64,000 bases of DNA from positions 62,001 through 126,000 of the forward strand of contig CALXBO010000001.1 of the NCBI GenBank assembly GCA_944386565.1, written 5' to 3'. A model generated the notes under the pieces. It did not search any database and was not told the origin of the DNA. It was given only the letters and a program-made list of their open reading frames with translations. The stretch comes from an uncultured Ruthenibacterium sp. GTDB lineage: Bacteria > Bacillota > Clostridia > Oscillospirales > Ruminococcaceae. The first letter of the stretch is position 1; each line of letters starts with the position of its first letter. The translations under genes and the position numbers were made by a program. Positions 1 to 64,000 of this stretch are shown piece after piece.

Positions 1-1479
1 CTCGAGGATCTTCAGCATCGTCGGCGCGATGTCGGCCAGAACGCCGCCCTTGCGCAACGTCACGTCGCCCAGACCCGCCACCAGGAAGGGAACGGGATTG
101 GTCGTGTGCGCGGTGAAGGGGTGCTCGGGATCTTCGTCGTACATCTTGTCGGCGTTGCCGTGGTCGGCCGTCAGCAGGACAGCGCCGCCCTTGGCCAGAA
201 CCGCGTCAATCACCTTGCCGGCGCACGCATCCACGGCCTCGACAGCCTTCACGGCGGCGTCAAAGACGCCCGTGTGGCCGACCATGTCGCAGTTGGCGAA
301 GTTCAGGATGATGACGTCATACTTGTCGGACTCGATGCGCTTGACGCACTCGTCTGCAACGAGATAAGCGCTCATCTCCGGCTGCAGGTCGTACGTGGCA
401 ACCTTCGGGCTGTTGATCAGCGCGCGGTCCTCACCCTCGAACGGAGCTTCGACGCCGCCGTTGAAGAAGAACGTGACGTGCGCGTATTTCTCCGTCTCGG
501 CGATGCGCAGCTGGGTCTTGCCGTTCTTGGCGAGGTACTCGCCCAGAACGTTCGTCAGTGCTTCCGGCTTGAAGGCCACGTCCACATTGGGCATCGTGGC
601 GTCATACTGCGTGAAGCAGACATAGTGGACGGGGAAGCGGCCGTTGCGGCGCTCAAACCCGGTGAATGCGTCGTCCACAAACGTACGGGTGATCTCACGC
701 GCACGGTCGGGGCGGAAGTTGAAGAACACAACGCTGTCGCCCTCGCTCACGCGGCCGCCCTCGCAGGTCACGGCAGGCACGACGAACTCGTCCGTCACGC
801 CGTCGGCGTAGCTCTTCTCCATTACTTCCACGGGCGCGCCGTGCACGCCTTCGCCGTACACGAATGCGGCATAGGCTTTCTCCACGCGGTCCCAGCGGTT
901 GTCGCGGTCCATCGCGTAGTAGCGGCCGGTGACGGACGCGATTTTGCCCACGCCGATCTCGGCCATTTTGGCTTCGAGCTCTTCGATGAAGCCCTTGCCG
1001 GAGTCGGGCGGAACGTCACGGCCGTCCATGATGGCATGGACGTACACGTTCTCCAGACCCATGCGCTTGGCCATCTCAAGAAGACCGTACAGGTGGGTGT
1101 TGTGGCTGTGCACGCCGCCGTTCGACAGAAGGCCGATCAGATGCAGCGCCTTGCCGTTTGCCTTCGCACTCTCCATCGCAGCGGTGAGCGCTTCGTTCTT
1201 GAAGAAGTCACCGTCCTGAATGGATTTCGTGATGCGGGTCAGCTCCTGATACACGATGCGGCCCGCGCCGATGTTGGTGTGACCGACTTCGCTGTTGCCC
1301 ATCTGGCCCTCAGGCAGGCCGACGTCCATGCCGGACGCACCGATGGTAGTGTAGGGGCACTCGGCAAACAGTTTGTCGAGATTCGGGGTCTTGGCGGCGA
1401 CGATGGCGTTGCCGTACGTCTCGTTCGGCACCCAGCCAAAGCCGTCCAGAATGCAAAGAAGCAGAGGTCTTTTTGCCAT
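1..1479 (-). CDS. gpmI: 2,3-bisphosphoglycerate-independent phosphoglycerate mutase (3' end outside window)
   Basis: Interconverts 3- and 2-phosphoglycerate in glycolysis using two manganese ions and a phosphoserine intermediate (family knowledge). The N-terminus [16 protein letters not shown] carries the metal-binding Asp, [14 protein letters not shown] is the typical phosphatase-domain signature, and [10 protein letters not shown] and [11 protein letters not shown] are substrate-loop motifs; near the left edge [10 protein letters not shown] supplies further metal ligands. 493 codons are visible of the usual ~510, so only the last residues are cut off. The start has AAAGGAGAACC just upstream. 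It is the third gene of a pgk-tpiA-gpmI operon, 25 bp after tpiA. No abnormality is seen. Confidence 0.97.
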
Positions 1480-1504
1480 AAAAGGTTCTCCTTTATTGTA
1501 GAGA

Positions 1505-2272
1505 TTATTTGCTCGCGGCAGCGACGATCGTGCCGAACGCGTCTGCCTTCAGGGAAGCGCCGCCGATCAGGCCGCCGTCCACATCGGGCTTCGACAGCAG
1601 CTCGTCGGCGTTGCCGGCGTTCATGCTGCCGCCGTACTGGACAGTCACGCCCTCGGCGACCGTCTCGCCGTACAGCTCGCCCAGAACCTTGCGGATGGAA
1701 GCGCACACTTCCTGCGCCTGATCGGACGTAGCGGTGCGGCCCGTTCCGATGGCCCAGACCGGCTCGTACGCGATGACGACGTTCTTCATCTCTTCGGCCG
1801 TCACGCCCAGCAGAGCGATCTTCGTCTGCATACGGACGAGCTCTTCCGTCACGCCCTGCTCGCGCTGCTCAAGGCTCTCGCCGACGCACACGATGACTTT
1901 CAGGCCGGCGGCCAGAGCGGCGCGCGCGCGCTTGTTCACGGTGACGTCCGTCTCGGCGAAGTACTGGCGGCGCTCGGAGTGGCCGACGATGACGTACTCA
2001 ACGCCCAGATCGACCAGCATGTCCGCGCTGATCTCGCCGGTGTACGCGCCGGATTTCTCAAAGTGCACGTTCTCGGCGCCGACGTGGATGTTCGTGCCCT
2101 TGCACTTCTCCACAGCCGTCACAAGGCTCGTGAACGGGGTGCAGATGACGACTTCGCAGTCCGCATCCTTCACGGCGGGAATCAGCGCGTCGATCAGTTC
2201 AGCGGCCTCCGTGGCCGTTTTGTTCATTTTCCAGTTGCCGGCGATAATGGCTTTGCGCTTTGCTTTGTCCAT
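1505..2272 (-). CDS. tpiA: triosephosphate isomerase
   Basis: Interconverts dihydroxyacetone phosphate and glyceraldehyde 3-phosphate in the cytosol. The 255-aa product has the normal family length. GNWKMN near residue 11 holds the catalytic Lys, VGHSERR the catalytic His, and [11 protein letters not shown] the catalytic Glu; QYGGSMN binds phosphate. The chosen ATG follows GAGGG at good spacing; a longer upstream reading lacks the family N-terminus. It lies between pgk and gpmI. The 117-bp gap to pgk is GC-rich with inverted repeats and may hold a processing or attenuation hairpin, but it has no clear T-run terminator. Confidence 0.98.
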
Positions 2273-2389
2273 TTCAATACCCTCGCTTTTTCTTTGTGTA
2301 TGATTTGAAAAAGGGCGCTGCGTCGGCGCGCCGCAGCGCGGGTCACGGCCCGCGTGCGGCACGTGCTGCCGCAGCACCCTATCATTGGC

Positions 2390-3610
2390 TTATGCGTTGG
2401 CGATGCAGTCGATGCCCGGCAGGACCTTGCCCTCAAGATACTCCAGCGAAGCGCCGCCGCCCGTGGAGATGTGGGTCATCTTGTCGGCATAGCCCAGCTG
2501 CATGACGGCAGCCGCGGAGTCGCCGCCGCCGATCACGGTCGTGGCGTCGGCTTCCGCCATCGCCTTGGCGACAGCCAGCGTGCCGGCAGCGAGGACCGGA
2601 TTCTCGAACACGCCCATGGGGCCGTTCCACACGACGGTCTTGGCAGTCTTGACAGCCTCGGCAAACAGTTCCTGCGTCTTGGGTCCGATGTCAAGGCCCA
2701 TCATGTCGGCCGGGATCGCGTTGGACGCAACATACTCGACGTCGATCTTCGCGTCGATGGGATCGGGGAAGGAGGCAGCCACGGCGGTGTCGACCGGCAG
2801 CAGCAGCTTCACGCCTTTTTCCTCGGCCTTCTTCAGCATCTCTTTGCAGTACTCGAGCTTCTCGTCGTCCACGAGGCTCTTGCCGACTTCGTTGCCCTGC
2901 GCCTTCAGGAAGGTGTAGGCCATGCCGCCGCCGATGATGAGCGTGTCGACTTTGTTCAGCAGGTTCTCGATGACGTTCAGCTTGTCCGCGACCTTCGCGC
3001 CGCCCAGAATGGCGACGAACGGACGGACGGGATCGTTCACGGCGTTGCCGAGGTAACGGATCTCTTTCTCCATCAGATAACCGACAGCGGTGTCCTTGAT
3101 GTAATCGGTGACGCCGGCGGTGGAGCAGTGGGCGCGGTGAGCGGAACCGAACGCGTCGTTCACATAGGCGCTGTTCTCGCCGACGAGGTCGGCCAGGTCC
3201 TTGGAGAACTCAGGCAGGTTCTTGGTCTCCTCTTTGCGGAAACGGGTGTTCTGCAGCAGGACGACGTCGCCGTCGTTCATGGCCGCAACAGCTTTCTTGG
3301 CGTTCTCACCGGTGACGTTGTCGTCGTCGGCAAACACGACTTCCTTGCCCAGCAGCTCGCTCAGACGCACGGCGACAGGCGCGAGGCTGAATTTGGCCTC
3401 CGGGCCGTTCTTGGGCTTGCCCAGGTGACTGCACAGCACCAGACGGCCGCCGTTTTCGATCAGCTTTTTGATCGTGGGCAGAGCCGCGACAATGCGGTTG
3501 TCGTTCGTGATGACGCCGTCCTTCATCGGAACGTTGAAGTCACAGCGGACCAGCACGTTTTTGCCTTTGACATTGAGATCTTCTACCGTTTTCTTACCAA
3601 GAGAACTCAT
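2390..3610 (-). CDS. pgk: phosphoglycerate kinase
   Basis: Transfers phosphate from 1,3-bisphosphoglycerate to ADP, an ATP-yielding step of glycolysis. The 406-aa product shows [10 protein letters not shown] at the N-terminus (3-phosphoglycerate site), [22 protein letters not shown], and the nucleotide-binding GGGDSAAAV near the C-terminus. The ATG at 3610 is preceded by AAAGGGAGTATAAA. It is first in the operon, about 60 bp downstream of a strong promoter (3672-3700). A GAPDH gene often precedes pgk in Firmicutes but is absent here, so it must be encoded elsewhere. Confidence 0.98.
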
Positions 3611-3671
3611 TTTTATACTCCCTTTCTCAATCAGCGCTAAACGCAATATCGAAATTGCATTCCTAACCAAT

Positions 3672-3700
3672 ATTATACTGTCTCGACGGTATTTTATCAA
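3672..3700 (-). promoter_or_regulatory. sigma-A-type promoter of the pgk-tpiA-gpmI operon
   Basis: Reading the minus strand, TTGATA (3695-3700) is followed after exactly 17 bp by TATAAT (3672-3677). Transcription would start about 55 bp before the pgk start codon. Seen directly; activity is inferred. Confidence 0.8.
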
Positions 3701-3724
3701 GGGATTGCTGATATTTATTTAACG

Positions 3725-3755
3725 AAAAACGCCCCGTTCCGCAGGGAACGGGGCG
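3725..3755 (-). terminator. intrinsic terminator of the NCS2 permease gene
   Basis: An 11-bp GC-rich stem (CGCCCCGTTCC with GGAACGGGGCG, 3-4 nt loop) is followed on the minus strand by TTTTT. It lies just past the permease stop and separates it from the pgk promoter. Confidence 0.88.
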
Positions 3756-3767
3756 CAAAAGCCGCAA

Positions 3768-5138
3768 TCAGGCAACCAGGGTGATGATGCGCAGGACGAA
3801 CAGGGCAAAGATGATCCACATGATGGGGTGAATGTCCTTGATGCGGCCGCGCAGGATCTTGAGGGCCATCCAGGTCAGGACGCCGAACATGATGCCGTTC
3901 GCGATGGAATAGGTGAAGGGCATCATGACGATGGCGACAAACGCGCCGAGCGCGTCGGCCATGTCGCCGTCGAACTTGACTTTCAGCACGCTCGTCATCA
4001 TGAACATACCGACGATGATGAGGGCCGGAGCCGTCGCAAAGGAGGGAATGGCGCCGAAGATCGGCCACAGGAACAGGGAAGCGAGGAACAGAACGGCCGT
4101 GACAAGGCTCGTCAGACCGGTGCGGCCGCCCTCGGCCACGCCCGCGGAGCTCTCAACATAGCTCGTAACGGTAGAGGTGCCGAGGCAGGCGCCGGCAACC
4201 GTACCGATGGCGTCGGACAGCAGCGCGCGGCCGACGCGGGGCAGTTTGCCTTCCTCGTCCAGCAGGTTGCCCTTCGCGGCAACGCCGATCAGAGTGCCGA
4301 CGGTGTCGAACAGGTCAACGAACAGGAACGCGAACACGATGACCGCAAAATCAACCGTGTTCTGCAGCATGTAGCTGAAGTCAAACTTGAACGCCGTGTC
4401 CGCCAGGGCGCTGAAGTTCGGCAGGAAATCGGCGGCACTGGTGATCTGGGGAATCACGGAGTAGACACCGGCCTCAACGTCAACGACGTACCAGCCGGCC
4501 AGCTCGGCGATGATGCCCAGCACCCACGTGACAAGGATGCCCCACAGGATGGCGCCCTTGATGTTGTAATAGAGCATGACGCCCGTGAACACAACGCCGA
4601 TCAGGGCGAGCGCAACAGCGGGGCTGCCGACGTCGCCGAGCGTGACCTTCGTGGAGGACTCAGCAATCGTGATGCCGGCGTTCTGCAGGCCGATGAACGT
4701 GATGAACAGGCCGATACCGGTGGTGATGCCGTACTTCAGGTTCTCGGGGATGCAGTTGACGAGCGTTTCGCGGAAACGGAAGATCGACAGGATGATGAAG
4801 ATGATGCCTTCCACGAGGATGGCCGTCAGAGCGATCTGCCATGCGTTGGGGTTGTCCGCCATTTCACCGAGGCAGATGGTGTAGGCGAAGTAGGCATTCA
4901 GGCCCATGCCGGAAGCCAGCGCGATAGGATAGTTGGCCAGAAGCGCCATGATGACCGTGGCAATCGCCGCGGAAAGCGCAGTGGCAAGGAAAACGCCCTG
5001 CAAGTTCATGCCTGCCGCGCCCAGCATCGGGGGGTTGACGGCGAGGATGTACGCCATCGCAAGGAAGGTGGTGATACCGGCCATGACTTCCGTCTTGACA
5101 TTGGTACCGTTTTCTTTCAGATGAAAGAATTTTTCCAT
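3768..5138 (-). CDS. NCS2-family purine (guanine/hypoxanthine) permease
   Basis: A 456-aa polytopic membrane protein of the NCS2 AzgA/PbuG type, expected to import guanine, hypoxanthine or related bases with protons. The N-terminus has the family motif EVMAGITTFLAMAYI, NLKYGITTGIGLFI and FLFVDLFDTVGTLIG are further PbuG-like signatures, and about 12 hydrophobic segments are visible. The ATG at 5138 follows TGGAGGAGACATC. It is monocistronic, with its own promoter, a guanine-class purine riboswitch in the leader and a terminator hairpin before the start codon, so uptake should be shut off when guanine is abundant. The leader supports guanine/hypoxanthine as the substrate. Confidence 0.93.
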   Translation of the reverse strand: MEKFFHLKENGTNVKTEVMAGITTFLAMAYILAVNPPMLGAAGMNLQGVFLATALSAAIATVIMALLANYPIALASGMGLNAYFAYTICLGEMADNPNAWQIALTAILVEGIIFIILSIFRFRETLVNCIPENLKYGITTGIGLFITFIGLQNAGITIAESSTKVTLGDVGSPAVALALIGVVFTGVMLYYNIKGAILWGILVTWVLGIIAELAGWYVVDVEAGVYSVIPQITSAADFLPNFSALADTAFKFDFSYMLQNTVDFAVIVFAFLFVDLFDTVGTLIGVAAKGNLLDEEGKLPRVGRALLSDAIGTVAGACLGTSTVTSYVESSAGVAEGGRTGLTSLVTAVLFLASLFLWPIFGAIPSFATAPALIIVGMFMMTSVLKVKFDGDMADALGAFVAIVMMPFTYSIANGIMFGVLTWMALKILRGRIKDIHPIMWIIFALFVLRIITLVA

Positions 5139-5164
5139 GATGTCTCCTCCAATAAAATATGTCC

Positions 5165-5195
5165 ATAAAAATTCAAAAAGGGCACGCCCCTTTTT
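5165..5195 (-). terminator. riboswitch expression-platform terminator
   Basis: On the minus strand AAAAAGGGGC and GCCCTTTTT form a hairpin followed by a T-rich stretch, 27 bp upstream of the permease start codon. Its place between the purine aptamer and the start codon indicates transcription attenuation. Confidence 0.75.
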
Positions 5196-5280
5196 GCCAA
5201 AACAAAAAGCCGAACGAAGAGATTCTCCGTCCGGTATACCATGACTCAAAAGGGCGGCCCTTGGAAAACGATCCGCCTGA

Positions 5281-5352
5281 GTAATGATAGTCGGGCATTT
5301 TACGGATGCCCGGTAGAGACTGCCGGCCCTTATCGCCGGCGATATATCATAC
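5281..5352 (-). ncRNA. purine riboswitch aptamer (guanine class)
   Basis: Read on the minus strand: P1 strands GTATGATA and TATCATTAC (one bulge); P2 arms GCCGGC/GCCGGC with loop GATAAGG; the conserved TCTCTACC junction; P3 arms GGGCAT/ATGCCC with loop CCGTAAA; and J3/1 GACTAT. The C in GAC corresponds to the specificity base (C74 in the xpt aptamer), which selects guanine/hypoxanthine over adenine. It controls the downstream NCS2 permease. Confidence 0.95.
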
Positions 5353-5417
5353 GCAGTATGCAGTTTTTGACGACTTCCCGAGATCCTCACACGGATGTTC
5401 ACAAAAAATACATATTT

Positions 5418-5446
5418 ATTCTATTCGATTCAAAGCCGTCATACAA
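5418..5446 (-). promoter_or_regulatory. promoter of the riboswitch-permease transcript
   Basis: TTGTAT (5441-5446) and TAGAAT (5418-5423) on the minus strand are separated by 17 bp and lie about 65 bp upstream of the aptamer. The 405-bp gene-free stretch 5139-5543 is thus filled by this promoter, the riboswitch, its terminator and the SPFH terminator. Confidence 0.65.
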
Positions 5447-5503
5447 TGCGCTGATTCGACAAACTTTATTGTGTAAATCGCGCCGGCTGTACACAGAAAG
5501 ACG

Positions 5504-5533
5504 AAAAAACCCGCGCCGCAGGAGCGGCGCGGG
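5504..5533 (-). terminator. terminator of the nfeD-SPFH operon
   Basis: A perfect 10-bp stem CCCGCGCCGC/GCGGCGCGGG is followed on the minus strand by TTTTTT, directly after the SPFH stop codon. Confidence 0.88.
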
Positions 5534-5543
5534 GAAAAACGGA

Positions 5544-6446
5544 TTATTTTGCGGTGTCGGAAGAGACGATCTCCTTGGCACTTGCGAGAACTCCGGCGAG
5601 GTTCTGGATCTCGCTCGGAATGATGAGCTTGGTCGCCTTGCCGTCGGCAACCTTCTGAAGAGCTTCGAAGCTCTTGAGCGTGAGGACCTTCTGGCTGGGG
5701 TCGGCTTCGTTCAGCAGGCGGATGGAGTCGGCCAGAGCTTTCTGGACTTCCAGAATGGCCTGCGCCTCACCCTGAGCCTCACGGATGCGCTGCTCGCGCA
5801 CGGCGTCGGCGCGCAGGATGGCGCTCTCTTTTTCGCCCTCGGCCACGAGGATGGCGCTGCGCTTTTCACCTTCGGCGCGCAGGATGCTCTCGCGGCGCTG
5901 GCGCTCGGCCTTCATCTGCTTCTCCATCGCGTCCTGGATCTCTGCCGGCGGGATGATGTTCTTGACTTCGACGCGGTTGACCTTGATGCCCCACTTGTCG
6001 GTGGCTTCGTCCAGGATGGACGTGATCTTGCTGTTGATGATGTCGCGGCTGGTGAGCGTGTGGTCGAGCTCCATCTCACCGATGATGTTGCGCAGCGTGG
6101 TGGCGGTGAGGTTTTCGATGGCGGTCATCGGGCGCTCCACGCCGTAGGTGAAGAGCTTCGCGTCCGTGATCTGGAAGAACACGACGGTGTCGATCTGCAT
6201 GGTGACGTTATCACGCGTGATGACGGGCTGGGGCTTGAAGTCCACGACCTGCTCCTTGAGGGAGACTTTCTTGGCAATGCGGTCAATGAACGGGACCTTG
6301 AAGTGGAAGCCCGCGCCCCACGTCGTGCTGTAAACGCCCATGCGTTCCACAACGAACACGTACGCCTGCGGGACGATACGGATGTTGGCGATGGCTACGA
6401 TCACGGCGATCAGGATCAGCGCAAGAAAAATGTACAGTAACGGCAT
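5544..6446 (-). CDS. SPFH/band 7 membrane protein (paraslipin/stomatin type)
   Basis: A 300-aa membrane-anchored scaffold protein. One N-terminal hydrophobic segment (residues ~1-20) is followed by the SPFH domain (VPQAYVFVVERMG to about residue 185) and a charged helical region with repeated AEGE/RAEGEK motifs that drive oligomerisation in the family. SPFH proteins form membrane microdomains, often with an NfeD partner, and the gene just upstream is an NfeD protein. A TTG two codons upstream is possible, but it sits only 2 nt from AGGAGG; the ATG at 6446 has the normal 8-nt spacing. Specific cargo or substrate is unknown. Confidence 0.92.
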   Translation of the reverse strand: MPLLYIFLALILIAVIVAIANIRIVPQAYVFVVERMGVYSTTWGAGFHFKVPFIDRIAKKVSLKEQVVDFKPQPVITRDNVTMQIDTVVFFQITDAKLFTYGVERPMTAIENLTATTLRNIIGEMELDHTLTSRDIINSKITSILDEATDKWGIKVNRVEVKNIIPPAEIQDAMEKQMKAERQRRESILRAEGEKRSAILVAEGEKESAILRADAVREQRIREAQGEAQAILEVQKALADSIRLLNEADPSQKVLTLKSFEALQKVADGKATKLIIPSEIQNLAGVLASAKEIVSSDTAK

Positions 6447-6524
6447 AATCAATTCCTCCTGTGTTTTTTATCCGATAAAAAGAAGTTCGTGTGTTCGGCT
6501 GTGCTCTCACGCATGCGCGAAGAC

Positions 6525-6974
6525 TCAGCCGGCGGACAGCGGTTTGACAACGAGCGTGGTGCCTTGAACGGCGACCACTTCACACAGCGTGCCGACCGCA
6601 AGGGCGGACGAGCTCTGTGCGCGCCAGTCCACGCCGCCGAGACGGACGCGGCCGGGAACGTCGGGCGTGACGGCGGCAATGACGGATGCCGTGCGCCCCA
6701 CATTGCTCTGTGCATTCATCGGAGGCGCTTTTTTCTCACGCTGTTTTTTGACAAGCGGACGGGTACACGCAAGGACTACGGCGCTGACGACAACAAAGAC
6801 AGTCAGCTGAAGCGTTACAGATGTGCTGAACGCGGAAGCGATCAGCGCCGCAGCCGCTCCGACGGCAAACCAGATACTGACCAGACTGACCGTTACGCCT
6901 TCCAATACAACAAATAAGACGATCAGGATCAGCCACGTCAGTGTTTGCAGCGAAAACGGCAAAAACGATGGCAT
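6525..6974 (-). CDS. NfeD family membrane protein
   Basis: A 149-aa protein with three hydrophobic segments (about residues 8-28, 32-50, 55-72), then a C-terminal OB-fold-like NfeD domain with NVGRTASVIAAV, PGRVRLGGVDWRA and VVAVQGTTLVV. NfeD proteins pair with SPFH proteins in membrane quality control or microdomain assembly; the 78-bp spacing and shared strand support that here. The start at 6974 has AGGAAGG eight bases upstream; an ATG seven codons earlier has a weaker site. Short NfeD1b-type without the ClpP-like protease domain. Confidence 0.9.
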   Translation of the reverse strand: MPSFLPFSLQTLTWLILIVLFVVLEGVTVSLVSIWFAVGAAAALIASAFSTSVTLQLTVFVVVSAVVLACTRPLVKKQREKKAPPMNAQSNVGRTASVIAAVTPDVPGRVRLGGVDWRAQSSSALAVGTLCEVVAVQGTTLVVKPLSAG

Positions 6975-7058
6975 ATTCGGCACCTTCCTTTCCATAATTG
7001 ATTCCTGGAATCAGCCGCATCGGCGCCGAATGCCCGCGCGGCTTTTGTCGACATCATC

Positions 7059-7087
7059 ATTGTATCAGACCGTCATGAATTTATCAA
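7059..7087 (-). promoter_or_regulatory. promoter of the nfeD-SPFH operon
   Basis: TTGATA (7082-7087) and TACAAT (7059-7064) on the minus strand with a 17-bp spacer. The gap 6975-7295 contains only this promoter and the divergent one at 7203-7231; no further gene is seen in it. Confidence 0.75.
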
Positions 7088-7202
7088 AGCGGAAAAACGG
7101 GCGTTTTCGCCGGATTTCGCCTTTTTTTTGAAAATTTCCGAAACCTACTCCTCCGCGCACACCGCCGGTCGTCCGCTCGAAGCCGCCGGAATCGCAATAT
7201 AC

Positions 7203-7231
7203 TTGCGCGGAGAAGGAAAATCGCGTATACT
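7203..7231 (+). promoter_or_regulatory. promoter of the zinc-ribbon/DUF2628 gene
   Basis: TTGCGC (7203-7208) and TATACT (7226-7231) are separated by 17 bp, about 60 bp upstream of the ATG at 7296. Confidence 0.65.
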
Positions 7232-7295
7232 GAGTGCAGATAACAAATTTTGATGTATCTGCGCATTGCGGCGCGGATCCGAAGGAGGAGTCTGT

Positions 7296-8810
7296 ATGAA
7301 TTGTCCCATTTGCGGCAGCCGGCTCGAGCCCGGTGCGGCTTATTGCACGAGCTGCGGTGCACGTGTGGATGCGCCGGAGCAGAACGCTGCGCCCGGTCCT
7401 CAGACATACGAGCCGTCCCAGCCTGCGCAGGAGTCTGCGGCATCGCCGGATTTTGAACAGCCTTCTCCGGGACAGACTCCGCCCTACGGCCAGCCCGGAT
7501 ACGGGCAGGGGGCGTACCCGCCGCCGTACGGTGCGCCGCAGCCGGCGCCGATGTTCGATCCCACGGTGAATCCGTACTATGCGCGCGAGTTTGCGAACAT
7601 CTCCCAGACGGGCAGGTCGCGCTTCAACTGGGCGGCGTTCTTCCTCGGGCCGTATCAGGCGCTCTACCGGGGACACACCAAGCGCTTCCTGACGTTCTTT
7701 TTGCCGGTCATACTCGCGTCGGCTGCCTCGAGCCTGTGGTTTGCGTCGGCGTTCTACAAAATGGTGGGCATGGCGATCGTTGACCCGTGGTACGAGCCGG
7801 ATGAGGCGCAGCTCCTGTCGCTCGGAGTGGGGATTCTGCTGATCGGCCTCGTCGGTCTTGTGACGCTGGTTCTCTACATCGTGAACGGCTTTACCTTTAA
7901 TAAGAGCTATTATCATGCGCGCATGGGTGACCCGCACGTCCCGGCACACGGCGGCCGCGTGGCGATCCTGATCGTGCTGTGCGTGGCGTTCGGTATCGTC
8001 ACAAGTGTCCTTTCCGGTGCGTCGATGTTTGACGCGCTCGCGGAGACGGACTGGAATACACCGTATTCCTATGAGGATCCCTACGATGAATCCATCGGAG
8101 GGGACTCTTACAGCGATCCCAGCGTTATCCCTGTGGCGGGTGCGGGGCTGGACGATGTGCTCTCGCAGTACTCGTTCGTGACGTCCGACCAGACCTATTA
8201 TTTCGGTTACAATGATCTCGACGCATCGGACGACGTGTCGCTCGTCTCCAGTTCGATGCTGTTCTGCTCCGACGATGTGACGTTTGAGGACGCCCTCGCG
8301 GCGGGCTGCACGGATACGTGGTGGGAGTCTTACACGCCGGATGAATCTGTTCCGGACGACGGCTCGCGTTACTTCACATTCTATGGTACGCTCGGCGGCG
8401 ATGACATCGCGTTCGATGCAATGGCCGGAGGCGGCAACTTCATCCTGATTCAGGCATATGAGTGGAACGGAACGGAATATGCCGCGCTGAGCGAAGACCA
8501 GATGTGCGCGCTTGTGGCATATCTGTACGCCTGCGCCGGGTCGAGCGGTACGGCGCTTGCGTACGAGGTACGGGGCATCTGGGCGACGGACAGCGGCGAG
8601 GATTTCCTGCTCGACAGTGCGCTGCTGAACGGAAGCCCGTACATCCTTTGGTTCATTTCCGACGACATTCTGGCGGTTTATCTGGACGGGACGACGGATG
8701 TCTCCGGCGAGTATTACATGATGCTCGGCGATGACGATATCCTCAATGTCTGGCAGTATGATGAGGCCGGAAACATTGTTTCCGATATGTACTACTCCAG
8801 AATTGGCTGA
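7296..8810 (+). CDS. zinc-ribbon membrane protein with DUF2628-type domain and acidic C-terminal region
   Basis: 504 aa. Residues 3-20 form a zinc ribbon (CPIC...CTSC). A Pro/Gln/Gly-rich linker runs to about residue 95, then a DUF2628-like segment (RFNWAAFFLGPYQALYRGHTK) leads into three to four hydrophobic helices up to about residue 245. The C-terminal 250 residues are strongly acidic (many Asp/Glu/Tyr) and lack helices, so probably lie outside the cell. A GAAGGAGG site precedes the ATG. This build, a cytosolic zinc ribbon plus membrane helices plus ectodomain, is common in Clostridia, but no function is established. It is monocistronic with its own promoter and terminator. Confidence 0.85.
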   Translation: MNCPICGSRLEPGAAYCTSCGARVDAPEQNAAPGPQTYEPSQPAQESAASPDFEQPSPGQTPPYGQPGYGQGAYPPPYGAPQPAPMFDPTVNPYYAREFANISQTGRSRFNWAAFFLGPYQALYRGHTKRFLTFFLPVILASAASSLWFASAFYKMVGMAIVDPWYEPDEAQLLSLGVGILLIGLVGLVTLVLYIVNGFTFNKSYYHARMGDPHVPAHGGRVAILIVLCVAFGIVTSVLSGASMFDALAETDWNTPYSYEDPYDESIGGDSYSDPSVIPVAGAGLDDVLSQYSFVTSDQTYYFGYNDLDASDDVSLVSSSMLFCSDDVTFEDALAAGCTDTWWESYTPDESVPDDGSRYFTFYGTLGGDDIAFDAMAGGGNFILIQAYEWNGTEYAALSEDQMCALVAYLYACAGSSGTALAYEVRGIWATDSGEDFLLDSALLNGSPYILWFISDDILAVYLDGTTDVSGEYYMMLGDDDILNVWQYDEAGNIVSDMYYSRIG

Positions 8811-8824
8811 GGTTTTTTGCAATC

Positions 8825-8863
8825 AGAACGGTGCGCATAAAATACGGCGCACCGTTCTTTTTT
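8825..8863 (+). terminator. terminator after the zinc-ribbon gene
   Basis: A 12-bp perfect stem AGAACGGTGCGC/GCGCACCGTTCT with a 10-nt loop is followed by TTTTTT. Confidence 0.92.
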
Positions 8864-8998
8864 AATTCCTGAGCGAGTAAAGTTGCAGAAAATCAGCCAA
8901 AAGGTTTCAAAAAAGTGACAATTTGTTCATACATTAGGGCCAATTTTGTGCTATACTAAATAAATCAAAACAAAAAAGAGAAAGAAGGAGGGGGAAAG

Positions 8999-10372
8999 AT
9001 GCCTATCGACAAGAGCATCGACTATTCCGCCATCACGCCCGAGATCCGCGCACTGGGACAGAAGTGTGTGGACAACAGCCGCATTGCGCCGGAATGGTAC
9101 ACGCAGTACAAAGTAAACCGCGGTCTGCGCGACCTGAACGGAAACGGCGTTCTGACCGGCTTGACCGAGATCAGCGACATTGTGGCATTTGAGACGGTGG
9201 ACGGCCAGAAAAAGCCCTGTGAAGGCAAGCTCTATTATCGCGGCGTTGACGTTGAGGAGATCGTCAAGGGCTTCGTCAAAGAGAAGCGCTTCGGTTTCGA
9301 GGAAACGGTGTATCTGCTTCTGTTCGGCGAGCTGCCCAACCAGAAGGAGCTCAGTGAGTTTACCGAACAGCTCTCGTTCTACCGCACGCTGCCCACGAAC
9401 TTTGTGCGGGACATCATCATGAAAGCGCCCTCCGCCGACATGATGAATACGCTGGCGCGCAGCGTCCTCACGCTGTACGGCTACGACTCCGCGGCGAACG
9501 ACAATTCCGTGGACAACGTCCTGCGTCAGAGCCTTCAGCTGATCGCGCTGTTCCCGATGCTTTCGGTGTATGGCTATCAGGCGTACAACCACTATGTGAA
9601 GGGCAACAGCCTGTTCATCCACAACCCGGATCCGAACCTGTCCACAGCGGAAAACATCCTGCACATTCTGCGGCCGGATTCGAAGTACACCGAGCTCGAG
9701 GCGCGCATTCTGGATGTTGCGCTGGTGCTTCACGCCGAGCACGGCGGCGGCAACAACTCCACGTTCACGACGCACGTCGTCACCTCCTCCGGCACGGATA
9801 CGTATTCCACGATCGCCGCGGCACTGGGCAGCCTGAAGGGGCCGAAACACGGCGGTGCGAACATCAAGGTCGTTCAGATGTTTGAGGACATGAAGAACAC
9901 GCTGACCGACTGGCACGACGAGGAGCAGATCTCCGAGTACCTCCGCGCGCTGCTGAACAAGGAGGCGTTCGACAAGCAGGGCCTCATCTACGGCATGGGT
10001 CACGCGGTGTATTCGCTCAGCGACCCGCGCGCCAATGTGTTCCGCCACTTTGTCGAGAGCCTTGCTTCCGAGAAGCACCGCGAGGACGAATACGCGCTGT
10101 ATGCGGCCGTCGAGCGCCTTGCTCCGAAGATCATCGCCGAGGAGCGCCGTATTTATAAGGGCGTTGCCGCGAACATCGACTTCTACAGCGGCTTTGTTTA
10201 CAGCATGCTGGATCTGCCGCTGGAACTGTACACGCCGATTTTCGCCATCAGCCGCATCGCGGGCTGGAGCGCGCACCGCATCGAAGAGCTGATCAACGCG
10301 GGCAAGATCATCCGTCCCGCATACAAAAACGTCGGCGAGCGCCACGAATATGTGCCGCTTGCAGAGCGCTGA
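8999..10372 (+). CDS. citrate synthase
   Basis: 457 aa; condenses acetyl-CoA with oxaloacetate. The active-site regions are recognisable: HAEHGGGNNSTF near residue 245 (first catalytic His region), IYGMGHAVYS near 330 (second His), and ANIDFYSGFVY near 395 (catalytic Asp). It is slightly longer than the common type II enzyme, with an extended N-terminus typical of the clostridial branch. The start has AAGAAGGAGGGGG. No aconitase or isocitrate dehydrogenase lies nearby, so it probably feeds 2-oxoglutarate/glutamate synthesis rather than a full cycle; that is inference. A TATACT at 8952-8957 could be its -10 box, but no good -35 is seen. Confidence 0.94.
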   Translation: MPIDKSIDYSAITPEIRALGQKCVDNSRIAPEWYTQYKVNRGLRDLNGNGVLTGLTEISDIVAFETVDGQKKPCEGKLYYRGVDVEEIVKGFVKEKRFGFEETVYLLLFGELPNQKELSEFTEQLSFYRTLPTNFVRDIIMKAPSADMMNTLARSVLTLYGYDSAANDNSVDNVLRQSLQLIALFPMLSVYGYQAYNHYVKGNSLFIHNPDPNLSTAENILHILRPDSKYTELEARILDVALVLHAEHGGGNNSTFTTHVVTSSGTDTYSTIAAALGSLKGPKHGGANIKVVQMFEDMKNTLTDWHDEEQISEYLRALLNKEAFDKQGLIYGMGHAVYSLSDPRANVFRHFVESLASEKHREDEYALYAAVERLAPKIIAEERRIYKGVAANIDFYSGFVYSMLDLPLELYTPIFAISRIAGWSAHRIEELINAGKIIRPAYKNVGERHEYVPLAER

Positions 10373-10381
10373 GTTTCTTCC

Positions 10382-10418
10382 GGGCCTGTCCTTCCGTCGG
10401 GAGGACAGGCCCTTTTTT
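10382..10418 (+). terminator. terminator after citrate synthase
   Basis: Stem GGGCCTGTCC/GGACAGGCCC with an 11-nt loop, followed by TTTTTT. Confidence 0.92.
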
Positions 10419-10484
10419 CGACCAGAATCTGGCGTGAATACCAAAATGCGCAATGCGCAGACTAGATCATGAGGTGAAAAACAC

Positions 10485-10658
10485 ATGCATGATCTGGAAT
10501 ATTACACGCCCGAAATGCTGGTCTATTTCCACTCGCTGTCTCCCGCACTGCAAAAGGCGGTGCGACAGTGCGGCTATGAGATCTCCTCTCTGGAGTCGCT
10601 CGCGCACGCGGCTGAACTGTGTGCACAGAGCGGTCTTGCTCCGGAGCCGGAAATGTAA
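10485..10658 (+). CDS. small hypothetical protein (57 aa)
   Basis: A short frame starting MHDLEYYTPEMLVYFHSL and ending at TAA 10658. GAGGTG lies 8 nt upstream of the ATG. The composition is protein-like: an amphipathic helical pattern with few rare residues and two cysteines. It sits between a strong terminator and the cysK promoter, so it would need its own transcript start. I recognise no family. The codon pattern and ribosome site favour a real gene, but a chance frame cannot be excluded. Confidence 0.5.
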   Translation: MHDLEYYTPEMLVYFHSLSPALQKAVRQCGYEISSLESLAHAAELCAQSGLAPEPEM

Positions 10659-10667
10659 GCAGCCGCA

Positions 10668-10696
10668 TTGTATGAGACAGCGGGGCATGGTATACT
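10668..10696 (+). promoter_or_regulatory. promoter of cysK
   Basis: TTGTAT (10668-10673), 17 bp, TATACT (10691-10696), about 60 bp upstream of the cysK ATG. A short inverted repeat (ACTGCCGGTTTCGGCAGT) follows the -10 box and may form a leader hairpin. Confidence 0.7.
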
Positions 10697-10757
10697 GAAA
10701 CTGCCGGTTTCGGCAGTCTGGGCGCACGTGATGCGCCGGAAAGAGAGGAAAAAGACT

Positions 10758-11687
10758 ATGCCGCGCATTTATAATGATATTACGGAGCTGGTCGGCGGAA
10801 CGCCGCTCGTGCGCCTGTCGCATTACGGAAAGGCGAAAGGGCTGACCGCTCATCTGTTTGCCAAGCTGGAACGCCAGAACCCGGCGGGCAGCGTCAAGGA
10901 CCGCGTCGCACTGAACATGATCCGTCAGGCGGAGCGCGACGGCCGCCTTCTGCCGGGCGGCACGATCGTGGAGCCCACCAGCGGCAACACGGGGATAGGC
11001 CTGTGCGCGATGGCCGCGGCTCTGGGATATAAAGTCATCATCACGATGCCCGACACGATGAGTGTCGAACGCCGCACGATGATGACGGCCTACGGGGCTC
11101 AGCTCGTTCTGACGGAAGGTGCCAGGGGTATGAAGGGCGCGATCGAAAAGGCGGACGAGATCGCCCGGGAGACCGGCGGTATCGTCGCGGGACAGTTTGT
11201 CAACCCGGCGAACCCCGACGCGCACTATGCGTCCACCGGCCCGGAGATCTGGAACGACACGGACGGCGCGGTCGACGTGTTCGTCGCGGGTGTCGGCACG
11301 GGCGGTACGCTGACGGGTGTCGGGCGGTACCTCCGCGAAAAGAAACCCGGCGTTCAGATCGTGGCCGTCGAGCCGGCTGCCTCTCCCGTACTTTCGGGCG
11401 GAAACCCCGGCCCCCACAAGCTGCAGGGCATCGGGGCCGGGTTTGTGCCGGACATTCTCGATACGTCCGTGTACGACACGGTCCTGACGGCCACACCCGA
11501 GGACTCGTACGCCGCGTCGCGGCTGCTGGCGCGCACCGAGGGAATCCTTGCGGGTATCTCGTCGGGCACAGCGCTGTGGGCGGCGTCGTATCTGGCCGCA
11601 AAACCGGAATATGAAGGCAAGAACATCGTAGTCCTCCTTCCGGACACCGGCGAGCGGTATCTCTCCACCGAGCTGTTTGCCCGCTGA
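10758..11687 (+). CDS. cysK: cysteine synthase (O-acetylserine sulfhydrylase)
   Basis: 309 aa; PLP enzyme making cysteine from O-acetylserine and sulfide. NPAGSVKDR near residue 40 holds the PLP lysine, PTSGNTGIGL is the substrate-binding loop, GTGGTLTGVGRYL binds the PLP phosphate, and GISSGTALWA lies near the C-terminus. The start has AAAGAGAGGAAAAAG. Length and motifs match CysK rather than the longer cystathionine beta-synthase. It is monocistronic, with a promoter at 10668-10696 and a convergent terminator after it. Confidence 0.95.
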   Translation: MPRIYNDITELVGGTPLVRLSHYGKAKGLTAHLFAKLERQNPAGSVKDRVALNMIRQAERDGRLLPGGTIVEPTSGNTGIGLCAMAAALGYKVIITMPDTMSVERRTMMTAYGAQLVLTEGARGMKGAIEKADEIARETGGIVAGQFVNPANPDAHYASTGPEIWNDTDGAVDVFVAGVGTGGTLTGVGRYLREKKPGVQIVAVEPAASPVLSGGNPGPHKLQGIGAGFVPDILDTSVYDTVLTATPEDSYAASRLLARTEGILAGISSGTALWAASYLAAKPEYEGKNIVVLLPDTGERYLSTELFAR

Positions 11688-11719
11688 ACCGGAGAACCCC
11701 GGTATCTGAAAACAAAAGA

Positions 11720-11762
11720 ACCCCGGAGGGAAGGATCAATCCGTTCCCGCTCCGGGGTTTTT
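11720..11762. terminator. bidirectional terminator between cysK and nagB
   Basis: A long hairpin: CCCCGGAG pairs with CTCCGGGG, extended inward by GGGAAGGAT and ATCCGTTCCC. TTTTT follows on the plus strand and an A-rich stretch precedes it, so it can serve both converging genes. Confidence 0.88.
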
Positions 11763-11802
11763 GATTCAGATCAACAGAAGCCGTGCGGCGAAAACGCGCA
11801 AA

Positions 11803-12540
11803 TCAGGCTTTGTAGCCGACTGCATCGGCCAGCTCTTTGTCGATGACGACGACCGCGTCGGTGTGCATCTTCAGCATCGTGGAGGGGTTCTGCGTCGTGA
11901 TGACGTCGTCCATGATCAGGCCCTTGATGGCGGGAACCTTCGCGAGGCCCGTGGCCACGAGAACGACCTTCTTGGCGGCGAGGATGTCGCCCATGCCCAT
12001 CGTGATGGCTTTCGTGGGAACGTCCTCCTTCTTTTCGAAGAAGCGGGCGTTGGCGTTGATGGTGCTCTCCGTCAGCGTCTCGATGTGGGCCTTGGAGATC
12101 AGGTGGTCGCTGGCCTCATTGAACGCAATGTGGCCGTTGTTGCCGATGCCAAGCAGCTGCAGGTCGGCCACGCCGCCCTCATATACCTTCGCTTCCAGTT
12201 CGGCGGCGTTGGCTTCGAAATCGCCCATGCCGGATGCGACGAACGTATTCGCCTTGTCAATGTTGATGTGATCGAACAGGTTCGTGTTCATGAAATAGCG
12301 GTAGCTCTGGTCGTGCGTGCCGGGAATGCCGCAGTACTCGTCCAGGTTCACCGTGTGAACGGCGGAGAAGTCCACTTCGCCCGCTTCGTTCATCGCGATC
12401 AGCTTCTTATAAATAGGAACGGGAGTGCCGCCGGTAGCAAGACCCAGCTTTGCATTGGGCTTGGAGACGACAAGATCTTTGATCATTTCTGCTACGACGG
12501 CACAGCTCTCATCATAGCTGCCAGTAACGATTACTTTCAT
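11803..12540 (-). CDS. nagB: glucosamine-6-phosphate deaminase
   Basis: 245 aa; converts glucosamine 6-phosphate to fructose 6-phosphate and ammonia, the last step of amino-sugar catabolism. GLATGGTPVPIYKKL is the phosphate loop, VNLDEYCGI carries the catalytic Asp, and GIGNNGHIAFNE the active-site His/Glu. Length matches the short Gram-positive form, which lacks the allosteric C-terminus of the E. coli enzyme. The start has AAAGGAGTCTG upstream, and a TATACT at 12591-12596 may be its -10 box. It probably works with the GH20 hexosaminidase further on. Confidence 0.95.
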   Translation of the reverse strand: MKVIVTGSYDESCAVVAEMIKDLVVSKPNAKLGLATGGTPVPIYKKLIAMNEAGEVDFSAVHTVNLDEYCGIPGTHDQSYRYFMNTNLFDHINIDKANTFVASGMGDFEANAAELEAKVYEGGVADLQLLGIGNNGHIAFNEASDHLISKAHIETLTESTINANARFFEKKEDVPTKAITMGMGDILAAKKVVLVATGLAKVPAIKGLIMDDVITTQNPSTMLKMHTDAVVVIDKELADAVGYKA

Positions 12541-12667
12541 AACCTACAGACTCCTTTCGCGCAAAGGCGTACTCTAATGAATCTATTATTAGTATAGCGG
12601 GTTTGCCTTTTAGAAAAAAGAGGCAAACAGCCTTTTAATTTGTACAATCGTTCGTGCACAGCCCGCA

Positions 12668-13447
12668 TCAGACAAACAGTGCCTTCTCGGCTTCGCTCAT
12701 GCCGCGCGGGGCCTCCTGCGCGCCGTGCCGTCCGCGCCATGCGGCGGGGGAGAGCCCTGTCTCCCGGCGGAAGACTTTGCACAGATAGTTGGCACCGGAA
12801 AAGCCGCACAGCGTCGCGATGATCTCCAGAGAGTATTCGCCGCGCGCCAGAAGTTCCTTGGCCGCGTCGATGCGCACACGCGTCAGATATTTTCCGGGTG
12901 GCATGCCGATCTCCGCGGAGAACATGCGCACCAGATGGCTCTTGCTCACGCCGAGCTGACGGCTCAGCTCTTCCACCCCATATAAGGAAGCGTATTCCTT
13001 CCGGATCGTGAGCACGGCCTGCACGACGAGAGGGGAGAGCCGCTCGCCGGCCTCATCCGCATGCGCCAGCTCGCACAAAAACCGGTAGGCAACCGCTTCG
13101 TCCGGAGAGTCCGCCAGCGCCGCAAGGAGCTGCGCCGCCATCGGACACGCGCCGCAGTCGGAGAGGAGCGCGCCGTGCAGGGCATGGGCGAGCTCTTCCG
13201 CGGCCATGCCGGAGAACCCGGCGGCCAGAAGATGCGATTCCGGCTCCGCCGCCGCCCGGGCGCCGTCCGCGGCGAGAAAGAGAGAACCGGCCGTCAGCAG
13301 GAATTCATCGGCTCCCGCCTGCACGTGGCCGCGGCCGGAGCTGTCGAGCACGACGACGAGGGGGGCGGCGAGGGTCTGCTCTCCGTCGGTTCCGGTGAAT
13401 TCCGATATGAAATCGCATGCGCAGAAACGCGCGGCTTCAAAAATCAA
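12668..13447 (-). CDS. AraC family transcriptional regulator
   Basis: About 259 aa. The N-terminal half (to ~150) resembles a small cupin-type sensing domain with LVVVLDSSGRGHVQAGADEF. The C-terminal ~100 residues are two AraC helix-turn-helix motifs: EELSRQLGVSKSHLVRMF and IATLCGFSGANYLCKVF followed by FRRETGLSPAAWR. No ATG exists in a suitable place; I chose a TTG at 13447 preceded by GGTGGTGG, but a TTG at 13468 is also possible. It is divergent from the msmX-like gene and downstream of nagB's promoter region, so it may regulate sugar uptake; this is inference. Confidence 0.85.
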   Translation of the reverse strand: MIFEAARFCACDFISEFTGTDGEQTLAAPLVVVLDSSGRGHVQAGADEFLLTAGSLFLAADGARAAAEPESHLLAAGFSGMAAEELAHALHGALLSDCGACPMAAQLLAALADSPDEAVAYRFLCELAHADEAGERLSPLVVQAVLTIRKEYASLYGVEELSRQLGVSKSHLVRMFSAEIGMPPGKYLTRVRIDAAKELLARGEYSLEIIATLCGFSGANYLCKVFRRETGLSPAAWRGRHGAQEAPRGMSEAEKALFV

Positions 13448-13583
13448 AACATTCCACCACCAGATCAATATTTTACCATTGAGAAGTCGAAAATCTCTGT
13501 TATTATTATATTAGCGACAAGATACGGGAGTCAAGCGTATCAAGAAAATGCATTCGAAGAAATTTTACGGAGGTTAGGTTCTT

Positions 13584-14693
13584 ATGGCAAGCATTCAGCT
13601 GAAAAACATCTACAAGATCTATCCGGGCAATGTTACGGCAGTTACCGATTTCTGCCTGGACATCGATGACAAAGAGTTCATCATCCTCGTCGGTCCTTCC
13701 GGCTGCGGTAAGTCCACGACGCTGCGCATGATCGCCGGCCTCGAGGAAATCTCGAAGGGCGAGCTGTACATCGGCGACCGTCTCGTGAACGACGTTCCCC
13801 CGAAGGATCGCGACATCGCGATGGTGTTCCAGAACTATGCTCTGTATCCGCACATGACGGTTTACAAGAACATGGCGTTCGGCCTTGAGCTGCGCAAAAT
13901 GCCGAAGGACGAGATCGACAAGCGCGTCCGCGAGGCTGCCCGCGTCCTCGACATCGAGCACCTGCTCGACCGTAAGCCGAAGGCTCTGTCCGGTGGTCAG
14001 CGTCAGCGTGTTGCTCTGGGCCGCGCCATGGTCCGTAACCCGGCCGTGTTCCTGCTCGACGAGCCTCTGTCCAACCTCGACGCCAAGCTGCGTACCGCGA
14101 TGCGCACCGAGATCATCAAGCTGCACCAGAAACTGGGCACGACGTTCATCTACGTTACGCATGACCAGACCGAGGCCATGACGATGGGTGACCGCATCGT
14201 TGTCATGAAGGACGGCTTCATCCAGCAGGTCGACACCCCGCAGAACCTGTACGACTATCCGTGCAACATGTTCGTCGCCGGCTTCATCGGCTCTCCGCAG
14301 ATGAACTTCCTCGATGCCACGCTGGTCAAAGAGGGCGACAACTACTATGTTGACCTCGGCGGCGACAAGCTGCTCATCAACTCGAAGAAGGTCACGCCGG
14401 AGCTGGCCGCTTATGTCGGCAAGGCCATCAAGGCCGGTATCCGTCCGGAAGACATCAAGGACGACGAAGAGTTCCTCGAGAAGCACAAGGATTCCACGAT
14501 CGTTGCGAACGTCGAGGTTTCCGAGCTGATGGGCTCCGAGATCTACCTGTACCTGACCTACAAGGGCTACAAGATGACGGCCCGCGTCAACCCGACCTCC
14601 ACTGCCAAGAACGGCAAGGACGTCAAGGTCGCGCTCAACACCATGAAGCTGCACCTGTTCGATCCGGAGACCGAGAAGGCCATCCTGAACTAA
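13584..14693 (+). CDS. MsmX/UgpC-type carbohydrate ABC importer ATPase
   Basis: 369 aa; ATP-binding subunit for CUT1-type sugar importers. Walker [10 protein letters not shown] (~residue 38), Q-loop [13 protein letters not shown], signature [15 protein letters not shown], Walker [13 protein letters not shown], switch His in [11 protein letters not shown], then a C-terminal OB-fold regulatory domain with the IRPEDI motif. In many Firmicutes one such ATPase serves several permease pairs that lack their own (known for MsmX). No permease is adjacent here, and the importer at 21221-25168 has no ATPase, which fits sharing. A TACGGAGGTTAGG site precedes the ATG. Leading-strand codon use is very regular, suggesting high expression. 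Confidence 0.94.
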
Positions 14694-14708
14694 GAACCAT
14701 CCGTACTG

Positions 14709-14739
14709 CCCGCGCAGCCGTAAGGCTGCGCGGGTTTTT
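14709..14739 (+). terminator. terminator after the MsmX-type ATPase
   Basis: Perfect 11-bp stem CCCGCGCAGCC/GGCTGCGCGGG with GTAA loop, followed by TTTTT. Confidence 0.93.
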
Positions 14740-14746
14740 ATATCCG

Positions 14747-14783
14747 AAAAAGAGCCTGTCCGTCGTGCGGACAGGCTCTTTTT
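14747..14783. terminator. second, symmetric terminator hairpin
   Basis: AAAAAGAGCCTGTCC pairs with GGACAGGCTCTTTTT, giving T-runs on both strands. It backs up the preceding terminator and ends the converging minus-strand operon (DUF454 gene at 14812). Confidence 0.9.
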
Positions 14784-14811
14784 CACACAGTAGGGGAAGA
14801 ATGTTGGAACA

Positions 14812-15201
14812 TCAGGATTCGGCGGCTTCGTCTTGCAGCGTGCGGATTCCGAAGACGAAATACAGGATGTGGAAGACCCAGACGCAGGCGAGGACGGCGC
14901 GCCCGACGGGAACGCGTCCCATCATCGCAAAGCCGACGGCCATCGTCAGCGTGACGATCGCCATGATGCGGAGTTTTGTGCGCATCGTCATGCCGCGTCC
15001 CTGTACATAGCTCTCGAGGTTCGCCTTGTACAGCTTTGTCCCGATGAACCATGTGTGCAGACGCTCGGAGCTGCGCGCAAAGCAGTACGCCGCGAGCAGC
15101 AGAAAGGGGAAAGCGGGCAGCAGCGGGACAACCGCTCCGACGGCGCCGAGCACAACGCCGGCGCATCCCACGGCAACATACAGCATCTTTTTCAGTTTCA
15201 T
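14812..15201 (-). CDS. DUF454/YbaN family small membrane protein
   Basis: 129 aa, with a hydrophobic N-terminal pair of helices (about residues 7-40) containing GAVVPLLPAFPFLLLAAYCFARSS, the hallmark of the YbaN/DUF454 family, and a second hydrophobic pair at about 75-118. Function is not established. Its start codon overlaps the stop of the YgbA-like gene by 4 nt (ATGA), and GGAGG lies upstream, so it is translationally coupled as the last gene of the ABC-ABC-YgbA-DUF454 operon. A role in the membrane handling of whatever the ABC pair moves is possible but unproven. Confidence 0.9.
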   Translation of the reverse strand: MKLKKMLYVAVGCAGVVLGAVGAVVPLLPAFPFLLLAAYCFARSSERLHTWFIGTKLYKANLESYVQGRGMTMRTKLRIMAIVTLTMAVGFAMMGRVPVGRAVLACVWVFHILYFVFGIRTLQDEAAES

Positions 15202-15539
15202 TTCCGGTCCTCCATTCGTTTTTGTTCGCGTTTCGATTCGATCACATGGCGCACGGCCATGACAGGGTGATGGAACAGCATGCGCGGGCCGGAAAAGCGC
15301 ATCACTTCGCGGATTTTCTCGCGCATTTCCGGTTTGTAGCAGTGCACCTTGCAGTTGGAACAGAACGTTTTCGTCTCCATGAACGGGCATCTGTCGCTGC
15401 GTGTGCGCGCGTAGGCGTCCAGCTCCGCGCACTCCGGGCACAGCCCCGTGCGGGTGCCGTGCCGTTTGCGGCAGTACAGGCGGATCATCTCCGATACGAT
15501 CTGCTTTTCGCGTTCGCGTTTGCTCCGCGTGGAATCCAT
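15198..15539 (-). CDS. YgbA_NO ('nitrous oxide-stimulated promoter') family protein
   Basis: 113 aa with the family's cysteine pattern: LCPECAELDAYA, RCPF, TFCSNCKVHCYKPEMREKIREVMR, then GPRMLFHHPVMAVRHV. The E. coli homologue ygbA belongs to the nitric-oxide-responsive NsrR regulon and has been linked to survival of nitrosative stress; its biochemistry is unsettled. The seven conserved Cys residues suggest binding of zinc or an iron-sulfur cluster (inference). Start and stop overlap its neighbours (TGATG with the ABC gene, ATGA with DUF454), so the four genes form one unit. Confidence 0.88.
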   Translation of the reverse strand: MDSTRSKREREKQIVSEMIRLYCRKRHGTRTGLCPECAELDAYARTRSDRCPFMETKTFCSNCKVHCYKPEMREKIREVMRFSGPRMLFHHPVMAVRHVIESKREQKRMEDRK

Positions 15540-17194
15540 CAGCAGCTCCTTCCGTTTTCCACCGCCACGATGCGGTCGGCAATGCGCAGCGTCGACAGTC
15601 TGTGTGACACCAGCACGACGGTGCGCCCTTCGCGCGCCTGTCCCAGGGATTTCAGAATGGCCGCTTCGTTCAGACTGTCGAGGTTGCTCGTCGGCTCGTC
15701 CAGAAGAAGGAACGGCGCGTTGTGCAGAAAGGCGCGGGCAAGACCGAGCCGCTGGCGCTCGCCGCCCGAGAGCGTGTCGCCGAGTTCGCCGACGGGTGTG
15801 TTGTACCCCTGCGGCAGGCTCTGGATGAAATCGTGCACCGACGCTTTGCGGCAGGCGTCTTCCAGTTCTGCCTGTGTGGCGTCCGGCTTTGCGATGCGCA
15901 GATTGGCCGCGATGCTGTCATGGAACAGATGCGTGTCCTGTGTGACGTAGCTCTCCATCGTGCGCAGATCAGCCGTGTTGATTTCATTCACGCTCCGGCC
16001 GGACACGGACACGCATCCGCTCTGTGTTTCCCAGAAACGGAGGAAGAGTTTCAGAAGCGTGGATTTGCCGCTGCCGCTCTTTCCGACCACACCGATGACC
16101 GAGCCGCGCGGAATCTCCATCGAGAGCCCCGACAGGATCTCTTCGCCGCCGTAGGAAAAGCGCACGTCCTGCGCCTCGGCGCCGCGGAACCGGCACGGCG
16201 CTTCGCCGCGGATCTCGTCCACAACGGGGGCTTCGTCCAGAAGCGCCAGCACGCGGTTCGCCGCCGCGAACGTGTTCTGGAGCGTGCCGCCGAGGTTCGC
16301 GAGCGCCACCACCGGCCCGAACGAGCTCATCAGCGCAAGAACGGGGATGACCACGCCGTCAAACCCGACCGCGCCCGCCTGATACAGCGCCGCGCACAGG
16401 ACGAGCATCAGCGCGTCAAACGCGAAGATCACCGCGCCCGTCACGGCCTGCCCGCGCCCCGCCAGACGCTTCATATGCACTTCGTCCTCGGCAAGCGCCT
16501 GCGTCTCTTGGCGGATGCGGTCGAGACGCGAAACGCCGTCCCCGTACTGGATGGTCTCCGACAGGCCGCGCAGACTGTCCAGCACAAGGCCGCTCAGCTC
16601 GCCGGATTTCGTGCGGAAACGCAGCCCGGCGTCGCCGGACGCGCGGGAGACCGCGAGAGGAATCACGACGCCCGCAACGAGGTAGGCCGCCAGCGCCAGC
16701 AGCGCCGCTGCCGGATGGTACGACGCGAGAAACGCGCACAGGATGGCGCAGAACAGCAGTGCGATCGCAGCGGGGGAGAGCGTGTGCGCGTAGAACACTT
16801 CCAGCAGCTCGATGTCCGATGTGATGACGGCGATCAGGTCTCCGCGGTCGCGCCCTTCCAGTTTGGCGGGGCACAGGCGGCGCAGCGCGCCGAACACCTT
16901 GTCGCGGATCAGCGCCAGCAGTTTGAACGCGATGTAATGGTTGCACGCCTGCTCAGCGTAACGCAGAAACCCGCGCGCCAGTGCGAACAGCCCCATGCAG
17001 AGAAACAGCACGGACAGTTTCGCCGGTGCGTCCAGACCCAGAACGTCCAGAACGGCATATCCGCCGAACACCGTCAGAAAGGCGGCGCAGAGATGCCCCG
17101 CCAGCCCCATCAGGACGGCCGCGCCCAGATACCCGGAGAGCGGCTTCACGAGCGCGGCAAGGCGCGCCATCACGCGGAAATTGTTTTGCTTCAT
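15539..17194 (-). CDS. exporter-fold ABC transporter half (permease-ATPase fusion), second gene of pair
   Basis: 551 aa. About six transmembrane helices (residues 10-290), then an ATP-binding domain: Walker A VGKSGSGKST, signature TLSGGERQRLGLARAF, Walker B FLLLDEPTSNLD, switch VLVSHRLST. The fold and paired arrangement resemble CydDC and the YbtPQ/IrtAB siderophore importers; sequence alone does not tell import from export. The ATG at 17194 overlaps the stop of the first half-transporter by 4 nt, supporting a heterodimer. No cytochrome bd genes are nearby, which weakens a CydC assignment; the palindromic operators upstream favour metal or siderophore traffic. Confidence 0.88.
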   Translation of the reverse strand: MKQNNFRVMARLAALVKPLSGYLGAAVLMGLAGHLCAAFLTVFGGYAVLDVLGLDAPAKLSVLFLCMGLFALARGFLRYAEQACNHYIAFKLLALIRDKVFGALRRLCPAKLEGRDRGDLIAVITSDIELLEVFYAHTLSPAAIALLFCAILCAFLASYHPAAALLALAAYLVAGVVIPLAVSRASGDAGLRFRTKSGELSGLVLDSLRGLSETIQYGDGVSRLDRIRQETQALAEDEVHMKRLAGRGQAVTGAVIFAFDALMLVLCAALYQAGAVGFDGVVIPVLALMSSFGPVVALANLGGTLQNTFAAANRVLALLDEAPVVDEIRGEAPCRFRGAEAQDVRFSYGGEEILSGLSMEIPRGSVIGVVGKSGSGKSTLLKLFLRFWETQSGCVSVSGRSVNEINTADLRTMESYVTQDTHLFHDSIAANLRIAKPDATQAELEDACRKASVHDFIQSLPQGYNTPVGELGDTLSGGERQRLGLARAFLHNAPFLLLDEPTSNLDSLNEAAILKSLGQAREGRTVVLVSHRLSTLRIADRIVAVENGRSC

Positions 17195-18930
17195 GCGGTT
17201 GCACCTTCCTTTCCGTACTGTTCCAGCTGCTGCTGGCTGTTCCACAGCGCGGCGTATGTGCCGCCGCGCAAAAGCAGTTCCTCGTGCGTGCCGCTCTGGA
17301 CAAGGCGTCCGTGCTCCATCACGTGGATGCGGTCCGCGTGCACGACATTGGCAAGACGATGGGAAATCAGAATGACGGTGTGCGTGTGCGCCAGTTCGTG
17401 GATCTGTGCCAGAATGGCGTCCTCACTCTCCACGTCAATGTTGGATGTCGCTTCGTCAAAGAGATAGACCGGGCTGTCATGCATAAGAGCCCGCGCGAGG
17501 GCGAGGCGCTGACGCTGCCCGCCGGAGAAGTTCGAGCCGTTTTCCGTGAGGAGCGTGTCGAGCCCCTGCTCAGAGCGGAGGAATTCCGCGAGGTTCGCGC
17601 GCTCCAGCGCACTCCAGAGTTCGGCGTCCGAAGCGTCCGGTTTCGCCATGCGCAGATTGTCACGGACCGTGCCGCGGAACAGATGGCTGTTGTGGCTGAC
17701 GTACGTAATGCGCCGCATGAGCGCCGCTTCGTCCGCGCGGCGTACCTGCGCGCCGCCGACGGTCACGGAGCCCTGATAGCCGGGTTCCCGTCCCGTCAGG
17801 ATGGCGGCGATGGTCGATTTGCCGCAGCCGCTCTCGCCGACGATGGCCGTGAAGCTGCCCTCGGTGACGGAGAACGAAACATCGTGCAGCACTTCGCGCT
17901 CGCCGTCATACGAGAAGGTGAGGTGCTGCGCGTCGATGCCGCCCGCGCCCGGCGTTTCGCGCCCGCTCCGGTCGGGTTCCGGCAGATCAAGCAGGCGGAA
18001 GATTTTGTCGCTCGCGGCCATGCCGTTCATCGCGATGTGAAAGTAGCTGCCGAGAAGGCGCATCGGAAGGAAGAAATCCGCGGCCAGAAGCAGGATCATC
18101 AGACAGCCCGCAAGCGTGACGTGGCCGGACGAAAAACGCGAGACGGCGACAATGGCGCCGAGCGCCGCGCCGCCGTAGGCGACGAGGTCCATGATGGTGA
18201 TGGAGTTGAGCTGCATCGTCAGCACACGCATTGTGATCTTCCGGAACTCCTCGGCCTCGCGGTTCATCTGCTCGTGGCGCGCGGCGTCCGCCTGATAGAT
18301 TTTCAGAGTCGTGAGCCCCTGCAGGTTTTCGAGGAAGGTGTCGCCCATCTCCGTGTACTTGCCCCAGTATTTCGACAGGAGCTTTTTGGCCCACGTCTGG
18401 ACCGCCGCGATGGCAATGGGGATCAGCGGCACACACACGAGCAGGACGGCCGCGGAAGGCAGGTCGATGAACGCCAGAACGGTGAACAGAGTCAGCGGGG
18501 CGAGCATGCTGTAAAAAAACTGGGGCAGATACGCGCCAAAGTAGGTTTCCAGCTGTTCCACGCCCTCTACGGCGAGCTGCACGGCCTCGGACGTTTTGAT
18601 CTTCGTGTGATACGAAGCGCCGAGCCGCAGCAGTTTTTCATAGATCCTTTCGCGCAGCACCTGTTTGACGGCGCGGGAGGAAAGAACGCTCAGCCGCGCC
18701 GAGCCCACCGTGCACAGTGCGCGGATGCACAGCGCGGCGGCGATGGCCGCGCCGGCCGCGGCAAAAGCGGAGGCGTCCGCGGTTTTGTACCAGAGTGCCC
18801 CCAGAAGGGAGGCAATCGCGCCCATAGCGGCGATGTTCGAGGCAAGCGAGCACCACTGAAGCGCTACGTTCCCCGCGATGTACTTCTTGCTTTCGCTGAC
18901 CGTACCGATCAGCCGTTTGTTGATCATCAT
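17191..18930 (-). CDS. exporter-fold ABC transporter half (permease-ATPase fusion), first gene of pair
   Basis: 579 aa. The N-terminal six-helix domain (to ~315) includes ILLLAADFFLPMRLLGSYFH, typical of CydD/YbtP-like proteins. The ATPase domain has Walker A VGESGCGKST, signature NFSGGQRQRLALARAL, Walker B VYLFDEATSNID and switch LISHRLANVVHADR. AGGAG lies six bases before ATGATG; I take the first ATG. It is first of four tightly coupled genes and sits behind a consensus promoter with two palindromes. Candidate roles are siderophore/iron transport or a CydDC-like thiol exporter; I rate the former higher because of the operators. Confidence 0.88.
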   Translation of the reverse strand: MMINKRLIGTVSESKKYIAGNVALQWCSLASNIAAMGAIASLLGALWYKTADASAFAAAGAAIAAALCIRALCTVGSARLSVLSSRAVKQVLRERIYEKLLRLGASYHTKIKTSEAVQLAVEGVEQLETYFGAYLPQFFYSMLAPLTLFTVLAFIDLPSAAVLLVCVPLIPIAIAAVQTWAKKLLSKYWGKYTEMGDTFLENLQGLTTLKIYQADAARHEQMNREAEEFRKITMRVLTMQLNSITIMDLVAYGGAALGAIVAVSRFSSGHVTLAGCLMILLLAADFFLPMRLLGSYFHIAMNGMAASDKIFRLLDLPEPDRSGRETPGAGGIDAQHLTFSYDGEREVLHDVSFSVTEGSFTAIVGESGCGKSTIAAILTGREPGYQGSVTVGGAQVRRADEAALMRRITYVSHNSHLFRGTVRDNLRMAKPDASDAELWSALERANLAEFLRSEQGLDTLLTENGSNFSGGQRQRLALARALMHDSPVYLFDEATSNIDVESEDAILAQIHELAHTHTVILISHRLANVVHADRIHVMEHGRLVQSGTHEELLLRGGTYAALWNSQQQLEQYGKEGATA

Positions 18931-18951
18931 ACGTTGCTCCTGTTCGTTTCT

Positions 18952-18973
18952 TGAGTTAGCATAGGCAAACTCA
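18952..18973 (-). promoter_or_regulatory. palindromic operator 2 (metalloregulator-like)
   Basis: A 22-bp imperfect palindrome with core GTTAGCATAGGCAAAC and flanking TGA/TCA, lying in the leader about 22 bp before the first ABC gene's start codon. It shares the half-site GTTAGC/GCwAAC with the operator at 19012-19027, so one regulator probably binds both. The pattern resembles DtxR/IdeR-type iron boxes in general form, but regulator identity is inference. Confidence 0.6.
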
Positions 18974-19011
18974 TGCTCCTGAAAAAAGCGCACCCAAACC
19001 GTCTCATGACG

Positions 19012-19027
19012 GTTAGCGTGCGCTAAC
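19012..19027 (-). promoter_or_regulatory. palindromic operator 1 (metalloregulator-like)
   Basis: Perfect palindrome GTTAGCGTGCGCTAAC placed about 11 bp downstream of the -10 box (19038-19043), i.e. over the expected transcription start. This location suits repression. Confidence 0.65.
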
Positions 19028-19037
19028 GCTCGAGTTT

Positions 19038-19066
19038 ATTATAGAGAAAACAAGGGGACGCGTCAA
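19038..19066 (-). promoter_or_regulatory. promoter of the ABC-YgbA-DUF454 operon
   Basis: On the minus strand TTGACG (19061-19066) and a consensus TATAAT (19038-19043) with exactly 17 bp between. A near-consensus promoter needs a repressor, which the adjacent palindromes could provide. Confidence 0.85.
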
Positions 19067-19099
19067 GCCCCTTTTCGGAAAATACCGCATGGAATGCGG

Positions 19100-20386
19100 T
19101 CAGCAGGCGGGGAAGGACACGCAGAAGCATGCGCCGCCGCCGGGGGTGTCTGTGAGAGTGAGCTTTGCACCGTGCAGTGCGGCCAGCTCATGCGCCACGC
19201 AAAGCCCGAGACCGAAGTGCGCTTTTTCACCGCGGCTCTTGTCGGCGCGGTAAAAGCGCTCGAACACGTGAGCCTTTTCTGCGTCGGGAATGCCGGGGCC
19301 GTGGTCGGCCACACAGATGCGGACGCCCCGCCCGGTGTTTTCGGCGTGAAGTTCCACCGCGGTTCCCGCGGGGGTGTGTTCGAATGCATTGTGCAGCAGA
19401 ACGGAGAACAGCTGTGTCAGACGCTGTTCATCGCCCCGCACCGGCGCGAGCGGCTCGTCCGGGAGCGACAGCGTGAGCGGATGGGATGTGCTGTGCGCAA
19501 GGGCGAGATGTGTCTCATACAGGCGGATGCACAGCGTGTCCGTCTCAATCTGCCGCAGGTCGGCGGGGCGTGCGCCCGCATCGCCGCTCGCGAGGATCAG
19601 CAGATCGTCCGCAAGGCTTGCCATGCGCGTTGCCTCCTGATCGGCGGTCTGCAGGAATGCGTCGGCTGCGGCACCCTGCGTGCTTCGCGCTTCGCCGATG
19701 CTGGCGCGGATGACAGCCAAAGGTGCGCGAAGCTCATGGCTCGCCGCAGCGACAAATTCACGCTGGCGCTGCCATGCATCCTTCGTCGGCCGCAGAGCGC
19801 GCACGACGAGAAAACGGCTCACGGCATACAGGGCGGCCGTTCCGGCAAGCCATGCAAAAATGTACTGGAGAGTCAGAATTGCCAGCGCCTGCCGGCCCCC
19901 GCGCACATCGCGCATCAGCAGCAGATAAATCCCGCTCCCGCTCTCGGCGCGTGAGAGAAGGCGGACGGACATGGCGTCGTAAGCGTCGCCGTTTTCACCG
20001 GCTACATCAAATGCCAGCGTTTTCCCGTAAGAAAATTCTCCTTTCGCCGCTTCGCCGTCCGTAAAGGCCCGGGCGTTCGAAATCAGCGCGTCGCGCGGCG
20101 TTTCGGGCGTCCATGAGCCGGAAAAATGAAACGGCATGCCGTTGTCTTCGATATATACGATGCAATCGTACTGGGCTTCCAGCTGTGCGAGCCACAGATC
20201 GGAAATCACGGTTCCGTTTTGAAGCCGCTCGGAGACGGAAGAAAATGCTGCAGAGAGCGACTGCTGCTGCGAAAGCCGGTTCTGGCGGCAGGCAAGTCCC
20301 CATGCAAACACCAGTGCGGCCAGAAGGACAAGGCTCGTCAGCAGGGTAAACAGTACCGTCAGACGGCGGCGGAGCGCCTGTATCAT
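19100..20386 (-). CDS. sensor histidine kinase
   Basis: 428 aa. Two membrane helices (about 8-30 and 165-190) flank a ~135-aa extracytoplasmic sensor region. The dimerisation/phosphoacceptor box is AAASHELRAPLAVIRAS, and the ATPase domain has LLHNAFEHTP (N-box), VADHGPGIP (G1) and FGLGLCVAHELA (G2). The start overlaps the response-regulator stop by 4 nt (ATGA). The pair is transcribed away from the solute-binding lipoprotein operon, so it may sense the same nutrient and control it. No ligand can be named. Confidence 0.94.
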   Translation of the reverse strand: MIQALRRRLTVLFTLLTSLVLLAALVFAWGLACRQNRLSQQQSLSAAFSSVSERLQNGTVISDLWLAQLEAQYDCIVYIEDNGMPFHFSGSWTPETPRDALISNARAFTDGEAAKGEFSYGKTLAFDVAGENGDAYDAMSVRLLSRAESGSGIYLLLMRDVRGGRQALAILTLQYIFAWLAGTAALYAVSRFLVVRALRPTKDAWQRQREFVAAASHELRAPLAVIRASIGEARSTQGAAADAFLQTADQEATRMASLADDLLILASGDAGARPADLRQIETDTLCIRLYETHLALAHSTSHPLTLSLPDEPLAPVRGDEQRLTQLFSVLLHNAFEHTPAGTAVELHAENTGRGVRICVADHGPGIPDAEKAHVFERFYRADKSRGEKAHFGLGLCVAHELAALHGAKLTLTDTPGGGACFCVSFPAC

Positions 20387-21069
20387 ACGCTGTCCTCCGC
20401 TGTTTCAAGCCGGTATCCCGCGCCGCGCACCGTTGCGATCACGACGCGGCTGCCGACCGCGCGCAACCTGCGGCGCAGGAAGTGGATATAGGTGTCGAGG
20501 TTCGACTCCTCCACGGCCTGCGCGCCCCAGACCCAGCCCATCAGCATGGCTCTTCCGGCAAGGCGGCCCGCCTGATTCAGCAGGGCTTCAGCCAGATCAC
20601 ACTCCGTGCGCGAGAGTGTGACGGCGCCTTTCGGCCCGGTCAGCGTCAGCTCCTCTGCGTCGAGAACGAGATCGGCGTAAAAGAACTGCCGTCCCGGGGC
20701 GGGGGAGGTGTCCCGGCGGCGCAGCAGTGCGCGCAGACGCGCCAGGAGTTCCCGCGTGTCGAAGGGCTTGGTCAGGTAATCATCGGCTCCCGCGTCAAGA
20801 CCGTCCACGCGGTCTCCCACGCGGTCAAGGGCGGTCAGCATCAGAACGGGCGTTGTCACGCCGCGCTTGCGCGCCGCGCGCATCACGGCGAGCCCGTCCA
20901 TTCCCGGCAGCATCCGGTCCAGAATGGCCGCGGCGTACTGGCCTTCGCACAAAAGGCTCAGGCCGTCCTCGCCGTCGTGGCACTCGTCGGATGTGTATCC
21001 CTCGCGGGCCAGAGCGGCAGTCAGCGCACGGCACAGCGCGCGGTCGTCTTCAATCAGTAAAATGCGCAA
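20383..21069 (-). CDS. OmpR-family response regulator
   Basis: 228 aa: receiver domain with LLIEDD near the N-terminus, phosphoacceptor Asp in AAILDRMLPGMDGL, Thr in LMLTALD and Lys in YLTKPFD; then a winged-helix DNA-binding domain ending ATVRGAGYRLE. I place the start at a TTG (21069) because GGAGG lies 7 nt upstream and the receiver begins at once (LRILLIEDD). An ATG at 21102 would fall immediately after the TATAAT promoter box without a ribosome site. Translationally coupled to the kinase. Confidence 0.93.
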   Translation of the reverse strand: MRILLIEDDRALCRALTAALAREGYTSDECHDGEDGLSLLCEGQYAAAILDRMLPGMDGLAVMRAARKRGVTTPVLMLTALDRVGDRVDGLDAGADDYLTKPFDTRELLARLRALLRRRDTSPAPGRQFFYADLVLDAEELTLTGPKGAVTLSRTECDLAEALLNQAGRLAGRAMLMGWVWGAQAVEESNLDTYIHFLRRRLRAVGSRVVIATVRGAGYRLETAEDSV

Positions 21070-21105
21070 ATCATTCGCCTCCGCATTGCATTCGGTTTCC
21101 ATTCT

Positions 21106-21135
21106 ATTATAAGGAAAACATCTTAAAATTGTCTG
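21106..21135 (-). promoter_or_regulatory. promoter of the two-component system
   Basis: Consensus TATAAT (21106-21111) with CAGACA (21130-21135) 18 bp upstream on the minus strand. Its position shows that the ATG at 21102 is at or before the transcription start, supporting the TTG start of the regulator. Confidence 0.55.
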
Positions 21136-21220
21136 GAAATCAAAAATTTTTCTTTCAGGATTTTTCAAGAAGGGCAGTGGTATGCTTGATGCAGACAAAA
21201 TGACCGGGAGGGGTTACAAC

Positions 21221-23494
21221 ATGATACAGTTCAGACAACTGCTGCACCGTGCGGCGGCGCTGACGCTTTCTCTGGCGCTGGCGCTGACGACGGCGGCGTG
21301 CGCAAAAGGAGAGGCGGCATCCGGAGCAGACGCGTCCGGCGGGCAGTCCGGCACGGCGACGGGACGCTGGGTAGAGGAAAACGTCACGCCCAAAGAGGCG
21401 GTCCGCGCGTTCAACACTTCCGTGATGGAAGCAGAAGACGGATCGCTGTATTGCTATGCGACGCTCGAGGAAGGCGGCATCGTGAAGTTCACATCCACGG
21501 ACGGCGGCAGTACATGGTCGTCCGAACTGACCGGATGGGAAGAAGCTACGGGCGGCGGAAATATTGGATGCATCAATGTGCTTCCGGACGGTACGGTTGT
21601 TTTTGCCAGCTATTCGGAGAGCGATTCGCACGCCAGCCAGTGCTGGATTGTCCGTCCCGGTGAGACGCCGCAGCAGGTGGACGTGTCCGGAGTAGGGCAG
21701 TATATCACGAACCTTGCCCTGTTTGACACGGATACGCTGCTCGTCACGGCGATGGAATGGTCGGAACCGACGGCGGAGACACCGGCGGAGCAGATCGGCA
21801 GCGACGGCATGGTCTCCATCATGCGCGGAGCAATCATCGACCTTGCCGCAGGGACCGTCGCGCAGACGCTGGACAACGATACTCTGTACATCATGGCTGC
21901 GGCGAACAGCTGCCCTGTGGACACCAGCGCCGGCGAACCGCGGCTTGTGTATCTCAATTTCGGCGACAGCCCCGCGTTGATGTCGCTGGACAAGACAGGC
22001 AAGATTTCCACGCTCTGCTCAGAGCTTGACACGCAGAACCCGGAGATCGGCTCTGCATGCGATTCCAGCGGCAACTTCTATTATGTGGATGGCGGCATCT
22101 GCCGCATCGGTGCGGGCGGTTCCGTGCAGGAGCGGATTGTGGAAGGCGCGTCCTTCCATCTCGGGCTCACCGACAGTTACTGCAGGGATCTTGCGGTGAC
22201 GCAGGAGGGCAGCTTCTTCGCAGTGCTTGGGGTGAAGGAACTGTACCGCTACACGTGGGATGAAACACTTCCGGCAGCAGGCATCGATGCGCTGTCCGTG
22301 TGGAGTTTGGAAGAGAACTCTTCCGTGCGCGCGGCTGTTGCCGCCTTTGCGGCGCAGCATCCGGATGCCAACGTCGAATACCGCCCGGTGCTGTCGGACG
22401 GCGGCACAAAGGCCGACGCCATCTCGGCGCTCAATACGCAGCTCCTCGCGGGCGGCGGGCCGGATATCCTGATTCTTGACGGGGTGGATTACGAGAGCTA
22501 TGCGGAAAAAGGGCTTCTGGCAGACCTGTCCGGTATAGTGGATTTGAACAGCATGGCGCAGGAGGTCGTAAAGCCGTTTACCGGCGACGACGGAACATGT
22601 TACGTTCTGCCCGCGCGGTTCTCCATTCCGATTCTGTGCGGCAGCGCCGAAGATCTTGCGTCGATCACCGATCTCGGCTCTCTTACACAGGCGGTGCTTG
22701 CCTGCTCTCCGCAGACAGTTTACGACCCGGAGGACGACGCCTATTACAACGAGCTGTCCGAATCCGAACGCTATGCGCTGGGGTTTGTCAGTCTGGAACA
22801 GTTCCTCGACTTTACTCTGCAGACGTCTTCCGCGAATCTCGTCTCTGACGGCGCGCTGAATGAAGAGACCGTGCGTGATGTACTGGAATTTATCAACACG
22901 GTCGGCGGATATTACGGGATGGGCAGTTGGGAAAAGACGGAGTATTCCAACGGTATTATGGTGAGTGACGGCGACAGCGACGTCGTGTCAATGGGTGACG
23001 GCGGCTACACGCACTTTTTGATGCACAATGCCCGGTACGGATGGGACATGATGACGACGCCGTATTACCTCCGCGACGTGATGAGCGCGGGGGAGAGCGC
23101 CATCCTGCAGCCCGGCACGGACGAGGGCGCTTACTGTCCGGCTGTGCTGGCGGCAGTGAACGCTTCTTCGGAAAAGCAGGAGCAGGCGGCGCAGCTGCTG
23201 GCCTGCCTGTTCGGAGAGGATGTGCAGAATTCCGATCAGCGGGACGGTATGCCGGTGCTGCAGAGTGCGCTTGACACGCGCATCGAACGCGCGTGCGCCG
23301 ACGGCAAAGCGGACAAGGCGCTGATGAAATCGCTGCTCGCATCGATCAAAACGCCTGTCACCGAACCGGACGAAGAAATCCGCACGTCACTGCTCACACA
23401 CGCACAGGCGATGCTCACGGGCAGCGAGACGTTGGACGATGCCGTCGAGGGGGTTCGCAATGACCTTTCGCTCTATCTTGCGGAACAGCAGTGA
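21221..23494 (+). CDS. lipoprotein fusing a beta-propeller-like region to an ABC solute-binding domain
   Basis: 757 aa. A signal peptide with lipobox LTTAAC (cleavage before Cys ~29) anchors it outside the membrane. Residues ~45-350 contain repeated blade-like segments, including an Asp-box STDGGSTW at about 91-98 and repeats of the form 'ELYRYTWDE', suggesting a BNR/Asp-box propeller. From about 353 an extracellular solute-binding domain of the sugar type follows (VAAFAAQHPDANVEYRP, GGGPDILILDG, then a C-terminal lobe). Propellers of this kind bind or process glycans in other proteins. GGGAGGGG precedes the ATG. It heads a five-gene operon; ligand unknown. Confidence 0.85.
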   Translation: MIQFRQLLHRAAALTLSLALALTTAACAKGEAASGADASGGQSGTATGRWVEENVTPKEAVRAFNTSVMEAEDGSLYCYATLEEGGIVKFTSTDGGSTWSSELTGWEEATGGGNIGCINVLPDGTVVFASYSESDSHASQCWIVRPGETPQQVDVSGVGQYITNLALFDTDTLLVTAMEWSEPTAETPAEQIGSDGMVSIMRGAIIDLAAGTVAQTLDNDTLYIMAAANSCPVDTSAGEPRLVYLNFGDSPALMSLDKTGKISTLCSELDTQNPEIGSACDSSGNFYYVDGGICRIGAGGSVQERIVEGASFHLGLTDSYCRDLAVTQEGSFFAVLGVKELYRYTWDETLPAAGIDALSVWSLEENSSVRAAVAAFAAQHPDANVEYRPVLSDGGTKADAISALNTQLLAGGGPDILILDGVDYESYAEKGLLADLSGIVDLNSMAQEVVKPFTGDDGTCYVLPARFSIPILCGSAEDLASITDLGSLTQAVLACSPQTVYDPEDDAYYNELSESERYALGFVSLEQFLDFTLQTSSANLVSDGALNEETVRDVLEFINTVGGYYGMGSWEKTEYSNGIMVSDGDSDVVSMGDGGYTHFLMHNARYGWDMMTTPYYLRDVMSAGESAILQPGTDEGAYCPAVLAAVNASSEKQEQAAQLLACLFGEDVQNSDQRDGMPVLQSALDTRIERACADGKADKALMKSLLASIKTPVTEPDEEIRTSLLTHAQAMLTGSETLDDAVEGVRNDLSLYLAEQQ

Positions 23495-24323
23495 GACGCG
23501 CGCAGCCGCGTGTTTCCTCGCGCCCAGTGTCTGCGGCGTCATACTGTTCGTTCTCTGGCCCGTGTGTGAAACGGTGCGCCGCAGCTTTACGGATGCGCGC
23601 GGCGCATCGTTCCAGGGGCTCGCCAATTATGAATCTGTGCTCGGAAACAGTGCGTTCCGTCTGGCCGCGGCCAACACCGCGCGCTTTCTGTGTATTTGCA
23701 TGCCGCTGCTCCTCGCGGGGAGCCTTGCGCTGGCACTTCTCGTGCGCGCGGTGCGCCGCGGTGCACGCACATTCCGCACACTGTATCTTCTCCCGATGGC
23801 CGTGCCGGTCGCTTCCATTGCGTTCCTCTGGAATGTGCTCTTTCATGAAAACGGCCTGTGCAGCCGGGTATTACAGGCGTGCGGGGCGCAGCCGGTGGAC
23901 TTCATGGGCACGGGCGCGGCGTTCTGGGTGCTCATCGGCACGTATCTGTGGAAAAACAGCGGCTATGACATGATCCTCTGGATCGCCGGGCTCGACGGCA
24001 TTGACCCCGGCTATTATGAAGCCGCCGCCGTGGACGGAGCCGGCACGTGGCAGATGTTCCGGCGGATCACGCTTCCCGCGCTGCGCTCCACGCTCTGTTT
24101 GACGGCGGTGCTCAGCCTCATCAACAGTTTCAAGGTGTTCCGCGAGGCGTATCTCGTTGCGGGCGCGCATCCGCACGAGAGCATGTATCTTCTGCAGCAT
24201 CTGTTCAACAACTGGTTCGAAGCGCTCGATATGGGGCGGCTCACGGCGGCCGCCGTGCTGCTTGCGCTGGCGCTTCTGATTGTTCTGGCAATTCTGCTGC
24301 GGCTGGGGAGGGAGGACGCATGA
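23460..24323 (+). CDS. carbohydrate ABC transporter permease, MalF-like
   Basis: 287 aa, about six helices. The cytoplasmic EAA loop reads YYEAAAVDGAGTWQMFRRITLPAL near residue 185, the ATPase contact site of binding-protein-dependent importers. It starts 35 nt inside the end of the lipoprotein gene, behind GAGGGGG, so the two are coupled. It pairs with the next gene to form the CUT1-type channel. Confidence 0.93.
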   Translation: MTFRSILRNSSETRAAACFLAPSVCGVILFVLWPVCETVRRSFTDARGASFQGLANYESVLGNSAFRLAAANTARFLCICMPLLLAGSLALALLVRAVRRGARTFRTLYLLPMAVPVASIAFLWNVLFHENGLCSRVLQACGAQPVDFMGTGAAFWVLIGTYLWKNSGYDMILWIAGLDGIDPGYYEAAAVDGAGTWQMFRRITLPALRSTLCLTAVLSLINSFKVFREAYLVAGAHPHESMYLLQHLFNNWFEALDMGRLTAAAVLLALALLIVLAILLRLGREDA

Positions 24324-25168
24324 AACGTTCGTCTCCCGTTGCATTTGCCCTTCTGGCACTGGCTGCGCTGCCCACTCTCTGGGTTCTGTGGTTCCTCATC
24401 TCGGGGGCGCTCGCTCCCGAAGACGAGATCCTCGCGTTGTACGGCCCCGTCCTTACCGAAGCGGAGGGAACGGCGCGCTGGACGCTGCTGCCGAGCTGGC
24501 CGACGCTCCGGCCCGTCGTGCGTCTGCTGCTCGACACACCGGAGTTTTTCGCCATGTTCTGGAACTCGTGCGAACAGAGTTTTCCACAGGCGGCGGGGCA
24601 GATCCTCGTGGGGGCTCCGGCGGCGTGGGCGCTGTCGCGCCTGCGCTTTCCGGGGCGGAAATTCCTCTTCGCAGTGTATATGGCGCTGATGGTCCTGCCG
24701 TTTCAGGTCACGATGGTGGCCCATTACATCGTGCTCAGCCGCCTGTCGCTGATCGACACGGTCTGGGCCGTCATTCTCCCGGGCGTGTTTTCCACATTTC
24801 CCGTGTTCATCATGAAAAAAGGGTTTGACGCCGTGCCGCATGCGCTTCTCGAATCGGCCGCGCTCGACGGCGCGGGCCACGCGTGCATTTTCTTCCGCAT
24901 CGGCCTGCCGCTTGGTGTGCCGGGAATCCTGTCTGCATTTGTGCTCGGATTTCTGGAGGCGTGGAACGCCATCGAACAGCCGATGGTGTTCCTCGAGAGC
25001 GCCCGGCTGCGGCCGCTGAGCCTGTATCTGACGGATATTTCCGCCGCGGACGCAGGCCTTGCGCTGGCCGCCAGTCTTCTGATGCTGGCGCCCGCGATGC
25101 TGATTTTCCTTTTTGGGCAAAAATATTTGGAGCTGGGCATTCAGGCCAGCGGATTAAAGGATGTCTGA
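24320..25168 (+). CDS. carbohydrate ABC transporter permease, MalG-like
   Basis: 282 aa with six helices and EAA loop ESAALDGAGHACIFFRIGLPL near residue 175. Its ATG overlaps the previous stop (ATGA) and has GGAGG upstream. The periplasmic-side first loop (residues 28-75) is longer than usual for MalG. No ATPase gene follows, unlike classic maltose-type operons, so the complex must recruit one encoded elsewhere, for example the MsmX-type protein at 13584. Confidence 0.92.
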   Translation: MKRSSPVAFALLALAALPTLWVLWFLISGALAPEDEILALYGPVLTEAEGTARWTLLPSWPTLRPVVRLLLDTPEFFAMFWNSCEQSFPQAAGQILVGAPAAWALSRLRFPGRKFLFAVYMALMVLPFQVTMVAHYIVLSRLSLIDTVWAVILPGVFSTFPVFIMKKGFDAVPHALLESAALDGAGHACIFFRIGLPLGVPGILSAFVLGFLEAWNAIEQPMVFLESARLRPLSLYLTDISAADAGLALAASLLMLAPAMLIFLFGQKYLELGIQASGLKDV

Positions 25169-25171
25169 TCG

Positions 25172-26581
25172 ATGCAGTTTACATGGATTCGCGCGCTGCC
25201 GCATCTTTTTGCGGACGATGCGCGCCAGCGCTCGGCGCTTGTGCGGACGGTGCGCTTTTTCGCGGCGATGCTTGTGCTGACGCTCGTCGCGCGCGGTGCG
25301 TCCGGCGCTTCTCTGCCGGTCGTCACCACCGCCGTTCCGTCGCGCGGGACGGTCGTGCAGTCCGTCACGGCGCAGGGCTCGCTCGCAGCGCAGCCCGGCG
25401 GAGTGCTCACAGCACCGGAGGGGCTCACGGTCAGCCGGGTGCTCGTTCAGGTCGGTCAGACCGTCGCTGAGGGCGACGCCGTCGCGGAACTGGATGAGGA
25501 CTCCGTCAGCCGTGCGCTGGACGAAGCAAAAGCGGAGGCGGCGCAGCTCTCCGCGCAGCTCTCCGAACTGACCGCCACCTCCGCTCCCGATTCGGGGAGT
25601 GTGAACGCCGCCCGTCTGGCGCGCGATCAGGCTCAGGAGAACTACAACGCGGCGGATTCTTCCACGGCACAGGAAGTCGCGGCGGCACAGTCGGAGCTTG
25701 ATGCCCTGCAGTCGGAACTCGACTCCATGAAAGCTGACCCGGCAACGACGCCTGAGGCGCTGACGCAGCAGCAGGGGCTGGTGGACGCCGCGCGAACCGC
25801 ACTCGAAACAGCGCAGAAAACGCGCGACGATACGCTGCGCTCGCTGCGGCAGGCGCTGGATTCCGCGAATTTGTCCTGTTCGCAGGCGGAGTCTGCCTAT
25901 GCGGCAGCTTCCGAGTCGGCCCGGCGCACGGCGCAGTCCAATGAGGCGGAAGCGAAGAGCGTCCGTCTTTCTCTTGAGACGGCAAACGAGAGGGTTGCCG
26001 AACTGGAAGATATTCTGAACGCGGGGTGCGTCCTGAAAGCGGATGCCGCCGGGAGCGTCCGCACACTGGACCTCACGCCCGGTGCGGAAACGCCGTCCGC
26101 CATTGCGCAGCTGACGGATGCGTCCGCCGGGTTTGTGCTCACGGCTGAACTGACGGAGGAGCAGGCGGAGCAGTTGGCCGAGGGCAGCGCGCTCACGGTG
26201 CGTCAGGAGGAGAAAGAGGGAAAGGCGACAGTCGCATCTCTGGAAAAATCGGAGAGCGGTGTTCAACTGACGGCGTACCTCCCCGCGGATGGCTGGAAGA
26301 CGGGGGCCGTCAGCATTTCAGCGGAGCTGTCCAGTACGACCTATGACATGACGCTGCCGTCTTCGGCACTGTATGAGGACAATTCCGGCCCGTTTGTCTA
26401 TGTCATTGAGGAGCGCTCCACCGTGCTCGGGCTTCAGTACGTTCTTGTCCGCACGCCCGTGACGTGTCTGGAAAACAACGGTACGACAGCCGCAGTTTCC
26501 AGCGTGTTCGCCCCGTCGGCGAAAGTTGTCGTCAGCGCCACGCGCACCCTGCAGGAGGGCGCGCGGGTGCGTCTCGCATGA
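25172..26581 (+). CDS. HlyD/MFP-like efflux adaptor protein
   Basis: 469 aa. An N-terminal membrane helix (~26-45) is followed by a biotinyl-lipoyl half motif (VSRVLVQVGQTVAEGDAVAELD, ~88-110), a long Ala/Glu-rich coiled coil (~112-270), the second lipoyl half (KADAAGSVRTLDL) and a beta-barrel region. This is the domain order of membrane fusion proteins that link an inner-membrane pump to extracytoplasmic partners; in Gram-positives they often accompany MacB-type transporters. It follows the second permease by 3 nt and overlaps the next gene by 4 nt. Finding it in a sugar-import-type operon is unusual. Confidence 0.85.
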   Translation: MQFTWIRALPHLFADDARQRSALVRTVRFFAAMLVLTLVARGASGASLPVVTTAVPSRGTVVQSVTAQGSLAAQPGGVLTAPEGLTVSRVLVQVGQTVAEGDAVAELDEDSVSRALDEAKAEAAQLSAQLSELTATSAPDSGSVNAARLARDQAQENYNAADSSTAQEVAAAQSELDALQSELDSMKADPATTPEALTQQQGLVDAARTALETAQKTRDDTLRSLRQALDSANLSCSQAESAYAAASESARRTAQSNEAEAKSVRLSLETANERVAELEDILNAGCVLKADAAGSVRTLDLTPGAETPSAIAQLTDASAGFVLTAELTEEQAEQLAEGSALTVRQEEKEGKATVASLEKSESGVQLTAYLPADGWKTGAVSISAELSSTTYDMTLPSSALYEDNSGPFVYVIEERSTVLGLQYVLVRTPVTCLENNGTTAAVSSVFAPSAKVVVSATRTLQEGARVRLA

Positions 26582-27543
26582 GCCGCGTGCGCGGCGCAGC
26601 GCTGTGGCTGCTCGCGGCGCTGTGCGTATGGGGTTCGTTTCAGACTTCGGCGCGCATCGCGCTTCGATATCCGGGGCTCTCTCTCCGGTATGATGATCCG
26701 GTGGACGCCCGGAGCGTGCGTCAGGCGCTGGAAGACGCCCCGGAAGAACCGACGCCCGCGTTCTGGACGGAACAAAACGGCGCGGTGCAGACAGAGTTCC
26801 GCGCATCGGAAGCGCTGTGCATCGGCGTGTCGGGCGATGCGTCGCTCGTCTGGCCGGAAAGATTCCTCAAAGGAGGATGGTTCGGCCCGATGGCGGAGAG
26901 AATGTGCGCCGTGTCCCGTCAAACGGCGCTCGAACTCTTCGGCAGTATCGACTGCATTGGTCAGACGCTGACGCTGGACGCAGAGACGTATACCGTCAGC
27001 GGCGTTTTCAAGGGCAAAGAGAGCGTGGTCGTGTATTCCGCCCCGGAGAGCGCGGAGTTTACCGCCATCGAGCTGACCGGTGAAGGGGAGAATCCGCGAG
27101 CCGATTCGCTGGCCTTTGCCGCGGCGGCAGGCCTGTCCGAGCCGGATGACATTGTGTACGGCCGGGCGATGGCAAAAATCGCACGCACCGCGGCGTGGCT
27201 CCCTTTGACCCTCGCAAGCCTGCCGCTCTTTGCTGCGGCATGGCGAGCGCTGCGCAGACGCATTCCGCGCTCCGTGTGTCTTTTTGCGCTTGCGTTTGCC
27301 GCAGCGATGATCCTGCCGCCGGTTCTGAACGCTGTGCCCGGATGGCTCATTCCGTCACAGTGGAGCGATTTTTCCTTCTGGCCGTCATTGGTCGAAGCCG
27401 CTGCGGAGCGCTGCACGGAGTGGTTCCGTCTTGCGCCTTCGTCGCGGGACGTGGAGATGAAGTGTCTGCTGATAGCACAGGCTGTCTTCTGCATTGTGTC
27501 GACGGCTGCAGTGTTGCGCAAACGTGCCGGAAAAAGCTCATGA
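26578..27543 (+). CDS. membrane protein with MacB-periplasmic-domain-like region, no FtsX core recognised
   Basis: 321 aa. An N-terminal helix (~5-22) is followed by ~160 extracytoplasmic residues; AVSRQTALELFGSIDCIGQ and TLDAETYTVSGVFKG resemble the part of the MacB periplasmic core domain that precedes FtsX. Three further hydrophobic segments lie at about 195-215, 225-247 and 290-308, but the usual four-helix FtsX permease arrangement and an ATPase are not recognisable. The start overlaps the adaptor stop (ATGA). It may form a non-canonical complex with the adaptor. Function unknown. Confidence 0.75.
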   Translation: MSRVRGAALWLLAALCVWGSFQTSARIALRYPGLSLRYDDPVDARSVRQALEDAPEEPTPAFWTEQNGAVQTEFRASEALCIGVSGDASLVWPERFLKGGWFGPMAERMCAVSRQTALELFGSIDCIGQTLTLDAETYTVSGVFKGKESVVVYSAPESAEFTAIELTGEGENPRADSLAFAAAAGLSEPDDIVYGRAMAKIARTAAWLPLTLASLPLFAAAWRALRRRIPRSVCLFALAFAAAMILPPVLNAVPGWLIPSQWSDFSFWPSLVEAAAERCTEWFRLAPSSRDVEMKCLLIAQAVFCIVSTAAVLRKRAGKSS

Positions 27544-27549
27544 TATGAG

Positions 27550-27584
27550 AAAAGCCCGGACCGCAGTGTGCGGTCCGGGCTTTT
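27550..27584. terminator. bidirectional terminator
   Basis: Perfect 16-bp stem AAAAGCCCGGACCGCA/TGCGGTCCGGGCTTTT with a 3-nt loop, between convergent operons. Confidence 0.94.
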
Positions 27585-27617
27585 GATATTGGGCGGCAGA
27601 AAAATGTGCAGACGGTG

Positions 27618-29363
27618 TCAGGGCTGCAGCGGCATACCGAGAAGGCGCTCCAGTTCCCGGCGGTACAGGCGATTCGGATAGCTGCGCGATTCGAAGAACA
27701 GATCCGCCATATGCTGCGGCAAAAAGAGGGGAAGAAGTTCCCGAAGTTCCGCTTCCATCTCGGAAAGAATGCGGTACTGCTTCGGCGCGCGTTCCCGCAG
27801 ACAGTCCAGTTCCACGCTGCTGTCCGTGAAGAAATCTCCTCGGAATGCGGAACAGTTGATGAGCACGGCATCTTCCATGCGGTACATCAGGTCGATGAGG
27901 CGGGCGATGTCGCGGTGCCGGGTGATCTTGGGAAGGTACGCGCCGATCAGTTTGTAATAATCGTAACGGCGCTCGTCACCGCTGACGATGCAAACGTCAT
28001 AGACCCCGTGGTACACTCCCATAAAGCGCTCCCAGAATGCATGGCTGTCCGCGCGGAGATTCCAGCAGCGGTCCGCCGCATAGAATGCCGTGTAGCGGCT
28101 CGTCTCAAAGAGCCCGTAAGGGTTTCCGTGCGAGAACGTGCTGCACCAGTTCGTGTTGATCATGCCGTCGCACCGGGTCTTCGAGATCAGCTCGCACCAT
28201 GCGTCAACGTTCCGCAGACGCTGCTCGACGCGGGGATAGTTCTGCATGCCGCACCGGTCGTATGCGCGGACGGAGCAGCAAGGAATGGTGCGGATGCCGC
28301 GGGCGTGAAGCGCTTCCATGAGCGGAGGTGCGTCTGTGTTGACGGTCTCCGGGCTGTACAGCCAGACGGCCACAACAAGATCGCGGTCGAGCCGGGAGAT
28401 CGCGTCAAAGGTTCCGGCGTCATTCTGTGCACCGGTCAGCATATCGTGCCACACGATGGGCGTTTTCCCGAGAGATTTGACTTTCTGTGCGAGGCGGTTG
28501 ATGTAATCGACGGCGATGCGGGAGCGGGAAAGGCCGCTCTGACGGCATTCCGGGCTTTGGCCGAGACTCCACACTTCATCGCATCCGAGATGCAGATAGC
28601 GGCTCTCCGGATGCATTTCGGCGGTCTCTTCAATGAGCGAGGCGGCCAGCTCAAACGAGCCCTCGCGCAGCGGGCACAGTTCACCGGGTGCGTCCGGAAC
28701 TTCCCGCAGGTGTCTGTACTCCGGGAGTTTCAGCGCGTATTCCAGATGCCCAAAACTCTGCTGGAGCGGGATCACGTCAATAAAGTGATCGTGCGCGGTC
28801 TGAAGCAGCTGATCGAGTTGTTCCCGCGTCAGTGCATCGAGCGGGTGGCAGAACTCCCTGCGCTTGCGCGGCAGCTTGTCCTCGTACTCGATCACAAGCG
28901 TGTTCAGTTTGAAATGAGCCATCTCGCGGATGTACTCCAGAATGCGGCCAAACGACGGAAAGAGCCCGCGCATATCGAGATAATCGCTGCGCACGGCGAG
29001 ATCGGGCCAGTCCGTGATCTCGAGCGACGGATGGGCGGGAAGCTGAAAATACTGGCACAGAGTCTGGAGACCGTAGAACAGCCCGGCGGCGTCCGTGCCG
29101 CACAGCTGCAGTGTGTCGCCGCGCAGGCTGAGAAGGTAGCCCTCCGGCATCCGGACAGGGCAGTTCGGTGCGAAGCTGTTTTCGGAATACAGGGCAAAGT
29201 GCCCCTGCACAATGCGGACACTCCGGAACAGCTGCGCCGCGGCACGGCACAGACGTTCATCTCTTTCGGGCATTGCAAGGACGACCGGCGTTTCCGGGCC
29301 GACGGTGCACAGACCGGTCAGCCGGATGCAGCGCTGGGGCTCGGGGATCAGAAACAGTTCCAT
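27618..29363 (-). CDS. glycoside hydrolase family 20 protein (beta-N-acetylhexosaminidase-like)
   Basis: 581 aa. An N-terminal GH20b-like region (to ~115) ends in GLFYGLQTLCQYF, followed by the TIM-barrel domain starting DYLDMRGLFPSFGRI. The catalytic Asp-Glu pair is in YLHLGCDEVWSLG near residue 255. No signal peptide is visible, so the enzyme is cytoplasmic and would act on imported short N-acetylhexosamine oligosaccharides. The GAGGTG ribosome site fits the ATG at 29363. It is co-transcribed after the Gfo/Idh/MocA gene (10-bp gap). Exact substrate not assignable. Confidence 0.88.
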   Translation of the reverse strand: MELFLIPEPQRCIRLTGLCTVGPETPVVLAMPERDERLCRAAAQLFRSVRIVQGHFALYSENSFAPNCPVRMPEGYLLSLRGDTLQLCGTDAAGLFYGLQTLCQYFQLPAHPSLEITDWPDLAVRSDYLDMRGLFPSFGRILEYIREMAHFKLNTLVIEYEDKLPRKRREFCHPLDALTREQLDQLLQTAHDHFIDVIPLQQSFGHLEYALKLPEYRHLREVPDAPGELCPLREGSFELAASLIEETAEMHPESRYLHLGCDEVWSLGQSPECRQSGLSRSRIAVDYINRLAQKVKSLGKTPIVWHDMLTGAQNDAGTFDAISRLDRDLVVAVWLYSPETVNTDAPPLMEALHARGIRTIPCCSVRAYDRCGMQNYPRVEQRLRNVDAWCELISKTRCDGMINTNWCSTFSHGNPYGLFETSRYTAFYAADRCWNLRADSHAFWERFMGVYHGVYDVCIVSGDERRYDYYKLIGAYLPKITRHRDIARLIDLMYRMEDAVLINCSAFRGDFFTDSSVELDCLRERAPKQYRILSEMEAELRELLPLFLPQHMADLFFESRSYPNRLYRRELERLLGMPLQP

Positions 29364-29373
29364 ACTCGTCACC

Positions 29374-30312
29374 TCAATACAGATGTTCGATCGCGCGGAT
29401 GATCGCAGCGCCGTACGCGCTGTCGCACCGGAGGATGCGGCCGCCGCGCACACCCTCCACAAAATCAGACCACTGCGCGGAAAATGCGTCGGGATACATG
29501 CCGGTGTCCACGCGGACATACTCGCCGCCGTAGGTGACAGAGAGGTCTGTCCCGGTGTGAAGCCGGATGGCGCCGTGCGCAAAATACAGCATGGTTTCGT
29601 TGAGAGGAACAACGGGATAACCGCACAGAGAGATCGACGCGCTGACGCCGTTCGACATTGTGACCAGCATCTGTGCGCTGCCGTCCACCTCGACGCCCTC
29701 CTGCAGATAGGTGCAGGAGCCGGTGATGGCGGAGATCGAACTTCCGGTGAGATAACACAGTTTGTCCAGCGAGTGCGCGGCGTAATTCATCGAGATGCCG
29801 CCGCCTGCCATCCGCTTGCTCAGAAACCAGCGCGGCCGGTCCGGCTGAAAATAGTTGGTGGTGCGAAGGTCGGCGACCATGGCGAGCTGTCCGAGCTTTC
29901 CGTCCTCCATCAGGGCTTTGGCCGCCCTGTTTTCAGGAATATAGCGCTGCACATGTCCGACCTGGAGAAGAACGCCTGCCTCGGAACAGATTTTTTCCAT
30001 CCGAAGGCACGACTCGTACGACGTGGACATGGGCTTTTCCAGAAGAATGTGCGCGCCCGCTTCGGCGCAGGCCAGAACACATTCTTCGTGAAGTGCGTGC
30101 GGCAGGCTGACGATCACCAGTGCGGGTGCTTCCCGACGGAGCATTTCACGGTAATCGGAATAGGATGCGGCGCCGAAAGGCGCGGCTGCCTGCTGCGCCC
30201 GTTCGAGGTCAAGGTCGGCCACGGCAATCAGCTGCGTGTCCGGATGCTGCGCTACGGCGGCGAGATGATTGGCGCTGATCGCACCGGCGCCGATCATTGC
30301 AACGGTATACAT
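29374..30312 (-). CDS. Gfo/Idh/MocA family oxidoreductase
   Basis: 312 aa. An N-terminal Rossmann domain begins VAMIGAGAISANHLAAV (NAD(P)-binding), LEKPMSTSYESC carries the conserved EKP lysine, and AGGGISMNYAAHSLD the catalytic His region of the C-terminal domain. Such enzymes oxidise or rearrange sugars and sugar phosphates. The partnership with GH20, and with a divergent sugar-isomerase-like gene, points to catabolism of an unusual amino sugar or inositol-like compound; the substrate is unknown. GGAGGAGCTCT precedes the ATG. Confidence 0.93.
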   Translation of the reverse strand: MYTVAMIGAGAISANHLAAVAQHPDTQLIAVADLDLERAQQAAAPFGAASYSDYREMLRREAPALVIVSLPHALHEECVLACAEAGAHILLEKPMSTSYESCLRMEKICSEAGVLLQVGHVQRYIPENRAAKALMEDGKLGQLAMVADLRTTNYFQPDRPRWFLSKRMAGGGISMNYAAHSLDKLCYLTGSSISAITGSCTYLQEGVEVDGSAQMLVTMSNGVSASISLCGYPVVPLNETMLYFAHGAIRLHTGTDLSVTYGGEYVRVDTGMYPDAFSAQWSDFVEGVRGGRILRCDSAYGAAIIRAIEHLY

Positions 30313-30471
30313 AGAGCTCCTCCTTTTCCCGGAACGGAAAATCATCCTGATACAGCTCCCGGCAAACAGTGGACTTTTGGTGAGGAAAGGTGTACTCTGG
30401 AGAAAGAATCCGCAGCTGTCAGAACACCGGGATCGAACGACGGATTGCAATTTCCGGGCTTTTACAGGTTC

Positions 30472-30500
30472 ATTGTTCCATTTCCCGGGAACTTTGTCAA
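30472..30500 (-). promoter_or_regulatory. promoter of the oxidoreductase-GH20 operon with palindrome in the spacer
   Basis: Minus-strand consensus TTGACA (30495-30500) and AACAAT (30472-30477), spacer 17 bp. The spacer contains the perfect palindrome TTCCCGGGAA (30482-30491), a likely operator. A second inverted repeat, TTTTCC/GGAAAA, lies at about 30325-30342 near the start codon. Confidence 0.55.
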
Positions 30501-30532
30501 GCGGCATTTTCGATGCGACAGGAGGATACAGA

Positions 30533-31285
30533 ATGATTCGGACAGGCCTTACTTCAGTGACTTTCCGGCAGAAGTCTGTCGGAGAGATCGTGGACATGGC
30601 GGCAGAAGCGCATTTGGATGCAATCGAATGGGGCGGAGACATTCATGTGCCCTCCGGAGACAGAGCCGCGGCCGAGCGCGCGCTGCGCCTGACGAGAGAG
30701 GCCGGTCTCTTCGTCAGCGCATACGGCTCGTACTACCGTGCCGGAACGGGACAGGATTTCGACGCCGTTCTCCGGACAGCCGGGTGGCTGGATTGCAGGC
30801 TGATCCGCGTCTGGGCGGGCGATACCGCAAGCGCGGAATGCAGCGGGAGTGCGCGCAGTGCGGTCACGGAGGATCTTGCGCGCATCGTTGAACGCGCGGC
30901 GCGCGAGGGATGCCGCGTCGCGACAGAATATCACGCAAGGACGCTCACGGATACGCTGCCCTCCGCGCTTCGGCTGCTCGGGGACGTGCCCGGTTTGCGA
31001 ACGTTCTGGCAGCCCCCGGTCGGCTCTGCGCCAAAAGAAAATCTGGAAGCGCTGGAGCGCCTCAGGGACAGGGTCGAGAGCATCCATGTGTACCACTGGG
31101 CTCCCGCGCTGGAGCGCAGACCGCTGAGTGAGGGCGGGCAGGTGTGGCGTGCCTATTTCGAACAGGTGCGGCGCATGGACGGCGTGCACACCGCGACGCT
31201 CGAATTTGTAAAAGACGACAGCGTTTCGCAGATGCTGAGCGATGCAAAAGCGCTGCGGAACATCCTCGAACGTCAACCGTTTTGA
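30533..31285 (+). CDS. sugar phosphate isomerase/epimerase family protein (xylose isomerase-like TIM barrel)
   Basis: 250 aa. Beta-strand motifs of the AP-endonuclease-2/xylose-isomerase-like barrel are visible: LDAIEWGGDIHVP, LFVSAYGSYYR, CRLIRVWAG, CRVATEYHARTLTDT, SIHVYHWAP and TATLEFVKDD, supplying the Glu/His metal ligands expected of the family. GGAGGATACAGA precedes the ATG. It is divergent from the oxidoreductase/GH20 operon across a 220-bp regulatory gap and probably acts in the same sugar pathway. Confidence 0.9.
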   Translation: MIRTGLTSVTFRQKSVGEIVDMAAEAHLDAIEWGGDIHVPSGDRAAAERALRLTREAGLFVSAYGSYYRAGTGQDFDAVLRTAGWLDCRLIRVWAGDTASAECSGSARSAVTEDLARIVERAAREGCRVATEYHARTLTDTLPSALRLLGDVPGLRTFWQPPVGSAPKENLEALERLRDRVESIHVYHWAPALERRPLSEGGQVWRAYFEQVRRMDGVHTATLEFVKDDSVSQMLSDAKALRNILERQPF

Positions 31286-31324
31286 GGCTGAATAAACGAA
31301 AGAAGCGCACAAAAACGGGAGAAT

Positions 31325-33649
31325 TTATTTGTCGGAGCCGGCTGCATTCCATACCATGCCGATTTCTTCCAAAGCGGAAATCTGATGGGGTGAAAGCTGG
31401 CCTTTTGCGTATCTCACACGAAAACTGTTAATCCATCTTCCGAGATGATCTCCGTTTTCTACATAGGATTGAGGAATGCGCAGATGTCCATGTTCTTTCC
31501 GGAAGAGTTTCAGCTTTTCCAGTTTGTTTTGAAATTTAGCATCTTTATTGTTGACGGGAAGGCCGATTTTGATCAGTAGAGCAGCCCGGTCAGGAGAAAG
31601 CGTCCCTGCTGCCATTTGCAGCCGCATTCGTTGCGCCCAGAGACCAAGCGGTGCTGTTTCGCCATGGCCTTCATCCAAAGGGACGATGCAGTGCCCGTGC
31701 TCTTGTGCGAACCGGCGCAGTTTGTCACACATTGCATCAAACTGGACATCAGAGTGATAATCAAAGCGAATCCCAATATCGGCAAGCAGAGAGACTTTTT
31801 CCGAAGAAAGCAATTTTTTCCGTCCTCTTTTGATTTGTTCCTGAATCCAGATATCATACCGAAGTTCTTTCGGCGAGCTTTCCCTGTCGGGAAGCGTATG
31901 ATCGTGTTCTATCCAGTAAGAGCGTATTGCATCATAAGTTTTCTGCCAGTTGTGTTCCGGAACATTCCAAATGATATTCAGCGATTCGAGACGGCGGATT
32001 CGATCCTCACTCAGCCGTCCCTGACGATATGCTTTTCTCTGCCCGCTGACCCATTCGCATAGGTCAAACCCTCGGGCCAGATAGCCCGGGGGCACATTGG
32101 TGTGTCCGTAGTGAAGATAAAATTCTGTCAAATCCTCTAAATGACGCTCCCAGGTGTAATCCAGAAACCCGATGTATTGCTGATTGTCGTCGTTTGTCCG
32201 TTCATCCCAATCGGCATACACGTTCTGGAGCTTTTCCAAAAGAGCAGGATCGGGAAGACGGACTCCTTTTTTTGCGCAGGCAGGACAGCGCCGATTGCCG
32301 CTTATAAAGTGAGCGGGTGTCACAAGATATACTAATCCGCATGTGTTGTGACGCAGTTTGACGGGAGCGGTTGCTGATTGATACTCGCTCAGAACGCTGT
32401 ATTCCTCGCCCGTCAATTCGCGGATCTGCGCCCTGAATTCATCCGGTGTTTTTTTGCGGCAGGGGCTGATACAGATGTGATTGCGCCCATCAAGAATACT
32501 TTTTGCGGTTGTCCACAACAATTCACCGCAATGACTGCATCGAAACGCATTCTTATTCCCAAACCCCTGAAATCCTTTTCCGGAGTAAGGGTAACCAAGA
32601 CGTTCAAATTCAGGCAAAAGGTCAAAGAACTTTTGTGTACCGAGATTTCGCCGGGTTTCATTGGCGCGTTCTATACGCATTCGTTCGGCGCATATGGAGC
32701 ATCCTTTCCGAAGAAGTGACGAAGCGTTCTTTTGAAAGGTTTCACCGCATATTCTGTGCAGGACCTTCACAGGAGTCCGGAGATCCTGACAGGACGACAG
32801 AACCTCATATTCATTTGGATATTTGAGTTCAAGATCCTTCAGAAAGGATTCATATTTCCGGCAAATCGGACAGCCGCCGTGCTTCAATAAAGCGGCAGGT
32901 GAGATTGAAAAATTCTGGCCGCAGGCCGTGCAGAGAAAATCCGAACGGGAGCGAGCGTCCTTCCCGCTGCGAATCAATGTGATGCCGGGGGGAAGGCTCT
33001 CACTCGGATCTGTCTTTTTTCGAGGAGCAGAGGAAGAAGAGCATATCTCCCGACGAGAAAGTTTTGCGGGAGTGTCTTTCATCTTTTTCTGCAGACGGTT
33101 TTTCTGTTGTTGCGCTTTTTGACGCTTCTTTTTCTCCCGTTCCAATAGCTGCGGCGTAATACCGTCAAACAGTCCGTCACATTGGGCCTGCCGCAATTTC
33201 TGGGAGACCGTACTGACGTGAAGATGTACGATTTCGCTGATTTTTTGCCGTGTAACCCCCTGTTTGGCAAGGGCGATGATTTCGAGCAGAACGGATTTGC
33301 TGGCATTTTGGCGTACGGCGGTCCAGTCGATTTTTTCCAGAGGATAGCAACTCAGTTTGGCAGTGATTTCTCTGCGAATCCAGGAAGGATCGGAACGACG
33401 ACAGTCCAGTTCAACGTAGCTCATGTGAAGCGTCTCGGAGGCGTAGCGAGCTTTTTCGGCGTCGTTTTCCTGAATTTGTTCCAGAGATTGTCCGCTGAAT
33501 CTCTCAAAAGCACCGGCTTCATAATGCTGCTGTCCGTGCGTTTCAATCAGAAGCCGGCGCTTCGGATCATAAAAGTCGTATTTAAAGCAAGTGTCCCGGC
33601 CGTTGCGAACCAGGCGAACCGTATACTGATGGACAAATGCGATCTGCAT
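31325..33649 (-). CDS. main open frame of the frameshifted nuclease gene (774 aa from its first ATG)
   Basis: This frame alone encodes the nuclease-like core (ETHGQQHY motif near residue 37), the helix-turn-helix (~130-155), CxxC fingers (CTACGQNF...CPIC near 240-265, then CGETF...CSIC, CSHCGELL, CGLVY...CPAC) and four helicase-associated repeats (about 505-580, 583-645, 650-715, 718-772), each with the W/F...H-G/D-H...W...L pattern. No ribosome binding site precedes the ATG at 33649, which supports it being the continuation of an upstream frame rather than a gene start. Proteins with helicase-associated repeats bind nucleic acid; the enzyme's target is unknown. Confidence 0.7.
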   Translation of the reverse strand: MQIAFVHQYTVRLVRNGRDTCFKYDFYDPKRRLLIETHGQQHYEAGAFERFSGQSLEQIQENDAEKARYASETLHMSYVELDCRRSDPSWIRREITAKLSCYPLEKIDWTAVRQNASKSVLLEIIALAKQGVTRQKISEIVHLHVSTVSQKLRQAQCDGLFDGITPQLLEREKKKRQKAQQQKNRLQKKMKDTPAKLSRREICSSSSAPRKKTDPSESLPPGITLIRSGKDARSRSDFLCTACGQNFSISPAALLKHGGCPICRKYESFLKDLELKYPNEYEVLSSCQDLRTPVKVLHRICGETFQKNASSLLRKGCSICAERMRIERANETRRNLGTQKFFDLLPEFERLGYPYSGKGFQGFGNKNAFRCSHCGELLWTTAKSILDGRNHICISPCRKKTPDEFRAQIRELTGEEYSVLSEYQSATAPVKLRHNTCGLVYLVTPAHFISGNRRCPACAKKGVRLPDPALLEKLQNVYADWDERTNDDNQQYIGFLDYTWERHLEDLTEFYLHYGHTNVPPGYLARGFDLCEWVSGQRKAYRQGRLSEDRIRRLESLNIIWNVPEHNWQKTYDAIRSYWIEHDHTLPDRESSPKELRYDIWIQEQIKRGRKKLLSSEKVSLLADIGIRFDYHSDVQFDAMCDKLRRFAQEHGHCIVPLDEGHGETAPLGLWAQRMRLQMAAGTLSPDRAALLIKIGLPVNNKDAKFQNKLEKLKLFRKEHGHLRIPQSYVENGDHLGRWINSFRVRYAKGQLSPHQISALEEIGMVWNAAGSDK

Positions 33650-33696
33650 GTGCTCGAACAGCGCGATGAGATAGCGCTCGGGATAGCTGACTCCGT

Positions 33697-34110
33697 TTAC
33701 GCAATACGGACACGGAACCTCCCGCCGCTTGTGAACGTTGTTGATGCTTTTGCCGCGTACGATTTTACCGCATCGCTGACAATAAAAATCTGCTTTGTCA
33801 TGACATCCGCACGGCCGTTTTCCGGAATTGACGGGTCAACAAACCAGGTTGCAAACTCGGGATCAGCTTCCAGAATCGCAGGATGATTGCACATCTTGCA
33901 GGTCCTGAGACGACCGGCGCGAAGATAATCCTCCGAAACAGGGTAGCAGTGCCCTTTTTGACACCGGAGAAGATAATATTTCCGGGATATTTTATCGTTT
34001 CCCTGGAGACGCATCGGTTCAACAATAGTCATTGTACCATGCTGCGTCTCAAAGGTATCGCCCGGCTGAAAGAAGTATGACCTGCGATGAACTGTATGGG
34101 AGCCTGACAA
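33697..34110 (-). CDS. 5' open frame of the frameshifted nuclease gene
   Basis: From TTG 34110 (GAGGTG six bases upstream) this frame encodes about 100 residues of family-like sequence (FQPGDTFETQHGTMTIVEP, RCQKGHCYP, CKMCNHPAI, TWFVDPSIPENG). It then drifts out of family after the T5 run and stops at 33697. Only the first ~108 residues are meaningful. Confidence 0.6.
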   Translation of the reverse strand: MSGSHTVHRRSYFFQPGDTFETQHGTMTIVEPMRLQGNDKISRKYYLLRCQKGHCYPVSEDYLRAGRLRTCKMCNHPAILEADPEFATWFVDPSIPENGRADVMTKQIFIVSDAVKSYAAKASTTFTSGGRFRVRIA

Positions 34111-34161
34111 CGTTATCACCTCGAAAAACGGATGCGGCCCGGAATTGTTACCGGATAAATC

Positions 34162-34189
34162 AAAAAGCCCGGGCGTTTGCCCGGGCTTT
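34162..34189 (-). terminator. terminator of tRNA-Gly
   Basis: Perfect stem AAAGCCCGGGC/GCCCGGGCTTT with GTTT-type loop, followed on the minus strand by further Ts, immediately after the tRNA CCA end. Confidence 0.9.
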
Positions 34190-34193
34190 GCAC

Positions 34194-34267
34194 TGGAGCA
34201 GATGATGGGAATCGAACCCACACAACCAGCTTGGGAAGCTGGGGTTCTACCACTAAACTACATCTGC
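34194..34267 (-). tRNA. tRNA-Gly (anticodon CCC)
   Basis: Acceptor strands GCAGATG and CATCTGC pair perfectly; the D-arm contains AGTGGTAGAAC; the anticodon stem CCAGC/GCTGG encloses loop TTCCCAA (anticodon CCC, codon GGG); the T-arm is GTGGG-TTCGATT-CCCAT; discriminator T; 3' CCA is encoded. It has its own promoter and terminator. The frameshifted nuclease gene lies directly downstream. Confidence 0.96.
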
Positions 34268-34280
34268 GGATAACATATTC

Positions 34281-34309
34281 AGTATACACAAGGCGAAAGT
34301 AAAAGTCAA
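34281..34309 (-). promoter_or_regulatory. promoter of tRNA-Gly
   Basis: TTGACT (34304-34309), 17 bp, TATACT (34281-34286) on the minus strand, ending 13 bp upstream of the mature tRNA 5' end. Confidence 0.85.
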
Positions 34310-34326
34310 ACATTTTTTGCCCGGCT

Positions 34327-34355
34327 TTGCAAACCCGCGCGGAACGTGATAAGAT
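34327..34355 (+). promoter_or_regulatory. promoter of the PHP gene
   Basis: TTGCAA (34327-34332), 17 bp, TAAGAT (34350-34355), 35 bp before the start codon. Confidence 0.65.
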
Positions 34356-34390
34356 AAAACAGAATCAGTACGGGAAAGCGGGGACGGGAA

Positions 34391-35233
34391 ATGAAACAGA
34401 TGTCGGGCGATCTGCATACGCATTCGACGTATTCGGACGGAGCATTGAACGTGAAATGGCTGCCGCGTCTTGCGGCCGCAGCCGGGCTCACGCATCTGGC
34501 GGTGTCGGATCACGATACGCTGCTCTCCGTGGAGTATGCGAGACAGAACGACGGAGCGTGCGGCGTGACGCTGATTCCCGCCGTGGAGCTGACGGGATTT
34601 GATGAGCGGCGCGGACGCCGCGTGCATCTGCTGTGCTATGCTCCGAACCCGACGGACGAACTGCGCGCGTTCTGCGAGCATATGAAGCAGGCGCGCAATG
34701 CGGCTGCGGAGCAGAGCCTTGCGGCGGTCGAAGAGCGGTTCCCGCAGTTTTCCCGCGAGTTTGCGCTGGAGCTCTCGCGCGACGCGGAGGTTTGCTTCAA
34801 AGGTCACATCATGCGCGTACTGCTGGAATTCGGCTATACGGACGGGCTGTACCGGGATCTGTACAAGCAGCTGTCGAAGGAAGGCGTGCTGAAAGGGCCG
34901 GAATACGTCCCCGTGGAGCAGGTGCTGGACATCGCGCGGCGCGCGGGCGCGGCGATCGTTCTGGCGCATCCCAGTGTGTACCGGACGATGGACCTCTTCG
35001 CGGAACTGGCTGCGGCCGGTATGATCGACGGCGTGGAGATCGACCATCCGCGGAACACGGAAGAGGACAAGGCAGTTCTGCGTGAAGCCGCGCGGAAGTA
35101 CGGTCTGATCGTGACGGGAGGTTCGGATTTCCACGGCCTGCACGCATCGCGCCCCGTGACGCTCGGCTCGCACCGGACGGACGCGGAGAACATCGCGCGT
35201 ATTCTGGAACTGTCCGCCGCCCGGAAATCATAA
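34391..35233 (+). CDS. PHP domain metal-dependent phosphoesterase
   Basis: 280 aa. All PHP metal motifs are present: GDLHTHSTYSDG (residues ~6-17), VSDHDT (~38), IPAVELTG, KGHIMRV, VLAHPSVY and GGSDFHG near 245. Related proteins (YciV/RnaAM-like) hydrolyse short RNA or 3',5'-bisphosphonucleotides, which is the likeliest role. The GGGACGGGAA before the ATG is a moderate ribosome site. Monocistronic. Confidence 0.92.
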   Translation: MKQMSGDLHTHSTYSDGALNVKWLPRLAAAAGLTHLAVSDHDTLLSVEYARQNDGACGVTLIPAVELTGFDERRGRRVHLLCYAPNPTDELRAFCEHMKQARNAAAEQSLAAVEERFPQFSREFALELSRDAEVCFKGHIMRVLLEFGYTDGLYRDLYKQLSKEGVLKGPEYVPVEQVLDIARRAGAAIVLAHPSVYRTMDLFAELAAAGMIDGVEIDHPRNTEEDKAVLREAARKYGLIVTGGSDFHGLHASRPVTLGSHRTDAENIARILELSAARKS

Positions 35234-35240
35234 GTGACAA

Positions 35241-35273
35241 AAGAGCGCCGGCCCGTTTTGGACCGGCGCTCTT
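35241..35273. terminator. terminator between PHP gene and alcohol dehydrogenase
   Basis: Stem AAGAGCGCCGG/CCGGCGCTCTT around an 11-nt loop; serves convergent genes, with weak T-runs on both sides. Confidence 0.78.
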
Positions 35274-35282
35274 CGTTCATTC

Positions 35283-36464
35283 TCAGTGATTGGCCAGACG
35301 ATAGACCTCCACTGCGTCCGCCTTGTGGAGGGGACGGAAACTGCCGACGATGAAGGTGTCGCCGCGGGTGGCCTTGTCAGCCATGTCCTCCAGAACGGCG
35401 TCCTCCAGAACGCCCACGCCGAGTTCGGTGAAGCAGATGGGCATGTTCAACTCGCGGAAATACGCCTCCGTCGCTTCGATTGCCGCGGGCGCAGCGGTCT
35501 CGGCACAGGTGTCGGAAATTCCCCACACGTTCTGGGCGTACCGGACAAACCGCTCGGGATGCGAGCGCCAGGCATACCGGGCCCACGCGCCCCACACGGC
35601 GGAAAGGCTCGCGCCGTGCGCAACGTCGAAGCGCGCGCTCAGCTCATGGCCGAGCTTGTGCGGGGAGAAGTCGGTCGCCGCGCCGAGGCCGGTCAGACCG
35701 TTGTGGGAGATGCTGCCGCACCACATCAGTTCGCTCATGGCCTGCGCGTCGTGGCTGTCGCGGAACGCCGTGACGCCGTTGGCAATCACGGTGCGCAGAA
35801 GGGCTTCGGCGAACGCGTCCGTCAGCTGGTTGCCGCGCGTGGGCGTGAAGTAGCGGTCGAGCGTGTGCATCATGATATCCACGACGCCGCACGCCACCTG
35901 ATAAGGCGGGAGCGTGTATGTGAGTTCCGGGTTCATCAGCGCAAAGCGGGGGCGGTTCAGCGGGGAGGAGAGCCCGCGCTTGATGCCGGTCTCTTCATTG
36001 GTCAGGACGGCGGAGTCGCTCGTTTCGCTGCCTGCGGCGGAGATCGTCAGAACAACTCCGACCGGAAGAACGGCGGAAGGCGTGGCTGTGCCCTCCCAGT
36101 ATTCCCAGATATCGCGTTCCGGAGCAGCGGCGCCCAGAGCGACGGCCTTCGCGGTGTCGATGACGCTGCCGCCGCCGACGGCCAGAATGAGGTCCGCGCC
36201 GAAGTCAAGCGCCTGACGGACCGCGCTGCGTGCGAAGCTCAGGCGGGGATTGGGGTGAACACCGCCGAGTTCCTGGTGTGCGAGCCCCGCGGCCTCAAGA
36301 CGCTGCGTCAGACGCTGCAGAAGACCGCTGCGCACGACGCTGCCGCCGCCGTACAGAACAAACACACGGCTGCCGCCGAGAGAACGGATCTCATCGGTCA
36401 GATGCTCTTCCGCATCCGTGCCGAAGATCACTTTTGTCGGGCTGTAAAACGTAAAGCTGTGCAT
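35283..36464 (-). CDS. iron-containing alcohol dehydrogenase (BdhA/YqhD-like)
   Basis: 393 aa. The N-terminal nucleotide-binding half has FGTDAEEHL, VLYGGGSV and AVGGGSVIDTAKAVA; the metal half has CGVVDIMMHTLDRY, HKLGHELSARFDVAHG (three of the iron-binding His with an upstream Asp) and CFTELGV. The pattern matches NAD(P)H-dependent butanol/aldehyde reductases. It reduces aldehydes during fermentation or detoxification; the exact substrate is not readable. GGAGGAATGCATC precedes the ATG at 36464, with a near-consensus promoter upstream. Confidence 0.93.
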   Translation of the reverse strand: MHSFTFYSPTKVIFGTDAEEHLTDEIRSLGGSRVFVLYGGGSVVRSGLLQRLTQRLEAAGLAHQELGGVHPNPRLSFARSAVRQALDFGADLILAVGGGSVIDTAKAVALGAAAPERDIWEYWEGTATPSAVLPVGVVLTISAAGSETSDSAVLTNEETGIKRGLSSPLNRPRFALMNPELTYTLPPYQVACGVVDIMMHTLDRYFTPTRGNQLTDAFAEALLRTVIANGVTAFRDSHDAQAMSELMWCGSISHNGLTGLGAATDFSPHKLGHELSARFDVAHGASLSAVWGAWARYAWRSHPERFVRYAQNVWGISDTCAETAAPAAIEATEAYFRELNMPICFTELGVGVLEDAVLEDMADKATRGDTFIVGSFRPLHKADAVEVYRLANH

Positions 36465-36526
36465 GATGCATTCCTCCGTATTGGATTGATACCCGTAGAA
36501 CGGGCCTGAAAACAGCTGTTGCTTTT

Positions 36527-36555
36527 ATTATAAGAGAATGCCGGGCTTTCATCAA
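36527..36555 (-). promoter_or_regulatory. promoter of the alcohol dehydrogenase
   Basis: TTGATG (36550-36555), 17 bp, TATAAT (36527-36532) on the minus strand. The gap 36465-36879 (415 bp) contains this promoter and the divergent one at 36816-36844; between them I see no convincing gene. Confidence 0.8.
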
Positions 36556-36815
36556 GGGAAAGAAAGCGAAGTGTTCGGAAGCCGGGCGTTTCTCTGAAAT
36601 GCTCCGGCAGCGGAAAAGCGCAGGAGCGGCCGGGTGCAGCATACTGAAAGAAGAGGAGAGACCCGAAACACGGATAACCGGTTTTGAAGTGCGCGGCAAG
36701 ATACGAAACGGTTCGGGATACGTGTACGACGGATAATGCAATGCCAAGAATCGACAAAAAAGACAGATGTTTTCGCGGATGCTTTCGGCGCAAACGCTGA
36801 ATTTACCGCGGTGAA

Positions 36816-36844
36816 TTGAAAGCGGACAGGCTTTTTGTTACAAT
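36816..36844 (+). promoter_or_regulatory. promoter of the TSCPD gene
   Basis: TTGAAA (36816-36821), 17 bp, TACAAT (36839-36844), 35 bp before the ATG. Confidence 0.75.
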
Positions 36845-36879
36845 CAAAAAAGCGATTTTTGTTTTTGGAGGCAAGGAGC

Positions 36880-37143
36880 ATGACGTATTCCCGGAAAAAC
36901 CGCGGCGTTTGTTCGTCGCTCACCACTGTCACGCTGTCGGACAGCGGCATCATCGAAAACATTGAAGTCAGGGGCGGCTGTGACGGAAACCTGAAGGGCG
37001 TCTGTTCTCTGCTCAAGGGAATGGACGCGCAGGAGGCGATCCGCCGCTGCAAAGGCATCCGCTGCGGCATGCGCACGACGTCCTGCCCTGACCAGATCTC
37101 GATGGCGCTGGAAGAGGCGCTGGCGCAGGCGGAGAAAAACTGA
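36880..37143 (+). CDS. TSCPD domain-containing protein (TIGR03905-like)
   Basis: 87 aa; nearly the entire protein is a TSCPD domain: GVCSSLTTVTLSDSGIIENI, RGGCDGNLKGVCSLLKGM, CKGIRCGMRTTSCPDQ and a closing helix. This domain occurs at the end of B12-dependent ribonucleotide reductases and as small stand-alone proteins in clostridia. The five conserved Cys suggest metal or redox chemistry. TTGGAGGCAAGGAGC precedes the ATG. Function unknown. Confidence 0.9.
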   Translation: MTYSRKNRGVCSSLTTVTLSDSGIIENIEVRGGCDGNLKGVCSLLKGMDAQEAIRRCKGIRCGMRTTSCPDQISMALEEALAQAEKN

Positions 37144-37157
37144 ACCAGCAGACATGA

Positions 37158-37196
37158 AAAAGGCTCCTGCCCGGACGAACCGGGCGGGAGCCTTTT
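37158..37196. terminator. bidirectional terminator
   Basis: AAAAGGCTCCTGCCCGG pairs with CCGGGCGGGAGCCTTTT (one G-T pair); T-runs on both strands between convergent genes. Confidence 0.9.
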
Positions 37197-37205
37197 CCGT
37201 TTTGT

Positions 37206-39965
37206 TCAGAGAAGTTCTCCGTGGCGGCGCACATAGGCTTTTTTCAGGCATGTGGCAACCACCATATACAGAAGGATACAGGGAATGAGATAGGCAAAAA
37301 ACACGGCCGGGAGCGGAATGAATCCGAGGGAGCGCCCGAACGGCGTGAAGGGGATGATCGTCAGAAGTGTGATGCCCGTCATGGTGAGCAGCGTCACCGG
37401 AGCCGCGGCACGGCTCTGCAGGAACGGGAGCTTCGGCGTGCGGATCATGTGGATGACGAGCGTCTGGCTCCACATGGATTCGACGAACCATCCCGCCTGG
37501 AACATGGCGATGTAGGCGGTGCGCATTGCCGCGAGCTGAGCACCGGAGAAGTGCGCACCGAGTTCGTGGAAAGGCACTCCGTTCGAGACGAACAGGGGAC
37601 AGAAGACGAAATACATGAACAGATATGTCGTGAAATCGAAGATGGAACTGGCGGGTCCGATCCAGAGCATGAAGCTGCCCACAGACGAAGCGTCCCACTT
37701 GCGGGGCACGCGGAGATATTCCTCATCCACATTGTCCCAGGGGATGGCTGTGCAGGAGAGGTCGTAGATCAGATTCAGAAGCAGCAGCTGGATGCTGGCC
37801 ATCGGCAGGAACGGGAGCAGAGCCGACGCGGCCAGAACGGAGAACATGTTTCCGAAATTGGAAGAGGCGGTCATCTTGATGTACTTGATCATGTTCGCGT
37901 ACGTCTTGCGCCCTTCGACAATGCCCTGTTCGAGCACCATGAGATCTTTTTCCAGCAGAATGATGTCGGCGGATTCCTTGGCTACGTCGACGGCCGAATC
38001 GACCGAGATACCGACGTCGGATGCTTTCATCGCGGCGGCGTCGTTGATGCCGTCGCCCAGGAAACCGACCGTGTGGCCGCCGGCGCGCAGCGCCGTCACA
38101 ACGCGTGCTTTCTGTTCCGGCGACAGCTTGGCGAACACATCCGTCTCTTCGGCCGCTTTCTGAAGCTCTTCGTCCGTCATTCGCTCGAGATCGGCGCCCA
38201 GCAGCATGTTCCCGACGGGCAGCCCCACCTGACGGCAGATCGTCCGGGTGACTTTCTCATTGTCCCCCGTCAGGACTTTGGTCGAGACGCCGTGTTCCCG
38301 CAGCGCGCGGATGGCCCCCGCGGTGGACTCCTTGGGCGGGTCGAGAAATGCGAGGTAACCGAGCAGCACCATGTCCCGCTCGTCCTTGGCGCTGAACGCT
38401 CCGGCGGGGGCCGGGTCGCTCTTCTGCGCCACGGCCAGAACGCGGAACCCGTCTTCGTTCAGTTCGTCGACGGTTTTGCGCACACGCGCCCGGAGCTCAT
38501 CCGTCAGAGGAAGAACGGTCCCGTTCAGATCGGCGTGGCTGCAGACGGAGAGCATTTCCTCCACGGCGCCCTTGGTGACCATCTGCGTTTTCCCGCTGCG
38601 ATCCTGTACGACGGTGGTCAGGCGGCGCCGCGTGAAGTCGAAGGGAATCTCGTCCACCTTCACATAGGCGGCGGAGAGATCGGTGAGCCGCGGGTCGTTC
38701 GCCTCTTCTTCCTCGGTCTTCTGGATGATGGCAATGTCCATCAGGTTTTTGTATCCGGTCTGGAAGTAGCTGTTCAGGTACGCGTGGCGAAGAACGCGCA
38801 TATCTTCTTCGCCCTCCACGTTGAGGTGATATTCCAGCATGACGCGGTCCTGCGTCAGCGTGCCGGTCTTGTCGGTGCAGAGAATATCCATCGCGCCGAA
38901 ATTCTGAATGGAATTGAGATTTTTGACGATGGTGCGCTTCTTGCTCATGGAGACTGCGCCTTTTGCAAGGCACGTCGTCACGATCATGGGCAGCATCTCC
39001 GGCGTGAGGCCGACGGCGACGGAGATGGCGAACAGGAACGCGCCCACCCAGTCGCCCTTGGTGAGCCCGTTGATGAAGAACACAACGGGGACCATCACGA
39101 GCATGAAGCGGATGAGCACCCACGACACAGCATTGACTCCTTTGGTGAAGCTGGTCTCCACTGCGTCCGTGGCAACAGCGCTTGCCATCGAGCCGAAGAG
39201 CGTGGAATCGCCCACGGAGACGACAACGGCGCTCGCGCTGCCGGAGACGACGCTGCTGCCGAGAAAGGCGATGTTCTGGTAATCCGTCAGGTTCTCGCGC
39301 ACGTCGCTGGTGAGTGCGAGCTTTTCCACCGGCGCGCTCTCGCCGGTCAGGCTGGCCTGGCTGACAAAGAGGTCTTTGGCCTCCAGAATGCGGACGTCGG
39401 CCGGGATCATGTCGCCCGCGGACAGGTGCACGATGTCCCCGACGACCACCTCGTCGAGCGGGATCTCGGCGCGGGGCTGGTCGGCGCGGTCGACCGTGCA
39501 GGTGGTCGTGATCATGGCGAGCAGCTTTTCCGCGGCGCTTCCGCTGCGCGACTCCTGCACGAAGCGGAGCGTGCCGGAGATCATCACCATTGTAACGATG
39601 ATGACGACGGTGAGAAAATCGAAGTCCTCCGGAGAACTGCCGAACAGCGACAGGGCGGGGAAGATCATGTCTGTGACGGCCGACACAATGGCGAGACAGA
39701 ACAAAATCGCGGTGAACGGATTGATGAAAGCTCCGGCAAGACGTCGGGCAAGCGTCTGCTTTTTTTCGTGCGTCACGCGGTTTGCGCCGTACTCGGCCCG
39801 GCGCTCGGCGACCTGATCTTCGGACAGCCCCCGCATCGGCGTTTCCAACTGCTTGAGCACGCTGCGGACGGAGTGCGTCGCGGTGTCGTGAATGCGCTGT
39901 TCGCGCGCCTGACGCAGCGCTGCGGTCTGCGGCTTCATTTCGTTGTTTGTTTTGTTCCGGAACAT
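37206..39965 (-). CDS. magnesium-transporting P-type ATPase (MgtA/MgtB family), copy 1
   Basis: 919 aa, type IIIB P-type ATPase. Phosphorylated Asp365 in [15 protein letters not shown] in the actuator domain ([11 protein letters not shown]), VLTGDNEKV and [11 protein letters not shown] in the phosphorylation domain, and about ten membrane helices. Family members import magnesium driven by ATP when the external level is low. It has the full ~900-aa length. No M-box-type magnesium riboswitch fits the 109 bp before it; a TATACT lies in that gap but without a clear -35. It lies downstream of, but is separated by a strong terminator from, the second ATPase-regulator unit. Confidence 0.95.
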
Positions 39966-40074
39966 TGGCCCGAACCCCCTTTGTCAACAGGATCTGCGCG
40001 ATTGCGCATCTCACAGTATACAGAGTGCGTGACAAGAAGCCCATGACCAAATCCTTGCGATTTTCTTGCGACAG

Positions 40075-40110
40075 AAAACAGCGGCCTTTCGTAAGAAAGG
40101 CCGCTGTTTT
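40075..40110 (-). terminator. terminator after the winged-helix gene
   Basis: Perfect 16-bp stem AAAACAGCGGCCTTTC/GAAAGGCCGCTGTTTT with a 4-nt loop, ending in TTTTC on the minus strand. Confidence 0.92.
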
Positions 40111-40114
40111 AGGC

Positions 40115-40615
40115 TCAAGGGGCGTCGGAAAATTTGTACCCGATGCCCCAGATGGTCAGGATATAGACGGGATCGTCCGGGCACGGCTCGATCTTTTTGC
40201 GCAGCTTCCGGATGAACGCCATGATGTTGCTGTCGTCCAGCAGATATTCGCCGTCCCACACGGCGTGATAAATCTGCTCTTTGGTGAAGACTTCGCCGCG
40301 GTTGCGCGCCAGAAAGCAGAGAATGTCAAACTCCTTCGGCGTCAGTGCGATGAACTCGCCGGCGCGCGTGACGGTGCGGGAGCGCGGCGAGATCTCCAGA
40401 TCGCCGCAGCGGATCGGAGCGTCCGGCACGGCGCAGACGCTGGCTTCGCCGTCCAGTTCCAAAAGCAATGACCGGCTGGAACCGTCGAGCAGAGAGCGCA
40501 GGCTCTCCAGCAATTCCGCCGAACCCGGAACTTCGGGTGGCGCGGCGCGCAGCTTTCCGCACATCCATTCCGCCAGGGAGGGCGCGAGCGTGGCAAAATC
40601 GATTTTCTGTTTCAT
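40115..40615 (-). CDS. winged-helix DNA-binding protein lacking a receiver domain
   Basis: 166 aa. The C-terminal ~100 residues form an OmpR/PhoB-type winged helix (ALTPKEFDILCFLARNRGEVFTKEQIYHAVW, NIMAFIRKLRKKIEP, ILTIWGIGYKF). The N-terminal ~65 residues are not a response-regulator receiver and match nothing I recognise. AAAGGAGG overlaps the end of the preceding ATPase gene, giving a 16-bp gap, so the two are co-transcribed. It probably senses by a route other than phosphorylation, possibly adjusting expression of one or both flanking magnesium ATPases (inference). Confidence 0.85.
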   Translation of the reverse strand: MKQKIDFATLAPSLAEWMCGKLRAAPPEVPGSAELLESLRSLLDGSSRSLLLELDGEASVCAVPDAPIRCGDLEISPRSRTVTRAGEFIALTPKEFDILCFLARNRGEVFTKEQIYHAVWDGEYLLDDSNIMAFIRKLRKKIEPCPDDPVYILTIWGIGYKFSDAP

Positions 40616-40631
40616 GCGCTGCGTCCTCCTT

Positions 40632-43280
40632 TCAGATCAGTTCCCGAAAACGCCGGACGTAGATGGTTTTGGCTGCGGTCACGACGGAGAGATACACCAG
40701 CACGACGGCGGCGAGAAATGCAAAATACATCGGCGGCATGGCGGTCAGCCCCAGAATCCCGCCCAGAGGCGTGTAGGGCAAAAGCGTGTAGAGTGCGATG
40801 CCCGCGCCTGTCACGAACAACACGGGCGGCGCGGGACGGCTCTGCACGAACGGAAGACGCCGCGTGCGCAGAAGATGCAGGATGAGCACCTGCGTCCACA
40901 TCGACTCCAGAAACCAGCCGGTCTGGAACAACGCAATGAAACTCTGCTGCGCCGCCGCTCCGAGCGACGTGAACGGACCGCCGCACAGAGCCGGGCAGAA
41001 GACGAAATACAAAAAGGCGAACGTCGCAAGATCGAACACGGTACTGATGGGGCCAAAGAACCGCATGAACCGTCCGAGCGTCCGGCCCGACCACGGCCGG
41101 GGATGGGTGAAAAGCTCTTCGTCCACGGAATCCCACGGCAGCACGAGACACAGCATGTCGTACAGTAGATTCAGCAGCAGAAGCTGAATGGACGCCATCG
41201 GGAAAAACGGCAGGCAGACGCTGGCCGCGACGACGGCCATGATGTTCCCGAAATTGGACGAAGCCGTGATGCGGATGTACTTCGACATGTTCACGAATGT
41301 TTTGCGCCCCTCGCGGATGCCTTCTTCCAGAACGCCGAGATCCTTGTGCAGCAGGATCACGTCCGCAGCGTCGCGCACCGTCTGCGCGGCGCTCTCGGCC
41401 GAAATGCCCACATCGGCTTTCCGGATGGCGGGCAGGTCGTTCATGCCGTCGCCCAGAAAACCGACGGTGTGGCCGTTGTCCTGCAGCACTTCCACGACGT
41501 GCGCTTTCTGACGGGGTGTGAGCTCTGCGAACACGGTCGTGCGCTCAACGGCCGTCGGGAGTTCATCATCCGTGAGTGTTTCCAGTTCCCGGCCCGTCAT
41601 GACCGCGTCGGTGGCGATGCCGACTCTTCGGCACACCGAGAGGGAAACACCGAGATTGTCTCCGGTGAGCAGCTTGACCGGAACATTCAGGCGGCGGAGC
41701 TGTTCCACCGCCTGCGCTGCGCTGCGCTTGGGCACGTCGAAGAACGTGAGATATCCGAGCAGCGTGAGACCGTCCGCATCGCCCGGAGCGATGCTCGTGT
41801 GGGATGTGCGGCGGTAGGCGACGGCGAGCACTTTCATGCCGTCCTCCCGCATTTCGTCCACCACGGCGGCCACATGGCGCGCAGCGTCGGGCGGCATGGG
41901 TTCGACTGTTCCGCGGTAGTCGGTATACCGGCACAGGCGGCACACTTCGTCCACGCTGCCCTTGACGATGAGAAGATTTTCGTCTCCGTCCCGGACCAGA
42001 ACACTGGCAAAGCGCTTTTCATAATCGAACGGCGTCTCGTCCAGCTTGGCGTGGCGCTGCGCCAGAGCGTCGCAGTCCGCGCCGCGGCCGGGAAGTTCAC
42101 GGAGCCGCAGAATGGCCTGATCGAGGTGGTTTGCCATTCCCGTGTGGTACAGGCTGTTGAGATATGCGTATTCCCACGTGCGGGTGCACTCGTTGCCGAG
42201 AATGTCGGTGTAGTATTCCAGACGAATCTCATCGCGCGTCAGAGTGCCCGTCTTGTCCAGACACAGTACGTCCATGCTGCCGAATCCCTGCATGGCGTTG
42301 ATGCTCCGCACGATCGTGTTTTTGCGCCCCATGACGGCGCTTCCACGGGAGAGACACGCATTGATGACCATCGGGAGCATTTCGGGCGTCAGCCCCACCG
42401 CGACGGAAAGGGAAAACAGGAAAGCCTGTCCCCAGTTTCCCTGCGTCAGCCCGCTTGCCAGAAAGACGAGCGGAACCAAAACGGCCATGAAGCGGATGAG
42501 CACCCATGCGATCGAATTTGCACCGCGGTCGAATCCCTTTTTGCCGGCCCCGGCGGGCAGATCGAGCCCGCCGAATACGGTGGAAACACCGACTGCCGTC
42601 ACAATGCCCTCGCCGGAGCCGCCGATGACGGTGGAACCGGCGAACACGGCGTTCGGGAATTCTTCGAGCCGTTTCGGCGCGGCGGCGGGCATGCCGGGGC
42701 TCTTTTCCAGCACGTCGCTCTCGCCCGTGAGGACGGACTGCGAGACGAACAGATCTTCTGCCGCCGTCAGCCGCACGTCGGCCGGAATCTTCTCACCCGC
42801 ATGGAAGCGGATGCGGTCGCCAACGACGAGTTCCCCGGCAGGCAGGGAGACCCACTTGCCGCTGCGGAGCACGCGGACATTTTCATCAAAAAGCTGCAGA
42901 AGACGGTCCGCCGCGCGTTTGGCGCGCAGCTCCTGCGCGAAGCGGAGCGTGCCGCTGAGAAGCAGCATCGCAAAAATCAGACCGCTCGGCGTCACGCGGC
43001 CGCTGTATCCGTCGATGGGGACAAATTCCGTCAGCAGCGAAACGGAGGCGAGAACAAAAAGCACAAGACTGAACGGATTGGCGAAAGAGCGGATGAAGCG
43101 GCGCGCAAGCCCGTCCGGGCGGGAACTGCGCGGCGTGTTGGAGCCGAACGCGTCGCGGCTGGCCTGAGCGCGCTTGTCGTCATAGCCTTCCGGCGGTACG
43201 CCGAGCAACGCAAGAAAAGCGTCCGCGTCCATGCGGACAGCTTCGGCGGTGCGGCTGCGGGCTGTGTGAGGGTGGTGCAT
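40632..43280 (-). CDS. magnesium-transporting P-type ATPase (MgtA/MgtB family), copy 2
   Basis: 882 aa with the same architecture as the neighbouring ATPase: TGES in SVLTGESDVLEK, phosphorylated Asp342 in CLDKTGTLTRD, LLTGDNLGV and FLGDGMNDLPA, and ten helices. It is clearly diverged from copy 1 in the N-terminal 60 residues and loops, so not a recent duplication. GGGAGGGATCGTC precedes the ATG. Overlapping purpose with copy 1 suggests different ion affinity or regulation; nickel or other divalent transport cannot be excluded. Confidence 0.94.
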   Translation of the reverse strand: MHHPHTARSRTAEAVRMDADAFLALLGVPPEGYDDKRAQASRDAFGSNTPRSSRPDGLARRFIRSFANPFSLVLFVLASVSLLTEFVPIDGYSGRVTPSGLIFAMLLLSGTLRFAQELRAKRAADRLLQLFDENVRVLRSGKWVSLPAGELVVGDRIRFHAGEKIPADVRLTAAEDLFVSQSVLTGESDVLEKSPGMPAAAPKRLEEFPNAVFAGSTVIGGSGEGIVTAVGVSTVFGGLDLPAGAGKKGFDRGANSIAWVLIRFMAVLVPLVFLASGLTQGNWGQAFLFSLSVAVGLTPEMLPMVINACLSRGSAVMGRKNTIVRSINAMQGFGSMDVLCLDKTGTLTRDEIRLEYYTDILGNECTRTWEYAYLNSLYHTGMANHLDQAILRLRELPGRGADCDALAQRHAKLDETPFDYEKRFASVLVRDGDENLLIVKGSVDEVCRLCRYTDYRGTVEPMPPDAARHVAAVVDEMREDGMKVLAVAYRRTSHTSIAPGDADGLTLLGYLTFFDVPKRSAAQAVEQLRRLNVPVKLLTGDNLGVSLSVCRRVGIATDAVMTGRELETLTDDELPTAVERTTVFAELTPRQKAHVVEVLQDNGHTVGFLGDGMNDLPAIRKADVGISAESAAQTVRDAADVILLHKDLGVLEEGIREGRKTFVNMSKYIRITASSNFGNIMAVVAASVCLPFFPMASIQLLLLNLLYDMLCLVLPWDSVDEELFTHPRPWSGRTLGRFMRFFGPISTVFDLATFAFLYFVFCPALCGGPFTSLGAAAQQSFIALFQTGWFLESMWTQVLILHLLRTRRLPFVQSRPAPPVLFVTGAGIALYTLLPYTPLGGILGLTAMPPMYFAFLAAVVLVYLSVVTAAKTIYVRRFRELI

Positions 43281-43384
43281 GACGATCCCTCCCTTGAAGT
43301 CGGATTCGGCGCTTGGCCGTGTCTTTTATCATATCATATTTTGACGCTGCCGTCTCTTGCGTTTCCCTTGCTTTTCAAAAAGGC

Positions 43385-43418
43385 TTGACAATTCGAATTA
43401 AAACTATTAGAATTCTAA
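43385..43418 (+). promoter_or_regulatory. promoter and operators of the marR-type gene
   Basis: Consensus TTGACA (43385-43390), 17 bp, TAGAAT (43408-43413). Two palindromes overlap these boxes: AATTCGAATT (43390-43399) next to the -35 and TTAGAATTCTAA (43407-43418) covering the -10. Their AT-rich symmetric form is typical of MarR sites and implies autorepression. Confidence 0.8.
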
Positions 43419-43445
43419 CTATTGCGCAGGAAAGGGAGTGTCACA

Positions 43446-43862
43446 ATGGACTATCATCAGCTCATGCTGGAAAACCATACGCTGTTCACAAAACATGTGT
43501 TTCACCGCCTTGCCCCGTACGCGCTGTCGAGCGGGCAGCCCCGGGTGCTGGAATATCTTGCGCGCCACGACGGGGCGGTGCAGAAGGACATTGCGCACGC
43601 CTGCATGATCGAACCGCCGTCCGTCACGTCGGTTCTGTCGCGCATGGAGAAGGACGGTCTCATTCAGCGCGGTGCGCGCGAGGGAGACCGCCGCTCGCAG
43701 TACGTCACGCTCACAGCAAAGGGAAAAGAACTGGCGCAGCGGACGCTGGAGACGTTCCGGGAAGAGGAAGAGTCCGCGCTCGGCGGCCTGAGCGGGGACG
43801 AGACACAGACGCTGCTGCGTCTGCTCGAGAAGATCAACCGGAACCTGAAACAGACGCTTTGA
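43446..43862 (+). CDS. MarR family transcriptional regulator
   Basis: 138 aa with a winged helix: QPRVLEYLARHDGAVQKDIAHACMIEPPSVTSVLSRMEKDGLIQR and the wing motif REGDRRSQYVTLT. The final helices mediate dimerisation. It is followed 28 bp later by a YczE-like membrane protein, and the promoter carries two palindromes, so it likely represses this two-gene operon until a ligand binds. Ligand unknown. Start ATG 43446 with GGGAGTGTCACA. Confidence 0.93.
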   Translation: MDYHQLMLENHTLFTKHVFHRLAPYALSSGQPRVLEYLARHDGAVQKDIAHACMIEPPSVTSVLSRMEKDGLIQRGAREGDRRSQYVTLTAKGKELAQRTLETFREEEESALGGLSGDETQTLLRLLEKINRNLKQTL

Positions 43863-43890
43863 CGGCGGAAATCAAGAGGGAGGAAGTTCA

Positions 43891-44547
43891 TTGAAAGCAA
43901 AACGATACGCAGTCTTTTTGGTCGGGTTATTCATCAGTTCGCTGGCGGTCAGCGTCATCACGCGCGCCGACCTCGGCACGTCGCCGATCTCGGCCATCCC
44001 GTATGTGCTGAGCCTTGCGTTCCCGTTCACGCTTGGGCAGTTCACCATCGCATTCAGCCTTGTGCTGATTCTTCTTCAGATTTTGATGCTGCGCAAGCGG
44101 TTCCGCCCGGAACACCTGCTGCAGATCCCCATCTCGGTTGCGTTCGGATATTTTATCGACCTCACGATGCTCTTCGTCTCACACATTCCCATGCCGTCGT
44201 ATCCGGTGAAAGTGGGATTCCTGCTGGCGGGGTGCGCGCTCCTGGCGGTCGGCGTGTATCTGGAGATGATCGCCGACGTTGCCATGCTTCCGGGCGAGTC
44301 GTTCGTGCGCGCCGTCACCCAGGTGTTCCACACCGATTTCGGCCTGACGAAAGTGTGTTTTGACGTCGGTATGACGGTCACGGCGGGGATTCTGTCCGTG
44401 GTGCTGATCAGCGTGCTCAGCGGTGTGCGGGAGGGAACGGTCGTTGCCGCCGTGGTCGTCGGGCTGATCGCCCGCGTGTTCAAGCAGCTGTTTGCACCGC
44501 TGGAACAGATGCTCTTTCCGTCCGCTGCGGCGCAGCGTGTATCCTGA
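43891..44547 (+). CDS. YczE/YyaS/YitT-like membrane protein
   Basis: 218 aa with about five to six helices. RADLGTSPISAIPYVLS near residue 26 and FGYFIDLTML are hallmarks of the YczE family. It starts with TTG, supported by GAGGGAGGAAG seven bases upstream. Co-transcribed with the MarR gene, the usual arrangement for a regulated membrane protein or exporter. Molecular function is not established. Confidence 0.88.
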   Translation: MKAKRYAVFLVGLFISSLAVSVITRADLGTSPISAIPYVLSLAFPFTLGQFTIAFSLVLILLQILMLRKRFRPEHLLQIPISVAFGYFIDLTMLFVSHIPMPSYPVKVGFLLAGCALLAVGVYLEMIADVAMLPGESFVRAVTQVFHTDFGLTKVCFDVGMTVTAGILSVVLISVLSGVREGTVVAAVVVGLIARVFKQLFAPLEQMLFPSAAAQRVS

Positions 44548-44619
44548 AAAACAAAAGGGAATAAACGGCGCGCCGCCGCCCATACTGTCCGCAGAACCAT
44601 CACGGGGAGGCGGACTTTT

Positions 44620-46920
44620 TTGTTTGTGTTCAGCGATTGCACGCGCCAGACCTGTGCCGTGCTGACGGGCGCCGTGCAGCTGGCGCAGGAGCACGGGCAC
44701 ACCTATGTGGGAACGGAGCATCTGATTCTTGCGGTGCTGCGGTGGGGTTCCGGCCGTGCAAAGGCGGCGCTGATGCGCAGGAGGATCTGGCCGTATGAAG
44801 CCGAGCGAGCTCTGCTCGGAGAACTGCCGACAGGCGAGCCGACGCAGCTCACGCCGGATGATTTCACGCCGGAACTTGCCAGAAGCGTGGAGCTTGCCGC
44901 CGTGGACGCGGCGGCGTCCCGCGCGCGCGGCGCGTCGCCGGAACATCTGCTTGCCGCGGTGCTCGAACAGCATCAGTCGGGGGCGGCAAGACTTCTGCGG
45001 CGCATGGGTGCGGAACCGGCGGCTGTCGTCGCGGAATGCAGAGATTCTTCTCTGGCTGCGCTGTCCGCACCGCCGAAAGGCATTTCCGCACCGCGAAACG
45101 CACCGCACACGTCAGCACAGTTCACGCAGGACTTCACCCGCATGGCGGCCGAGGGCCGGTTCGACCCTGTGCTCGGCCGCGACGAGGAACTGCGCCGCAT
45201 CGAGGAGATTCTTCTGCGCCGGCAGAAAAACAATCCCTGCCTCGTGGGGGAGCCGGGTGTCGGAAAAAGCGCGCTCGTGGAAGAGCTGGCGCGGCGCATC
45301 TCGTCGGGCGAAGCCCCCGAAGCGCTGCGGGGCCGCACGATCCTCTCCCTCGATCTGACGTCGCTCATCGCGGGCACGAAGTACCGGGGCGATTTCGAGG
45401 AGCGGTTCCGCTCGGTGCTGACGGAAGCCGCGCGCAGGGGAAACACGATCTTGTTCGTGGATGAGATGCATGCGCTTGTGGGAGCCGGGGCCGCCGAGGG
45501 CGGCATCGACGCGTGCGACGTACTCAAGCCGCTGCTCGCACGCGGCGGCGTGCAGGTCATCGGGGCGACGACGCGGGAGGAATACCGGCGGCGCATCGAA
45601 AAAGACGGCGCGCTGGCGCGCCGGTTTGCACGCGTTGCGGTGGAAGAACCCACGCGCGCGCAGGCGCGCGCCATTCTGGAAGGGCTCGCTCCTCGGTATG
45701 CCGCATACCACGAGGTCACGGTCGAACCCGCCGCGCTCGACGCTGCCGTGGAGCTCTCCGCGCGGTATCTGCCCGACCGCTGCCTGCCGGACAAGGCCAT
45801 CGACCTTCTGGACGAGTCGTGTGCGGCGGTGCGCCTGACGGGAAGAAAGAGCGTGAACGGCGACGATGTGGCAGCGGCGTGCGCGCTGCAGAGCGGCGTG
45901 CCGAAAGAAAAGATCACGGCCGATCGCCTGCCGTCCCTCGCCGCACTGGAACCGGCGCTCGCACGCCGCGTCGTCGGCCAGCCGGACGCTGTACAGACGG
46001 TCGCCGCGGCACTCCGGCGCGCGTCGCTCGGCCTCGCGGACGGCCGCCGCCCGATGGGCGCGTTTCTGCTGCTCGGCCCGACGGGGACCGGAAAGACGGA
46101 ACTTGCGCGCGCGCTGGCGGAGGAGTGTTTCGGCACGCAGAAAGCGCTGCTCCGGTTCGACATGTCCGAGTATATGGAGCAGCACGCCGTATCGCGCCTC
46201 GTCGGCGCGCCGCCGGGATACGAGGGCCACGCCGAGGGCGGACAGCTGACGAAAGCCGTCCGCGCGCGGCCGTATTCGGTCGTGCTGTTCGATGAAATAG
46301 AAAAAGCACACCCGTCGATGATGGACTTACTGCTCCAGATCCTCGAGGAGGGCTGCCTCACCGATTCGCAGGGCGCGCGGGCGGATTTCACGAATGCACT
46401 GGTGCTCCTGACCTCCAACCTCGGCGCGGCTGAGCTGTCGCGCACGAGTGCCTTCGGGTTCGGCGAAGCGGGGAAGCGTCCGTTTTCCAAAAGCGACGCT
46501 CTCGGTGCGGCACGGCGCGTCCTGCGGCCGGAGCTTCTGGGCCGCCTGGACGAGGTCGTTGTGTTCCGCCCGCTTGAAGCACAGGCGCTGGAACAGGTCG
46601 CGGCGCGGATGCTCGATGAGCTGACCGTCCGTGCGAAGCAGTCCGGACTGACCGTCACGTATACGCGCGGCGCTCTCCGTGTGCTGGCAGAGCGCGGAGG
46701 GCACAGCGCCTACGGCGCGCGCGAAGTGCGCCGCGCTGTGACGGATGCGGCCGGCCTTATCGCGGATGCGGCGCTGCGCGCACCGGATGCGCGCGCGTTC
46801 CTTCTCTGCGAGAAACACGGCGCGCCCGCCGCCGTTCCGGTCCGCTGTCAGACGGGCGTGAAAAAGGGAAGAACGGCTTCGGGGCAGGCCGCAGGCCGGG
46901 ACACAGCGGCCGCACACTGA
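44620..46920 (+). CDS. ClpA/ClpC-type AAA+ unfoldase lacking the ClpC middle domain
   Basis: 766 aa. An N-terminal double Clp-N repeat (residues ~1-145) is followed by AAA domain 1 (Walker A GEPGVGKS, Walker B TILFVDE) and AAA domain 2 (GPTGTGKT, VVLFDE). The ~50-residue coiled middle domain that ClpC inserts after KAIDLLDES is absent, as in ClpA. FGF in SAFGFGEAG sits where ClpC/ClpX carry the ClpP-docking xGF tripeptide, so ClpP partnership is plausible. The start is TTG behind GGGGAGG; a GTG two codons later is possible. The C-terminal tail is Gly/Ala/Arg-rich and unusual. Confidence 0.9.
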   Translation: MFVFSDCTRQTCAVLTGAVQLAQEHGHTYVGTEHLILAVLRWGSGRAKAALMRRRIWPYEAERALLGELPTGEPTQLTPDDFTPELARSVELAAVDAAASRARGASPEHLLAAVLEQHQSGAARLLRRMGAEPAAVVAECRDSSLAALSAPPKGISAPRNAPHTSAQFTQDFTRMAAEGRFDPVLGRDEELRRIEEILLRRQKNNPCLVGEPGVGKSALVEELARRISSGEAPEALRGRTILSLDLTSLIAGTKYRGDFEERFRSVLTEAARRGNTILFVDEMHALVGAGAAEGGIDACDVLKPLLARGGVQVIGATTREEYRRRIEKDGALARRFARVAVEEPTRAQARAILEGLAPRYAAYHEVTVEPAALDAAVELSARYLPDRCLPDKAIDLLDESCAAVRLTGRKSVNGDDVAAACALQSGVPKEKITADRLPSLAALEPALARRVVGQPDAVQTVAAALRRASLGLADGRRPMGAFLLLGPTGTGKTELARALAEECFGTQKALLRFDMSEYMEQHAVSRLVGAPPGYEGHAEGGQLTKAVRARPYSVVLFDEIEKAHPSMMDLLLQILEEGCLTDSQGARADFTNALVLLTSNLGAAELSRTSAFGFGEAGKRPFSKSDALGAARRVLRPELLGRLDEVVVFRPLEAQALEQVAARMLDELTVRAKQSGLTVTYTRGALRVLAERGGHSAYGAREVRRAVTDAAGLIADAALRAPDARAFLLCEKHGAPAAVPVRCQTGVKKGRTASGQAAGRDTAAAH

Positions 46921-46933
46921 AATACAAAAGGCA

Positions 46934-46968
46934 AAAGCCGCCGCCGGATCAAATCCGGCGGCGGCTTT
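46934..46968. terminator. bidirectional terminator
   Basis: Perfect 16-bp stem AAAGCCGCCGCCGGAT/ATCCGGCGGCGGCTTT with a CAA loop between convergent genes. Confidence 0.93.
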
Positions 46969-46989
46969 CCGCAGTGCTCTTTTTATCGG

Positions 46990-47619
46990 TTATTTGGTGT
47001 GGACAAAATACTGTGCAGCGCCGTGGAGGATCTCGATGGAGCGCTCAATGCCGAGCTTGCCGGAGTTGAGCGACATGTCGTACGTCTCCGCCGCACCCCA
47101 GTCGCTGTCGGCATAGAAGCCGTAGTAGTTGGAGCGGCTCTTGTCCGTCTTTTTGATGAGGGCGCGCGCCGCGTCCTCCTCGAGATTGCGCAGACGGCAG
47201 ATGCGCTGGATGCGCAGTTCCATCGGCGCATGGATGAAGACCGAGATCATGTTGCGGTGGCCGCGCAGGATATAGTCCGCGCAGCGGCCGATGATGACGC
47301 ACGATTCCTTTTCCGCCATTTTCTTGATGGTCTGGCTCTGGAAGAGGAACAGTTTGTCGTTGGTCAGGTAATCGTTGTAATTGGTGAAGCCCATTGCCTG
47401 GCCCGCGCCGCCCATGGAAAGGGAATACAGGAAGCTGTTCGTGGGCTTTTCATCCGCCTTTTCGAACAGCTCTTCGACAATGCCGCTCTCCTGCGCCGCT
47501 TTCTTCAAGATCTCCTTGTCGTAACAGGGAATGCCCAGCTCTTTCGCCAGCCCCACGCCGATTTCGTGGCCGCCGCTGCCGAACTGCCGGCCGATGCAGA
47601 TGACGAGATGATCGCTCAT
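46990..47619 (-). CDS. cytidylate kinase-like family protein
   Basis: 209 aa. A P-loop-like N-terminus VICIGRQFGSGGHEIGVGLA matches the Cytidylate_kin2 family (GRxxGSGG), followed by YDKEILKKAA, CVIIGRCADYIL and a lid-like region with RICRLRNLEEDAARALI. Related proteins are predicted nucleotide kinases, but activity of this family on CMP is largely untested. AAAAGGAGTTG precedes the ATG at 47619. Monocistronic. Confidence 0.9.
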   Translation of the reverse strand: MSDHLVICIGRQFGSGGHEIGVGLAKELGIPCYDKEILKKAAQESGIVEELFEKADEKPTNSFLYSLSMGGAGQAMGFTNYNDYLTNDKLFLFQSQTIKKMAEKESCVIIGRCADYILRGHRNMISVFIHAPMELRIQRICRLRNLEEDAARALIKKTDKSRSNYYGFYADSDWGAAETYDMSLNSGKLGIERSIEILHGAAQYFVHTK

Positions 47620-47680
47620 AATAACAACTCCTTTTCGCGAACGAGTTGGAAACCGTCGGTTCCCGCCTTTATTATAGCAC

Positions 47681-47715
47681 AAAAACGGGGTGCAAAGTTC
47701 ACAACTTTGCACCCC
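47681..47715 (-). terminator. terminator of thiT
   Basis: Perfect 13-bp stem GGGGTGCAAAGTT/AACTTTGCACCCC with a 3-nt loop; the minus strand continues GTTTTTG. Confidence 0.9.
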
Positions 47716-47724
47716 TTGTTTTCG

Positions 47725-48303
47725 TCATTCTGCCGTGAAAAATTTCGGAGCCGCCTTATAAAGCAGCACCGCCGCAATCGTGGTGAGAACGAGTTCCGGC
47801 AGCATGTACGTGGCGTTGTAGATGAAGCTGTAGAGCCACACGCTCATGCCCTTGGCCCACTCGTAGTACTCCTGATAGCTGCCCCACAGAAGAGCGCCGG
47901 ACAGGAAGCTGCACAAGAAGCGGATGACGCACACAGCCGCGGTTCCGACGGCCACGCCGACGGCGCGGTTGCGGAAGAAGCGGGCGAACCAGTCGGCCGA
48001 ACCCAGCAGCGTAAACGCGAGGACGTAGTCCAGCATCACAACGCCGATGAACGCGATCACCGTGCCGGCGGGAGGTGCGTAGAAGCCCAGCAGCATCTGC
48101 AGCAGCGCGTCCACAAAGCCCGTCATCAGGCCCCACTTGACGCCGTGGCGGAACGAGACGAGCACGAACGGCAGCATCGACAGCAGCGTCACGCTGCCGC
48201 CGTACGGCATCGAGAAGATGCTGATTTTGCCGAGCACCGTGCCGACGGCGATCATCAGTGCGCACTCCACCAAAGTGCGCGTGCGGTTATACGTTTTGGT
48301 CAT
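47725..48303 (-). CDS. thiT: energy-coupled thiamine transporter S component
   Basis: 192 aa with six hydrophobic helices. ALMIAVGTVLGKISIF, MPYGGSVTLLSMLPFVLVSFRHGVKWG and the Trp/Tyr-rich region YYEWAKGMSVWLYSFIYNATYM are typical of ThiT, the thiamine-binding subunit of ECF importers; the shared ECF energising module lies elsewhere. The TPP riboswitch and terminator in its leader strongly support thiamine as substrate. GGAGGGGTCATGTC precedes the ATG at 48303. Confidence 0.96.
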   Translation of the reverse strand: MTKTYNRTRTLVECALMIAVGTVLGKISIFSMPYGGSVTLLSMLPFVLVSFRHGVKWGLMTGFVDALLQMLLGFYAPPAGTVIAFIGVVMLDYVLAFTLLGSADWFARFFRNRAVGVAVGTAAVCVIRFLCSFLSGALLWGSYQEYYEWAKGMSVWLYSFIYNATYMLPELVLTTIAAVLLYKAAPKFFTAE

Positions 48304-48335
48304 GACATGACCCCTCCAAATGATAATGTAACATA

Positions 48336-48376
48336 AAAACAAAAGTGCGCCCGCGGCATAAAAACCGCGGGCGCAC
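48336..48376 (-). terminator. TPP riboswitch-controlled terminator
   Basis: Stem GTGCGCCCGCGG/CCGCGGGCGCAC with an 8-nt loop, followed on the minus strand by TTTTGTTTTT, between the TPP aptamer and thiT. Confidence 0.92.
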
Positions 48377-48406
48377 TGAGCTTTGCTTTCTTTGTACAAG
48401 ACCGGC

Positions 48407-48503
48407 AAAAACTCCCTACGCCGGCATTACCCGGATCAGGTAAGAAGGGTCTATGACGCCGCGCACGGCTGTCAAATCTAAGCCTTTCGGCCCCCCTGTT
48501 TTT
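48407..48503 (-). ncRNA. TPP riboswitch (THI element)
   Basis: Read on the minus strand: P1 AAAAAC/GTTTTT; GGGGGGCC near the 5' end; the distal arm TACCTGATCCGGGTAATGCC; and the 3' consensus GCGTAGGGAGT. These are the classic THI-box elements (CTGAT and TAATGCC binding the pyrimidine and phosphate arms). It attenuates thiT when thiamine pyrophosphate is plentiful. Confidence 0.97.
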
Positions 48504-48516
48504 ATGTCCGTTCTTT

Positions 48517-48545
48517 ATTATAGGCACATCGCATGCCGCTGTCAA
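48517..48545 (-). promoter_or_regulatory. consensus promoter of the TPP riboswitch-thiT transcript
   Basis: TTGACA (48540-48545) and TATAAT (48517-48522), both full consensus, 17 bp apart on the minus strand. Confidence 0.93.
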
Positions 48546-48552
48546 GAAAAAA

Positions 48553-48867
48553 TCAGAACAGGGCGAGGAGCCAGTCCGCCGCGAAAGCCGCAACGCAGGC
48601 GGCGATGGCCACCGGCAGCAGCTGCGCGCCGCGGTAAGCGAGCACGAGCGCGACCGCAAACCCCACGCAGGCGGAGAATACGCTCCCGGTACTCTCGAAC
48701 ACGGCCGGGACGGTCATCACCGTCAGGACCGCGTAGGGAACATAGAACAGAAAACTGCGCAGGAATCGGTTGTTCAGTTTCTTGCGGAAGAGCGTCAGCG
48801 GCAGCATGCGCACAAGATATGTCACACCCGCCATGACCGCGATGTAAGCCCAGATGCCGTACGTCAT
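48553..48867 (-). CDS. azlD: AzlD family branched-chain amino acid export subunit
   Basis: 104 aa with about four short helices. YLVRMLPLTLFRKKLNNRFLRSFLFYVPYAVL matches AzlD/YgaH-type proteins, the small partner of AzlC. Start codon overlaps the azlC stop by 4 nt (ATGA). Confidence 0.92.
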   Translation of the reverse strand: MTYGIWAYIAVMAGVTYLVRMLPLTLFRKKLNNRFLRSFLFYVPYAVLTVMTVPAVFESTGSVFSACVGFAVALVLAYRGAQLLPVAIAACVAAFAADWLLALF

Positions 48868-49592
48868 TCCTCCACCTCCTCGACCGGGAAAAGGACCGCG
48901 CCCGCAGCGGCGGCAATGACCGTGCACAGAATGATCGCGAACCCGCTCGAGATCCGGTTCAGAACGGGCAGATAATGCACCGCACAGCTCAGAACGATGC
49001 TCAGCGCAACGACTTTCAGCACCGGCTTCACTTTCTTTGCCACGGGCACGACGATGGCGATGAACATACCGTAGATGGCGAGCCCGAGGGCACTTTGCAC
49101 CGAGGCGGGGAGGAGGCTGCTCGCCACCGCGCCCGTCAGCGTGCCGAGCGCCCAGCCGAGATACGGCGCCAGCATCAGACCGTAGAAATAGCGCCGCCCC
49201 ACATTGTCCTCGCCGCCTGCGGCCACGGCGTACACTTCGTCCGTGATCATGAAGCTCATCAGAAAGCGGTCGAGCAGCGTCACGCCCCGGTCGAGTTTCT
49301 GCGACAGGGAAAGGCTCATCAGCGCGTACCGCGCGTTGATGATGAGCTGCGTCAGCGCGGTCTCAAACAGCGTGCCGTTCGCGAGAATGATGCTGAGCCC
49401 CGCGAACTGTCCGGCGCTCGTGACGTTCGTCATACTGATGGCGACGGCCGCCCACACCGGGAGCCCGCCCGCGACGGCCATCATTCCGAATGTGATGGAC
49501 ACGGAAAAATAACCGAGCCCGATGGGCACGCCGTCCCGCAGACCCGCTGCCAGCGAATTGCGGCAGGCGGGCGTCTGCTTTGTCTCTTCCAT
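48864..49592 (-). CDS. azlC: AzlC family branched-chain amino acid exporter
   Basis: 242 aa, about seven helices. GLRDGVPIGLGYFSVSITFGMMA, SAGQFAGLSIILANGT, INARYALMSLSLSQKL and SFMITDEVYA are the AzlC/YgaZ signatures. With AzlD it forms an exporter for leucine, isoleucine, valine or their analogues. GGGGGG precedes the start. nth ends 50 bp upstream; the hairpin between them has a weak T-run, so read-through from nth is possible. Confidence 0.94.
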   Translation of the reverse strand: MEETKQTPACRNSLAAGLRDGVPIGLGYFSVSITFGMMAVAGGLPVWAAVAISMTNVTSAGQFAGLSIILANGTLFETALTQLIINARYALMSLSLSQKLDRGVTLLDRFLMSFMITDEVYAVAAGGEDNVGRRYFYGLMLAPYLGWALGTLTGAVASSLLPASVQSALGLAIYGMFIAIVVPVAKKVKPVLKVVALSIVLSCAVHYLPVLNRISSGFAIILCTVIAAAAGAVLFPVEEVEE

Positions 49593-49616
49593 ATACACGT
49601 TTCCCCCCACAGAAAA

Positions 49617-49637
49617 CGGGCCGCTGGAACGGCCCGT
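49617..49637 (-). terminator. weak hairpin between nth and azlC
   Basis: ACGGGCCG/CGGCCCGT with a 5-nt loop, followed on the minus strand by only TTTTC. Termination is likely partial. Confidence 0.5.
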
Positions 49638-49642
49638 ACCAA

Positions 49643-50281
49643 TTATAATGTCTTGCGCCCGGTGCGGCAGATGTCCCGCAGGCAGCAGATCTCGCACATC
49701 GCCTTGCGCGCCGTGCAGACCGCGCGCCCGTGCATCACGCAGCGGTGGCAGAAATCGTTTGACTCCTCCGGCGGCAGCACCTTCCACAGCGCCTTTTCCA
49801 CCTTCACGGGATCTTTTTCATCCGTCACGAACCCGATGCGGTTGGCAAGGCGGATGCAGTGCGTGTCCGTCACCACCGCGGGCTCGCCGAAAATATCGCC
49901 GCGCACGAGGTTTGCGCTCTTGCGCCCCACGCCCGGCAGACGCAGCAGGTCCTTCATCTCGCGGGGCACGTGGCCGCCGTATTCGTCCAGCACCATCCGC
50001 GCCATGGCCGCGATGTCGCGCGCTTTGCTGCGCCCGAGCCCGCACGGACGGACGATCTCCTCGATCGCGTCCGCTCCCGCGTCGGCCAGAGCCTCGAGAG
50101 ACGGATATTTCGCAAACAGCTCCTCCGTCACAATGTTGACGCGAGCGTCGGTGCACTGGGCGGCAAGGCGGACGCCCACAAGAAGCTGCCAAGCATCCTC
50201 ATAGGTCAGCGTGCATTCGCTGACGGGGTATTCCTGCTTCAGACGCTCCACGATTTCCAGAGTATCCTTTTTTGTGCGCAT
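49643..50281 (-). CDS. nth: endonuclease III (base excision repair glycosylase/AP lyase)
   Basis: 212 aa. The helix-hairpin-helix LLRLPGVGRKSANLV carries the catalytic Lys, VVTDTHCIR the catalytic Asp, and the C-terminal CTARKAMCEICCLRDIC gives the Cys ligands (6-2-5 spacing) of the [4Fe-4S] cluster. It removes oxidised pyrimidines and cleaves abasic sites. AGAGGGATGAGCG precedes the ATG. Transcribed divergently from glyA from overlapping promoters. Confidence 0.96.
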   Translation of the reverse strand: MRTKKDTLEIVERLKQEYPVSECTLTYEDAWQLLVGVRLAAQCTDARVNIVTEELFAKYPSLEALADAGADAIEEIVRPCGLGRSKARDIAAMARMVLDEYGGHVPREMKDLLRLPGVGRKSANLVRGDIFGEPAVVTDTHCIRLANRIGFVTDEKDPVKVEKALWKVLPPEESNDFCHRCVMHGRAVCTARKAMCEICCLRDICRTGRKTL

Positions 50282-50310
50282 CGCTCATCCCTCTCTTTCA
50301 TTCGTCCCAT

Positions 50311-50358
50311 ATCATAGCACAAACGCCGCTTGTGCACAACTGCGGTTTGCATTATAAT
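50311..50358. promoter_or_regulatory. overlapping divergent promoters of nth and glyA
   Basis: Plus strand: TTGTGC (50330-50335), 17 bp, TATAAT (50353-50358) for glyA. Minus strand: TTGTGC (50334-50339), 17 bp, TATGAT (50311-50316) for nth. The two -35 boxes overlap inside the palindrome TTGTGCACAA (50330-50339), so RNA polymerase can probably use only one at a time. Confidence 0.8.
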
Positions 50359-50396
50359 ATAAAGTAATTTCCAATTCAAGAGAGGGGTTTTCACCA

Positions 50397-51647
50397 ATGT
50401 ACAGCGATTTGATGGACACCATCGGCTTTGTGGCCTCGCAGGACCCGGAAGTGGCTGCGGCCATGAAGGCGGAACTCGACCGGCAGCGCGCCAACATCGA
50501 GCTGATCGCATCCGAGAACATCGTTTCTCCGGCCGTGATGGCTGCGATGGGCAGCGTGCTCACCAACAAGTACGCGGAGGGGTATCCCGCGCACCGCTAC
50601 TACGGCGGCTGTCAGTGTGTGGACGTGGTGGAAAACATCGCGCGCGACCGTGCCTGCAAGCTGTTCGGCGCGGAGCACGCCAACGTGCAGCCCCACTCCG
50701 GCGCACAGGCGAACCTCGCCGTGTACTTTGCGCTTCTGAACCTCGGCGACACGGTCCTCGGCATGGATCTGTCGAACGGCGGCCACCTCACGCACGGCAG
50801 CCCCGTCAACATGTCGGGCAAGAACTACAACTTCATTGCCTACGGCGTGGACGAGAACGGCTATCTCGACTATGCGGATCTCGAGAAAAAGGCGCATGAG
50901 CATCATCCGAAGATGATCGTCGCGGGCGCGTCCGCCTATGCGCGCGTTATCGACTTCGAGCGCATCTCGAAAATTGCGGCCGACGTCGGAGCCATCTTCA
51001 TGGTCGATATGGCGCACATTGCCGGCCTTGTGGCCGCGGGCGTGCACCCGAGCCCCGTGCCGTATGCCGACGTTGTCACGACGACGACGCACAAGACGCT
51101 GCGCGGCCCGCGCGGCGGTCTCATCCTGTGCCGTGAACAGTATGCCAAGGCCATCGACAAGGCCATCTTCCCCGGCACGCAGGGCGGCCCGCTCGAGCAC
51201 ATCATCGCCGCGAAAGCCGTGTGCTTCGGCGAGGCGCTGCGCCCCGAATTCAAGACGTATCAGGAGAACATCGTGAAGAACGCGAAGGCTCTGGCCGATG
51301 CGCTGCTCAGCGAGGGCGTGAAGCTCGTGTCCGGCGGCACGGACAACCACCTCATGACGGTGGACCTGCGCGGCACGGACGTCACGGGCAAGGAGCTCGA
51401 GCATCGTCTCGACGAGGTTCGCATCACCGCGAACAAGAACACCGTCCCGAACGACCCGAATTCTCCGTTCGTCACCTCCGGTGTGCGCATCGGCACGCCC
51501 GCCGTCACGACGCGCGGCTTCGGCGAGGAAGAGATGAAAGTGATCGCGAAGTGCATCGCGAACTGCATCTTCCGCTTCGAGGAGACGAAAGAAGAGACGA
51601 TCGCAGCGGTGGATGAGCTGACAAAGCGGTTCCCGCTGTACGAATAA
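50397..51647 (+). CDS. glyA: serine hydroxymethyltransferase
   Basis: 416 aa; PLP enzyme interconverting serine and glycine while charging tetrahydrofolate with a one-carbon unit. [42 protein letters not shown] and the PLP-lysine motif [16 protein letters not shown] are all intact, with TRGFGEEEM near the C-terminus. GAGAGGGG precedes the ATG. It heads a glyA-esterase-rarA cluster. Confidence 0.98.
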
Positions 51648-51669
51648 TAAGGAAAGAGAACTCAGAACT

Positions 51670-52521
51670 ATGGCCAGTGTAACCTGTAAACTGCGCTCCG
51701 ACGTGATGCAGACGACCGTCGAAGTACAGCTGTATTTTCCCACTGATCTGCCCGCGGAAGTGGGCAATGACGTCAAGGGCGTCATCACGCTGCTGCACGG
51801 CTTCACCAACTGCGGCGACAGCTGGATGCAGATGACCGCCGCACAGCGCTATGCCGCCGACAACGGCCTTGTGCTCATTGCACCGGACTGCGACAATTCC
51901 TTCTATCAGGATATGAAGTACGGCGGCGCGTACCATACGTTTGTCACACAGGAGCTGCCCGATCAGCTCTCGCGCATCTTCCGCCTGCCGCGCGAGCGGG
52001 AGAAGAATTTCATTGCGGGATTGTCGATGGGCGGGTACGGCGCGCTGTACCTCGGCCTTTCGCACCCCGATCTCTACGCCGGGTGCGCCTCGTTCTCCGG
52101 TGCGGTCGACCTCGGCATGATGCTCCAGTACGGCCCGCGCGAGGCGCTTTTGCCGGTCTTCGGCCCGGTGTTCGGCGAGGAACTGAAGCTTCCGGAGTCG
52201 AGCGATCTGTACACGCTGTTTGAGAAAGTGTCCAAACTGCCCGCGGATCGGCAGCCGAAGATCTATCTCTCGAACGGGCTCGAGGACACGCCCGTGTATG
52301 AGATCCGCCGCCAGAACGACCGCCTGCACAGCGTGGTGAAGGATCTTCCTCTGGCGCACTACCGCCGCATGGAGTGGACGGGTGTGCATGAGTGGAACTT
52401 CTGGGACCGCAGCCTTGTGTATGCCATCGACTATTTCCTTGAAAACGGTTATGCCGCGCGCAAACTGGCCGATTGGCGCTCGGAGCCGACGGTGTTTGAC
52501 GGCGAAGGGAAGAACGTATGA
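51670..52521 (+). CDS. alpha/beta-hydrolase esterase (esterase D/tributyrin esterase-like)
   Basis: 283 aa. LLHGFTNCGDSWM contributes the oxyanion region, FIAGLSMGGYGALYLG the nucleophile Ser near residue 118, LSNGLEDTPVYE the acid and GVHEWNFWDR the catalytic His. No signal peptide, so cytosolic. Related enzymes cleave short-chain acyl esters or S-formylglutathione. It is 22 bp after glyA and overlaps rarA by 4 nt. The physiological substrate is unknown. Confidence 0.92.
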   Translation: MASVTCKLRSDVMQTTVEVQLYFPTDLPAEVGNDVKGVITLLHGFTNCGDSWMQMTAAQRYAADNGLVLIAPDCDNSFYQDMKYGGAYHTFVTQELPDQLSRIFRLPREREKNFIAGLSMGGYGALYLGLSHPDLYAGCASFSGAVDLGMMLQYGPREALLPVFGPVFGEELKLPESSDLYTLFEKVSKLPADRQPKIYLSNGLEDTPVYEIRRQNDRLHSVVKDLPLAHYRRMEWTGVHEWNFWDRSLVYAIDYFLENGYAARKLADWRSEPTVFDGEGKNV

Positions 52522-53768
52522 AAGAGCCTCTGGCACAGCGGCTTCGCCCGCGCACGCTCGGTGAGGTGTGCGGACAGAAGCACCTGCTCGGCGAAAACTG
52601 CCTGTTCCGGCGCACGCTGGAGTCGGGCAGAGTCCCGAACATGATCTTTTACGGGCCGCCGGGCGTCGGCAAGACGACCGTGGCACGCATCATCGCGGAA
52701 AAGAGCAACATGTATCTCCATGCGCTCAACGGCACCTCGGCGGGCACGGCGGACATCAAAAGCGCCGTGAACAGCGTGGGCACGCTCGGCGCGCAGAACG
52801 GTGTTCTGCTCTACCTCGATGAGATCCAGTATCTCAACAAAAAGCAGCAGCAGAGCCTGCTCGAATGGGTCGAGTCCGGTGATATCACGCTCATCGCCTC
52901 CACGACGGAGAACCCGGCGTTTTACGTCTACGGCGCGCTGCTCTCGCGTGTGACTGTATTCGAGTTCAAGGCGCTCACAACGGCCGACGTGCGCGAGGGC
53001 CTTGAGCGCGCGGTGGAGAAGATCCGGGAACTGGACGGCACGGAGCTGACAGCCGATCCCGACGCTCTCAACGCCGTGGCACTCGCGGCGGGCGGCGATA
53101 TGCGCAAGGCGCTCGGAATGCTGGATTTCGCCGCATCCGGTGCGCCGGACGGACACATCACGAAAGAGCTCGTCTCACAGCTCACTGTCCACACGGCTGC
53201 GCGCTACGACAAGAGCGACGACATGCACTACGACTGCATCTCCGCGCTCCAGAAGAGCATCCGCGGTTCCGACCCGGATGCCGCCGTGTACTATCTCGCG
53301 CGCATCCTCGAGGGCGGGGACATGCTCTCGGCCTGCCGGCGGCTGCTCGTCATTGCCGCCGAGGACGTCGGGCTTGCGTACCCGCAGGCCATCGCCGTGA
53401 CGAAGGCGTGCGTGGACAGCGCGCTCCAGCTCGGCATGCCCGAAGCGCGTCTGCCGCTGGCCGACGCGGCCATTCTGCTCGCCACCGCTCCGAAGAGCAA
53501 TTCCGGCCACGAGGCGATCGCCGCCGCCATGGCGGACATCGGGGCGGGAAAGGCGTATCCCGTTCCGCGCCAGCTTCAGAACAAGCACTACGACGGAGCG
53601 GACGCGCGGGTGAAGGGGCAGTATTACCTCTACCCGCATGACTACGAGAACCATTGGGTGCGCCAGCAGTATCTGCCCGACGAACTGGCGAGGCGCAAGT
53701 ACTACGAGTACGGCCCGAACAAAACGGAGCAGGCCGCCAAGGCATATTGGGACAGGATCAAAAAGTAA
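52518..53768 (+). CDS. rarA: replication-associated recombination protein A (AAA+ clamp-loader-like ATPase)
   Basis: 416 aa. RLRPRTLGEVCGQKHLLG at the N-terminus, Walker A FYGPPGVGKTT, Walker B LLYLDEIQYLNKKQQ, sensor 1 STTENPAF, then the MgsA tetramerisation domain with SIRGSDPDAAVYYLARILEGG and YPVPRQLQNKHYDG. RarA/MgsA acts at stalled replication forks. The ATGA overlap with the esterase couples translation. Confidence 0.96.
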   Translation: MKEPLAQRLRPRTLGEVCGQKHLLGENCLFRRTLESGRVPNMIFYGPPGVGKTTVARIIAEKSNMYLHALNGTSAGTADIKSAVNSVGTLGAQNGVLLYLDEIQYLNKKQQQSLLEWVESGDITLIASTTENPAFYVYGALLSRVTVFEFKALTTADVREGLERAVEKIRELDGTELTADPDALNAVALAAGGDMRKALGMLDFAASGAPDGHITKELVSQLTVHTAARYDKSDDMHYDCISALQKSIRGSDPDAAVYYLARILEGGDMLSACRRLLVIAAEDVGLAYPQAIAVTKACVDSALQLGMPEARLPLADAAILLATAPKSNSGHEAIAAAMADIGAGKAYPVPRQLQNKHYDGADARVKGQYYLYPHDYENHWVRQQYLPDELARRKYYEYGPNKTEQAAKAYWDRIKK

Positions 53769-53783
53769 ATCCGCGTTTGAAAC

Positions 53784-53812
53784 AAGGCGCTGCCGGGTCC
53801 GGCGGCGCCTTT
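53784..53812 (+). terminator. terminator after rarA
   Basis: Imperfect stem AAGGCGCTGCCGG/CCGGCGGCGCCTT with TTTT following. Confidence 0.75.
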
Positions 53813-53884
53813 TCCGTGCGTGCAGGATTTTTCAAGATTCGTCTGATACACTGAGAGTCAGAACACGGAAAAGGGGAGAACGGC

Positions 53885-54676
53885 ATGGAGAACGGAGGGC
53901 GGAATGTCCGGCGCGCGGTATCGACGCGCCGCGCGGCACATCTGCGTTCCGTACGGAGAAGAAAGCGGAGAAGAAGGCGGCTGCTCGGCCTGACGCTGAT
54001 GTGCTTTGCCGCTGCTGCGGCGTTGTGGCTGGTTCTGGCCGGAGCAAAACAGCCGGCGGACGGTGCGGTTCAGCCGGCGACGCAAAGCACGCTGCCGGAA
54101 ACTGCCGGGACACCGGAATCCGCGGCACAGGACGACGCATGGCAGCTGGTTCTCGTCAACCGCGACCATCCGCTGCCCGATGACCTCACAGTGGAAACCG
54201 TTCAGCTCTCGAACGGAGAACAGGTGGACGCGCGCATCTATCCGGCTCTTCAGGAGATGTTTGACGAGATGCGCGCGCAGGGGCTGTACCCTGTGGTTGC
54301 ATCGGGATATCGCACGCGCGAGACACAGCAGCGCATCCTTGACGACAAGATCACAGCCTACTGCAGCGAGGGCTATCCGTACGAACAGGCAAAAGCGCTT
54401 GCCGAGGAGTGGGTGGCGCTCCCGGGAACCAGCGAGCACGAGTTGGGACTTGCGGTCGACATCAATGCGGACAACGTCAATTCGACCGGACAGGAAGTAT
54501 ACGACTGGCTCTTGCAGAACGCTTGGTGCTACGGGTTCATCCAGCGCTATCCCGCGGACAAAACGGACATCACCGGCATCTCCAACGAACCGTGGCATTA
54601 CCGCTACGTGGGATTGGAAGCGGCCGAAGAGATCACACAGCAGGGAATCTGCCTTGAGGAATATCTCGGCGCTTAG
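53885..54676 (+). CDS. VanY-type D-alanyl-D-alanine carboxypeptidase
   Basis: 263 aa. A very basic N-terminus (RRRKRRRRR around residues 23-32) precedes one membrane helix (~35-52), then a linker and the VanY domain: VVASGYRTRETQQ, zinc ligands in TSEHELGLAVDIN and EPWHYRYVG. It trims the terminal D-Ala from peptidoglycan stem peptides outside the membrane. AAGGGGAGAACGGC precedes the ATG. No vancomycin-resistance genes are nearby, so a housekeeping wall-remodelling role is likely. Confidence 0.93.
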   Translation: MENGGRNVRRAVSTRRAAHLRSVRRRKRRRRRLLGLTLMCFAAAAALWLVLAGAKQPADGAVQPATQSTLPETAGTPESAAQDDAWQLVLVNRDHPLPDDLTVETVQLSNGEQVDARIYPALQEMFDEMRAQGLYPVVASGYRTRETQQRILDDKITAYCSEGYPYEQAKALAEEWVALPGTSEHELGLAVDINADNVNSTGQEVYDWLLQNAWCYGFIQRYPADKTDITGISNEPWHYRYVGLEAAEEITQQGICLEEYLGA

Positions 54677-54690
54677 CAATGGCTGAAAAG

Positions 54691-54747
54691 AAAAGCTCCC
54701 GCGCAGGGAGGAAAAGCAATTTTCCTCTCCCTGTGTGGGAGCTTTTT
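54691..54747. terminator. long bidirectional terminator hairpin
   Basis: AAAAGCTCCC...CAGGGAGGAAAA pairs with TTTTCCTCTCCCTG...GGGAGCTTTT around a 4-nt loop, with T-runs on both strands. It separates the VanY gene from the Sel1-repeat gene. Confidence 0.88.
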
Positions 54748-54762
54748 GATTGGAGGATGCGG

Positions 54763-57162
54763 TTATTTCCGTTTCGATCCGCCGGTGAACAAGCTCGTGA
54801 TCGCATGGCCGAAAGCCTTGCACTCGGACACGAACGCCTGCCCGAAACGGGAGCCGAAGCCGGAATTGGAGGTGTTCTGATAGAGCGTGAATCCTTTCAC
54901 GATCAGAACAAGGACGAGGACGAGCTGCGCGATCGACAGCAGGGCGATGACGATGTTGCCGATCAACGGGACATGCACGGTGCGGAATGCCTGCACGAGG
55001 ACAGTCGTCAGGATGATCCCCAGCAGATACCGGGCGCAGCGCGCGAAATCGCCGTCGAACGAGGCCTGACGCGCCTGTTCCGCGCGAAGGTTTTCCTGTT
55101 CGGCCTGCTGCCGGTTCAGCTCGTTCTCCGCGGCCGACAGGTCGTTCAGCAGCTGCTGGGAAACGGTGTAGCCGCCCTGCTTGGCCTGTTCGAAATAACG
55201 GCGGGCCTGCGCGAGGTCCTTCGGCATACCCAGTCCGTAGAGGCTGCAGCGGCCGAGGCCCGCCCATGCAGGCGCCGCGAACTCGTAGCGCGCATCCGCC
55301 GAACGGTAGTATTCGATGGCGCGGTCGTAATCGACCGGCGTGCCGATGCCGAACAGATAGCAGTTGCCGAGGATGGACGCAAAGCAGATGGAAGCGGGGC
55401 CGCCCATTTCGGAAATCGCCGCCTGATGGGCGTTGTATGCTTCCTGCGCCCAGTAGAACGTCTGAGCGGGATCGCGGTCGTCGCGGACGAGCATATAGTC
55501 AGCGATGTTTGCGGCGGCATAGGCGTACTGCACGATCGCGTTCCGCTTCAGGTCGTACTCGCCCTCGGGGCGGGTGCGGGCGGCAGCCTGATACCATTTG
55601 ATCCCGTTCACAACGTCCTTCTTTGCACCGCGCTCTTCCAGATAGCAACGTGCGAGCAGGTACTGGGAGGACACGTTGCCGGACGCGGCCAGCCGTCCCA
55701 GATGCTGCAGGGAATCGCCGGGATTCTTGGAGGAGCACAGGTCAAACAGCGCCTGTGCGAAATCGCAGCTTGCGGCTTTTTCCAGCCAGCGGCGCTTTTC
55801 GGGGTTGGAGTCTGCCGTGCCCTCCAGACAGAGATTGGCGTAACTGTACATCGCTTCAATATAGCCGTTTTCTGCGGACGTGCGCAGCCAGCGTGCGGCT
55901 TCGGAGGGATTCGCCTGCACCCCGTCGCCGTGATGCAGACACACGCCCAAATAGTACGCCGCCTTGGAACTGCCGCGCTCTGCGGCCTGACGCAGGAAAG
56001 GTACCGCCTGATCCGGGGCCTGTGAGAGCAGCGCGATCCCTTTTTCACACAAGTCGTCCGACTCGATCCATGACGCGGCATGCTCGTTGCCCATCAGCGC
56101 GGCACACTCCGCCCACAGGCGGCGCCGGGTGTACGACGTGCAGTTGCAGAACAGCCATTCGGCGCGGTCGCTCGTAACGGGCAGCCCGTTCACCGTGCCG
56201 TAATTGTCGGCATCGTCATCGAGAAGCAGATTGATCGCGTCCTGATAGACGCGGAAGGTGTGGAGCGTCATGCCTTCCGGAACGGGCGGGGTCGAAGTTG
56301 CGGGCGGGAATTGATACAGCGCCAGCAGCAGACGGGCAATTTCGGGCGCGCCGCGGACGATCCATGCATCCTCCACGTCTTTGGCGGGGATCTTGCCGGA
56401 TTCCCGGGAATCGAGGACGATCTGCGCGCGGACGCGCAGGAACATGTCTTCCGCCGAGTGGATCACTTCGTCGAGAAGAGAGCACGCATACACGGGCTTG
56501 GATTCCAGAAGTTCCAGAGCGAGTTCATATTTGACGGATTCGTCGCCGTTCTCGGCCGCGCGCTTCACCCATGTGTCGGCCTGTGCGGCATTCGCCGCGC
56601 ACCCGTAGCCGGTGCGGGAATAGCGGGCGAGGACGAGCGCTGCCTCGGCGCTGCCGAGCTCACTGGCAAGACCGTAATAGCGCGCGCTCTCCTTCGGGTT
56701 TTCAAGCGGAGCCTTGGAGAAGAGTTCGCCCAGCTGCAGGAAGATGCGCTGCTCCTGTTCGGCCGTGTAGACGGACTGTCCGACGTTCTTTTCCGCGCGC
56801 TGCAGATAGGAGAGGGCGGATTCGCTGTCGTTCATTGCAAGGCTGTTCTGAGCCATCGCCAGGATGGCAGCAGGGTCTCCCTCTTCGGCGAGACGGCGCT
56901 GCTGATAGAGGGGAAGCTCTTCGACGGATGAAGTATCCGCGGCCATCTCCGGTTCGCGGGAGTCGGCCAGTTCCTGACGCGCCTGTTCGCTGCCCGCCTG
57001 TGCGGCAGCTTCCAGATTCGAGCGGTACAGTTCTTCGCTGACGTCCGTGCCTTTGCCGAGACGGTAGCACTGTGCGATGGCGTACAGGGCGTCGGCGCTG
57101 TCGGGGTCGATTTCGGGATCGTCGAGCAGTTCGTTCAGATTCATTTCCTCATACAGATACAT
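54763..57162 (-). CDS. Sel1/TPR-repeat protein with C-terminal membrane helices
   Basis: 799 aa. Many Sel1-like helical repeats run from ~10 to ~680, the clearest being AAYYLGVCLHHGDGVQ, EAARWLRTSAENGYIEAMYSYANLCLEG, SQYLLARCYLEERG and GLGRCSLYGLGMPKD. A short coiled coil (~685-710, Glu/Gln-rich) is followed by two hydrophobic segments near 720-765, so the repeats face the cytosol. Start chosen at 57162 (GGAGG ten bases upstream); an ATG three codons earlier is too close to that site. It lies 16 bp after the duplicated-domain membrane protein. Sel1 repeats scaffold signalling complexes; partner unknown. Confidence 0.85.
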   Translation of the reverse strand: MYLYEEMNLNELLDDPEIDPDSADALYAIAQCYRLGKGTDVSEELYRSNLEAAAQAGSEQARQELADSREPEMAADTSSVEELPLYQQRRLAEEGDPAAILAMAQNSLAMNDSESALSYLQRAEKNVGQSVYTAEQEQRIFLQLGELFSKAPLENPKESARYYGLASELGSAEAALVLARYSRTGYGCAANAAQADTWVKRAAENGDESVKYELALELLESKPVYACSLLDEVIHSAEDMFLRVRAQIVLDSRESGKIPAKDVEDAWIVRGAPEIARLLLALYQFPPATSTPPVPEGMTLHTFRVYQDAINLLLDDDADNYGTVNGLPVTSDRAEWLFCNCTSYTRRRLWAECAALMGNEHAASWIESDDLCEKGIALLSQAPDQAVPFLRQAAERGSSKAAYYLGVCLHHGDGVQANPSEAARWLRTSAENGYIEAMYSYANLCLEGTADSNPEKRRWLEKAASCDFAQALFDLCSSKNPGDSLQHLGRLAASGNVSSQYLLARCYLEERGAKKDVVNGIKWYQAAARTRPEGEYDLKRNAIVQYAYAAANIADYMLVRDDRDPAQTFYWAQEAYNAHQAAISEMGGPASICFASILGNCYLFGIGTPVDYDRAIEYYRSADARYEFAAPAWAGLGRCSLYGLGMPKDLAQARRYFEQAKQGGYTVSQQLLNDLSAAENELNRQQAEQENLRAEQARQASFDGDFARCARYLLGIILTTVLVQAFRTVHVPLIGNIVIALLSIAQLVLVLVLIVKGFTLYQNTSNSGFGSRFGQAFVSECKAFGHAITSLFTGGSKRK

Positions 57163-57178
57163 AGCAAACATTCCTCCC

Positions 57179-58345
57179 TCAAGAAGATGTGGTTTCGCTC
57201 ATGTCGCTCAGGTCGATTTCAGAGATCGCGCCGTATTCGCGGCGCACTTCGAAACGCACGTCGTCCAGTGTGTCGTACAGGGTGTAGCTTGCGCCACAGT
57301 CTTTGAACGAAAGGACTTCTGTCGCGTTTGCCTTCGCGTCGCGGTATTCGATGGCCCAGATGCTTGTATCGGAGATCGGGCACGCGGGATCGGTTTCGAT
57401 GTTGTCGTTCGTGCGGTAGACGCCGGAGACCTCGAGCGCGATGAAAATGCGGCTCTCGATGCCGATCGACGGCTCTGTCACAAGAACGCACAGAGGTTTG
57501 ATCGTGTACTGGTCCGTGTACCAGTCGACGATGACATAGTTTCCGGCATAACGGTTCGTCAGAGCATTGTTGACGTCAAACGCGGCGCCGTTGCTGTCTC
57601 CGAGAAGCCCGGCCATGCTGCGGGAGGCAAAATCCGCCAGAGAAGCACGGACGGAATCGGACGGCTGCGCGGACGGCGTGATGTAATATTCGTCGGACGA
57701 GACCGTGTACGTCATCGAATCGCGCGACAGCTTCATCCGGTATTCATCGCAGGCGGAAGAATCTACTTCGGCGGTGAATGTGACGGTATCACCTGTCGCG
57801 AGGTCGTAATCGCGGTCCACGGAGATGCGGACGCAGGCGAGGAAGGGGCTGTCGTCCATCTGGGCGTATGTCAGGCTGATGTCCGGGCTTGCGCCTTCCG
57901 TCTTGACCTCGAGAGACGCGAACGGGTCGACTTCTTCGTAGTCGGGAACGTCAACGGTATAGGTGTATTTCGTATCGGAGAGCTTCATTTTATACTCGTC
58001 GCACACCGATTGATCCACACTGGCGCGGAATGTCACCGTGTCTCCGTTTTTCAGCTCCGAAAGATGTTCCGGGACAGTGTACTCGACGGACTGCAGGAAC
58101 GGGGTGTCCGGTTCCCAGCTCACCTCCAGCGAAATGTCGGGGCTTTCGCCGTGGGCTTCAATCTGCAGGGTGGCAAACGGATCGACCGCTTCATACCAAG
58201 CGCGGCGCACTGCATTTCCCGCGACGGTCACCAGGGCAATCACGAGAAGAAGCACGACGGCAGCCGCGACGATTTTCCGCCCGGTCTGCACCGAGACATT
58301 GGACTGCTTTCCGTCACCGGCGGGTTCATGACGATTTTCTGCCAT
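57179..58345 (-). CDS. single-pass membrane protein with a duplicated extracytoplasmic domain
   Basis: 388 aa. After ~25 polar residues there is one membrane helix (~25-46). Two copies of a ~80-aa module follow: DPFATLQIEAHGESPDISL and DPFASLEVKTEGASPDISL, each followed by a GDTVTF strand and CDEY(K/R)MKLS. A C-terminal domain (~220-388) has no family I recognise. The module looks like an all-beta domain of the type called 'YARHG-less' or DUF-type in clostridial surface proteins; I cannot name it. GAGGAG precedes the ATG at 58345. Divergent from the kinase operon with a 244-bp gap, and likely a sensor for it (inference). Confidence 0.8.
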   Translation of the reverse strand: MAENRHEPAGDGKQSNVSVQTGRKIVAAAVVLLLVIALVTVAGNAVRRAWYEAVDPFATLQIEAHGESPDISLEVSWEPDTPFLQSVEYTVPEHLSELKNGDTVTFRASVDQSVCDEYKMKLSDTKYTYTVDVPDYEEVDPFASLEVKTEGASPDISLTYAQMDDSPFLACVRISVDRDYDLATGDTVTFTAEVDSSACDEYRMKLSRDSMTYTVSSDEYYITPSAQPSDSVRASLADFASRSMAGLLGDSNGAAFDVNNALTNRYAGNYVIVDWYTDQYTIKPLCVLVTEPSIGIESRIFIALEVSGVYRTNDNIETDPACPISDTSIWAIEYRDAKANATEVLSFKDCGASYTLYDTLDDVRFEVRREYGAISEIDLSDMSETTSS

Positions 58346-58532
58346 ATAAAACACTCCTCAAACACCAGATTTTTGCTTTCACATTTTGTATCGTGCGGCG
58401 TTTGTGCGAAGTTAAAGAACTTTTCGAAAAATTTTTTCAGAATGCGTTTAACTCTTCCGCAAGACGTGCCGATATTACTGTTATCATAGCGCACTTTGAG
58501 AAAAAGTGCCATAGATGCAAAGAAAAAACCGC

Positions 58533-58561
58533 TTGTCGGCCTTTTGCCGTGATGCTATACT
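58533..58561 (+). promoter_or_regulatory. promoter of the kinase-vWA-PP2C operon
   Basis: TTGTCG (58533-58538), 17 bp, TATACT (58556-58561). A hairpin (GCACTTT/AAAAGTGC, 58491-58509) lies just upstream, between this promoter and the divergent gene, and may be an operator. Confidence 0.75.
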
Positions 58562-58589
58562 GAAATGAAAGAGTCAGGAGGAATTCTAT

Positions 58590-61500
58590 ATGGGGGAAAA
58601 AGAACTCAAGATTCAGGATGCAACCGAGCGTGCCAACGAACTTTCGCTTTTGTCGCACGAACTGCTTTTGACCGTTTCGAGTTTTCTCCGGAAGTGTTAT
58701 CTGCTTGCGATTCCGCCCGAACAGTTTGTGGACTTCTGGTGCGCCGTTTGCTGTAAGACCACAACCGTGAAGAATTATAAGGGCAACTCCACCGTCAAGG
58801 AGTATCCCTCGATCATAGACCGCCCGGAGCTGACGAAAGGCAGGTTCTTATCGCATGACGTGCAGGAGCAGATTGATAAGATCCCGTTTTCCAGGCTCAA
58901 CAGCATGGACAATGCGGAGTTCTGCGCCTTGTTGAGAGAAGGGCTTCCCGCCGTTCCGGACGAAGATCTCCGCCGCAACCTGCTGGATCTGGCGGATCTG
59001 GCCGCTCTGTTCAAAATGAATATTGTGCTCAAGAATTCCGGTATGGATGTGGACTTCTTCGGGATGCTGCGCAGCCGTTTTCCGCTTCTGAAATCGAAGA
59101 CGGAAGAGAGATGGGAAACGGAGAACTCGAGCGCGCTTGAGCTGCGCAACCGCTGGGGCGGCCACGTCAACGGAAGAACGTTCCGCTCGCCGAAAAGCAA
59201 TGTGTGTATTTCCGAGAGCGTGTGGCAGGCTTCCAGCGGCGCATGGCTGAACCTGGCGAAGTCTCTGCGGATTCCGGAGACGGAAGCGGAGTATCAGCGC
59301 ATCATGGCTGTCCGCGAGAAGGCGAAGAAGCGGATGAAATGCCGGCTGATCCCGCTCAGCGAACTCGCGGAGAAGAGCGGCTGCTATACGGCCGAACAGG
59401 TGAAACAGATCCTGACGGAGTACTATCACTATGAGTGCACGGGCGACACGATCTTCTGCAACGAGGAGGAGGCGCTGGGCAGCCTGAGCGATCACGCCCG
59501 GCAGGAGGCTCTGCATGCGGAATTGCAGAATATGCAGAAAGAACTGGAGCGGATCAAAGCGGCTGCGCCGGGCAATGCGGAAGCGCTGCTGCTCAAATAT
59601 CTGCGTCAGAACAGCGGTTCGGTCAGGACGGACCTTCTCGTCGCGTATCAGGGCGGAAGTATGGACCGGCGCACGCTGCAGCAGCTGGCGGAAACGCACA
59701 AGATCGTTCTCGACGCCTCTCTGCTCAAACGCCGTGAGGGCCGGACGTTCGTCATGGACGAACTGCGCCCCGCACTCGAGCGCTGCGGTCGGAGCCTGCA
59801 GTCGGCTCTGATCGTGGAGGCCACGGCCATGTACAACTTAATGAAGGGGTATATGGAGTTCCAGTCCGCGGGCAAGAAACTCCGGACACTGGTGCAGACG
59901 CCCGCGAACCGAGCCGAACGCGAACGGCTGCAGGCACGCTGTGATGAGCTTGCAGGAACAAAAGCTGCCTACCTGTTCGCACGCGATGAGCTGCGCCTGA
60001 TCCCGACGGGCATCCCCGATCCGCTGCTCGGCGAGGAGATGTCACTGATCGAATACCTGAGCACGCATCCGCTCGACCGCTTCTGCGTTCTGACGTGCGG
60101 GGCGACGGGGCTTGTAAAGCGCATTTCGTGCGATCAGCTGCCGCTTGTCCGCGTGGGCCGTGTGCGCAGTGCGGGCGACGGTTCCGTGTGCAGCATTTTC
60201 TCTCAGTTCCTTCCCTTCGAAAGCGAGGAGAAAGAAGCGGACAGCCTGAAAGAGGTCTTCGAGGAGATCGAAGAATCCCTGCCCGGGGAGAAGACGCAGC
60301 CCGCTGCAGAGCCTGAAGAACCGGCAGCACCGGCGGAAGCGGAAACGCCTGAACCGGCGAAGCCGTCTCCGGAGCCCGCCCCGGCGTCTGAAAAGACAGT
60401 GCAAATGCCGCAAACCGGCACAGCCGTCCGCCATGCATCCGAGCCGTTTGCGCCGGATCTTCCTCTCAAGACGATGGATGAGACGCTGCTTCCCCTCAGC
60501 CGGGAGCCCCGCGCCGGAGACGTGCTTCGGACGGAAGATGGCGCGAGTGTCACGCTTGTCTCGCCGCTGATGGAGGGCGGCGAAGAGGCGCGCGGCGGCG
60601 AGGGCGCCGTGTATGTGGCGAGCCTTCCCGACGAGGTGGCGAAAATCTATTTCGCCGACCATCTGACGGCGGGGCGCCGCGACAAACTGACGGAGATGCT
60701 GCGCCACGATCCCGGCCTTGAGGGGTTGTGCTGGCCGACGCATCTTCTGTACAACGACGCGGGCGAATTTGTCGGTTATACGATGCTGCGCGCACCGGAG
60801 AGCGCCATGCCGTTCTCGAAATCGGTGCTCAAAATCGGCAGCCCCTCTCAGCGCGGGGCATACATGAGCAAGTGGACGCGGTCGGACCTCGTGCGCGCGG
60901 CGCGCGGCGCGGCACAGCTTCTGGCGGGCCTGCACCGCAGCAACATCCTGATGGGCGACGTCAACGCGGGCAACTTCATGGCCGATCTGAACGACAGCAG
61001 CCGCGTGTATGCGGTCGACACCGACAGTTTCCAGCTCGGCGGCTATCCGTGCCCGGTCGGTTTTGAGGACTTCACGCATCCCGGTACGGCGGCGCGCCTC
61101 GGCGTGAGCGGCGGACTGCGCTTCGGCACCTTCCTGCGCACGCAGGAGGAAGAGGAGTACGCGCTGGCGATTTTGCTGTTTGAGATCCTGTTCCTCGGCG
61201 CGAACCCGTTTGTGACGAAATCCGAGATGACTTACATTGAGGCGATGCGCACGCGGAACTTCCCGTACGCCAACACGGGAGACGAGTGGACCGTACCCGA
61301 CGGCGACAACTGGATGATCTGGAAGAACCTTCCGCGCAAGATCACGGACGCATTCACGGCGACGTTTGCCGAGTGGAAGACGACGAGCGCGCAGAACTGG
61401 GCGCAGCTGATGGACACGTATCTGTACAGCATTGAGCACTTCAATTTCAGCGACGAGCTCGCGCCCGTCAAGTACCATGAATTCCACCCGGAAGATCCGG

Positions 61501-62216
61501 TCTACGTGGACGTCAGCTGTGCGTACTGTCACAAGGAATTCAACGTGCACAAAAAGCGCTATGCGGACCTCAAGCGGTTCGGGCGGCCGGTGCTCTGCCG
61601 CGAGTGCACGAACTTCCTGAACCTGCACCGGGAAAGACCCTATCCGGAGCTTATGAAGTGCACCAGGTGCGGCGTGCGCTTCAAGGCGACCGTGGGCGAC
61701 GCGTTCTACGCCGAAGCGGGCATCGAGCCCGCACTGTGCCCGGACTGCCGCAATCCCGAGACAACGTGCGCGGGCTGCGGGCAGAAGTTCCGCATTCCCT
61801 ACGATCAGCTGGAGCGTCTGACCGCCCGGAAAGCGCCTGTCATCTGCAAGGATTGCCGCGGCAGCGAGACGGTGACGTGCCAGAGCTGCGGAAAGACGTA
61901 CGAGGAAAAGACGTGGAAAGTACGCCAGAACCGCAGGCTCGGCCGGGAGCTGTTCTGCGACGAGTGCCGTGAGCAGACCGACGCGGTGTGCGATGTGTGC
62001 GGCAAGACCTACAAGTCCGCGCGCTGGCGCATTCTCAAAAACAAAAACGAAAACTGGCCGGGTCTGTGCGAGACGTGCCGCCGGCTGGAGTCCGTGACGG
62101 TTCCCTGCGATTCCTGCGGGGACGACGTCACCGTGCCGCTCAAGGTGTTCCGCGGACGTAGGCACAACAACCAGCAGATTCTCTGCAGCACGTGCTACCG
62201 CAATTCGTTCCGCTGA
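58590..62216 (+). CDS. protein-kinase-like protein with six C-terminal zinc modules (TerY-P-type kinase)
   Basis: 1208 aa. Residues 1-~560 are mostly helical, with a coiled coil near 305-330 and no recognised domain. An Ala/Glu/Pro-rich linker lies at ~570-625. The kinase domain (~645-930) has a Gly-loop GGEGAVYV (~670), candidate Lys in AKIYF (~684), catalytic loop MGDVNAGNF (~788) replacing HRDxxxxN, metal-binding DTDSF (~809) replacing DFG, and EEEYALAILLFEILF. From ~973 six consecutive CxxC...CxxC zinc modules run to the C-terminus. AGGAGGAATTC precedes the ATG. The adjacent vWA and PP2C genes match the TerY-P triad described by comparative genomics. Substrate unknown. Confidence 0.85.
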   Translation: MGEKELKIQDATERANELSLLSHELLLTVSSFLRKCYLLAIPPEQFVDFWCAVCCKTTTVKNYKGNSTVKEYPSIIDRPELTKGRFLSHDVQEQIDKIPFSRLNSMDNAEFCALLREGLPAVPDEDLRRNLLDLADLAALFKMNIVLKNSGMDVDFFGMLRSRFPLLKSKTEERWETENSSALELRNRWGGHVNGRTFRSPKSNVCISESVWQASSGAWLNLAKSLRIPETEAEYQRIMAVREKAKKRMKCRLIPLSELAEKSGCYTAEQVKQILTEYYHYECTGDTIFCNEEEALGSLSDHARQEALHAELQNMQKELERIKAAAPGNAEALLLKYLRQNSGSVRTDLLVAYQGGSMDRRTLQQLAETHKIVLDASLLKRREGRTFVMDELRPALERCGRSLQSALIVEATAMYNLMKGYMEFQSAGKKLRTLVQTPANRAERERLQARCDELAGTKAAYLFARDELRLIPTGIPDPLLGEEMSLIEYLSTHPLDRFCVLTCGATGLVKRISCDQLPLVRVGRVRSAGDGSVCSIFSQFLPFESEEKEADSLKEVFEEIEESLPGEKTQPAAEPEEPAAPAEAETPEPAKPSPEPAPASEKTVQMPQTGTAVRHASEPFAPDLPLKTMDETLLPLSREPRAGDVLRTEDGASVTLVSPLMEGGEEARGGEGAVYVASLPDEVAKIYFADHLTAGRRDKLTEMLRHDPGLEGLCWPTHLLYNDAGEFVGYTMLRAPESAMPFSKSVLKIGSPSQRGAYMSKWTRSDLVRAARGAAQLLAGLHRSNILMGDVNAGNFMADLNDSSRVYAVDTDSFQLGGYPCPVGFEDFTHPGTAARLGVSGGLRFGTFLRTQEEEEYALAILLFEILFLGANPFVTKSEMTYIEAMRTRNFPYANTGDEWTVPDGDNWMIWKNLPRKITDAFTATFAEWKTTSAQNWAQLMDTYLYSIEHFNFSDELAPVKYHEFHPEDPVYVDVSCAYCHKEFNVHKKRYADLKRFGRPVLCRECTNFLNLHRERPYPELMKCTRCGVRFKATVGDAFYAEAGIEPALCPDCRNPETTCAGCGQKFRIPYDQLERLTARKAPVICKDCRGSETVTCQSCGKTYEEKTWKVRQNRRLGRELFCDECREQTDAVCDVCGKTYKSARWRILKNKNENWPGLCETCRRLESVTVPCDSCGDDVTVPLKVFRGRRHNNQQILCSTCYRNSFR

Positions 62217-62250
62217 GCGCGGCATACTATGACGGGAAAGAAGGGGTTTT

Positions 62251-62934
62251 ATGTCGATCATCAGCGATATGATGCTTCACGATCAGGAACTCAGCAACAA
62301 TAAGAGCAAGCGCATCCTCATCTGCCTGTGCGTGGACTGTTCCGCGTCCATGCTGCGCGACGGGGCGATGCAGCAGGTCAACAGCGGCATCGAGATGTTC
62401 TTTGAAAAGACCAATCGCAGCACGCTCGCGCGCGACGCGGCGGATATCTGCATCGTCTCGTTCGGCGACACGGCGCGCGTCGTCTGTGACTTCGGGCCTT
62501 TGGAGAAAGCAATGTCACAGGTGCGCCGCGAGCCCATCCGGGCCAACGGAGCACAGACCGTGCTGGCGGCGGGCGTCAATCTGGCGCTCGACCGTCTGGA
62601 CGCGCACCTCGCCGAGCTTGCGGCCGTGAACAACAATGCCTATGTGCCGTGGCTCATCATCATCAGCGACGGAGATTCCACCGAACCGTCCGAACTCGTC
62701 GGAAAAGCGGCGGCGCGCGTGCAGGAGATGCTGCGCGCACGCCGGCTGAAAACGATGTGTCTGAACATGGGCGAGGGAAGCCGCAGCCTGAATGCGTTCG
62801 CAGAGAACGGATCGGTCGGCCGGCTCGAGAATCTGAAAGTTGTGGACTTCTTCGAGATGCTCAGCCGCAGCGTTTCCGAGACGAGCAAACAGGTCATCGA
62901 GAGCGGCGGCCCCGACTTCTCCGTGCAGGGATAA
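62251..62934 (+). CDS. von Willebrand factor A domain protein (TerY-like)
   Basis: 227 aa, essentially one vWA domain. The MIDAS metal site is intact: CVDCSASM (DxSxS near residue 29), the Thr region ANGAQTVLAAGV, and IIISDGDST. No signal peptide or membrane helix, so cytosolic, as for TerY proteins. It probably mediates metal-dependent protein contact within the kinase/phosphatase complex. It is 34 bp after the kinase gene and 22 bp before the PP2C gene. Confidence 0.92.
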   Translation: MSIISDMMLHDQELSNNKSKRILICLCVDCSASMLRDGAMQQVNSGIEMFFEKTNRSTLARDAADICIVSFGDTARVVCDFGPLEKAMSQVRREPIRANGAQTVLAAGVNLALDRLDAHLAELAAVNNNAYVPWLIIISDGDSTEPSELVGKAAARVQEMLRARRLKTMCLNMGEGSRSLNAFAENGSVGRLENLKVVDFFEMLSRSVSETSKQVIESGGPDFSVQG

Positions 62935-62956
62935 AACGGCGAAAGGAGACGAGCGG

Positions 62957-63727
62957 ATGATGAAAACGGCAGTTGCCGTGCGGCGCGGCACGAGCCATCT
63001 GCTGCGGGGCGCGCCCTGTCAGGACAGCGCGGCGGGAACGTCGCAGCGCCCCTGTGCGGCCGTAGCTCTGTGCGACGGCGCGGGCAGCCGGGAGCATTCG
63101 GAGCTCGCGGCGCAGCGCCTGTGCACATGGGCGGCCGAATGGCTGCCCGAAGCATTCGACGAGCTGTACGCGTTGGAAGAAGACGATGCGGCCACGGCGA
63201 TTCTCCGGGAGGGGCTTGCGCAGCTGGACGCTCTCGCGATGACGCGCGATGAGTGCCTGTGCACGTTCCTCGCGTTTGCCCGCCATGAGGACGGGCGCTG
63301 GCTGATGGCGCACATCGGCGACGGATACATCTTTGCGCCGGACGAAGTGCTGTCCTATCCCGAAAACGGGATGTACGCGAACGAGACGTACTTCTTCAGC
63401 GGCCCGCACGCCGCGGAGCATCTGCGCGTGAGAAAGGGCTTTGACAGCGGCGCGACGGCGGTGCTGCTCACGAGCGACGGATGCGGAGATTCGCTGTACG
63501 ACCAACCGGCAGACCGTCCGTCTCCCGCGGTGCGCAAGCTCTGCCTGGGTCTCGGTTCCCACACGGAGGAGGAAGCGCGGGAGGCTCTTGCGTACAACCT
63601 GTCCGAAGTGTTCGCCGGGCGCAGCGACGACGACCTGAGCCTTGCGCTGCTCTGGTGCGCGCCGCCGGAACCCGCTTTTTCCACAGATTTTCCGGGCGAA
63701 ATGCCTGAGAGGAGAGATCCCGAATGA
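62957..63727 (+). CDS. PP2C-family serine/threonine phosphatase
   Basis: 256 aa. Metal ligands appear in CQDSAAG (the N-terminal Asp), ALCDGAGS, AHIGDGYIF, LTSDGCGDS and GRSDDDLSLAL (the C-terminal Asp pair). It should dephosphorylate the targets of the neighbouring kinase. The start has AAAGGAGACGAGCGG before ATGATG. Its stop overlaps the next gene by 4 nt, so that gene belongs to the same unit. Confidence 0.92.
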   Translation: MMKTAVAVRRGTSHLLRGAPCQDSAAGTSQRPCAAVALCDGAGSREHSELAAQRLCTWAAEWLPEAFDELYALEEDDAATAILREGLAQLDALAMTRDECLCTFLAFARHEDGRWLMAHIGDGYIFAPDEVLSYPENGMYANETYFFSGPHAAEHLRVRKGFDSGATAVLLTSDGCGDSLYDQPADRPSPAVRKLCLGLGSHTEEEAREALAYNLSEVFAGRSDDDLSLALLWCAPPEPAFSTDFPGEMPERRDPE

Positions 63728-64000
63728 AACGAATTTATGTGACGGCCGTGCCGCTTGAGAGCAACTTTGTGCTCGAACCGAAATACGCCGAACCTGCGAA
63801 TTTTTCTCTGCGCAATGCGCCGCGCGCGGCGGCGTTCCCCATCATTCCCGTGCTGGAGGACACAGTGCGTGAGGGCGACAGCGTGAAGGTGATCACGGTG
63901 CGTCAGAAAAATGCGCCGGAGAACAGAAACATGGACATTCTCCGCCGGGAGATCGGCGCGCTCGGCCTGCCGGACTGCACGATCTGCGACGTCACGGTCG
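63724..64000 (+). CDS. unrecognised protein, 3' end outside window
   Basis: The first 92 codons are visible, starting MKRIYVTAVPLESNFVLEP. The start overlaps the PP2C stop (ATGA), so it is a fourth operon member. Alternating strands (AFPIIPVLEDTV, DSVKVITVRQ) and a following charged helix (NMDILRREIGALGL) suggest an alpha/beta, Rossmann-like fold, possibly ligand-binding. I recognise no family from the visible part. Confidence 0.75.
   Translation, partial: MKRIYVTAVPLESNFVLEPKYAEPANFSLRNAPRAAAFPIIPVLEDTVREGDSVKVITVRQKNAPENRNMDILRREIGALGLPDCTICDVTV

Follow-up and report, generated by a model that had tools for sequence, protein, structure and literature searches.

A TerY-P-type phosphorylation locus with candidate receptor genes and a CARF-sigma-like gene pair in an uncultured Ruthenibacterium sp.

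Background

The TerY-P triad (Anantharaman et al., 2012) and its antiphage activity (Gao et al., 2020) are described here as they are cited in PMC11090510 and PMC7699616. The locus reported here resembles the triad in having a TerY-like vWA protein with a MIDAS, a PP2C phosphatase and a kinase bearing zinc ribbons at its C-terminus, all in one operon. It differs in being without ter genes or a helicase or nuclease partner, and it adds a candidate membrane receptor/scaffold, a putative CARF-sigma output and a long N-terminal region on the kinase. A TerY-P triad is also known in association with a nucleic-acid-related system, and the present locus is of this kind, but without the McrB-type GTPase, coiled-coil nuclease and helicase of that system.

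A CARF coupled to transcription control is also found in Csa3, where it is fused to a winged HTH, whereas the DNA-binding partner at this locus would be a separate sigma-like protein. To our knowledge, CARF domains are usually understood almost wholly as receivers of CRISPR-made cyclic oligoadenylates. The Calp system (CalpL-CalpT-CalpS), a transcriptional output of type III CRISPR (PMC11229360), likewise has a sigma factor under the control of a cyclic-nucleotide sensor, an arrangement that is putative here. However, Calp relies on a protease of the SAVED-Lon type together with an anti-sigma factor, in contrast to a bare CARF sensor and a phospho-switch, and no counterpart of the protease or of Cas10 was found in the present system.

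In a narrow search of the literature, no description of this gene combination was found. The locus has a CARF and a sigma-like partner which are conserved where Cas10 was not found and are linked to TerY-P and a candidate receptor. It thereby raises the questions of the CARF ligand, of the TerY-P phosphorylation targets and of a nucleotide-gated sigma factor outside CRISPR, and it offers TerY-P, for which the publications searched treat the path of the signal as hypothetical, a candidate input and a candidate output side.

Gene Organization and Flanking Regions

The DNA analyzed (the window) is a stretch of 64,000 nt from an uncultured Ruthenibacterium sp. (GCA_944386565.1, contig CALXBO010000001.1, positions 62,001–126,000, forward strand). 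All six ORFs listed in an earlier note for positions 54763–64000 were confirmed in place, including the proposed TerY-P triad within one operon, on which motifs, profile matches and adjacency agree, and two membrane proteins, one with a duplicated ectodomain and one with Sel1 repeats, each having a predicted TM segment. The triad genes are separated by gaps of 34 bp and 22–25 bp, and the fourth gene, which starts at 63724, shares 4 bp with the end of the PP2C gene. Its coupling was thus correctly noted, while its supposed unknown family proved to be that of the CARF2-type CARFs. Similarly, the three extra parts that had been proposed are present but do not complete the count, as a fifth coupled gene (SIG), the seventh of the cassette, was found on the contig beyond the window end.

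The contig runs 13.3 kb past the window, and the ter genes and effectors that the earlier note thought might follow do not: no ter genes, nucleases, integrases or effectors were found in this extension, in which an unrelated LacI/ABC sugar-uptake/GH36 cluster lies 3′ of SIG. The flanks, being metabolic genes, do not support clustering in a defence island. Comparison with empty sites in eight genus members gave no clean insertion boundary, because the stretch after RarA differs among them.

The Phosphorylation Triad

The Ser/Thr-kinase-like protein (58590..62216, plus strand, 1208 aa) has complete active-site motifs, and a PDB search with its profile finds protein kinases. It carries an unassigned ~600-aa N-terminal region and a C-terminal zinc-ribbon array, with 12 CxxC pairs within the last 320 residues; matches to zinc-ribbon/treble-clef families are weak in this kinase and somewhat clearer in its relatives. 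The TerY-like cytosolic vWA protein (62251..62934, plus strand, 227 aa) matches VWA_2 (5.4e-7), its DCSAS motif aligning with that of relatives as a MIDAS DxSxS. The phosphatase (62957/62960..63727, plus strand) matches PP2C_2 (E 1.1e-33) and retains the metal-ligand motifs DGAGS, SDG, and DD. The genes were assigned to TerY-P by (i) the vWA MIDAS, (ii) the PP2C metal ligands, (iii) the zinc-ribbon kinase and (iv) operonic adjacency, and the triad is retained in relatives.

Candidate Receptor Genes

Upstream of the triad and divergent from it lie the genes for a Sel1-repeat protein (54763..57171, minus strand, 802 aa; Pfam Sel1 1.1e-29), a candidate membrane relay/scaffold with a C-terminal membrane anchor (TM around residue 740), and for a candidate receptor ectodomain (57179..58354, minus strand, 391 aa). 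The latter has a single TM near residue 28 and a tandemly duplicated, predicted extracellular domain, the internal repeat showing 54% identity over 81 aa (E 2e-28). In relatives (L109, L018, L122–L125) the Sel1 and ectodomain parts are joined as one Sel1-TM-ectodomain protein beside the triad, of which the two genes of the window are together the predicted equivalent. In four of these loci (L122–L125) NPCBM domains take the place of the window-type ectodomain, an exchange which fits a receptor role. As judged from hydrophobicity, the topology would allow signalling from the outside inward.

The CARF and Sigma-Like Genes

The fourth gene (63724..64347, of which the window holds 63724..64000; plus strand, 207 aa, L002:1724-2347) encodes, on sequence and model evidence, a stand-alone CARF domain protein, putatively a nucleotide sensor. 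It matches the PADLOC CARF2--CARF profile (E=2.5e-62) and Csx1 (7e-11). No solved structures were found by sequence. In a structure search with the model (pLDDT 90.9), which shows the Rossmann-like CARF fold, CARFs fill the top of the list, the best match being the cA4-bound CARF of Csx1-Crn2 (8y7g, Z 16.6, 3.1 Å over 174 aa). Residues T123, G125, and K127 are invariant among 17 relatives and form a motif which we take to be the CARF ligand site.

The model also matches the ring nucleases Sis0811 (Z 11.8) and Sso2081 (Z 10.5), and ring nucleases are known among CARF-only proteins, for instance Crn1 (PMC12409355), so the protein might be a ring nuclease or other enzyme which removes the nucleotide signal rather than a sensor controlling SIG. 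This is improbable, however, as its best match is a CARF sensor, the constant company of SIG described below suggests control of a partner, and no Cas10 that would make a ring for cutting was found.

SIG (64357-65406, outside the window, 349 aa, L002:2357-3406) lies in the same operon as the putative sensor CARF. Its profile finds mainly sigma factors in the PDB (best SigA 2.1e-4, SigI6 5.8e-3), and the Foldseek matches listed are sigma factors or their complexes, at E about 0.02 and from a model of pTM 0.42. Over 89 residues, the sigma2-like part aligns with SigI6 (Z 7.3), and Sigma70_r2 is matched by 4 of 23 SIG members (best 1e-4). For region 4, short HTH matches only were obtained (3mzy over 74 aa, 1sc5 over 49 aa), sequence matches being subthreshold. 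Each comparison taken alone shows weak similarity; sequence and fold together indicate a divergent sigma-70-like protein, for which promoter recognition is putative.

SIG directly follows CARF (3′) at 31 of the 34 CARF loci; its profile, run against 2024 ORFs, matched those CARF-following genes and no others. The CARF family is mostly CRISPR-linked elsewhere, and the CARF-SIG pair occurs in other bacteria mostly with type III-D CRISPR (L022, L023, L035–L037, L050, and others), where the homologous genes stand in the same order. Those loci hold Cas10d and RAMP genes, whereas the cassette form holds neither. Of 35 genomes searched, 27 gave a Cas10 match (23 of them a strong one), but none was detected in the genome of the window (99.3% complete) by PF22335 or Cas10d search, nor in G819 (L020) or G820 (L021). 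In the CARF tree, the TerY-P-linked members fall into a single group.

Conservation of the Cassette

All parts of the cassette lie side by side in six species (the window, L020, L122, L123, L124, and L125) from about four genera, in three arrangements. In the kinase tree, the clade that includes the kinase of the window has eight loci, and CARF-SIG is present at six of them; the other two (L109 and L121) are second copies which keep the receptor but have no adjacent CARF-SIG, and the same genomes have CARF-SIG beside another copy. Receptor, CARF and SIG were absent from the fetched stretches of other Clostridia TerY-P triads (L071, L072–L078, L127), which makes the extended form a subset.

The earlier note had allowed that the additional genes might be scattered among genomes and rarely adjacent to the triad. 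An accidental neighbourhood of unrelated genes would suit the close relationship of the kinases at five of the six complete loci, three of which share one genus and layout. It is nevertheless very improbable. The six loci with all parts together already largely refute it, and it is opposed as well by the recurrence of the same parts in three arrangements, the gene fusions, the shared motif described below, and the rarity of the partners, with the CARF family in ~1–4% of sampled genomes, patchily distributed, and the window's kinase family in ~2% of the family. The outside-to-inside layout that had been suggested is better supported for the same reason, as these six species keep all parts together and the Sel1 and ectodomain parts are fused beside the triad in relatives.

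Promoter-Like Motif

A rare motif, TTTAAC-N17-C[T/G]ATA, precedes kinase, receptor, CARF-SIG and neighbouring lipoprotein genes. The window has two copies of the form TTTAAC-N17-CGATA, one at 58389..58416 (minus strand, 35 bp ahead of the ectodomain gene) and one at 58447..58474 (plus strand, 116 bp ahead of the kinase gene), which are mirror images about an A5T6 centre; such a dyad occurs in five loci. In 1.09 Mb there are 11 exact motifs at spacing 17 vs. 0–2 at spacings 12–16 and 18–23, the motif having been picked out only after inspection of these same regions, and those motifs sit upstream of genes in the correct orientation. In 1.22 Mb (half) of the window's own genome, four exact copies were found at spacing 17, two of them at this locus, and none at spacings 13–16 or 18–21. 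The same motif was not found ahead of CARF-SIG in CRISPR loci. The intergenic dyad was also considered as a structured RNA, but folding gave weak z-scores without consistency (−0.7 for the window); a constant spacing of 17 bp is more in keeping with a promoter.

Shifted by one base, the motif approximates a sigma-A promoter (TTAACN-N17-TATAAN, as contained in TTTAAC-N17-CTATA) near sigma-A spacing. SIG could accordingly be a sigma-derived DNA-binding regulator rather than a working sigma factor, with the motif combining a sigma-A promoter and an overlapping operator through which SIG (or CARF) exerts repression or activation. The A5T6-centred dyad, the partial and weak similarity of SIG and the poor −10 of the window's own copies (GATATT/GATACA) would agree with this reading, which is nonetheless doubtful. 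Several loci have separate, better sigma-A-like −10 boxes nearer the genes, and single non-dyad copies ahead of Sel1 (L121) and of lipoprotein genes (L122, L124, and L125) fit a promoter better than an operator. In the window an ordinary sigma-A-like match (TTGTCG-17-TATACT, extended −10; 58533..58561, plus strand) lies nearer the kinase gene, although shuffled sequences yield matches of this sort at least as often. Read as a promoter, the motif may be of use in a reporter.

Proposed Role

Whether the locus acts as one conserved regulatory cassette of receptor, TerY-P phospho-switch and CARF-SIG output, with signals passing along the following route, is judged about evenly balanced. The Sel1 protein would pass a signal from the outside or the envelope on to the kinase/phosphatase pair, and phosphorylation together with a CARF-bound nucleotide would release or activate SIG. 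SIG would then direct RNA polymerase to the motif-bearing promoters, amplifying the cassette and, in several relatives, also switching on a secreted Ig-like lipoprotein. It is a more tentative suggestion that in this CRISPR-free cassette a CARF-sigma pair, elsewhere an accessory of type III CRISPR, has been newly connected to a transmembrane receptor and a Ser/Thr phospho-switch, so that an alternative-sigma regulon with promoters of its own class would answer to external (possibly glycan) and internal nucleotide signals together.

An anti-phage system, in which TerY-P senses infection, a cyclic-oligonucleotide-responsive CARF-SIG starts protective transcription and the receptor senses the envelope under attack, is somewhat unlikely. 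TerY-P-type systems do guard against T7-like phages (PMC7699616) and P. aeruginosa phages (PMC10889362), CARF-nuclease proteins were noted earlier in a TerY-dependent system (PMC3710099), and the CRISPR association of the CARF family and its patchy distribution point the same way. However, the cassette is without a nuclease or other effector, its flanks are metabolic and Cas10 was not found in the genome. The kinase, vWA and PP2C proteins had no match to a TerY-P model in PADLOC, the library of which may not hold TerY-P, and the carbohydrate-binding-type NPCBM ectodomains of relatives suggest a glycan rather than a phage signal. No match to the kinase was found in phage records, and plasmids gave distant kinase-domain matches only.

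Gene content of the locus

All genes named in the earlier note were found at the position it gives, comprising on the minus strand a Sel1-repeat protein (54763-57171) and a protein with a single transmembrane (TM) segment and a duplicated ectodomain (57179-58354), the copies of which share 54% identity across 81 residues. The plus strand carries a kinase (58590-62216), a vWA protein (62251-62934), a PP2C phosphatase (62957-63727) and the start of a fourth gene (from 63724), the first three of which correspond to the TerY-P triad as defined in PMC11090510. The window sits in contig C1 of a genome of 2.43 Mb (99.3% complete) and the contig continues for 13.3 kb beyond it. The operon, which the earlier note had proposed to follow past 64000 in search of effectors among other genes, gained a fifth gene, but this is followed by an unrelated sugar-uptake cluster and no effector was found there. 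The fourth gene, which starts with a 4-bp overlap of the PP2C stop, ends at 64347 and the fifth (64357-65406) begins 9 bp after it; on account of this overlap and short gap, the kinase, vWA, PP2C, fourth and fifth genes probably form one operon.

Identity of the fourth and fifth genes

The fourth gene (207 aa) had been regarded as being of unknown family; a PADLOC profile and the modelled fold identify it firmly as a CARF protein. Profile matches were CARF2--CARF (2.5e-62) and Csx1 (7e-11). An AlphaFold2 model from an alignment of 17 relatives (pLDDT 90.9) had as its top structural match the Csx1-Crn2 CARF with bound cyclic tetra-adenylate (Z 16.6, 3.1 A, 174 residues), with CARF proteins filling the match list.

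The fifth gene (SIG, 349 aa) probably encodes a divergent sigma-70-like protein. Single-sequence matches were weak, and the family profile searched against all solved structures retrieved mainly sigma factors (best SigA, 2.1e-4). Foldseek matches listed for the SIG model were sigma factors or their RNA polymerase complexes (E about 0.02 and up). The N-terminal part matched the sigma2 region of SigI6 (Z 7.3, 89 residues), and the middle and C-terminal helix-turn-helix parts gave short matches only.

The CARF-SIG pair in other genomes

Scanning of the CARF alignment against 84,980 species genomes yielded 34 loci, in 31 of which the gene directly 3' of CARF belongs to the SIG family; of the others, one is incomplete and two (L049 and L051) have another gene. 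At these two (L049:7046-7645 and L051:7010-7591), the only full CARF loci without SIG, a small secreted protein follows CARF. Run as a control on the full set of 2024 ORFs from the CARF loci, the SIG profile matched only genes after CARF, and the window's own SIG was still recovered (2.2e-12) by a profile built without its own clade. A search of the papers available found no description of such a CARF-sigma pair, of its TerY-P link or of the Sel1 receptor, which does not prove absence.

Cas10d lies inside the fetched flanks of 16 CARF loci, where CARF-HEPN effectors and III-D RAMP genes also occur. Genome searches gave a Cas10d match in 27 of 35 genomes (23 strong), with none in the genomes of the window, of L020 (Candidatus Gemmiger faecavium) and of the CARF locus L021. 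As most searched genomes have a Cas10d match and that of the window has none, the CARF-SIG pair can be regarded as a typical accessory of type III-D systems that was found here without its CRISPR partner. Membership of the window locus itself in a type III CRISPR system was rejected, as no Cas10 was found. In the CARF tree, the six CARFs linked to TerY-P group together, adjoined by L021 and then by type III-D relatives; this grouping fits a single recruitment, with modest support for the last split (81/0) and an arbitrary root.

Conservation of the complete cassette

Co-occurrence of these genes beyond the window, which the earlier note had proposed to search for, was borne out, the complete set being contiguous in six species of about four genera in three arrangements. 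L020 holds the seven genes within 11.7 kb, with ectodomain, Sel1-like, kinase, vWA and PP2C genes in the same direction and CARF-SIG divergent. A family-wide kinase search (matches in 9 of 397 genomes) supplied L122, L123, L124 and L125, in which a Sel1-TM-ectodomain gene, with CARF-SIG after it, is divergent from PP2C-vWA-kinase. Identity to the window across complete cassettes is 53-61% for CARF, 35-44% for SIG, 32-56% for vWA, 37-59% for PP2C and 28-39% for the whole kinase.

Among the 35 CARF-bearing genomes, strong matches to the window's kinase occurred in those of the window and L020 only. The kinase tree clade around it contains eight loci, of which six carry CARF-SIG and two lack it. 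L109:869-9026 and L121:310-7364 carry the triad and a Sel1 receptor with no adjoining CARF-SIG; these are second TerY-P copies in genomes which also hold the CARF-SIG cassette, giving two paralogous receptor-kinase systems. Other Clostridia triads occupy different contexts. In genus g143 (L072, L073, L075-L077) the triad has a conserved fourth gene with an RKYEILPGV-type motif and keeps a constant position between housekeeping genes, as though it were core and not accessory; in L072 and L075, the two examined for this, the kinase ends without CxxC pairs. The gene for a TIR-domain protein that weakly matches the Sel1 repeat (L074:8104-9117) lies directly 5' of a TerY-P-type kinase and vWA gene.

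The putative receptor

The window's Sel1 and ectodomain genes are linked by fusion in relatives, as in L018 and L109 a single protein has Sel1 repeats, a TM segment and an ectodomain. In L018 the latter shows homology to the ectodomains of L020 (4.6e-18) and the window (3.9e-6). In L122-L125 two NPCBM domains (E 6e-16 to 1.6e-21) take its place, NPCBM being by description a putative carbohydrate-binding module. The inner Sel1 part retains a conserved N-terminal motif. Such swapping outside the membrane would be the behaviour expected of a receptor family, the topology being predicted from hydrophobicity. At L018:4633-5883 a WYL-domain regulator, of a kind common near defence genes, lies 5' of the triad with its Sel1-TM-ectodomain gene.

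A promoter-like motif

In the divergent intergenic regions, two copies of TTTAAC-N17-CTATA are arranged as mirror images about an A5T6 centre, the window variant having CGATA in both arms. Copies precede the kinase, receptor and CARF-SIG genes in the right orientation. Because the motif was recognised after inspection of these regions, its counts describe specificity only and are no blind test: 11 exact matches at spacing 17 in 1.09 Mb of fetched loci versus 0-2 at other spacings (12 to 23), and nine after removal of duplicate loci, eight of which lie in intergenic regions of the cassettes. Across 1.22 Mb of the window's own genome, TTTAAC-N17-CGATA occurred four times at spacing 17 and zero times at 13-16 or 18-21. 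Two of these copies are in the cassette, one is within a sortase-like gene and one, exact, lies 60 bp 5' of a 169-aa ORF (L149:19209-19236; at about 79.2 kb in contig C5), a possible additional target.

The motif was afterwards found, again in the right orientation, 5' of adjoining genes for lipoproteins with Ig-like (Big_2-type) domains in L020 (11775-12638), L122 (13725-15122), L124 (15373-16500) and L125 (14510-15439), with one mismatch in L020 and L122; these lipoproteins are a possible output of the cassette. As the motif moved by one base resembles a sigma-A promoter, we only infer that SIG would use it.

Proposed mechanism

The component genes, their conservation as a set, the fusions and the motif were observed, and each step of the following scheme is what we infer. 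The receptor would most likely be altered by an outside signal, which the Sel1 part may pass to the kinase/phosphatase pair; phosphorylation and CARF-bound nucleotide could then jointly control SIG, which would transcribe the cassette as well as, in several relatives, the gene for a secreted lipoprotein. The main alternative is an anti-phage system, as TerY-P systems protect against phages (PMC7699616, PMC10889362) and a 2013 paper (PMC3710099) had pointed out a CARF-nuclease tied to a TerY-dependent system; however, no effector and no defence-island flanks were found at the window locus, nor Cas10 in its genome. The nearest analogue in function is CalpL-CalpT-CalpS, where a sensor of cyclic nucleotides releases a sigma factor by proteolysis (PMC11229360).

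Neighbouring features

A LacI-family regulator gene lies immediately 3' of the cassette both in the window's contig (L002:3519-4550) and in L020 (13169-14173), probably by chance. Two ordinary riboswitches are present on the minus strand of the window, one for purine (5268-5369) and one for TPP (48396-48507), the latter just 5' of a thiamine-transporter-like gene (47725-48408).
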